Source: Clostridiaceae bacterium DTU059 (GTDB taxonomy: Bacteria; Bacillota; Clostridia; DSM-8532). Taken from it: a stretch of 32,969 nucleotides of DNA. The position numbers and the translations under genes are program-made. The stretch is from positions 1 to 32,969 of the forward strand of contig LFSK01000030.1 of the NCBI GenBank assembly GCA_001512555.1. Reading direction: 5' to 3'. The notes below the pieces were generated by a model that searched no databases, was not told the origin of the DNA, and saw only the letters and a program-made list of their open reading frames with translations. Below are positions 1 to 32,969 of the stretch, piece by piece. Numbering within the stretch: the stretch's first letter is position 1; each line of letters starts with the position of its first letter.

Positions 1-419
1 CCCCTGCTCAAAGTGAAGGGATTCCTGGCAAGTATACGGTCAAGGCCAAGAAGTCCGGAAATCTTCCTGATTCTTTCATCAATCAACTCAGGCTGGCATT
101 TGATATTGATCAGTCCAAACCTTATCTCATCGTAGACTGTGTTGCAAAAGATCTGATGATCCGGGTTCTGAAACAAATAACCGATATGGCGGGCAAGCTC
201 ACTGGTTCTGGTGGTTGCCGTGTCGAGTCCGTTGATGATGACGCTGCCGGAAGATGGCCTTAAAAGGCCGTTTAACTGTTTTAACAACGTAGTCTTGCCC
301 GCACCGTTCTGCCCGATCAGGGCCACAAACTCACCTCGTCCGATCTCAAGATTTATATGATCCAGAATCAGGGGGGCTTTTTTATTGTAGCGATAGGTCA
401 GATTCCTAATACTGATCAT
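1..419 (-). CDS. ECF transporter ATP-binding protein, second ATPase (3' part outside the window)
   Basis: This is the N-terminal 139 codons of an ABC ATPase read leftward; the rest lies beyond position 1. I translated it by hand: it starts MISIRNLTYRYNKKAP and contains a Walker A (GQNGAGKTT), a Q-loop (YLFQNPDHQ) and the beginning of a signature (LSRG) at the window edge. The YLFQNPDHQIF and DEIRFGL stretches are typical of the EcfA ATPases of energy-coupling-factor vitamin and amino-acid importers. The ATG at 419-417 lies 11 bases inside the end of the preceding ATPase gene, whose stop codon is at 408-406, so the two are probably translationally coupled. It would pair with that upstream ATPase as an EcfA/EcfA' heterodimer on the cytoplasmic face and power uptake through the S component encoded first in the operon. 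The T component (EcfT) is not visible and would be expected further left. Confidence 0.88.
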   Translation of the reverse strand, partial: MISIRNLTYRYNKKAPLILDHINLEIGRGEFVALIGQNGAGKTTLLKQLNGLLRPSSGSVIINGLDTATTRTSELARHIGYLFQNPDHQIFCNTVYDEIRFGLINIKCQPELIDERIRKISGLLGLDRILARNPFTLSR

Positions 420-1263
420 AAGCTCCCTCCATTATTTTTCTTATAACCGACTCAGCCTCATCCACATCCACCGGGAATTCGCCAGAATAGAGTGAGGCAT
501 TCTTAAGAAGCTTTGTCAGAGTAACAACTCTGGGACAATTGATACCAAGCTCCAAGAGCTTGTCGTGGTGCTCCAGCACCTGCCTCACAGGTCCATCCAT
601 AATGATGCGTCCCTTTTCCATAACCATGAGCCGGCTGCAGAACTCGGAGAGCAGCATAACCTTTTGCTCCACAATGAGGATGGTCATGTCATATTCCTGA
701 TTCAAGCGCTTAAGAGTCTTGAAGACCTGTCGGCTTCCCTGGGGATCCAGTTCAGAGGTTGGTTCATCCAGTACCAGTATTTTTGGCCTTAAGGCAATGG
801 CGGCGGCAATAGTCACCCGTTGCTTTTGTCCGCCGGAAAGGGCAGCGGTGCTTTCGTGCCTTAAATGTTCAATCCCAGCCATCTTAAGAGCCTCTGCCAT
901 CCGGGTTTCGATCTCATCTGCAGGTATGTTGAAGTTTTCCAGGCCAAAGGCTATCTCATCTTCAACAACCGTCGAAACCATCTGGGACTCCGGATCCTGA
1001 AACACGCTTCCCACATGATGGGATATCTCTCCACATGAGCTTTCCACTGTATCTCTGCCGCAGACAAGAACCTCACCATAGAAATCGCCCTTGTGGTGGT
1101 GCGGGATCACGCCGTTAATCAGGTTGACAAGGGTGGACTTGCCAGCACCGGAGGGACCAATGATGCCAACAAATTCACCCCTGTCAATATGTGCATGAAT
1201 GCTCGAAACCGCCAGTTCTTCACTATTCTCGTATGAAAAAGAGACATTATTGAACAGGATCAT
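406..1263 (-). CDS. ECF transporter ATP-binding protein, first ATPase
   Basis: An ABC ATPase of about 285 residues. It has Walker A (GPSGAGKST), Q-loop (SVFQDPESQM), signature (LSGGQKQR) and Walker B followed by the catalytic Glu (ILVLDEPTSELD), all in the expected order. FQDPESQ and DEIAFGLEN are characteristic of the EcfA group rather than of drug exporters. An upstream ATG would give 17 more residues, but the ATG at 1263 is preceded by a GGAAGGAAGG ribosome binding site at suitable spacing, and the product then begins MILFNNVSFSYE as the family does, so I use it. The start overlaps the end of the trpP-like gene by 17 bp and the end overlaps the next ATPase by 14 bp, so the three genes form one tightly packed operon. 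Predicted role: ATP hydrolysis for import of the substrate bound by the S component, probably tryptophan (inferred from the neighbour). Confidence 0.9.
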   Translation of the reverse strand: MILFNNVSFSYENSEELAVSSIHAHIDRGEFVGIIGPSGAGKSTLVNLINGVIPHHHKGDFYGEVLVCGRDTVESSCGEISHHVGSVFQDPESQMVSTVVEDEIAFGLENFNIPADEIETRMAEALKMAGIEHLRHESTAALSGGQKQRVTIAAAIALRPKILVLDEPTSELDPQGSRQVFKTLKRLNQEYDMTILIVEQKVMLLSEFCSRLMVMEKGRIIMDGPVRQVLEHHDKLLELGINCPRVVTLTKLLKNASLYSGEFPVDVDEAESVIRKIMEGAYDQY

Positions 1264-1837
1264 TGGTAGCCTTCCTTCCAAGTGCCAGTTTGATTGGTAC
1301 ATACAATACCTCAACTATAATGGCATTGATGGCTGCGGTTCCCAGAATAATGCCCAGAAATACTGCCACGGGCATGGTGGATACCTCCGCTCCGGCGTAG
1401 AAAAGGAGATAGAGTACGCCCAGGAAGGAAAAACCGCTGCTCAGAGTTGCTATAAAGGTGGCGAAAACAGGTTTTAACGGTATCTTACCTATATCAAGCT
1501 TTAGTGGAATGAGCATGAGCAGATACATTACAACTGCTCCTATGGGCTCACTGATCAGGTTCAGATAGGGTGTACCGGGGAAGAACTGGGATACAATGCC
1601 TGCCAGAATACCGATGATAAGGGCCTCAGACAGGCGGGGTCTGATCAGCAGGATGGCCAGGCAATACATTGCAATGATAAAATTGGGTTTCATGCCCGCT
1701 GTAAAAAAGGCTCCAACAAACAGTTTAAGGACCGCGCCCGCTGCCAGCAGCACACCCACCAGGAGGATATCGGTTACCGACATGCCTTTTCTGGACTTGC
1801 TCTGAATAGTTCTTTTTTGCATGGTTTCTTGTGACAT
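1247..1837 (-). CDS. trpP: TrpP-like ECF substrate-binding (S) membrane protein, probable tryptophan transporter
   Basis: A hydrophobic protein of 196 residues with about five or six membrane segments after a short basic N-terminus. The segment GAVLKLFVGAFFTAGMKPNF and the following stretch with PGTPYLN closely recall TrpP/YhaG of Bacillus subtilis as I remember it (GAVLH...FFFGMKPD...FPGGQLPN), including the MKP motif. TrpP-type proteins are tryptophan uptake proteins of S-component fold. A longer frame starts 20 codons upstream, but the ATG at 1837 has a strong GAGGAGG site and is preferred. Two ECF ATPase genes follow in the same operon. This fits an S component with a dedicated or group-shared energizing module. 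The leader upstream carries a promoter, a TRAP-like triplet run and an intrinsic terminator, which independently point to tryptophan control. Substrate is inferred from similarity and context, not proven. Confidence 0.8.
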   Translation of the reverse strand: MSQETMQKRTIQSKSRKGMSVTDILLVGVLLAAGAVLKLFVGAFFTAGMKPNFIIAMYCLAILLIRPRLSEALIIGILAGIVSQFFPGTPYLNLISEPIGAVVMYLLMLIPLKLDIGKIPLKPVFATFIATLSSGFSFLGVLYLLFYAGAEVSTMPVAVFLGIILGTAAINAIIVEVLYVPIKLALGRKATNDPVQ

Positions 1838-1899
1838 AAAAAAACCTCCTCGAAAAATGATATCTCGCAGAGGTGTGATGAAAAGAATATGTACCAATG

Positions 1900-1925
1900 A
1901 AAAAGGTCAGGAGACACCTGACCTC
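1900..1925 (-). terminator. Intrinsic terminator/attenuator in the trpP leader
   Basis: Reading leftward, an 8-bp perfect stem (AGGTCAGG / CCTGACCT) with a TGTCT loop runs directly into five U residues. It sits between the promoter and the trpP-like start codon, about 60 nt before the start, so it would stop most transcripts unless prevented. That position is typical of an attenuator. The 5' arm is preceded by TATTCT, which can pair with AGAATA upstream within the triplet region; this is a weak candidate antiterminator. Confidence 0.75.
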
Positions 1926-1953
1926 AGAATACAACACAAAATAAGCCATTTGC

Positions 1954-2000
1954 CTCTTCTCATCTCTTCTGGATATTCTATTCTTGCCTCATCTCATCTC
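1954..2000 (-). promoter_or_regulatory. TRAP-like (G/U)AG triplet-repeat RNA site in the trpP leader
   Basis: In the leftward transcript, NAG-type triplets recur every 5 nt. Triplets begin, in plus coordinates of their last base, at 2000 (GAG), 1995 (GAG), 1990 (GAG), 1985 (AAG), 1980 (UAG), 1975 (UAU), then with a one-base shortening 1971 (CAG), 1966 (GAG), 1961 (GAG) and 1956 (GAG). The next register position, 1951, is AAA. Seven of ten are GAG or UAG. The trp RNA-binding attenuation protein TRAP (MtrB) binds about eleven (G/U)AG triplets separated by 2-3 nt, and controls trp genes including trpP in Bacillus. Here the run starts about 5 nt after the predicted transcription start and precedes an intrinsic terminator. 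Identification rests on pattern and context only; mtrB is not in this window. Confidence 0.6.
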
Positions 2001-2011
2001 TGCTTTCCAAT

Positions 2012-2041
2012 AATATACCCCGAATGAGCCTGCTCTGTCAA
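2012..2041 (-). promoter_or_regulatory. Sigma-A promoter of the trpP-ECF operon
   Basis: On the minus strand there is a perfect -35 TTGACA (2041-2036) and a -10 TATATT (2017-2012) separated by 18 bp. Transcription would start near 2005, so the triplet-repeat site lies at the very 5' end of the RNA. Confidence 0.75.
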
Positions 2042-2108
2042 GGGATACCGGGTTTTTGATGGGTATGATTGATTTGCAGAACGTGCAACAGTTTTTTCAC
2101 GGATTTGC

Positions 2109-2272
2109 TATAATATAAAGCGGCTCACTGCAAAACAGGTTTGATGAGCGATACCTGAATATTAACTGGTGCTGATGATTTTTAGCGGCCATTATACTGA
2201 TATGCAAAGCGGGCAGGTTTTTGCCCTGTTATTAATACCGTTTGATTTGGCATCACCCGGGAGGAAGCAACC
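2109..2272 (+). promoter_or_regulatory. Possible promoter and structured leader of the small secreted-protein gene
   Basis: A TATAAT box lies at 2109-2114 without a convincing -35. The roughly 155 nt that follow contain two small hairpins: CAGGT...ACCTG around 2137-2158 and GGGCA-GGTTTT-TGCCC around 2210-2226. A GGGAGG ribosome binding site at 2259-2264 then precedes the GTG start. I recognise no known riboswitch class, and no long U-run follows either hairpin. Confidence 0.35.
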
Positions 2273-2710
2273 GTGAAAAAGATAGTTTTAATCATATTAT
2301 CAATGGTTTTTACCGCTGCTTTGAGCATGAATGCCGGGGCGAGCATGGAATACCATGTAGGTTCGGTATCCCGTGAAACAGCGATTCTTGAGTTTTATCC
2401 GGGCTGCCAGACCATAGCGGCTGTGTCGCTGCAGGCCGATTTGGGCACTGATCCTAAGGAGGAACCCCCGGCCGGTATTCTAGAGGGTTCACAGACTTCA
2501 AAAACCGGGAAGATTATCATGACCCTTCTGCTCACAACCCTTGTTATCATAGGTCTTTCCATCATGCCCATGCTCATGATAAGCCGGGCGGCAAAGACAC
2601 GGAGGGAACAGCTTAAGAAGGACAGGGAAAAAGAACTCGACCCTGTGCCGGAGGATGGAACTGCAGAACCGAGGGATGAATCCGAATCAACCGATCTTTC
2701 TGAGAAATAA
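2273..2710 (+). CDS. Small secreted/membrane protein of unknown function
   Basis: I do not recognise this 145-residue protein. It starts with GTG, 8 nt after a GGGAGG ribosome binding site. Residues 1-23 look like a signal peptide (MKKIVLIILSMVF... ending near NAGAS), followed by about 60 residues outside the membrane with one cysteine (in PGCQTI). One transmembrane helix runs at roughly residues 81-104 (IIMTLLLTTLVIIGLSIMPMLMI), then a basic stop-transfer segment (SRAAKTRREQLKKDREK), then a short acidic, Ser/Glu-rich cytoplasmic tail. The arrangement predicts a type I membrane protein with a small extracellular domain. It stands alone between an oppositely oriented transport operon and the oppositely oriented uracil permease gene, with a shared terminator after it. 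No function can be assigned. Confidence 0.75.
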   Translation: MKKIVLIILSMVFTAALSMNAGASMEYHVGSVSRETAILEFYPGCQTIAAVSLQADLGTDPKEEPPAGILEGSQTSKTGKIIMTLLLTTLVIIGLSIMPMLMISRAAKTRREQLKKDREKELDPVPEDGTAEPRDESESTDLSEK

Positions 2711-2752
2711 AGAAGAGCCGTCAGCGTTTGCCGACGGCCATTATTGCTTCTT
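2710..2752. terminator. Bidirectional intrinsic terminator between convergent genes
   Basis: GCCGTC(A)GC-GTTT-GC(C)GACGGC forms a strong stem at 2717-2738, and AAGAAG (2710-2715) can pair with CTTCTT (2747-2752) as an outer stem. In the leftward direction, ending uraA, the stem is followed by TCTTCTTTATTT. It lies between two converging genes and probably serves both. Confidence 0.6.
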
Positions 2753-2769
2753 AACAAACCTTTCTGATG

Positions 2770-4158
2770 CTATTCGGCATCATTGGTCAGCTTAAGTTTT
2801 TCAAAGACATAGAATATAAGGCTCATTATAATGCCTGTGACAGCTGCCAGAGCCATGCCCTGAAGATCCACTTCGCCAAGCTTAATTGACACTCCGCTGA
2901 GGCCAACAATAAATATGACTGCCGTAAGAATCAGGTTCTTAGACTTGCTGTAATCCACTTTAGCCTCAACTATCATCCTTATACCAGAGGCCGCGATAAC
3001 GCCAAAGAGCAGGATGCTGATACCGCCCATTACGGCGCCGGGGATGCTGTTGATGATTCCGGTCAGTTTTCCTACGAAGGCCATAAGGATGGAGATAACA
3101 CCTGCACCGCCTACAACCCATACGCTGTAAACCTTGGTGATGGCCATAACTCCCATGTTCTCACCATAGGTGGTGGTGGGGCAGGATCCGGCCAACCCCG
3201 ATATGGCGGTGGAAAGTCCATCCCCCAGCATGGAACGTGTCAGCCCGGGATCCTTAATCAGATCCCTATCCACAATCTTACTGGTCACGATGAGATGGCC
3301 TATATGCTCGGAAATGACCACAAGTGTGGCCGGCAGGATGATGAGTATGGCATTGATATCAAAGGTCGGAGCCGTAAATTCCGGAAGTCTTGCCCATGAT
3401 TCGGCTGCTACTGTATCGAAATTAATAATTCCAGGATTATTGATATTCAGGATGGCAGCGAGAGCATAGCCTGCAACCACGGCTACCAATACAGGTATGG
3501 TTGCTAGGAATTTTTTAAACAGCAATGTCCCCAGTATGACAACTACTAATGTAAACAGTGCGATGACCACATTGGGCCAGTAGAACTGTCCATTGCCGTC
3601 GGGAAGCAGTCCGGCGTTTCCTGCTGCAGTGCCTGCCAGTTCGAGTCCGATGAGAGCCACGATGGGTCCCATGGCCGCAGGTGGCAATACGATATCGATC
3701 CATTTGGTACCCACTATCTTAATCAGTATAGCTACCAGACAAAAAATAACACCGGAAACGATAAAACCGCCCAGTGCTTTCGAGAAATTTGCCTGGTATT
3801 GAGTAGAACTGGTGATTATGGCGAAGGTGGGTGCGAGATATGCGAAGCTTGAACCAAGAAAGGCGGGAGATTTTCCCTTACAGAGGAAAATATAAAGTAA
3901 CGTTCCAATACCATTCATCAAGAGAACCAGAGCCGGGTCAATGATGGTGATGGCATTGACCTGTTCCAATTGTGCCGGTGTCAGCCTGTCCATTGTGGTC
4001 TGAAGCACATTGGCAACATAATGGGTTCGCGCCGCGTTGTTGAACAGAAAGGGTACCAGCACTGATGCGCCAAACATGGCGAATAAATGCTGCAGGCTCA
4101 AGGGTAAGCCCTTAAGAAAGGGCACCCTTTCTTCCACATGGTAGATCTTTCGTTGCAT
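2770..4158 (-). CDS. uraA: Uracil permease (NCS2 family)
   Basis: A polytopic membrane protein of 462 residues, the usual size for NCS2 nucleobase transporters. Near the N-terminus QHLFAMFGASVLVPFLF matches the conserved first helix of UraA/PyrP, and TTTYGENMGVMAITKVYSVW is the family signature region of uracil permeases. About 14 hydrophobic segments can be traced. It imports uracil across the cytoplasmic membrane by symport. A longer frame begins 18 codons upstream, but the ATG at 4158 is preceded by an AGGGGG ribosome binding site 8 nt away, and the protein then begins MQRKIYHVEERVPF as the family does. The gene is monocistronic by layout, ends at a bidirectional terminator, and is transcribed divergently from the MutS-like gene. 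I saw no clear PyrR-binding loop in its roughly 100-nt leader. Confidence 0.92.
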   Translation of the reverse strand: MQRKIYHVEERVPFLKGLPLSLQHLFAMFGASVLVPFLFNNAARTHYVANVLQTTMDRLTPAQLEQVNAITIIDPALVLLMNGIGTLLYIFLCKGKSPAFLGSSFAYLAPTFAIITSSTQYQANFSKALGGFIVSGVIFCLVAILIKIVGTKWIDIVLPPAAMGPIVALIGLELAGTAAGNAGLLPDGNGQFYWPNVVIALFTLVVVILGTLLFKKFLATIPVLVAVVAGYALAAILNINNPGIINFDTVAAESWARLPEFTAPTFDINAILIILPATLVVISEHIGHLIVTSKIVDRDLIKDPGLTRSMLGDGLSTAISGLAGSCPTTTYGENMGVMAITKVYSVWVVGGAGVISILMAFVGKLTGIINSIPGAVMGGISILLFGVIAASGIRMIVEAKVDYSKSKNLILTAVIFIVGLSGVSIKLGEVDLQGMALAAVTGIIMSLIFYVFEKLKLTNDAE

Positions 4159-4262
4159 ACAAGTGTTCCCCCTTATTAAATTAAATAATATCCAGATGAC
4201 CAGAGCCATCATAGAGGCAAGAACATTCTCTCAAAGAAGTATATCTAAAGACTCGTAATTAG

Positions 4263-4291
4263 TCCATATGAAATAAGGAAATCTCAGACAA
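4263..4291 (-). promoter_or_regulatory. Candidate promoter of uraA
   Basis: On the minus strand TTGTCT (4291-4286) and TATGGA (4268-4263) are separated by 17 bp. The -10 is imperfect, so this is a moderate prediction. Transcription would start about 100 nt before the uraA start codon. Confidence 0.4.
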
Positions 4292-4311
4292 GAATCTTCA
4301 TTATATTCCCA

Positions 4312-4317
4312 TATAAT
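4312..4317 (+). promoter_or_regulatory. Candidate -10 box upstream of the MutS-like gene
   Basis: A perfect TATAAT lies about 90 bp before the chosen TTG start, without a good -35 at 16-18 bp. A second TATAAT occurs at 4374-4379, closer to the gene. Either could serve the MutS-like/xth transcription unit. Confidence 0.3.
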
Positions 4318-4408
4318 CTGACAAATCATGGATGGCGGTTTAGCATCACTTTCCTTTGAGTTAAATGAATTATATAATATAAGGAATCAAGTTTTGGAGG
4401 GTTCACAT

Positions 4409-6112
4409 TTGGACTTTATATTCGCAGCAGTCGTTTTTGGAATATTCGTGCTTATCAGCCTGCTCATCGACAGGGGTAAAAAAGATGGTAAAGTGCTGAA
4501 ACGCCTGAGAGAGAGGTGGGGTAAAATCCCTGAGAACAGCCATACCGACTTTGATTTCCGGCGTATTTCAGTGTTTTTCAGAGAGTATGGAAAAAAGAAT
4601 GCCCAATACTATATTGATGATACTACCTGGAATGATCTGGAGATGGACAAGTTCTATGCTCTTATCAACAGCACCCACACCTCCATGGGGGATGAGGTGC
4701 TCTATTCTATTCTAAGGACGCCTCTGTATGACAGCGTTAGCATGGAGGAGAGGCTTGAGCTTATAGAATACTGGGAAGAAAACCCGGAGGTCAGGGAAAG
4801 TGTCCAGATGCTTCTGGAGCGATTTGGCAAGTACAGGGATAAGGGAGCCTCAACCTTGATGGGGGATGCCGAACACCTCAAGCTCAGGAAGGGAAATTGG
4901 TTCAGACTGTTTACCTTTCTCCCCTTTGTTGCTATACCCGTAATTTTTGTTAATGTGGGTCTTGGCATGCTTTTGCTCATCCTGTCCATCGGGTTCAACG
5001 TTCTCTATCATGAAAGGGCGATTAAAGAAATTGATTCCAAAATATCCATAGTAACATCAGCTGTTGCCGTTATAGCCCTCGCCGATAGAATAGCCGGGCT
5101 GGATATAAAGGGTATCCCCAAGATAAACACCCGCCTGAACGATCTGCTCAAAAGTTTGAGGGAAGTTGCCCGAAAAGGTTCTCCAAGCCTTTTTATCAAT
5201 AAGGAAGTTATCGATGATCCTTCAACTCTGCCAAAGATGATTTTTCTGATTGATATATGGAGTTATCAGGCATCGGTTCTTTTGCTAAAGCAAAAGGTTG
5301 ATGAGTTTGCTCAATTGTTTGAAATAATCGGCCTTTTGGATGCCACCATATGCCTGGCATCATACAGAAAGACGCTGGAAAAATGGTGTGTTCCAAAGAT
5401 TGAGTGGGAGCACGATCAAGGTATTAACAGTATTAGTGCTTATAACGTAAGGCATCCAATGGTGAAAAACTGCGTGGGAAACCCTGTTTTGCTTAAAAAA
5501 CCTGTTTTGATCACTGGCTCCAATGCATCAGGAAAGTCCACATACCTTAAAACTGTTGCCATCAATACCCTTATGGCACATACCATTGGCACCTGCCTGG
5601 CTGAAAGCTGGAAATCGGTTCCTCTTTTCCCCATTACCTCCATGGCACTGAGAGACAGCATTCTCGATGGTGAGAGCTACTTTATTGCCGAGATCAAATC
5701 CCTTAAGAGGATCTTCTCTGCTGTTAATCCCAGTATTAAATGCTTATGCATCGTGGATGAGGTTCTGCGGGGAACCAATACCATAGAAAGGATTGCGGCA
5801 TCGTCAAGGGTTCTGGAGTCTCTTGCCCGCAAAAATGTCTGCCTTATGGCAGCCACCCATGACCAGGAGCTTGCCGATATACTTGAAGGAATTTTTGAAA
5901 ACTTGCATTTTGAAGAAATGGTTACCGATAATGAGGTAAGTTTTGACTACAGGGTCAAAGAGGGAAGGGCAACTACTCGAAATGCTATAAAACTTCTTAA
6001 GGTCATGGGATTTGATCCAAAGATAGTCTCTGAATGCATGGACGCGGTTGCCCATTTTGAGGCCACAAGACATTGGAACAGGATCGAAGAAAAACCAGAA
6101 CTCCCTGGCTGA
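4409..6112 (+). CDS. Membrane-anchored MutS-family ATPase
   Basis: A MutS-related ATPase of about 567 residues. The C-terminal MutS domain V is clear: Walker A GSNASGKST at residues 370-378, Walker B VDEVLRGTNT with D450-E451, and a downstream ATHDQEL segment. The N-terminal half differs from true MutS: it has a membrane segment right at the start (DFIFAAVVFGIFVLISLLI) and a hydrophobic pair near residues 175-215, and it lacks the mismatch-recognition and connector domains. No Smr nuclease domain follows, so it is not MutS2. An ATG at 4328 gives 27 extra residues, but the TTG at 4409 has a GGAGGG site 7 nt upstream and is preferred. Function is unproven; roles in mismatch repair should not be assumed. 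It is followed 56 bp later by exonuclease III in the same direction, probably one transcript. Confidence 0.82.
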   Translation: MDFIFAAVVFGIFVLISLLIDRGKKDGKVLKRLRERWGKIPENSHTDFDFRRISVFFREYGKKNAQYYIDDTTWNDLEMDKFYALINSTHTSMGDEVLYSILRTPLYDSVSMEERLELIEYWEENPEVRESVQMLLERFGKYRDKGASTLMGDAEHLKLRKGNWFRLFTFLPFVAIPVIFVNVGLGMLLLILSIGFNVLYHERAIKEIDSKISIVTSAVAVIALADRIAGLDIKGIPKINTRLNDLLKSLREVARKGSPSLFINKEVIDDPSTLPKMIFLIDIWSYQASVLLLKQKVDEFAQLFEIIGLLDATICLASYRKTLEKWCVPKIEWEHDQGINSISAYNVRHPMVKNCVGNPVLLKKPVLITGSNASGKSTYLKTVAINTLMAHTIGTCLAESWKSVPLFPITSMALRDSILDGESYFIAEIKSLKRIFSAVNPSIKCLCIVDEVLRGTNTIERIAASSRVLESLARKNVCLMAATHDQELADILEGIFENLHFEEMVTDNEVSFDYRVKEGRATTRNAIKLLKVMGFDPKIVSECMDAVAHFEATRHWNRIEEKPELPG

Positions 6113-6168
6113 CCGGGTAAAACAGGATCCTTTGTATTCAGTTGCCCTACACCGACCGGAAAGGATGA

Positions 6169-6930
6169 ATGAATATGACAAGACTGATTTCATGGAATGT
6201 AAATGGCTTAAGAGCTGCTATAGGGAAAGGATTTCTGGATTTTTTGGATAGCAAATCTCCAGATATATTATGCCTTCAGGAAATCAAACTGAGCGAGGGG
6301 CAGTTGGATCTGGAGTTGGAGGGATATACCCTCTATTTCAACTATGCAGAGAAAAAGGGCTATTCCGGTACCGCAGTTTTCACAAAAAAACAGCCTCTGA
6401 AGGTATCCTATGGAATGGGGATGGAAGAGCATGACAGGGAAGGGAGAATGATCACCCTCGAATTTGACGATTACTATCTGGTGAATATCTATACCCCCAA
6501 TTCCCAGAGAGGTCTGGAGAGGCTTCCTTACAGGATGATATGGGAGGATGATCTAAGGAACTACCTATTATCGCTGGATGCCCATAAGCCTGTCATATTC
6601 TGTGGGGATCTCAATGTAGCCCATAAGGAGATAGATCTTAAAAACCCCAAATCCAATCAAAAAAACGCAGGCTTTACCCCTGAGGAAAGAAGCAAGATGA
6701 CCCAGCTTCTGGAATCGGGATTTATAGATACCTTCCGCCATTTCTATCCTGACAGAACCGATGCCTATACCTGGTGGTCCTATATGTTCAAGGCAAGAGA
6801 AAAGAATGTGGGGTGGCGTATCGACTATTTCTGTGTATCGGAAAGATTCAAATCAAGGCTGGTGGATGCCTCCATATTGTCCGATGTCTATGGATCAGAT
6901 CATTGTCCTGTGGAACTGATTATCGAATAA
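6169..6930 (+). CDS. xth: Exodeoxyribonuclease III
   Basis: A 253-residue endonuclease/exonuclease/phosphatase-fold protein of typical ExoIII length. Catalytic landmarks are present: N10 in ISWNVNGLR, the metal-binding E38 in CLQEIKL, GDLNVAH (Asp and Asn of the active site), [10 protein letters not shown], and the terminal SDH of [10 protein letters not shown]. It cleaves DNA 5' to abasic sites and acts as a 3'-5' exonuclease in base excision repair. Two in-frame ATGs (6169 and 6175) lie after a GGAAAGG ribosome binding site; the second gives spacing nearer 10 nt and a product starting [11 protein letters not shown], so the exact start is uncertain by two codons. It lies downstream of the MutS-like gene, and its last 11 bp overlap the 3' end of ytaF on the other strand. 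Confidence 0.95.
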
Positions 6931-7567
6931 GCCCGATTCCTGCCAGCAGTATCAGAATCAGGGACGGAAGGTATTTGACCAATGAAGAGGATGGTTTATT
7001 TGCAAATCTCATTCCCAGTTTTCCGCCTATGATGAGGCCTGCCAGTTGGCCAATACTCAGCGCTACAGGGAAGAGGATTGTGTTCTGTCCGATAATGGCG
7101 CTGCATAAAATTAAGCCCACCGAATCCAATGTCAGGGCAACGGACAGAAGAATGGATTCCAGGGGATCTATCCTGCCCGATTGGTCTATATCAGCTTCCG
7201 ATGGATACTTTAGCACCTGGATGGTGATGCCGGCTGATTTCAGAACAAGTTTGAAGAGTGTTCTTGGTGTTGTATCGACCAGATCACTCTTTTTTTTATG
7301 CCTTGGTTTACTGTCCAAAAAGGTTGTGAGCAGCATGAATAATCCCATTATGGCAAGAATGATCTGCCCTAAAACCTCAGCAAGACCCGATGGAATAAAT
7401 TTTGTAAGTGAGGCTGACGCCAGTTCCGAAATGCAGCCGACAACCAGTGCCGTAATAAAGATAAGAAACTTCGAAACAAAGGGGATACGGATCCCTCTGG
7501 CTGAGTAGGACATACCCGCCAGAACACAGTCAAAGCTCGAAATGAGGGTCATAACCAGTATCCACAT
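6920..7567 (-). CDS. ytaF: Sporulation membrane protein YtaF (MntP-like family) with an EF-hand-like loop
   Basis: A 215-residue protein with about six membrane helices in two repeats, each carrying an Asp in a helix (SSFDCVLAG near residue 13 and [10 protein letters not shown] near residue 149), as in the MntP/YtaF family. YtaF proteins are widespread in spore formers; their transport role is not established. The cytoplasmic or loop region between the repeats contains D126-x-D128-x-S130-G-x-I133-D134-x-x-E137, which matches the 12-residue EF-hand calcium loop at the key positions. The ATG at 7567 follows a GAGGTG site at 8 nt. It is divergent from a P-type Ca2+-ATPase, with 229 bp between the starts, which suggests but does not prove a shared link with calcium. 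Its 3' end overlaps xth by 11 bp. Confidence 0.87.
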
Positions 7568-7796
7568 AAAGACAGCACCTCATGCAGCTCTCTTCCCATG
7601 ATATGCAGCCCGGCAATATGAAGTTAAGTCATAAGCTGGAACATCAACAGCAGCCATCCTCTCACACACATGATGTTTTCGAACGACGGCCGTCTCCTGT
7701 CGTAACGGGAAGCCTGTACTATTACGGCCGGAAACAGCATAGGATAGATTGTCCTGTTTGGTGGTTTTTATCGCAAAGTACCTAAGGAGTGATGTT

Positions 7797-10490
7797 GTGG
7801 AAACGGAAAGACAACTCCCCATAATGGACAATTCCAGAAAGACCTCACATGGGCTGACTGGAGAAGAAGCCAAGAAAAGACTGGAAATCCACGGCAGAAA
7901 CGTTCTAAAATCCGCAAAGCGTCATGGATGGCTTAAGATCCTGTTTTCCCAGTTTACAGACCTGATGATAATTATTCTGATAGCATCCTCCATAATATCG
8001 TTTACCATGGGAGAAAACAGTGAAGGTATTGCCATTCTTGCCATCATTCTATTGAACGGACTTTTGGGATTTATCCAGGAGATGAGGACCGAAAAAGCCA
8101 TGGAGGCTCTTATGAGCCTTGCCGCGCCCCATGCCAGAGTGGTCAGGGATGGGGTTATACGGGATATTCCTGCCGAAGAGGTGGTTCCCGGAGATTTGAT
8201 CGTTCTTGAGGCCGGAAATCGTGTGCCGGCAGATGCAGTTTTGCTGGAGGCCAACAACCTTTATTCTGATGAATCAATGCTAACCGGGGAGTCCATCCCG
8301 GTGGCCAAGATGCGTACTGATCAGATAAATGCCAATCTGACCGGTGTGACATCCCGGAATATGGTTTACATGGGAAGCATGATCACTAACGGAACCGGAC
8401 GAGCCCTGGTCATGGTTACCGGTATGGAAACAGAGATGGGAAAGATCGCTGAAATGATGGAAACCGCAGGTGTTCAGGATACACCCCTCCAAAAGAGGCT
8501 TGAGAAGCTTGGAGAGTATATGGTTACCGGATGCCTGGCTATCTGTGCCATTGTGGCGGTACTGGGCATTTTGAGAGGTGAGCCTGTCATTCAAATGCTT
8601 CTTGGTGGTATCAGCCTTGCTGTAGCCGCAGTCCCTGAAGGATTGCCCGCGGTTGTAACCATTGCTTTGGCCATCGGTGTAAGAAGAATGGTTCAAAAAA
8701 ATGCTCTGATAAGGCGCCTGCCCGCTGTCGAAACCCTGGGATGTGCCACGGTTATCTGCTCCGACAAGACAGGAACCCTTACAGAGAACAGGATGACCGT
8801 TGTTGAAGCCTATGCCGGTAAGAACCCGTATGTGATGCGGAAAAACAACCACGGCAGGTTAAGCGCTTATTGTCGCGGAAGAGAGGTACATGTGGAAAAA
8901 ACCACAGGCCTGAAGCTCCTTTTAAAGATTGGCATGCTCTGCGGTAACACCCGGATCATGGAAAGCGATAGTGATGCAGACCTTGATATAGAGGGCGATC
9001 CAACCGAGGTTGCGCTGGTGAGAGCTGCCATCGATGCCGGGCTTGATAAGGAATCTGTTTTCAGTGCCTACAGAAGGGTCAGGGAAATTCCTTTCGATTC
9101 GGACCGGAAGCTCATGTCGGTTATTTGCAGATCCCAAAGCGGCGAGCTCTTCCTTTTTGCCAAGGGTGCCCCGGAGATCATCATGGACAAATGCTCCAAA
9201 ATCATGATCGCCGATAGGGAGAGGGATATCACACAGGATGATCAGGATAAGCTGAGGGATGAATGCTCCGCCATGACATCCAGAGCATTGCGGGTCATGG
9301 CCTTTGCCTATCGTACTGTTCAGCCGTACCAGTTATGGCGCGATGATTTGGAATCTCAGCTGGTATTCATAGGATTGGCCGGTATGACCGATCCCCCAAG
9401 AAAGGAAGCCATCGAATCGGTGGCAAAATGCAGACGGGCAGGAATAAGAACCATCATGATAACCGGTGACCATGTAAGAACCGCCACAGCCATCGCCAAG
9501 TCCATGGATATATACAGGGATGGTGATCTGGTTGTCAATGGCAGCGAAATAGATCAGATGTCGGATCAGGAACTGGAAGAGGCCTGCCGGAAGGCAACGG
9601 TTTTTGCCAGGGTTTTCCCAAAGCATAAGTTGAGGATAGTGAGAGCTATCAGAAACAACGGCAATATCGTTGCCATGACAGGGGATGGCGTAAACGATGC
9701 ACCGGCGGTAAAGGATGCCGATATAGGGATTGCTATGGGCAAATCTGGAACCGATGTAACCAGACAGGCTGCATCCATGATCCTTATGGATGATAATTTC
9801 TCCAGTATAGTGGCTGCAGTGGAAGAGGGCCGCAATATTTATTCCAATATAAGAAAATTTATCAGATACCTGCTGTCTTGCAATGTGGGTGAAGTACTCA
9901 CCATGTTTTTATCCATGATAATGGGTCTGCCCATTCCGCTTCTTCCCGCTCAGGTACTGGCAGTAAATCTGGCCACCGATGGTCTGCCCGCCATTGCTCT
10001 GGGGATGGAGCCGGGAGAACCCGACATTATGGAAAGACCACCCCGCAGTCCCGATGAGAGCATATTTTCACACGGGCTTGCCAGGCTGATCATGGTAAGG
10101 GGCATTTTTATTGCTATTTCTACGATAGCAAGTTTTATGATAGTAAATACTATGAGCAAAAACCTTGCTGGTGCAAGAACAGCAGCGCTGGTGACCCTGG
10201 TTCTGTCCCAGCTCATCCATGTATTTGAGTGTAAGTCGGAGCATAAGAGCCTGTTCGAACTGCCTGTGTTTTCAAACAAATACCTGATCTTTGCGGTGCT
10301 GTCTTCCATCCTGATGCTGCTGGGGATTATTTATCTGCCTTTCCTTTCTGCAATCTTTGGAACCACTGCCCTGGCACTGAACGAGTGGCTGATCGCCGGA
10401 GGCATCAGTCTGCTGGTGCCCATACTGGTTGGTATTGTGGGTGCAAAAAAAGCCATGCCGATGGAAGAGGCTGGACTGGAGCATAACTGA
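7797..10490 (+). CDS. P-type cation-transporting ATPase, type IIA (calcium pump)
   Basis: An 897-residue P-type ATPase. The phosphorylation motif CSDKTGTLTEN has its Asp at residue 323; TGES lies in the actuator domain (LTGESIPVAK); MITGDH and MTGDGVNDAPA follow in the nucleotide and phosphorylation domains. Ion-site residues resemble SERCA: E281 in M4 (PEGLP), N696 and E699 in M5 (CNVGEV), and N724, T727 and D728 in M6 (NLATDGLP). By my hand alignment the SERCA E908 position in M8 is Gln. This predicts ATP-driven export of Ca2+ (possibly Mn2+) from the cytoplasm. A longer frame starts 16 codons upstream, but the GTG at 7797 has TAAGGAG 7 nt before it and is preferred. It ends at a terminator and is divergent from ytaF. 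Confidence 0.92.
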   Translation: METERQLPIMDNSRKTSHGLTGEEAKKRLEIHGRNVLKSAKRHGWLKILFSQFTDLMIIILIASSIISFTMGENSEGIAILAIILLNGLLGFIQEMRTEKAMEALMSLAAPHARVVRDGVIRDIPAEEVVPGDLIVLEAGNRVPADAVLLEANNLYSDESMLTGESIPVAKMRTDQINANLTGVTSRNMVYMGSMITNGTGRALVMVTGMETEMGKIAEMMETAGVQDTPLQKRLEKLGEYMVTGCLAICAIVAVLGILRGEPVIQMLLGGISLAVAAVPEGLPAVVTIALAIGVRRMVQKNALIRRLPAVETLGCATVICSDKTGTLTENRMTVVEAYAGKNPYVMRKNNHGRLSAYCRGREVHVEKTTGLKLLLKIGMLCGNTRIMESDSDADLDIEGDPTEVALVRAAIDAGLDKESVFSAYRRVREIPFDSDRKLMSVICRSQSGELFLFAKGAPEIIMDKCSKIMIADRERDITQDDQDKLRDECSAMTSRALRVMAFAYRTVQPYQLWRDDLESQLVFIGLAGMTDPPRKEAIESVAKCRRAGIRTIMITGDHVRTATAIAKSMDIYRDGDLVVNGSEIDQMSDQELEEACRKATVFARVFPKHKLRIVRAIRNNGNIVAMTGDGVNDAPAVKDADIGIAMGKSGTDVTRQAASMILMDDNFSSIVAAVEEGRNIYSNIRKFIRYLLSCNVGEVLTMFLSMIMGLPIPLLPAQVLAVNLATDGLPAIALGMEPGEPDIMERPPRSPDESIFSHGLARLIMVRGIFIAISTIASFMIVNTMSKNLAGARTAALVTLVLSQLIHVFECKSEHKSLFELPVFSNKYLIFAVLSSILMLLGIIYLPFLSAIFGTTALALNEWLIAGGISLLVPILVGIVGAKKAMPMEEAGLEHN

Positions 10491-10510
10491 CCATGTTCAG
10501 GGTATAATCC

Positions 10511-10532
10511 AGGACAAAATCCTGTCCTTTTC
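10511..10532 (+). terminator. Intrinsic terminator after the Ca2+-ATPase gene
   Basis: AGGACA (10511-10516) pairs with TGTCCT (10523-10528) over a 6-nt loop, followed by TTTTC. The stem is short, so it may be only partly efficient. Confidence 0.5.
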
Positions 10533-10565
10533 ATCTTAAGCGAAATAACGGCAAATACATAACCG

Positions 10566-10594
10566 TTGACGCTGCTGCCGGTGTTGGATAAACT
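10566..10594 (+). promoter_or_regulatory. Promoter of the two-gene ABC exporter
   Basis: TTGACG (10566-10571) and TAAACT (10589-10594) are separated by 17 bp, about 30 bp before the first start codon of the operon. Confidence 0.6.
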
Positions 10595-10624
10595 GTAAAC
10601 AGCGGACAGGAAGGGGTGATCGCT

Positions 10625-11362
10625 TTGCTTTCAATAAAAAATGTTTCCAAGAGCTATGCGAAGGGAAAGGTAAAGGCTGTCGATGATATTTCTCTTGAGG
10701 TAAGGCCAGGAGAGATTTTTGGGTTTTTAGGACCCAATGGTGCGGGAAAAACAACCACCATCAAGATGATTACCGGGATTCTTCCCATCGATACGGGAAC
10801 CATAACTGTTAACGGACATGATATTGATAAGGATCCTATAAAGGCCAAGATGAGCATGGGCTATGTACCCGATACCCATGATATCTATGACCGGCTCACC
10901 GGCATTGAATACCTGAATTTCATTGCCGATGTCTATGAGGTATCCCGTAAAGAACGGAAGCAGAACATAGAAAAGTACCTGGATATGTTCGAGATGAAGC
11001 AGGCTGCTGGTCAACCCATCAAAAGCTATTCCCATGGTATGAAGCAGAAGATCATCCTTACCGGGGCGCTTCTTCATAACCCGCCTCTTTGGATCCTGGA
11101 CGAACCCATGACCGGCCTGGATCCAAAATCAGCACATCTGATGAAGGAGGAGATGAACAGGCATTGCCAGAAGGGATATACCGTTTTCTTCTCCACCCAT
11201 GTTCTGGAGGTCGCAGAAAGACTCTGTCACCGTATCGGCATTATCAACAAGGGCAGGATCATTGCCGTAGGTACCCTGGATGAGCTTCGAAGATCGGGGG
11301 ATAAGTCGCTGGAGAGTATTTTCCTGGAGCTCACTGATGAAGGAAGTGCTGGCCATGAGTAA
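10625..11362 (+). CDS. ABC transporter ATP-binding protein (exporter type)
   Basis: An ATPase of about 245 residues. Walker A is GPNGAGKTTT, the signature is the variant YSHGMKQK found in many ABC-2 exporter ATPases, Walker B is LWILDEPMTGLD, and the switch His is in FSTHVLEVAE. I place the start at the TTG at 10625, 8 nt after AGGAAGGGG, giving MLSIKNVSKSYAKG; a GTG at 10616 lies inside the ribosome binding site and is less likely. Its stop overlaps the start of the permease gene by 8 bp (ATGAGTAA), so the two products are probably made in fixed ratio and assemble into one membrane complex. The substrate is unknown; ATPases of this kind (CcmA/NatA-like) serve drug, lipid, ion or peptide export. 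Confidence 0.9.
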   Translation: MLSIKNVSKSYAKGKVKAVDDISLEVRPGEIFGFLGPNGAGKTTTIKMITGILPIDTGTITVNGHDIDKDPIKAKMSMGYVPDTHDIYDRLTGIEYLNFIADVYEVSRKERKQNIEKYLDMFEMKQAAGQPIKSYSHGMKQKIILTGALLHNPPLWILDEPMTGLDPKSAHLMKEEMNRHCQKGYTVFFSTHVLEVAERLCHRIGIINKGRIIAVGTLDELRRSGDKSLESIFLELTDEGSAGHE

Positions 11363-13031
11363 GTTTTGGAGTCTCCTGAAACTGCAGATAAATTCCCGGT
11401 TTGGGTTCTCCATGGCCAGGTATAACTTCAGAAACGAGAAAAAAGAGCTATGGAAGGCCGCAGGGCTTACTTTCATTATTCTTTTTGCCCTGGGACAGGT
11501 TGTCTTTCTCTATAGCTATATGATCCGAAGATTATATATGGCGGCACAGTTGCTGAACTCGCCCCAGTTAATCCTGACTATGGGAGCGTCGGCTGCCGGA
11601 CTGCTCATTCTTTTTTTTGGTATATTCTATATACTGGGAGCCTTGTTTCTTGCCAGGGATACAGAGTTTCTGGCCTCCCTGCCAATTAAGCAGAACAGTG
11701 TATTCCTGTCCAAGTTCATATTGGTTCTTTTTGGGGAGTATCCCATTGCACTGTTTTTGATGCTGCCTCCCGTAATAATTTACGGGGCAGGGACTCATAA
11801 GGGTATTCTCTATTATATTACAGCTCTAATATGCATTCTTTTGCTGCCCATAGTACCCCTGATCATATCCTCGTTGCTGTCTTTGGGTCTTATGCACGTT
11901 GTAAGCCGTTCAAAAAGAAGGGATCTCATCATCATTGTGGGTTCGGTCATCTTGTTTTTGGCTCTATTTGTGGGACAGAATCTTCTTTTGTCCCGGATAC
12001 CCGAGAGTGGATCGGAAATGGAGTTTCTTCTCGAGATTCTGCAAAGGAGCGACGGGCTGGTTGAATGGTCGGGAAGGATATTCCCGCCCTCGGTCTGGAT
12101 CACCAAAGCTCTCTCCCATACAGGGGCGGAAGCCTTAAAGAACCTCGGATATCTTGTTCTGTTGTCGGTTGCCTCCTTCATACCCGTCTGGCTTCTGGCC
12201 TCGCTGATCTATCAAAGAGGGGCGTCTGCACAACTGGAAGCTGAAAAAAGAACTATCAAAAGAAAATTGACCTATAAAGGATCATCACCCATCATGGTAA
12301 TTTTTAATAATGAGTGGAAGATGATCCTAAGAACCCCTGTATATGCTCTCAACTCTTTGATTGGAATAATTGTCGGACCGGTGATCATGGCTATGCCGCT
12401 CTTTGGAGGCAGCTTTGCTCAGGATCCTGATTTACAGGCGATTTTTTCACTCATCGACCAATTCGGTTCATCCCCTGCACAGGTTCTGATTCTGTCGGGT
12501 ATCCTAGCCCTGTTCGGATCATTTAATGCCGCAGTTTCCAGTACCTACTCCCGGGAGGGGAAATCACTGTGGATCCTGAAGAGCATCCCGGTTAAGCCCC
12601 AAACCCAGGCTGCGGGAAAGCTGTTGGCGGGATATTCCATATCACTGCTCTGTGTTATCACTACCTCGCTAGCCATGGTATTTGCCCTGCGGCTGAACTT
12701 TGGCCTTTGGCTGTCCAGTGTTGTTCTCAGCGCAGCAGCGCTTTTTCCCATATGCCTTTCGGGAACACTCATCGATCTTCTCAGACCCAAACTACATTGG
12801 AACAATCCCACCGAAGCCATCAAGCAAAACTTTAATGTGGTTTTGGGTATGGTGGCCGGAGCGATCATCATTATGGCTCTGGGTGCCCTTTGCTATGGTT
12901 TCCTCCAGCTACAAATGAACCCCGTATTTCTCTATGGCCTTGTGGTTCTTATATTGGCAGCCTTATCCTGGGCAGGGATCAGCATTTTAAGGAAGGCCGC
13001 AGTCCGGGCTTACAGGAGACTGGAGGGCTGA
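11355..13031 (+). CDS. ABC transporter permease, large ABC-2-like membrane protein
   Basis: A 558-residue integral membrane protein with about twelve hydrophobic segments in two halves, separated by a charged cytoplasmic stretch (EAEKRTIKRKL near residues 295-305). The ATG at 11355 follows AGGAAG at 8 nt and overlaps the ATPase stop codon, so I use it rather than the further upstream starts. Size and layout fit the 'putative ABC exporter' permeases of Firmicutes, which work with a single CcmA-like ATPase. I cannot name a substrate. A perfect-stem terminator follows about 50 bp downstream, so the transporter operon has two genes only. Confidence 0.85.
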   Translation: MSKFWSLLKLQINSRFGFSMARYNFRNEKKELWKAAGLTFIILFALGQVVFLYSYMIRRLYMAAQLLNSPQLILTMGASAAGLLILFFGIFYILGALFLARDTEFLASLPIKQNSVFLSKFILVLFGEYPIALFLMLPPVIIYGAGTHKGILYYITALICILLLPIVPLIISSLLSLGLMHVVSRSKRRDLIIIVGSVILFLALFVGQNLLLSRIPESGSEMEFLLEILQRSDGLVEWSGRIFPPSVWITKALSHTGAEALKNLGYLVLLSVASFIPVWLLASLIYQRGASAQLEAEKRTIKRKLTYKGSSPIMVIFNNEWKMILRTPVYALNSLIGIIVGPVIMAMPLFGGSFAQDPDLQAIFSLIDQFGSSPAQVLILSGILALFGSFNAAVSSTYSREGKSLWILKSIPVKPQTQAAGKLLAGYSISLLCVITTSLAMVFALRLNFGLWLSSVVLSAAALFPICLSGTLIDLLRPKLHWNNPTEAIKQNFNVVLGMVAGAIIIMALGALCYGFLQLQMNPVFLYGLVVLILAALSWAGISILRKAAVRAYRRLEG

Positions 13032-13083
13032 TAGTCCCGGGATACCGTTTCCGAATCGTTGCTCAACTGGATGAAGGAGAATA

Positions 13084-13106
13084 GGGAAGCCCTGGCTTCC
13101 CATTTT
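13084..13106 (+). terminator. Intrinsic terminator after the ABC exporter operon
   Basis: GGGAAGC-CCTG-GCTTCCC is a 7-bp perfect stem with a four-base loop, followed by ATTTTC. It separates the transporter operon from the TIR gene. Confidence 0.7.
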
Positions 13107-13159
13107 CTGATGCATGCTATACTGCGAAAATTCTGAAGGACACAGCTACTAACCTTATA

Positions 13160-13188
13160 TTGACTTTACAGGTTTTGTCATGTAATTT
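13160..13188 (+). promoter_or_regulatory. Promoter of the TIR-WD40 gene
   Basis: TTGACT (13160-13165) and TAATTT (13183-13188) are separated by 17 bp. A TATAAT at 13192-13197 lies just downstream but has no -35 at proper distance. The gene therefore appears to be its own transcription unit. Confidence 0.55.
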
Positions 13189-13245
13189 TATTATAATGAA
13201 GGAAGGCCAGATATTGGCTGTTTGAAGTTTTGGGTGGGCAGGCAT

Positions 13246-16242
13246 ATGCAGGATAATGAAATCTATAAGTATGATGCGTTTATCAGCTACCGTCATACTG
13301 AGCCCGATAAGGCAATAGCAGAAAAGCTACATAAGATGCTGGAAGGCTTTAAGGTTCCAAAAAGCCTGATCAAAAAGGGCAGCCAAAAGAAGGTGGGCAG
13401 GGTCTTTCGTGATCGAGAGGAACTTCCAACCTCTTCAAACCTGGCAGACAATATCTCTGAAGCCCTGGCCAGTTCCGAGCATCTCATTGTTATCTGTTCG
13501 CCCAGAACATCCCAATCCAAATGGGTGATGAAAGAGATTGAGACCTTTTCAAAGCTTCACGGTCAAGACCGAATCCTTGCTCTCCTCATAGAAGGGGAGC
13601 CCTATGAATCCTTTCCCGACCCCCTGCGCTTTGTAAAACGTCAGGTGGTGGGTGATGATGGCAACATTGAAGAAGTGATTGAAGAGGTTGAACCGCTGGC
13701 GGCCGATATCCGGGCGGACAGCCTGGGCAAGATGAAGAAAAAGCTGAAGGTAGAGATTCTGCGGCTTTTGGCTCCTATCCTGAACTGCCGTTTCGACGAC
13801 TTAAGGCAGCGCCACAGGGAACGCACCATCAAGCGGATTCTGTCGCTGTCCATATCCCTTTCCCTGTTTTTTCTGGGCTTTGGATCCTTCAGTGCCTGGC
13901 AGGCCTGGCAGATCAAGCAAAAATCCATTCTCCTTGAGCAACAGGTGCAAAAGACACTTGAAGGGCAGTCCCTGTATATGGCCAATATTTCAGGACAACT
14001 CCTTGCAGAGGGCGACCGCAGAACAGCCATCATGGTGGCAAGAGAGGCTCTGCCGGCCAATTTGGATAACCCTGAGCGTCCCTATGTAGAGGAAGCCGAA
14101 TATGCCCTGAGCCAGGCTTTACAGGTCTACAAAACCGATAACCGGTTCCTGCCGGACATCGCGCTCAAGCATGCTAATACAGTTAATTTCATCAAGCTGA
14201 GTTTCGATGGAAAAACCGCCGTTACATCGGCCAGGGATGGCTACCTGTATGTATGGGAGACCCAGCACGGGGATTTGCTCGGGAAGCATTTTATCGGAGA
14301 TAAGTATTTTGATAAGGACAAACTGGATTTTATCGATGACAGAACCATCATCTATGTTACCGACGGCATTTTAACGTGCATGGATCTTGATACCATGGAG
14401 GCAAAATGGCAGTATGATGAGTATACCTCCTACATTAAATTGTGTTCGGACCGTAAAGGCGTGGCTGCAGCCAGCAGCAGTGCTGTGGCTTTATTGGATG
14501 CGCAGACCGGCAATCTGCTTTTCAGGCAGTCCATAAATGACTATCTGGAAGGTGAAGGGTTCGTCTCTGTCACAAGCCTGGCGCTGGATGGTGCAGGCCG
14601 CTATCTCTGTGTGGGAACCAATTCCGGTCAGGTTCTTCTTTTTGACTTGAATAGCCATCGCTTATTATACGACTATAGAGTTGATAACCAACAGATTACC
14701 GATGTGGCTCTTTCCGATGGTGTTCTGGCAGTAGCATCCAGCGATTTCTCCCTTGAATCTCTTAACCTGCTTTCAAAAGGGGAAGGCAGACTGGATGTCT
14801 TTGACTTTAGCGGTTACAGGCTTATAGAGAGGGATTTTGACTACTCCAGTATCAGTGATCTGGCGTTCTCACCCTATGATGAGAACATGCTTATCTTTGT
14901 GGAAAGTGAAAAGATCAATGTTTTAGATGTCTCTGAGAATAAGCTTTTGTATACCTTTATCAATGGCGGTAACATTACCGATTACATCATATGGGACGGG
15001 TTCGTTGTAACATCGTCCTATGATGGTTCCATTCGTTTCTGGGTTATGGATGATATAGGATGGGAGTATTTTCCCGGAAGGATTGAGCTCTCCCGTGGCA
15101 TCAACAATTTTATTGTCAGTTCGGGTGTTGTAGCCGCTTCCTGTGACCACTCCAATAAGGCTGTCATTCTCAGGGATTTACAAAACGAAGATATTATTAG
15201 ACTGGCGGGTCATAATGATTCGGTCTACAGGTGCAGCTTTAGTCCCGATGGTAGCAGGCTCCTTACCTATACCTCCAGCAGGGGAGAAATTGCTGTTTGG
15301 GATTGGGGAAATAAAGAGCTTACAGGCTTGATTGATACCGGTAGTAATCTTACCTATACCTGCTTCGTTGACGATGGCAATAAGATATTCGCCACAAACC
15401 TGGAAGGTCTGGCTTCAGTATATGATGCACAGACCATGGAGCTTATAGCTCAGAAAACCAACAACTACAGTGTTGACAGAAAGCACATCAGTTCCGATGG
15501 TTCCCTTTGTGTGTTAAGAACCTGGGATAATTTTCAGGTTATCCGCACCAGGGATTTAAGCCCGGTGGCTGAGATAGATAGCACTATGTTTGGAGCGGCC
15601 TGTTTCTACGATCAAAACAGCAGGGTTATCTTAAGCTCACCCTATGGGGACACGAAGGTATACAGCACCAAATCCGGCAAGGAACTCTTTTCATTCCCGG
15701 AGAAGGAAATAAGGGATATCGCCGTAAGTGACAATGGCAAAGTCCTGGCTGCGATCTATCCCGACAACAGTATACGGCTTGTGGATTCTCAAAGCTTTGA
15801 AGAGCGTTTTGTCCTCAATGACTTTGACATAGCGGCATTAAAGGTGATATTTGATGCGGAAGGCAGGTATCTGTTTGTCAGCATGGATGACTACAGTCTG
15901 CGCTGTTATGATGCCCAATCCGGAAAGCTGCTGGCTGAACTTAAGGGTATGTCACAAGTTACCTCAAATGTTATTTTCGATGACAGCCGGACCTTCCTTA
16001 TCACCCAGGGTGAAAGCGCTGAGGCCATTATCTGGCGATGGGAAAATAAGAAGAAGCTGGGCTATATGGATCGTCTGATTGAGGTTTCGCCCGATTTCAA
16101 AACGTTTATCAGCAGTCATAATAATGAACTTCTCCTTATGCCCTTCTACGATACCCGAATGCTGGTGGAGATGGCTGAGAGGCAGCTTGCCGGAAGAACC
16201 CTTTCGGACAGGGACAGGGCTGATCTGTTTATCTCAAAATAA
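13246..16242 (+). CDS. TIR domain - transmembrane helix - WD40 repeat protein
   Basis: A 998-residue protein counted from the ATG at 13246, which has GGGTGGG about 7 nt upstream; a TTG at 13222 would add 8 residues. Residues 8-120 form a TIR domain: YDAFISYRHTE at the start, VFRDREELP, then KWVMKEIETF, where E97 sits at the place of the catalytic Glu of NAD-cleaving TIR domains such as SARM1 (WVHKEI, from memory). A very basic stretch (RQRHRERTIKR) precedes a single membrane helix at about 178-198. A linker follows with SGQLLAEGDRRTAIMVAREALP, seen in other WD40 fusion proteins. The remaining roughly 680 residues hold degenerate WD40 repeats, for example the segments ending DGYLYVW, DGSIRFW and GEIAVWDW, enough for about two seven-bladed propellers. 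Charge bias predicts TIR inside and propellers outside. Target and function are unknown. Confidence 0.88.
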   Translation: MQDNEIYKYDAFISYRHTEPDKAIAEKLHKMLEGFKVPKSLIKKGSQKKVGRVFRDREELPTSSNLADNISEALASSEHLIVICSPRTSQSKWVMKEIETFSKLHGQDRILALLIEGEPYESFPDPLRFVKRQVVGDDGNIEEVIEEVEPLAADIRADSLGKMKKKLKVEILRLLAPILNCRFDDLRQRHRERTIKRILSLSISLSLFFLGFGSFSAWQAWQIKQKSILLEQQVQKTLEGQSLYMANISGQLLAEGDRRTAIMVAREALPANLDNPERPYVEEAEYALSQALQVYKTDNRFLPDIALKHANTVNFIKLSFDGKTAVTSARDGYLYVWETQHGDLLGKHFIGDKYFDKDKLDFIDDRTIIYVTDGILTCMDLDTMEAKWQYDEYTSYIKLCSDRKGVAAASSSAVALLDAQTGNLLFRQSINDYLEGEGFVSVTSLALDGAGRYLCVGTNSGQVLLFDLNSHRLLYDYRVDNQQITDVALSDGVLAVASSDFSLESLNLLSKGEGRLDVFDFSGYRLIERDFDYSSISDLAFSPYDENMLIFVESEKINVLDVSENKLLYTFINGGNITDYIIWDGFVVTSSYDGSIRFWVMDDIGWEYFPGRIELSRGINNFIVSSGVVAASCDHSNKAVILRDLQNEDIIRLAGHNDSVYRCSFSPDGSRLLTYTSSRGEIAVWDWGNKELTGLIDTGSNLTYTCFVDDGNKIFATNLEGLASVYDAQTMELIAQKTNNYSVDRKHISSDGSLCVLRTWDNFQVIRTRDLSPVAEIDSTMFGAACFYDQNSRVILSSPYGDTKVYSTKSGKELFSFPEKEIRDIAVSDNGKVLAAIYPDNSIRLVDSQSFEERFVLNDFDIAALKVIFDAEGRYLFVSMDDYSLRCYDAQSGKLLAELKGMSQVTSNVIFDDSRTFLITQGESAEAIIWRWENKKKLGYMDRLIEVSPDFKTFISSHNNELLLMPFYDTRMLVEMAERQLAGRTLSDRDRADLFISK

Positions 16243-16344
16243 ACCAATAAAGTCTCTCTTTAATGGAAGTTGTGAATGCTAAGGCCGTTTTGGCAGATCC
16301 CGTCATGTTTCCTGCATACTGAAAAGACAGGTTTCCCGTGCAGG

Positions 16345-16373
16345 TTGAATAATCCATGCCAATGCTTTAAAAT
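16345..16373 (+). promoter_or_regulatory. Promoter of the half-size ABC exporter gene
   Basis: TTGAAT (16345-16350) and TAAAAT (16368-16373) are separated by 17 bp, 30 bp before the start codon. I see no strong terminator between the TIR gene and this promoter, only a weak TAAAG/CTTTA stem near 16248-16262. Confidence 0.6.
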
Positions 16374-16402
16374 GATAAGACTAAACTCCGAGGTTGATGA
16401 CA

Positions 16403-18133
16403 ATGAATAAACTTAAAGCATTTGTTCGCTACTACAAGCCATATAAGGGCATGTTTTTTCTGGATATGCTGTGCGCCACCATCCTTTCAGGGATTGATAT
16501 ATTTTTTCCTGTTCTGATTCAGTATCTTCTGGATGAGGTGTATGGCAAGAGGCCTGATAATATGCTGGAGTTAATCCTCCTTTCTGCGGCGGGACTTCTC
16601 TTTCTATACGTCATCCGGTATTTCTGCCAGTATTATATTACCTCCTGGGGACATATCATGGGAACCAGGATGGAGGCCGACATGAGGAGGGATCTGTTCA
16701 GTCATTTGCAGAAGATGTCTTTCTCCTTCTACGATGACAGCAATACCGGTAAGCTCATGTCCCGCATTACCAATGATCTGTTTGAGATATCGGAGCTGGC
16801 TCACCACGGCCCCGAGGATTTGTTTATTTCCATACTGAAGATCATCGGTTCGGTGGTTGTTATGATGACCATTGATGTGAGGGTCACCCTGATCCTTCTG
16901 GGGCTTACCATCTTCATTGTGGGCTTTACAGCATTCTACAACCTGAAGATGAGAGCGGTCTTTGCAAAGAACAGGGAGAAAATTGCCCAGGTCAATGCCA
17001 GAATTCAGGATAGCCTTGCCGGGATCCGCGTGGTAAAATCCTTTTCCAATGAGGATATGGAGCTCAGCAAATTTGATGCCGACAACCATGAGTTTGTGAA
17101 AACAAGGGAAAATAGTTATACCATCATGGGACGCTTTTTCAGCGGCAACTCTTTCCTTCAGGGGATTTTATACATCGCAGTTCTGGTAGCCGGGGGGATC
17201 TTTGTGACCCGGGGAACTGTCAGTGCAACCGAGATGGTGACATTCATTCTCTTTATCAATGTCTTCCTAAATCCCATTGAGAGGCTTGTCAATTTCACCG
17301 AGGCCTTTCAAAGGGGGATGTCTGGATTCGACCGTTTTTTGAGTATGATGAACAAAGAGCCTGAGATTATTGACAGCCCCAATGCAGTGGAATTGAAGTC
17401 GGTCAGGGGTGAGATTGTTTTTGATGATGTATCCTTCAGCTACAATGACAAGACCGAGGTGCTCAAGAATATAAACCTGAGAATAAAACCCGGACAAAAT
17501 GTTGCATTGGTAGGACCATCGGGAAGCGGGAAGACCACATTCTGCAGCCTTATTCCCAGATTCTATGAGGTTAATGAGGGCAGGATTCTGGTGGATGGTA
17601 CAGATATCCGGGATATCAAACTGGAATCCCTCAGGAAGAATATCGGTGTGGTGCAACAGGATGTGTACCTTTTTGGTGGTACCATAAGGGATAATATACT
17701 CTACGGGAAGCCTGACGCAAGTGACGAGGAAGTGATAACCGCGGCCAGGCTGGCTAATGCCCATGACTTCATAATGGAGTTGGAGGACGGTTACGATACC
17801 TTTGTGGGTGAACGGGGAGTTAAGCTCTCTGGAGGCCAGAAACAGCGGATATCCATTGCCCGCGCCTTCCTGAAGAACCCGCCCATTCTGATACTGGATG
17901 AGGCCACCTCTTCACTGGACAACGAAAGCGAAAGACTGGTTCAGGAGTCCCTGGGAGTTCTGGCAAAGGGCAGAACAACATTGGTTATAGCCCACAGGCT
18001 TACTACCATCAAAAACGCTGATCTGATTGTGGTGCTTACCTCAAAAGGTATAGAGGAGATGGGTACTCATGAGGAATTGCTGCAGGCAGGCGGTCTTTAT
18101 GCTGAACTGTATCAGGAAGGATCCACGATGTAG
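16403..18133 (+). CDS. ABC exporter half-transporter (fused membrane and ATPase domains)
   Basis: A 577-residue ABC half-transporter of the MsbA/LmrA/Sav1866 type. The N-terminal 320 residues carry about six membrane helices with the conserved EADMRRDLFSHLQKMSFSFYD coupling region. The C-terminal ATPase has Walker A (GPSGSGKTT), Q-loop (VVQQDVYLFG), signature (LSGGQKQR), Walker B (ILILDEATSSLD) and the switch His (VIAHRL). It should act as a homodimer, or as a heterodimer with a partner elsewhere, to export lipids, drugs or peptides. The ATG at 16403 is chosen because GAGG lies 9 nt upstream; ATG 16397 and TTG 16394 are in frame and possible. Only one such gene is present, which favours a homodimer. 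Substrate cannot be told from sequence. Confidence 0.9.
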   Translation: MNKLKAFVRYYKPYKGMFFLDMLCATILSGIDIFFPVLIQYLLDEVYGKRPDNMLELILLSAAGLLFLYVIRYFCQYYITSWGHIMGTRMEADMRRDLFSHLQKMSFSFYDDSNTGKLMSRITNDLFEISELAHHGPEDLFISILKIIGSVVVMMTIDVRVTLILLGLTIFIVGFTAFYNLKMRAVFAKNREKIAQVNARIQDSLAGIRVVKSFSNEDMELSKFDADNHEFVKTRENSYTIMGRFFSGNSFLQGILYIAVLVAGGIFVTRGTVSATEMVTFILFINVFLNPIERLVNFTEAFQRGMSGFDRFLSMMNKEPEIIDSPNAVELKSVRGEIVFDDVSFSYNDKTEVLKNINLRIKPGQNVALVGPSGSGKTTFCSLIPRFYEVNEGRILVDGTDIRDIKLESLRKNIGVVQQDVYLFGGTIRDNILYGKPDASDEEVITAARLANAHDFIMELEDGYDTFVGERGVKLSGGQKQRISIARAFLKNPPILILDEATSSLDNESERLVQESLGVLAKGRTTLVIAHRLTTIKNADLIVVLTSKGIEEMGTHEELLQAGGLYAELYQEGSTM

Positions 18134-18275
18134 AGACCACAGCCTTCCATAAAAGCCCATGAAATCATTGAGTCCAATTCGGAGAATCACAGTATTTATA
18201 GGGAAATCTATAAGAGAGCCATGATTCTTTATGAAACAATCAAATTCATGGCGCTGGAAATTGAGGAGGGAAGGT

Positions 18276-19727
18276 ATGCATAGGAGTGATATTGGTCTCA
18301 TCGGCCTTGCCGTTATGGGTGAGAACCTGGTTATGAATATGGAGAGCAAGGGGTTCTCGGTGTCGGTATACAACCGGAGCACCGACAGGGTGAAGCGTTT
18401 TGTGGAAGGAAGAGGAAAGGGAAAAAACATCATTGGAACCTACAGCATAGAAGAATTTGTTGACAGCCTGAAAACCCCCAGGAAAATCATGATGATGGTC
18501 AAGGCCGGAAGCCCTGTAGATAATCTGATAGAGCAGCTGATTCCCTTTCTTTCAAAAGGAGATGTATTGATAGACGGGGGTAATTCCCATTACCTGGACA
18601 GCATAAGAAGAACAAAATACCTTGAAGAAAAGGGATTCTACTTTATAGGCACTGGTGTCTCGGGCGGAGAGGAAGGAGCCTTGACGGGGCCGAGCATCAT
18701 GCCGGGCGGGTCCCAAGCGGCATGGCCCCTTGTCAAACCCATTTTTCAGGCCATTGCAGCCAGGGTGGAGGACGGTTCTCCCTGCTGCGACTGGGTAGGC
18801 GAGGACGGTGCGGGTCATTTTGTGAAGATGGTTCACAACGGCATTGAGTATGGGGATATGCAGCTGATCTGCGAGTCCTATCATCTCATGAAAGATCTTC
18901 TGGGCTACGATGCTTACACCATAAGTGGGGTTTTCCATGAGTGGAACCAGGGAGAGCTCAACAGCTACCTGATCGAAATAACCCGGGACATCATGGGGGT
19001 TAAGGATGAGAATGGAAAGCCTCTGGTGGACAGTATCCTGGATGCCGCGGGCCAGAAGGGGACGGGGAAATGGACTGTGGTGGAGGCTCTGGATCAGGGG
19101 GTTCCCCTCACCTTGATAGGGGAGGCGGTTTTCGCCAGGAGCCTGTCTGCCATGAAGGAGGAGAGGGTGAATGCCTCCAGGGTTCTTGCCGGCCCTTCCA
19201 TCACTGCTCCCCACGACCCTAAAGTCTTTTGTGAAGCCATAAGGAAAGCCCTCTACGCATCCAAGATCGTATCCTATGCCCAGGGATTTGCCCTTATGCG
19301 TGCTGCAGCAAAAAACTATGGCTGGCATCTGAACTATGGTGGTATCGCCCTTATGTGGAGGGGCGGATGCATTATCCGTTCCATCTTCCTGGGGAAAATC
19401 AAGGAAGCCTTCGACGAAAACCCGGATCTTGAAAACCTGATGCTGGATAGCTTCTTTAAAGAGGCATTGGAAAAAGCCCAGGATAGTTGGCGGGAGGTGG
19501 TGGCGCAGGCAGTTTTGAACGGGATTCCGGTTCCGGCTATGTCCAGCGCGCTGTCCTATTATGACGGATACAGAACTGCCAGGCTTCCGGCTAACCTTCT
19601 GCAGGCGCAAAGGGATTTCTTCGGTGCTCATACCTTTGAGCGTGTAGACAGACCGAGAGGGGAGTTTTTCCATCATAACTGGACTGGACGTGGTGGAAAC
19701 ACCTCAGCATCCACATATAACGCGTAA
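18276..19727 (+). CDS. gnd: 6-phosphogluconate dehydrogenase (decarboxylating)
   Basis: A 483-residue protein, full length for the long-form enzyme. The N-terminal Rossmann motif is GLIGLAVMGENL (residues 7-18), and NRST at 33-36 follows the second strand, consistent with NADP binding as in other family members. The substrate region SGGEEGALTGPSIMPGG and the catalytic segment GHFVKMVHNGIEYGDMQLI are intact, and the C-terminus holds the conserved YFGAHTFER-type segment (DFFGAHTFERVDRPRG). It converts 6-phosphogluconate to ribulose 5-phosphate plus CO2 and NADPH in the oxidative pentose phosphate pathway. An upstream in-frame start exists 15 codons earlier, but the ATG at 18276 has GAGGAGGGAAGG before it. 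No zwf or pgl is visible nearby. The gene points toward a pair of palindromic repeats and a convergent galM. Confidence 0.96.
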   Translation: MHRSDIGLIGLAVMGENLVMNMESKGFSVSVYNRSTDRVKRFVEGRGKGKNIIGTYSIEEFVDSLKTPRKIMMMVKAGSPVDNLIEQLIPFLSKGDVLIDGGNSHYLDSIRRTKYLEEKGFYFIGTGVSGGEEGALTGPSIMPGGSQAAWPLVKPIFQAIAARVEDGSPCCDWVGEDGAGHFVKMVHNGIEYGDMQLICESYHLMKDLLGYDAYTISGVFHEWNQGELNSYLIEITRDIMGVKDENGKPLVDSILDAAGQKGTGKWTVVEALDQGVPLTLIGEAVFARSLSAMKEERVNASRVLAGPSITAPHDPKVFCEAIRKALYASKIVSYAQGFALMRAAAKNYGWHLNYGGIALMWRGGCIIRSIFLGKIKEAFDENPDLENLMLDSFFKEALEKAQDSWREVVAQAVLNGIPVPAMSSALSYYDGYRTARLPANLLQAQRDFFGAHTFERVDRPRGEFFHHNWTGRGGNTSASTYNA

Positions 19728-19796
19728 CAGCACGAAAGTGAGTATTTTGACCCCGTAAGGCCGGCCGCTGTGCTAAACGTCTGAAAAACATCCGTA

Positions 19797-19933
19797 TGTC
19801 ATCGCGGGCGAAGCGCAGTGGAGCGCGGCGATCTCAAACCTCAAGGCCCTTCTTACACTCTAACTTTCCGCCTCCCACATCCCACCTCTAAAAGGTGAGA
19901 TCGCTTCGTCGTCTTCAACTCCTCGCAATGACA
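19797..19933. repeat. Palindromic MITE-like repeat, copy A
   Basis: A 137-bp non-coding element bounded by imperfect inverted repeats of about 40 bp: the left end reads TGTCATCGCGGGCGAAGCG... and the right end is the reverse complement of TGTCATTGCGAGGAGTTGAA.... The core includes CCTCCCACATCCCACCTC and a small ACCTCTAAAAGGT hairpin. Copy B follows 10 bp later in the same orientation. Both ends resemble a GTCATTGCGAG repeat that I recall from genomes of many bacterial phyla. No transposase or clear target-site duplication is visible. Confidence 0.75.
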
Positions 19934-19943
19934 AAGGGAAACG

Positions 19944-20088
19944 TGTCATTGCGAACGGAGCGATAGTGGAGTGCGGCAATCTCAAACCTCAAAGCTCTTC
20001 TTGCACTCTCATTTCCTACCTCCCACATCCCACCTCCCACCTCTAAAAGGTGAGATTGCTTCGTCGTCTCCGACTCCTCGCAATGACA
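19944..20088. repeat. Palindromic MITE-like repeat, copy B
   Basis: A 145-bp second copy. The left end TGTCATTGCGAACGGAGCG... and the reverse complement of the right end, TGTCATTGCGAGGAGTCGG..., agree over the first 11 bases and again at GCAATCTCA about 30 bases in. It is longer than copy A mainly because of an extra CCCACCT heptamer. It ends 9 bp before the galM stop codon. Together the two copies fill the 370-bp gap between gnd and galM and could fold into strong hairpins at the 3' ends of both transcripts. Confidence 0.75.
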
Positions 20089-20097
20089 CGAAGGGTT

Positions 20098-21153
20098 TTA
20101 CCTTGCCCCGAATTTGTAGATGGTGATATGGTGATATACCTCACCCGCTCTGAGAATGGGCGAGGGGAAGTGGGTATGCTTCATGGAATTTGGGAAGTAC
20201 TGGGTTTCCAGGCACAGCCCGCTGTGTTTTTTATAATCTGCGCCTCCCTTTCCCTTTTCATTCAGGTGGTTGCCTGTATAGAACTGCACTCCGGGCTTGG
20301 TGGTGTAGACCTCCATAAACCGGCCACTTTGAGGGTCATACACTTCGGCGGCTTTTTCCGGTTCCTTCCCACTCACATCAAGAACAAAGTTATGGTCATA
20401 GCCGCTTCCAAACTTCATCTGTTCATCGTCCTTGCATTCCAGCAGGCCCTTCCCGACAGCCCTCATCTTTGTAAAGTCAAAAGGAGTACCTGCCACATCC
20501 CGGATCTCTCCTGTAGGCAGGCATTCCCCGGATATAGGAGTGAACCTGCGGGCATTGATCATCAGTTGGTGGTGGTAAATAGTGCCGGAATCATGACCGG
20601 ATAAATTGAAATATGCGTGGTTGGTAAGGTTGACCACCGTATCCTTGTCCGATACCGCATGGTAGTCGATGACCAGTTCATTATTATCGCTAAGGGTATA
20701 GGTCACTGTTACATCCAGATTGCCCGGATAATTCTCTTCCATATCTGGGCTCAGATATTTCAGACGGAGACTTTCCCGTCCGGAATCTATGACTATTTCG
20801 GAAGACCATACCTTTTTATCAAAGCCCACGAGTCCACCGTGGAGCTGGTTGTTTCCCTCATTGTTGTTGAGCTGATAAAATACATCGTTGATGGTAAAGG
20901 ACGCGTCTTCCAGCCTGTTGGCGTGACGTCCTATGATGGCGCCGAAGAATGGGTGAGGGCGGGTATAATCCTCAAAACTATCGAAGCCCAGTGTGATATC
21001 CTTAAGGTTTCCATCCCTGTCCGGTGCATGGAGTGATACTATAATGCCTCCGTAGTTCATGATTTCTGCCTTCATGCCGCTGTTGTTCACCAGTGAATAA
21101 AGATAAATATCCTGGTTATTAATTCTCCCAAAAAGTTTTTTGGTGATTCTCAT
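20098..21153 (-). CDS. galM: Aldose 1-epimerase (mutarotase)
   Basis: A 351-residue galactose-mutarotase-like protein of normal length. The conserved features are intact: GRHANRLEDASF, N-x-LHGG with H105, the catalytic acid H179 in NLTNHAYFNL, and the catalytic base E316 in CLETQYFPNS. It interconverts alpha and beta anomers of glucose, galactose or similar sugars in the cytoplasm. The start at 21153 follows AAGGAGG with 9 nt spacing. It is transcribed divergently from prs and converges on gnd; the palindromic repeat begins 9 bp past its stop codon. Substrate range cannot be read from the sequence, and related enzymes also act on pentoses, which would suit the GH43 gene nearby. Confidence 0.95.
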   Translation of the reverse strand: MRITKKLFGRINNQDIYLYSLVNNSGMKAEIMNYGGIIVSLHAPDRDGNLKDITLGFDSFEDYTRPHPFFGAIIGRHANRLEDASFTINDVFYQLNNNEGNNQLHGGLVGFDKKVWSSEIVIDSGRESLRLKYLSPDMEENYPGNLDVTVTYTLSDNNELVIDYHAVSDKDTVVNLTNHAYFNLSGHDSGTIYHHQLMINARRFTPISGECLPTGEIRDVAGTPFDFTKMRAVGKGLLECKDDEQMKFGSGYDHNFVLDVSGKEPEKAAEVYDPQSGRFMEVYTTKPGVQFYTGNHLNEKGKGGADYKKHSGLCLETQYFPNSMKHTHFPSPILRAGEVYHHITIYKFGAR

Positions 21154-21199
21154 GACGGTTTGCCTCCTTGGTGGATTTTTGATAAATCTTCCGGTTACT

Positions 21200-21205
21200 A
21201 TTATA
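21200..21205 (-). promoter_or_regulatory. Candidate -10 box of galM
   Basis: A TATAAT on the minus strand lies about 47 bp before the galM start. The -35 at 17 bp is poor (TATGCT), so recognition may need an activator or the call may be wrong. Confidence 0.4.
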
Positions 21206-21296
21206 ACAAAACTGGTTAGTTGAGCATACTGAATATGGAAAAACAGGATTTCATGAGAAGAACAAAGCGCGTAATGCGGAATTTGGCGAATTATGT

Positions 21297-21325
21297 TTTA
21301 CAGAAAGCGATATGTGTTCTATAAT
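21297..21325 (+). promoter_or_regulatory. Promoter of the prs-GH43 transcription unit
   Basis: TTTACA (21297-21302) and a perfect TATAAT (21320-21325) are separated by 17 bp, giving a leader of about 58 nt before the prs start codon. Confidence 0.7.
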
Positions 21326-21389
21326 GTGATTGCCTGAATGATGAATTGTAAGTAGAAAATATCCCTTTGGGGGATATGCGGAGGATGTT

Positions 21390-22571
21390 ATGATTCAAAA
21401 AACCTATTCTGTCGGTGGCGAGCATGATATACCGGTGGGTCCTCTTGGGATCATCCCCATGCAGGGAACCCATGAACTCGCAATGCTGGTGAACAAACAC
21501 CTGGTAACAAAAAGGAAGAGCTTGTTTTCCGAGGAAAACAGCCTGAGCCAGCACTATTTGAAGGAATCCTATATAATTTCTGCATCCTGTCCCAGATTCA
21601 GTACTGGAGACGGTAAGGGTGTCATAAGTGAATCTGTGCGCGGATATGATATTTATATCATTTCGGATGTGGGAAATTACAGCTGCACATATAAGATGTT
21701 TGGTCAGGAATGCCGCATGAGCCCCGATGACCATTTTCAGGATATTAAAAGGATCATTTCTGCCATAGGCGGAAAGGCCAGAAGGATAAATCTGATCATG
21801 CCCCTGCTGTATGCGGGAAGACAGCATAAACGCGTCTCCAGAGAGTCTCTGGACTGCGCCATAGCCCTCCAGGAACTTGAGGACCTTGGGGTGGAGAACA
21901 TCATCACCTTTGATGCTCATGACCCTAGGGTACAGAATGCCATACCCATTAAGGGTTTTGAGAATATCTTGCCCACCTATCAGATAATAAAAGCTCTTGT
22001 AAGAAGCGAACCCGATCTCAGGATAGACAAATCCGGCATGATGGTGATCAGTCCCGACGAGGGTGGGCTTTCCAGAAACATCTATTATGCCAATGTACTG
22101 GGTCTTGATCTGGGGATGTTCTACAAACGCCGTGATGTGACCAGGCTGGTTAATGGGAAGAACCCCATCATAAGCCATGAGTTCCTGGGCGATTCGGTTG
22201 AAGGAAAAAGTGTCCTGATCATTGACGACATCCTGTCCTCCGGGGACTCCGTTCTGGATATCGTAAAGGAACTGAAGAAGCGAAAGGCTGCAAAAATCTA
22301 TGTGGGTGTAACCTTCGCCCTTTTCACCGAGGGACTGGATAAGTTTCATGACCTGTATGAGCGGGGTATGCTGAACAGGGTATTCTCCACAAACCTGACA
22401 TACAGGAAGGAGGAACTGAAAAAAGCCCCCTGGTACGTGGAGGTTGATATATCTAAATTTATAGCTCTGCTGATCAATACCCTCAACCATGACTCCTCCT
22501 TAAGTTCCCTTCTGGATCCTACAGAAAAAATCCGTTCCCTTATGGAGCGTCGCAATGCCGCAAAAAAATGA
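21390..22571 (+). CDS. prs: Ribose-phosphate pyrophosphokinase (PRPP synthetase), long divergent form
   Basis: A 393-residue protein aligning along its length with class I PRPP synthetases, which are usually about 315 residues. Recognisable blocks are SVRGYDIYIISDV, LYAGRQHKRVSRES (the ATP-loop region), FDAHD at 174-178, SPDEGGLSRN, FYKRRD and the phosphoribosyl loop LIIDDILSSGDSV with D279-D280. The extra length lies in an N-terminal extension and in inserts. The PRPP loop differs from the usual DDxxDTxGT pattern (here DDILSSGDS), so activity is likely but not certain. It would make PRPP from ribose 5-phosphate and ATP for nucleotide, His and Trp synthesis. The start ATG follows GCGGAGG. The gene is followed 34 bp later by a GH43 glycosidase in the same direction, which may feed pentose into this pathway (inference). 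Confidence 0.85.
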   Translation: MIQKTYSVGGEHDIPVGPLGIIPMQGTHELAMLVNKHLVTKRKSLFSEENSLSQHYLKESYIISASCPRFSTGDGKGVISESVRGYDIYIISDVGNYSCTYKMFGQECRMSPDDHFQDIKRIISAIGGKARRINLIMPLLYAGRQHKRVSRESLDCAIALQELEDLGVENIITFDAHDPRVQNAIPIKGFENILPTYQIIKALVRSEPDLRIDKSGMMVISPDEGGLSRNIYYANVLGLDLGMFYKRRDVTRLVNGKNPIISHEFLGDSVEGKSVLIIDDILSSGDSVLDIVKELKKRKAAKIYVGVTFALFTEGLDKFHDLYERGMLNRVFSTNLTYRKEELKKAPWYVEVDISKFIALLINTLNHDSSLSSLLDPTEKIRSLMERRNAAKK

Positions 22572-22605
22572 GGGTTGAGCAAATAGCCTTTGGTGAGGTG
22601 GTTGC

Positions 22606-24168
22606 ATGCCTGATCATGGTAAACGAAACTTTGAGAATCCAAGTCTATCAGGATTCTACCCTGATCCATCCATATGCAGAGTGGGTGAGGACTATTATCT
22701 GGTAACATCCAGCTTTGCCTATTTTCCGGGAATCCCGTTGTTTCACAGCCGGGATCTGGTCCACTGGAAGCAGATAGGGCATGTGCTTGACAGGCCTTCC
22801 CAACTGGATCTTGATGGCGTAGAACATTCTGAGGGCATCTTTGCCCCAACCATACGCTTCCATGACGGAAAGTTCTATGTGATCACAACCAATATAACCA
22901 GGGGCGGAAACTTCATTGTAACCGCAGACAGGCCTGAAGGCCCCTGGTCCGAGCCATATTGGCTCACCGATGCGCCGGGAATTGATCCTTCCCTGTTTTT
23001 TGACGATGATGGCCGATGCTGGTGTGTTGCCACCTGGGAGGTGCCGGAAGGACCGGCATACTACGGTGATAATGAGATTTGGATGCGGGAACTGGATCTT
23101 GATACCATGACCCTGAAAGGTGAGCGTTATGGGCTCTGGCGCGGAGCGCTGAAGAATGCCATATGGCCAGAAGCCCCGCATATATATAAAAAGGGCGGGT
23201 ATTACTATCTGATGATAGCTGAGGGCGGAACCGATTTCCATCACTCGGTTACCATTGCCAGAAGCCGGGATATTAAAGGGCCTTATGAAGGCTGTCCGTC
23301 AAATCCGATTCTTACCCACCGCCATCTGGGAAGAGGATATCCCATCGTTAATGTTGGTCACGGTGATCTGGTGGAAACCCAAAACGGGGAATGGTGGATG
23401 GTGCTTCTTGCCTCCAGACCCTATGGTGGATACTATCGAAATCTGGGACGCGAGACCTTCCTCGTCCCCGTAATATGGGAAGATGGATGGCCGGTGGTAA
23501 GTCCCGGGACCGGGAGGGTTGAATTCTCCTATTCATACCCCGATCTGCCTTCCTGGGAGCCAGAGACACCTGCATCGGTGGATCATTTCGACAGCAGCAG
23601 GCTTGATCCCTGCTGGAACTTCCTGCGCACCCCGAGAGAGGACTTTTACAGTTTGACAGAGCGTCCTGGATATCTGCGTTTGAAGGTAAGACCGGCCAGA
23701 TTGACCGAGCTTACAAATCCAAGCCTGGTGTGCAGACGTCAGCAGCATATGAGCTTTGTTGCGAGAACGGTTTTGGAATTTGATCCTGATTGGGATGAGG
23801 CGGCGGGAATGGTTCTGCTGCAGAGTAATCGCTATCATTTCAGGATGGAGTATGCCCTTGAAGGTGATCAGACAATTGTCCGCCTTATACAGTGCAAGGA
23901 TGGGGTTGAAACTCTGATCAATGCCATTCCCTGGCACTCAGATCGTTTTGAGATGATGATATCAGCCCATGGCCAGGATCTCAGTTTTTATTTCGGGGAC
24001 GGAGAGGAGAATATACCTCTGGCCCAAATGGTTGATGGCAGGATACTGAGCACCGACGTGGCCGGCGGGTTTGTGGGTACCACCATAGGCCTTTATGCGT
24101 CGGGTAACGGACGGGAGAGCCATAACAATGCGGATTTTGACCTGTTTGAATACAGGGCGGTCCTCTAA
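22606..24168 (+). CDS. Glycoside hydrolase family 43 (beta-xylosidase / alpha-arabinofuranosidase), intracellular
   Basis: A 520-residue GH43 enzyme: a five-bladed propeller up to about residue 310, then a C-terminal beta-sandwich of the kind found in GH43 xylosidases. The three catalytic acids are visible: general base D20 (GFYPDPS), pKa-modulating D127 (GIDPSLFFDDDG) and general acid E189 (WPEAPHIY). The stretch WKQIGHVLDRPSQLDLDG recalls subfamily 12-like members (from memory). No signal peptide is present, so it should act in the cytoplasm on imported xylo- or arabino-oligosaccharides. The ATG at 22606 follows GGTGAGGTGG. It lies 34 bp after prs and is probably cotranscribed; no sugar transporter is beside it. 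Xylosidase and arabinofuranosidase activity cannot be separated from sequence alone. Confidence 0.9.
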   Translation: MPDHGKRNFENPSLSGFYPDPSICRVGEDYYLVTSSFAYFPGIPLFHSRDLVHWKQIGHVLDRPSQLDLDGVEHSEGIFAPTIRFHDGKFYVITTNITRGGNFIVTADRPEGPWSEPYWLTDAPGIDPSLFFDDDGRCWCVATWEVPEGPAYYGDNEIWMRELDLDTMTLKGERYGLWRGALKNAIWPEAPHIYKKGGYYYLMIAEGGTDFHHSVTIARSRDIKGPYEGCPSNPILTHRHLGRGYPIVNVGHGDLVETQNGEWWMVLLASRPYGGYYRNLGRETFLVPVIWEDGWPVVSPGTGRVEFSYSYPDLPSWEPETPASVDHFDSSRLDPCWNFLRTPREDFYSLTERPGYLRLKVRPARLTELTNPSLVCRRQQHMSFVARTVLEFDPDWDEAAGMVLLQSNRYHFRMEYALEGDQTIVRLIQCKDGVETLINAIPWHSDRFEMMISAHGQDLSFYFGDGEENIPLAQMVDGRILSTDVAGGFVGTTIGLYASGNGRESHNNADFDLFEYRAVL

Positions 24169-24246
24169 TCAAATTCTAATCTTTCTTATATCTCTCCTTT
24201 AGGATTTGAGTATAGAATAAATAATGGAGCGGTATTCAGAGAGTTA

Positions 24247-24304
24247 AGCTGTCTTACACGGAATGCTTCTTCAAGGCAGGAAGGATGAGCCGGACAGCTG
24301 TTTT
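24247..24304 (+). terminator. Possible terminator hairpin after the GH43 gene
   Basis: AGCTGTC (24247-24253) pairs with GACAGCT (24293-24299), followed by GTTTTAT. The 39-nt interior can form further short stems, for example GCTTC/GAAGG-type pairings. It may be a terminator or a structured leader for the next gene. Confidence 0.35.
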
Positions 24305-24341
24305 ATAGGGTTTTAACCAATGTTTATGAAGCGGGATAGGG

Positions 24342-26015
24342 ATGAAAACAATACTTGTAGCCATAAATGCCAAATACGAACACGAGGGTCTGGCGGCCTG
24401 GTATCTGAAAGCCGCCTGTCTGAACAACGGTGTGGATATTACTGTTCTTCAGTATTCCATCAATGATTCCATCCAGAAGATATGGTCGGGAATAATTGAT
24501 GAGGAGCCTGATGTGGCATGCTTTTCCTGCTATATCTGGAACCGCATATTGGTGCAGAACCTGATATCCGACCTTAAAAAGGTTAGACCTGAAACAGTAG
24601 TTGTGGTGGGCGGTCCTGAGGTCTGCTATGAAGGCGCAGAAGACGATTTCAAATCATATGGAGCCGACTATGTGATTAAAGGAGAGGGGGAGAACCAGCT
24701 TCCAGGGTTGCTCCTGAAGCTGAAGGATCAGGAAAACACCGGAACTGTTTACCGTCCCTCCGAGGACTTGGGAGATAAAGGCTATGTTTCACCCTTCATT
24801 CCCGAGTACCTGGATCGGATAAATGGCAGGATATCTTATATCGAATCGTCCAGAGGTTGCCCCTACAATTGCTCCTATTGCCTGTCCTCCATAAGCAGGG
24901 GATTGGAATATTTCCCGCTGGAGGAGATTTTCGGGGGTATCGATGCCCTGGTTGATGCTGGGGCTAAGGTGATCAAGTTCATTGACCGCTCCTTTAATGT
25001 AAACAACCGGCATTTACTGGAAATATGGAAGTATATCAAAAGGTTTTCGAAAGAGAATGTAACCTTTCATTTCGAGATCAACCCGGATCGGCTTAGTGCT
25101 GAACAGATGAAGATCCTGTCCGAGATGCCCAATGGGCTGATGCAGATTGAGGCGGGGATTCAGTCTACCAACCCGGAGACGCTGAAGGCCGTATCCAGAA
25201 TCATGGATGTGGATCTGGCTCTTGAGAATATCAGAAAAATCATGAGTTGGGGCAATATCCATGTCCACACCGATTTGATTGCAGGATTACCCTATGAGGA
25301 CATGGATTCCTTTAAAAAATCCTTCAATGCGGCATATAGCGTGAAGGCACACCATCTTCAGCTGGGGTTTCTGAAGCTGCTCCAGGGCACCAGGATAAGG
25401 GATGAGGCTGAAAAGCACCATTACCGGTACAGAAGCTACCCGCCCTATGAGGTTCTGTCCAACCGGTATATGTCACCCGAGGAAATCATTATGTTAAAAG
25501 GCATTGAGGAGGCACTGGATCGCTTCTACAACTCGGGAAGACTTAATTTAACGCTGGATTATGTGCAAACCCTCTTTCCTTCGGCCTTTGATTTATATCA
25601 TAGTCTCAGTCTGTGGCTGAAGGAGAGAAAATGGCTGTTCATGCCTTTCTCAGCCATAAGACTCTACGAACTGTTCCGGGATTTTTCCCTGGAAGCCGGG
25701 GCTGATCAGGAGATTTTGGAAAGCCTCCTGTGCCTGGATTATGTCTGCTCACTCAAAACCACAGCTATTCCTGAAGCCCTTCTGGACCCTAACGGCAGGA
25801 AAGCAGGAATGGTTATCCTGGAGCCAGGAGATTTTGCAGACCGGGAATTGATTGACTCAGTGGGCAGGAATCAATTCAGGAGAAGGTTTATCGGTCTGGA
25901 GGGATACTGCCCTGTGATAAACGGATTAAATATTGAATATAAGAGAAGTAGGGCAGTGGTGGATACAAAAGATGTCGACCCGGTGACCGGAAGGGCCGGA
26001 TTGACTGTAGGCTGA
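24342..26015 (+). CDS. Radical SAM protein with N-terminal B12-binding-like domain and DUF4080-type C-terminus
   Basis: A 557-residue protein. Residues 1-125 form a cobalamin-binding-like Rossmann domain (VVVVGGPEVCYEG, GADYVIKGEGE), although the classic DxHxxG cobalamin motif is not seen. Residues 163-380 are the radical SAM barrel, with the iron-sulfur cysteines C173, C177 and C180 in SSRGCPYNCSYC. The C-terminal 170 residues match the DUF4080 arrangement as I remember it (SNRYMSPEEIIMLKGIEE...). Such enzymes cleave S-adenosylmethionine to start radical chemistry, often methylation or methylthiolation; the substrate of this group is not known to me. The ATG at 24342 has GCGGGATAGGG directly before it, a somewhat close ribosome binding site. 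It has no obvious partner gene; xpaC downstream has its own promoter. Confidence 0.85.
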   Translation: MKTILVAINAKYEHEGLAAWYLKAACLNNGVDITVLQYSINDSIQKIWSGIIDEEPDVACFSCYIWNRILVQNLISDLKKVRPETVVVVGGPEVCYEGAEDDFKSYGADYVIKGEGENQLPGLLLKLKDQENTGTVYRPSEDLGDKGYVSPFIPEYLDRINGRISYIESSRGCPYNCSYCLSSISRGLEYFPLEEIFGGIDALVDAGAKVIKFIDRSFNVNNRHLLEIWKYIKRFSKENVTFHFEINPDRLSAEQMKILSEMPNGLMQIEAGIQSTNPETLKAVSRIMDVDLALENIRKIMSWGNIHVHTDLIAGLPYEDMDSFKKSFNAAYSVKAHHLQLGFLKLLQGTRIRDEAEKHHYRYRSYPPYEVLSNRYMSPEEIIMLKGIEEALDRFYNSGRLNLTLDYVQTLFPSAFDLYHSLSLWLKERKWLFMPFSAIRLYELFRDFSLEAGADQEILESLLCLDYVCSLKTTAIPEALLDPNGRKAGMVILEPGDFADRELIDSVGRNQFRRRFIGLEGYCPVINGLNIEYKRSRAVVDTKDVDPVTGRAGLTVG

Positions 26016-26053
26016 ATACTCTTTACAGTATAATTTTGTATGTGTAGAATGAA

Positions 26054-26081
26054 TTTACAGGAGTTTTATCAAAATTATAGT
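26054..26081 (+). promoter_or_regulatory. Promoter of xpaC
   Basis: TTTACA (26054-26059) and TATAGT (26076-26081) are separated by 16 bp, about 55 bp before the TTG start. Confidence 0.5.
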
Positions 26082-26135
26082 CCATATTCATAAATCAGCG
26101 GATATATGTCCGATTATATTATGGTGGTGAAATAA

Positions 26136-26798
26136 TTGAAAAGTTCATGGGCAGGCAGATTGCTGTCTATAATAATAGGGGTTGCATGTTTTGTGGTCCT
26201 GAAGTTCTTGTTCTCAGCAGGATTTTTTGGGGCACTCGTGGCTGGTCTTATCGCATGGATTACCATAAGTCTCATTACATCCAAAAAGAATAAGGATGAC
26301 AATATTACAGCCGACGCAATGACCCGGCAGGAAATCAGCAAGACCATTAAGGCCGGCAGAAAGCTTACTATAGCTATGAGACAGGCCTCCTACCGGCTCA
26401 TGCAGCTTGAGGTAAAAAAGGAAATTGAGGATTTATGTAAGATAGCCGAATCCATGTTTGAAATGCTTAAAAAGGATCCTAATGATCTGCGTATCGTCAA
26501 GCAGTTCATAACCTATTACCTTGAGCCCACCCACAAGATCATTATGAAATATGTAGAACTGGCCACAACCCGGCCCATGCCGGCTGATGCCGTGAGCATA
26601 CTGGACAAAACCGAGAAATCCTTCAAGAGCATTCGTGCCACCTTCCTCCAACAGAAGGAGAAGATGCTGGCAAATGATGTGATGGATCTGGATACTGAAA
26701 TAAAAGTTTTTGAAACTATTTCAAGGAACATGAATACAGGCGGGGCTGCCGGGAAGGACAAGAATCGGTCATCGGTTTCTTCAACAGGGCACAAGTAG
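26136..26798 (+). CDS. xpaC: XpaC-family membrane protein
   Basis: A 220-residue protein starting with TTG, 7 nt after ATGGTGGTG. Two adjacent membrane helices lie at about residues 9-48 (LLSIIIGVACFVVLKFLF and GALVAGLIAWITISLIT), followed by a basic SKKNKDD junction and a mainly helical cytoplasmic domain. This layout and the downstream telA gene match the XpaC family ('5-bromo-4-chloroindolyl phosphate hydrolysis protein'), paired with a TelA homologue (yaaN) in Bacillus subtilis. The name reflects an early screening phenotype, and a hydrolase activity is not shown by any motif here. The C-terminal 25 residues are Gly/Ser/Lys-rich and probably disordered. It likely acts with the TelA-like protein at the membrane (inference from conserved pairing). 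Confidence 0.82.
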   Translation: MKSSWAGRLLSIIIGVACFVVLKFLFSAGFFGALVAGLIAWITISLITSKKNKDDNITADAMTRQEISKTIKAGRKLTIAMRQASYRLMQLEVKKEIEDLCKIAESMFEMLKKDPNDLRIVKQFITYYLEPTHKIIMKYVELATTRPMPADAVSILDKTEKSFKSIRATFLQQKEKMLANDVMDLDTEIKVFETISRNMNTGGAAGKDKNRSSVSSTGHK

Positions 26799-26801
26799 GC
26801 A

Positions 26802-26830
26802 TTGTTAATTAGGCAACCATTTGGTAAAAT
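26802..26830 (+). promoter_or_regulatory. Second promoter, directly upstream of telA
   Basis: TTGTTA (26802-26807) and TAAAAT (26825-26830) are separated by 17 bp in the short xpaC-telA gap. telA may therefore be expressed independently of xpaC. Confidence 0.55.
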
Positions 26831-26868
26831 GAGTATGTTACTTCTCTTTAAGAAAGGTAGGATAGGCT

Positions 26869-27981
26869 ATGGATGCACAATTGCAGACCTCCCCGGGCCA
26901 ATCGGTTGCTGCGACCGAAAACTATGATGTTAACAGATGGAATGAAATGACTCCGGAAGAGCAGCAAAAGGTCATTGAGCTCTCCAAACAGATCAATGTG
27001 GCCGATTCCCAGTCGGTGATTCAATATGGTGCCCTGGCGCAAAGTGAGGTATCCAAATTCTCTGATGCCATCCTCGATCAGATCAGAGCCAAGGACAGCG
27101 GAGAGGTGGGTGCCGTCCTGACCGATCTGCTAACTAAGGTCCATGAAGTGGATGTGGACAGCCTTGATCCAAACAAGCAGGGGTTCTTTGATAAACTGTT
27201 TGGAAACATTAAAAGGGAAACGGGCAAGTTCATGGCTCGTTACGAAAAGCTGGGTGTCCAGATAGAGAAAATTATTGATCAGCTGGATCGCGCCAAGCTC
27301 CAGCTCATCCGGGATATTACCACCCTTGATACCATGTATGCTAAGAACCTGGAGTATCTGAAGGAACTGGACATCTATATCATGGCTGGTTCACTGAAAC
27401 TAAAGGAACTCAATGATAAGGTGCTCCCCGAACTCAGGGAAAAAGCCCAAAGGACGGGGGATCCTGTAGATGCCCAGAAGGTTAAGGATATGTCGGAGCT
27501 CATCTCCCGGTTTGAGAAGAAGATCCATGATCTGAAGCTGACCAGGATGATTGCCATCCAAACCGCTCCTCAGATCAGGCTTATACAAAACAATGATCAG
27601 ACTCTTGTTGAGAAGATCCAGAGCTCCATCATGAACACCATACCCCTCTGGAAGAACCAGATCGTCATTGCCATCACCATGCTGCGCCAGCAGAACGCAT
27701 TGAAGCTTCAGAAGGATGTTACAAGAACCACCAACGAGCTTCTGGCCAAAAACTCCGAGATGCTCAAGACCAGTTCCATTGAGATTGCAAGGGAGAATGA
27801 GCGCGGCATAGTTGAGATAGAGACCCTCAAGAAGGTCAATGAGGACCTGATGATCACACTGGAGGAAACCATCAAGATTCAGCAGGAAGGCCGGGCAAGA
27901 AGGCAGCAGGCCGAGATGGAACTGAAAACTATGGAGGAGGATCTCAAGAAGAAGCTTATAGATCTGCGGGATCGCGTATAA
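26869..27981 (+). CDS. telA: TelA / toxic anion resistance family protein
   Basis: A 370-residue soluble, strongly helical protein of TelA-family length. Conserved family segments include FGNIKRETGKFMARYEKLGVQ in outline, ITTLDTMYAKNLEYLKELD, IAIQTAPQIRLIQNNDQTLVEKIQSSI in part, and a long Glu/Lys-rich C-terminal coiled coil. Homologues were linked to tellurite and other toxic-anion tolerance, and to cell-envelope stress, but the biochemical role is unknown and the name should be taken loosely. No signal peptide or membrane helix is present, so it is cytoplasmic, probably recruited to the membrane by XpaC. It starts at the ATG after AGGATAGG, 71 bp behind xpaC, and is followed by an intrinsic terminator. 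Confidence 0.88.
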   Translation: MDAQLQTSPGQSVAATENYDVNRWNEMTPEEQQKVIELSKQINVADSQSVIQYGALAQSEVSKFSDAILDQIRAKDSGEVGAVLTDLLTKVHEVDVDSLDPNKQGFFDKLFGNIKRETGKFMARYEKLGVQIEKIIDQLDRAKLQLIRDITTLDTMYAKNLEYLKELDIYIMAGSLKLKELNDKVLPELREKAQRTGDPVDAQKVKDMSELISRFEKKIHDLKLTRMIAIQTAPQIRLIQNNDQTLVEKIQSSIMNTIPLWKNQIVIAITMLRQQNALKLQKDVTRTTNELLAKNSEMLKTSSIEIARENERGIVEIETLKKVNEDLMITLEETIKIQQEGRARRQQAEMELKTMEEDLKKKLIDLRDRV

Positions 27982-28036
27982 CTCCTTTATTGCGAGTTCA
28001 GCAAAGCCTCCTCTCAATGACACTTATTATAGTCCC

Positions 28037-28082
28037 AATCCTCCGAAGGGTGTTTTATTGTCAGCCGACGGAGGATTTTTAT
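28037..28082 (+). terminator. Intrinsic terminator after telA
   Basis: AATCCTCCG (28037-28045) pairs perfectly with CGGAGGATT (28069-28077), which runs into TTTATT. The loop is long (23 nt). Confidence 0.65.
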
Positions 28083-28125
28083 TCCAGACACCCTTAGAGG
28101 CGTCAAATACAACTGTGGACTGGTG

Positions 28126-28154
28126 TTGACACTTCAATCCACTTGGAATATAAT
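28126..28154 (+). promoter_or_regulatory. Consensus sigma-A promoter of ileS
   Basis: A perfect TTGACA (28126-28131) and a perfect TATAAT (28149-28154) are separated by the optimal 17 bp. Transcription would begin near 28161, at the start of the T-box leader. Confidence 0.85.
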
Positions 28155-28160
28155 CAATAA

Positions 28161-28426
28161 AGATTGTTAAAGCGATGATCGGTACGAGTAGGATTCTTGA
28201 ATCCTTTCAGAGAGTGGGGGAAGGTGAAAGCCCCGCAGGAAGAGGGATCCGAATATCAACCGTGAGCAGCAGCCTGAAAGGCTCAGCCAGCCGAATAAGG
28301 TGAGCCGGATTGAGACCGTTACCCTCAAAACAAGTGGTCCTGTAATCCTTTGCGGGGTTATGGGGCAATTTGGGTGGTACCACGGAAAGCAGAGCCTTTC
28401 GTCCCATGGGACGATGGGCTTTTTTA
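28161..28426 (+). promoter_or_regulatory. T-box riboswitch (tRNA-Ile responsive) controlling ileS
   Basis: The leader holds the hallmarks of a T-box: AGAGAGTGGGGG...AAAGCCCC in stem I, a specifier region GAATATCAAC with the Ile codon ATC at 28255-28257, and the T-box proper GGGTGGTACCACGG at 28372-28385, whose TGGT can pair with the ACCA end of uncharged tRNA-Ile. A terminator follows at 28393-28425: CGTCC-CATG-GGACG with outer AGCC/GGCT pairs and a run of six T. Uncharged tRNA-Ile should stabilise the antiterminator and allow ileS transcription. The ribosome binding site TTGGAGG and the ileS ATG come about 80 nt later. Confidence 0.95.
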
Positions 28427-28507
28427 ATTGATTATTCAAGATAAACCATAAACCGGATTCATGTCCCGGAGAAATTTTGACAATGAACGAGATTTGGAGG
28501 TATTCAA

Positions 28508-31270
28508 ATGGCAGTTGATTATGGAAAGACACTGAACCTGCCAAAAACCGATTTCCCTATGAGGGGCGGGCTTCCTGAGAAGGAGCCGCGGATTTTGGAG
28601 GAGTGGCAGAATAAGGATATTTATCATAAAAGACTTGAGCGGAACCGGAACTCCGGTAAGAAGTTTGTGCTTCATGATGGCCCGCCCTACGCCAATGGCG
28701 GAATCCATATGGGAACCGCATTAAATAAGGTGTTAAAAGATATAATCATGCGTTATTACGACATGAAGGGCTATTATACACCCTATATCCCCGGGTGGGA
28801 TACCCATGGACTTCCTACTGAGCAAAAGGCCATTAAGGAAAGGGGACTGAACCGTCACGAGGTGGGGCCTGTGGTTTTCAGAAAGGCCTGCCAGGAGATT
28901 GCCTGGAAGTATCTGAACATTCAAAGGGATGCCTTCAAGCGCCTTGGTGTAATAGCAGACTGGGACAATCCCTACATCAGTTATCTGCCCGAGTATGAAG
29001 CCAGACAGATCGGTGTATTCGGGCATATGGCCAAGCTGGGCTGCATTTATAAAGGCATGCGACCTGTGTACTGGTGCCCCTCCTGTGAAACTGCCCTTGC
29101 CGAAGCCGAGATAGAATACGCAGAGGATACCACCAATTCCATCTATGTCAAATTCCCCATGACGGATGACAAGGGCAAGCTCAAGGGTATTGTGGACACC
29201 CTGGAGAATCTGTATGTGGTTATCTGGACCACCACCACCTGGACACTGCCGGGCAATATGGCTATAAGCCTTAACCCTGACTTCATTTATGTGGTCATGG
29301 AAGCCAACGGCGAGCGCTATATCGTTGCCAGGGATCTGGTTGAGAAGGTGGCGGCTGCTGCAGATATAAGTGAATATAAGATTCTGGGTGAAATCATGGG
29401 ATCAGAGTTGGAGTATGCGGTTTGCAGGCATCCGTTCTTAGAAAGGGATTCCCTGGTCATTGTAGGAGACCATGTCACCCTGGAAGCTGGTACAGGATGC
29501 GTACACACCGCACCCGGCCATGGTGCAGAGGACTTTGAGGTATGTAAGAATTATCCTGAGATAGAAACCCTGGTGCCTGTTGATGATAAGGGTCATCTTA
29601 CCCAGGAAGCGGGACCCTTTGCAGGTATGTTTTACAAAAAGTCAAACAAGGCCATCCTGGAGCTTCTGAAAGAGAAAAATCTGCTTCTGGCTGAAGAGGT
29701 CATTACACACCAGTATCCCCATTGCTGGCGCTGCAAGAATCCCATCATTTTCAGGGCTACCGAGCAGTGGTTTATCTCCATCAACAAGTTCAAGGATGCA
29801 GCCTTAAAAGCAATCAAGGATGTCCGCTGGATTCCGGGATGGGGTGAGGAGCGTATTTCCAAGATGGTGGAAGACAGAGGGGACTGGTGTATTTCCCGCC
29901 AGCGTATCTGGGGAGTTCCCATTCCCATATTCTATTGTGAGGACTGCGGCAGGGAGATAATTGATGATGAGACCATTAAAGCCATCCAGGAACTGTTTGC
30001 CAGAGAGGGCTCCAATGCCTGGTTCATCTATGAGGCTTCTGAGATTCTGCCTGAAGGTTATGCCTGCCAGTGCGGAGGCCGCAACTTCAGAAAGGAAAAG
30101 GATATCATGGACGTCTGGTTTGATTCCGGATCATCCCATGCTGCTGTGGCCGAGCCCAATCCTGAACTGGGCTGGCCTGTGGATATGTATCTTGAGGGAA
30201 GCGATCAGCACAGGGGCTGGTTCCAGTCCTCCCTTCTGACTGCAGTTGCCACAAAGGGCCGCGCCCCATACAGACAGGTGCTGACCCACGGGTATGTGGT
30301 GGACGGGCAGGGCAAGAAAATGAGCAAGTCCCTGGGTAATGTTATCGACCCCGTGGATGTCTGCAAGCAATACGGTGCTGATATTTTGAGGCTTTGGGTG
30401 TCTTCCAGCGATTATAAAACTGATATACGCATCTCCAATGAAGGCTTTAAGCAGTTATCGGAGAGCTACCGGAAGATCAGGAACACCGCCAGGTTCCTTC
30501 TTGGAAACATCTATGATTTCAATCCCGGTGAGCATAGCGTTGCCTATGCCGAGATGGAGGAACTGGATCGCTGGGCGCTTATGAAGCTCAACAGGCTGGT
30601 GGAGAAGATTGAGAAGGCCTACTCCGACTATGATTTCCATGTAATGCTCCATGCCATCCATAATTTCTGTGTGGTGGATATGTCCAATTTCTATCTGGAT
30701 GTGACCAAGGACAGGATGTATGCCTCAGAGGCCGACAGCAAACAGCGCCGTTCAGGGCAGACTGCCATGTACATCATTCTGGATACCCTGACAAGGCTTT
30801 TGGCTCCAGTTCTGGCTTTCACCAGCGAGGAGATATGGAAATACATTCCCCATACCGAAAAAGACAATCCCGAGAGCATCATGCTCAATGACTGGCCGGA
30901 GGTCAAGCCCGAGTATGAGGATCATGCTCTTGCTGAGAAGTGGGAGAGGATTCTGGAGGTTCGCGAGACCGTCCTGAAAGCGCTGGAGAATGCAAGGAAT
31001 GAAAAACTTATTGGACAGTCCCTGCAGGCGAAGGTGGTTCTGAAGGCGGGCAAGGCTCTCTACGATTTCCTTGAAGGTGTTAAGGATCTGCTGCCCACTG
31101 TCTTCATCACCTCCCAGGCGGAATTGGAGCTCATGGATAAGAATGGCCTGGAAGTTGTTGTCAAGCCAGCGGACGGTCAGAAATGCGAGCGCTGCTGGAT
31201 GTACTCAGATTCTGTTGGGCATAGCCATGAGCATCCCACTCTTTGCGAGCGCTGCAGCAAAACGGTTTAA
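28508..31270 (+). CDS. ileS: Isoleucyl-tRNA synthetase
   Basis: A 920-residue class Ia aminoacyl-tRNA synthetase of full bacterial length. The HIGH motif appears as HMGT (residues 67-70, within DGPPYANGGIHMG), and KMSKS is at 604-608. The editing domain carries TTTTWTLPGN, and the tail ends with a zinc-binding pair (CERCWMYSD...CERC), as in bacterial IleRS of the Zn-containing type. It charges tRNA-Ile with isoleucine in the cytoplasm. The ATG follows TTGGAGG at 7-8 nt. Expression is set by a consensus promoter and an Ile T-box. The gene is monocistronic and ends at a strong terminator 25 bp after the stop. Confidence 0.98.
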   Translation: MAVDYGKTLNLPKTDFPMRGGLPEKEPRILEEWQNKDIYHKRLERNRNSGKKFVLHDGPPYANGGIHMGTALNKVLKDIIMRYYDMKGYYTPYIPGWDTHGLPTEQKAIKERGLNRHEVGPVVFRKACQEIAWKYLNIQRDAFKRLGVIADWDNPYISYLPEYEARQIGVFGHMAKLGCIYKGMRPVYWCPSCETALAEAEIEYAEDTTNSIYVKFPMTDDKGKLKGIVDTLENLYVVIWTTTTWTLPGNMAISLNPDFIYVVMEANGERYIVARDLVEKVAAAADISEYKILGEIMGSELEYAVCRHPFLERDSLVIVGDHVTLEAGTGCVHTAPGHGAEDFEVCKNYPEIETLVPVDDKGHLTQEAGPFAGMFYKKSNKAILELLKEKNLLLAEEVITHQYPHCWRCKNPIIFRATEQWFISINKFKDAALKAIKDVRWIPGWGEERISKMVEDRGDWCISRQRIWGVPIPIFYCEDCGREIIDDETIKAIQELFAREGSNAWFIYEASEILPEGYACQCGGRNFRKEKDIMDVWFDSGSSHAAVAEPNPELGWPVDMYLEGSDQHRGWFQSSLLTAVATKGRAPYRQVLTHGYVVDGQGKKMSKSLGNVIDPVDVCKQYGADILRLWVSSSDYKTDIRISNEGFKQLSESYRKIRNTARFLLGNIYDFNPGEHSVAYAEMEELDRWALMKLNRLVEKIEKAYSDYDFHVMLHAIHNFCVVDMSNFYLDVTKDRMYASEADSKQRRSGQTAMYIILDTLTRLLAPVLAFTSEEIWKYIPHTEKDNPESIMLNDWPEVKPEYEDHALAEKWERILEVRETVLKALENARNEKLIGQSLQAKVVLKAGKALYDFLEGVKDLLPTVFITSQAELELMDKNGLEVVVKPADGQKCERCWMYSDSVGHSHEHPTLCERCSKTV

Positions 31271-31294
31271 CAGGGTGATTCAAAGATTACTTGT

Positions 31295-31330
31295 AAGCGG
31301 CTGGAGGACTGATTCCAGCCGCTTTATAAT
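31295..31330 (+). terminator. Intrinsic terminator after ileS
   Basis: AAGCGGCTGGA (31295-31305) pairs over 11 bp with TCCAGCCGCTT (31314-31324), with an 8-nt loop, followed by TATAATTATT. The stem is strong although the T-run is broken by A residues. Confidence 0.8.
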
Positions 31331-31439
31331 TATTCATGTAAAAAGGATGCTCATGATAATGAGAAGCGGATGGCATCCATTGCCAGCTTTATGGTATGAT
31401 ATCAATGCTGATAAAGCCCGATGCTTATGCGGATAATAT

Positions 31440-31469
31440 TTGAGTATGCCATGGATTTGTGAATAAAAT
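31440..31469 (+). promoter_or_regulatory. Candidate promoter of the M42 peptidase operon
   Basis: TTGAGT (31440-31445) and TAAAAT (31464-31469) are separated by 18 bp, about 40 bp before the start codon. Further upstream, CTCAT-GATA-ATGAG (near 31351-31364) forms a small hairpin of no clear role. Confidence 0.5.
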
Positions 31470-31510
31470 CGCCCGTATGCGGACAACAGGGCGGAATCGA
31501 GGTGTATTGC

Positions 31511-32563
31511 ATGGAATGTCGCGAGCTTATAAAAAAGCTTTGTAGCATAAATGCCGTAACCGGAAGGGAAGATACGGCCGTTCAAGCCATTTCAGATATC
31601 CTGTCGGATTATTGTGATGAAGTGAAGGTGGACGCATTTTTTAATGTGATCGGGCTGAAAAAAGGTCAGGGAAAGAATCCCCGCAATGTTCTGGTAACCG
31701 CTCATTACGACCAGATCGGTCTCATGGTCACGGGCATTGATGAGAATGGGTTTCTCCGGTTCACCAACATGGGGGGAGTGGATCCTAAAGTTCTGGGGGT
31801 TCTGGAGGTAACGGTTCATGGCAGAAGGGATCTCCATGGCGTGATCGGTTCTAAACCGCCCCATCTGATCCCTCCCGAGGATACCGACAAGCCCATTAAG
31901 ATGGAGGACATGCTAATCGACATCGGATACGATGCACAAAAGGCCAGAGAACTGGTGTCGGTAGGCGATGTGGTATCGTTTAAGTTTCCGGTTCTCGAAC
32001 TGAAAAACAACAGGATGGCCGGAAGAAGCATGGACAACCGGAGCAGCGTGGCAGCCCTGGTGGAAATCCTGAAGGAACTAAAGCGGATCAGGCATCGGGA
32101 CAATGTTTATGTGGCCGCCACCGTTCAGGAGGAGTCGGGGCTGGTGGGGGCTTTTATGACCTCATGGCATCTGAAACCGGATCTGGCCATAGCCATAGAT
32201 GTTTGTCACGGTGATATGCCCGATGCCCCAAGCGATGAAAGCTTTCCTCTGGGTAAGGGGGTAGCAATTGCGGTAGGTCCCATCCTGAGCCGGGAGCATA
32301 CCCAGGCATGCATAGAGATTGCCAAAAGGGAGAGGATTCCCTGGCAGATAGATGCGGAGGAAAAGGATACAGGTACCGAAGCGTCCGTTTATGCGTCGGC
32401 ATTGGAAGGAATTCCTACACTGCTGCTGTCCATTCCGGCAAAATATATGCATACCACAGTGGAAATGGTGAGCCTGGATGATGTTGAGGCAACAGCCCGG
32501 CTGGCAGCCCGTTATATAGCTTTCAGGGATGAATTGGATCAGGAGGGCGATACCCATGAATGA
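31511..32563 (+). CDS. M42 family metallo-aminopeptidase, first of two
   Basis: A 350-residue M42 (glutamyl aminopeptidase/FrvX-like) enzyme of normal length. The metal and catalytic residues can be placed: H65 and D67 (TAHYDQIG), bridging D175 (RSMDNRSS), catalytic E207 with metal-binding E208 (QEESGLVGA), D230 (AIDVCHGD) and H314 (YMHTTVEM). It removes N-terminal residues from small peptides in the cytoplasm and usually forms a dodecameric shell. The ATG at 31511 follows GAGGTG at 7 nt; a GTG three codons upstream lies in the ribosome binding site and is less likely. Its stop overlaps the start of a second M42 gene by 8 bp, so the paralogues are probably cotranslated and may form mixed complexes (inference). 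Confidence 0.93.
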   Translation: MECRELIKKLCSINAVTGREDTAVQAISDILSDYCDEVKVDAFFNVIGLKKGQGKNPRNVLVTAHYDQIGLMVTGIDENGFLRFTNMGGVDPKVLGVLEVTVHGRRDLHGVIGSKPPHLIPPEDTDKPIKMEDMLIDIGYDAQKARELVSVGDVVSFKFPVLELKNNRMAGRSMDNRSSVAALVEILKELKRIRHRDNVYVAATVQEESGLVGAFMTSWHLKPDLAIAIDVCHGDMPDAPSDESFPLGKGVAIAVGPILSREHTQACIEIAKRERIPWQIDAEEKDTGTEASVYASALEGIPTLLLSIPAKYMHTTVEMVSLDDVEATARLAARYIAFRDELDQEGDTHE

Positions 32564-32969
32564 GCAGAATATTCTAAACACGGCCTCTGCGGGATATCAC
32601 GAGAGCCTTATAGACACACTGAAAAAGCTGACCATGATGGATGGAGTATCGGGCGATGAAAAGCCTGTTCGGGATTTCATCATTGAAAGGATAAAGGATC
32701 GGGTGGATTCCTGGTATGTGGATAATATGGGTAACCTGATCACCTTTAAGAAAGGCACCGGACTAAACAGGAAAGTTATGCTGGCCGCACATATGGACGA
32801 AGTGGGTCTTCTCATCACGGGAATCAATGATAACGGCCTTTTAAAGTTCAAGGCAGTAGGAGGTATTGATAACCGTGTCCTGGTGGGGAAGAGGGTCAGA
32901 ATAGGCAAGGACAGGGTTCCAGGTGTAATCGGCTACAAGCCCATCCATTTGCAGGATGCGGCCGAAAGG
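32556..32969 (+). CDS. M42 family metallo-aminopeptidase, second of two (3' part outside the window)
   Basis: The first 138 codons of another M42 peptidase, running off the right edge. It starts at an ATG within the overlap ATGAATGA with the previous gene, after an AGGAGGG site. The segment VSGDEKPVRDFIIERI, the metal-binding His/Asp in AAHMDEVG and the following LLITGINDNGLLKFKAVGG correspond position by position to the upstream paralogue. The stretch GVIGYKPIHL is the equivalent of GVIGSKPPHL there. The N-terminus is about 15 residues longer than in the neighbour. The catalytic Glu and remaining metal ligands lie outside the window, so completeness is unknown. Confidence 0.9.
   Translation, partial: MNEQNILNTASAGYHESLIDTLKKLTMMDGVSGDEKPVRDFIIERIKDRVDSWYVDNMGNLITFKKGTGLNRKVMLAAHMDEVGLLITGINDNGLLKFKAVGGIDNRVLVGKRVRIGKDRVPGVIGYKPIHLQDAAER

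Follow-up and report, generated by a model that had tools for sequence, protein, structure and literature searches.

The trpP leader of Clostridiaceae bacterium DTU059 is very probably a TRAP-controlled RNA in which translation is switched by competition between a 5′ element, an anti-Shine–Dalgarno (anti-SD) element and the trpP Shine–Dalgarno (SD) sequence, with an intrinsic terminator as a possible second layer of control. This leader lies on the minus strand of the 32,969-nucleotide stretch of DNA that we analysed (contig LFSK01000030.1, positions 1 to 32,969; hereafter the window). When tryptophan is plentiful, the TRAP site would probably switch off translation of the tryptophan-uptake operon and perhaps its transcription as well. 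TRAP itself is a textbook example of an RNA-binding regulator and is known mainly from work on Bacillus; its action on a trpP leader whose first triplet captures an anti-SD element would be a variation on its known use.

Architecture of the trpP leader and operon

The features of the leader and of the operon are as follows, in order of transcription.

2012–2041, minus strand: predicted sigma-70-type promoter, near consensus (TTGACA at 2041–2036, 18-nt spacer, TATATT at 2017–2012; 11 of 12 consensus positions, assigned by consensus match only)
1954–2005, minus strand: predicted TRAP binding site of eleven NAG-like triplets
1998–2003, minus strand: 5′ element GCAGAG, overlapping the first triplet and complementary to the anti-SD
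1903–1925, minus strand: intrinsic terminator hairpin (9-bp stem with 5 G–C pairs), followed by a T run
1867–1874, minus strand: anti-SD element ACCUCUGC
1844–1849, minus strand: SD sequence GGAGGU of trpP
1247–1837, minus strand: trpP, the ECF S component for tryptophan, 196 aa, ATG at 1837 (PF17099, E 1.1e-11, above the cut-off)
406–1263, minus strand: ECF ATPase (A) (PF00005, E 5.2e-30)
3–419, minus strand: ECF ATPase (A′), truncated by the contig end (PF00005, E 2.7e-19)

The first-pass annotation had described NAG-like triplets in a 5-nt register together with a predicted start of transcription, a terminator and a TrpP-like gene, and the features described are all present. The interval that it gave, 1900–2041, does contain features of the leader, but important sequence extends lower, to the anti-SD (1874–1867) and the SD (1849–1844) ahead of the ATG. 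Read along the minus strand, the triplets are AAG GAG GAG GAG AAG TAG TAT CAG GAG GAG GAG, then gc AAA, and the series begins about at the predicted start of transcription. All spacers are 2 nt with the single exception of one of 1 nt, and 7 of the 11 triplets are (G/U)AG, the other four being AAG, AAG, TAT and CAG; the leader thus has the form usual for TRAP targets, namely about 7–11 (G/U)AG triplets spaced by 2–3 nt.

Assignment of the operon to tryptophan uptake by an ECF transporter also holds. Specifically, the S, A and A′ components are encoded in the window, which ends inside A′, and the T component is taken from the loci of relatives only, where CbiQ comes next after A′ (L101 and L103). 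The trpP operon of Thermoclostridium caenicola extends through ecfT, iorA and iorB (L101:5002-7405), and the last two of these, which encode indolepyruvate ferredoxin oxidoreductase subunits, would fit a role in tryptophan salvage.

With respect to other leader elements, an Rfam search that included RF00230 returned no match to a T-box or any other family on the trpP leader, and T-box control of this leader was rejected for want of an RF00230 match. Elsewhere in the window, an ordinary T-box leader (28166–28409, plus strand; Rfam 119.4 bits) precedes an isoleucyl-tRNA synthetase gene (28508–31270).

Alternative pairing of the anti-SD element

The anti-SD lies about 130 nt downstream of the 5′ element and has two mutually exclusive partners. 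Its CUCUGC is complementary to the GCAGAG of the first-triplet element, and the overlapping ACCUCU is complementary to the SD GGAGGU. Both pairings are conserved in relatives, which is the configuration expected of an SD-sequestration switch and leads us to predict one here. Absent from the first-pass annotation, this arrangement points to translational control.

Across 14 trpP leaders, CCTCT of the anti-SD is invariant, and the 5′ element and anti-SD occur in the combinations GCAGAG–CUCUGC, GUAGAG–CUCUAC, GUAGAG–CUCUGC (with a wobble pair) and ACAGAG–CUCUGU. This covariation comprises two pairs altered on both sides (7 cells) and stems from few evolutionary events; its score was reached by 0 of 500 shuffles and was lost on sliding the helix. 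For the helix between SD and anti-SD taken alone, pairing is kept in the 14 leaders and covariation is not significant.

Folding predictions describe the same two states. When the RNA ends before the SD, the helix between 5′ element and anti-SD forms with a probability of 0.63–1.00 in 14 of 14 leaders, and when the triplets are masked the SD hairpin is predicted at 0.77–1.00. For the window leader extended by 35 nt of coding sequence, the mean probability that the SD is unpaired falls from 0.44 in the free RNA to 0.03 with the triplets masked. At full length the free window leader favors the SD hairpin (0.61) over the 5′ helix (0.38), and the SD hairpin is likewise favored in most Ruminiclostridium leaders, so that in these leaders the switch may need co-transcriptional folding.

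In the mechanism that we propose, TRAP loaded with tryptophan would wrap the eleven triplets as they emerge from the polymerase. Its presence there would hide GCAGAG and leave the anti-SD ACCUCU to pair with the trpP SD, blocking translation, and the protein, bound in the wake of the polymerase, may in addition promote termination at the hairpin. If tryptophan is scarce, the anti-SD would instead be captured by GCAGAG together with the triplets that follow it, leaving the SD open and the uptake operon expressed.

A more distant TRAP-type trpP leader (L210) carries CUCAUCUC between its terminator and SD, fully complementary to its GAGAUGAG triplets, and is possibly the same switch made of different letters.

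Terminator and attenuation

The first-pass annotation had proposed that tryptophan-loaded TRAP binds the leader and favors termination. A leader of the TRAP type is borne out by the presence of mtrB and by the retained register, but disruption of an antiterminator is not. The window terminator is predicted at 1.00 both with and without masking of the triplets, and folding of full, masked and cut-short leaders yielded no antiterminator that would exclude it. The only candidate seen previously, an AGAATA/TATTCT helix, had been flagged as the weak point of the proposal, and rightly so: it adjoins the terminator without overlap. Since the terminator is predicted to form in either state, a classical antiterminator is not supported.

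We have considered whether the leader works by classical attenuation only, TRAP allowing the terminator to form by preventing an antiterminator, with the SD hairpin incidental. Such a scheme would account for the strong terminator downstream of the triplet site and for two relatives in which masking partly affects the terminator (0.42 to 1.00 and 0.65 to 1.00), and in cut-short nascent RNA the GAGAU of the first triplets can pair with GUCUC of the terminator loop. Against it stand the state-independent terminator of the window leader and several Ruminiclostridium leaders that show no obvious terminator by eye, all of which keep the anti-SD and SD, and we judge it improbable. The GAGAU:GUCUC pairing was entertained as a possible kinetic antiterminator and set aside; L170, the one further lineage among the 14 leaders, does not share the loop sequence.

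TRAP-induced termination without an attenuator has been reported in B. subtilis (PMC3913778), where the E60K substitution in TRAP reduced termination 3-fold (PMC3913778). The TRAP of the source genome, aligned with that of B. subtilis, naturally carries K at position 60. Given these points and a terminator predicted to form in both states, we rank translational control of the window leader first and termination second.

TRAP in the source genome and in Clostridia

A search of the rest of the genome found one mtrB, on contig C186 (1651-1848; locus entry L023:1639-1878), with PF02081 at E 4.1e-36 and a score above the NCBIfam MtrB equivalog cut-off; all solved structures matched by its product are TRAP. 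Its neighbors, judged from their translations rather than by a family-library search, presumably correspond to dnaE and pfkA. An anti-TRAP gene was also sought in the source genome and none was found. Within the class, mtrB is present in 88 of 391 sampled genomes, so that TRAP in Clostridia is not itself unusual and the earlier description of such a site as unusual there was too strong.

Each RNA triplet is contacted in TRAP by E36, K37, K56 and R58 (PMC4027176). The TRAPs of the window organism's family keep E36, K56 and R58, and 9 of 9 that were aligned have I instead of the B. subtilis K at position 37 and L instead of F at position 32; a same-order outgroup (G404) retains K37 and F32. Together with K at position 60, these changes (K37I, F32L) fall at or near the RNA-contact surface. 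Since the RNA sites are still of the NAG type, binding of triplets has presumably been kept despite K37I.

Distinctiveness and conservation of the triplet site

Sites were scored as chains of 11 triplets, and the best chain in the window leader, which starts at AAG (2005), scores 30.7. Among 2000 dinucleotide shuffles the mean was 16.0 and the maximum 25.2, with none reaching 30.7. In 354 kb of the source genome, both strands included, chains scoring at least 25 occur only at the window leader and at the start of trpE (29.2), and no other chain exceeds 24.6; the trpE contig was deliberately included, and the ranking of these two sites as best therefore applies to the scanned part only. A simpler scan for six KAGNN repeats had an uninformative reversed control, which the real sites match too. 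GAG reads alike backwards and the control is thus not independent, and we therefore relied on the chain score with shuffles and genome background.

The triplets are kept in the 14 trpP leaders, which come from Thermoclostridium-like genomes, Ruminiclostridium and L170. The source organism is itself a Thermoclostridium-like member of the Clostridia, and T. caenicola DSM 19027 (L108), a relative in its genus, has a leader of this kind. Promoter, triplets, terminator and a CCUCUGC before the SD are all retained in five genomes of the genus, the source among them, and in a single genome from the neighboring genus. The Ruminiclostridium species and L170 retain the triplets and the anti-SD/SD pair. 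Periodicity is likewise preserved: a step of exactly 5 nt accounts for 91 of the 100 between triplets in ten of these leaders, in a chain search that itself favors this step.

To relate the site to TRAP, the upstream regions of 80 trpP relatives were scored before any search for mtrB, and 50 of their genomes were then searched. A chain of at least 19.5 on trpP was found in 18 of 18 genomes with mtrB against 2 of 32 without it (Fisher p about 1e-11), for a threshold picked after the data had been seen and genomes that are not independent. Raising the threshold to 22 gives 16 of 18 against 2 of 32, and a threshold of 24 gives 15 of 18 against 0 of 32. It is very unlikely, then, that the triplets belong to another regulator or are a chance purine-rich stretch: GA-rich repeats do occur in coding regions, as the next-best chain illustrates, and a contact residue of the source-genome TRAP is changed, but the shuffles, the conserved register, the co-occurrence with mtrB, the second-best site at trpE and a leader free of Rfam families all speak for TRAP.

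The division between leaders with and without mtrB recurs. Four members of the window organism's family have no mtrB, and in these trpP is preceded by a T-box instead; in G235 and several Synergistaceae a T-box is followed by triplets around the trpP start codon, together with mtrB. The association has a limit in two mtrB-bearing genomes whose distant TrpP-like genes (L211, L212) have T-box-like leaders free of triplets. Among the loci labelled Synergistaceae or Synergistes, L112, L113, L116, L118 and L172 show mtrB and a trpP on which NAG-like triplets close to the start codon come after a T-box, in bins that are possibly contaminated.

TRAP-like sites at trpE and trpB2

In the source genome, trpE is preceded by a T-box (Rfam 122.8 bits) with UGG at the likely specifier position, as read from the sequence, and then by a TRAP-like site that runs into the trpE start (L022:1309-1695, contig C165). 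The same order is seen in T. caenicola (G045) and in G073. The trpE mRNA in these three genomes would thus carry two tryptophan sensors in series, one reading tRNA charging and the other free tryptophan. TRAP-like sites also occur at the start of trpB2, which encodes a TrpB-like PLP enzyme, in G125, G287, G214 and G358 (L081, L074, L075 and L070); a homologue search found no close trpB2 homologue in the source genome. A literature search, in which subscription papers on trp operon evolution were outside the scope, found no paper on TRAP in Clostridia or on a T-box and TRAP on one leader.

Comparison with known systems and implications

In B. subtilis trpP (yhaG), a gene of the same kind with TRAP as its regulator, the TRAP target lies over the SD of trpP. 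The predicted site in the window leader is placed differently, preceding the anti-SD by about 130 nt and with a terminator between. T-box leaders of tryptophan genes serve the same genes and physiology and sit on trpP in family members without mtrB, but their signal is uncharged tRNA and not free tryptophan; the window leader has none, and on trpE of the same genome one stands before the TRAP-like site.

The B. subtilis trpEDCFBA leader is similar in that eleven NAG-type triplets close to its 5′ end are followed by a terminator and then by an SD that can be sequestered, with transcriptional and translational layers; action of TRAP on both transcription and translation of that operon is cited in PMC3913778. 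The window leader differs in preceding an ECF uptake operon rather than genes for tryptophan synthesis, in having no overlapping antiterminator that we could find, and in a first triplet that itself would compete for the anti-SD. Counted against a TRAP switch are the K37I and F32L changes in TRAP, the four triplets of eleven that depart from (G/U)AG, and the preference for the SD hairpin at full length.

A broader reading, which we advance tentatively and at rather less than even confidence, joins these observations. In these Clostridia, and in some Synergistaceae, TRAP would sense tryptophan for both uptake and trpE translation. On trpP its first triplet would double as captor of the anti-SD; on trpE it would sit behind a Trp T-box, tRNA charging and free tryptophan being read in series on one mRNA as a cis counterpart of the trans-acting anti-TRAP of Bacillus; and the triplets would be read through an altered surface (K37I, F32L).

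Taken together, co-occurrence with mtrB and covariation allow TRAP to be traced onto ECF tryptophan-uptake operons of Clostridia, in a setting where close genera use a T-box, and the Synergistaceae-labelled genomes with mtrB would, bin contamination permitting, place TRAP outside Bacillota. The system also allows one to ask how TRAP functions when K37 is replaced and position 60 is naturally K, the residue whose introduction weakens termination in B. subtilis (PMC3913778). Finally, leaders with a T-box only, with TRAP-type triplets, and with a T-box plus a TRAP-like site form a natural series in which to follow how TRAP and tRNA sensing replace one another or combine, and a trpE that bears both elements, in a genome where the search for an anti-TRAP gene found none, is relevant to that series.
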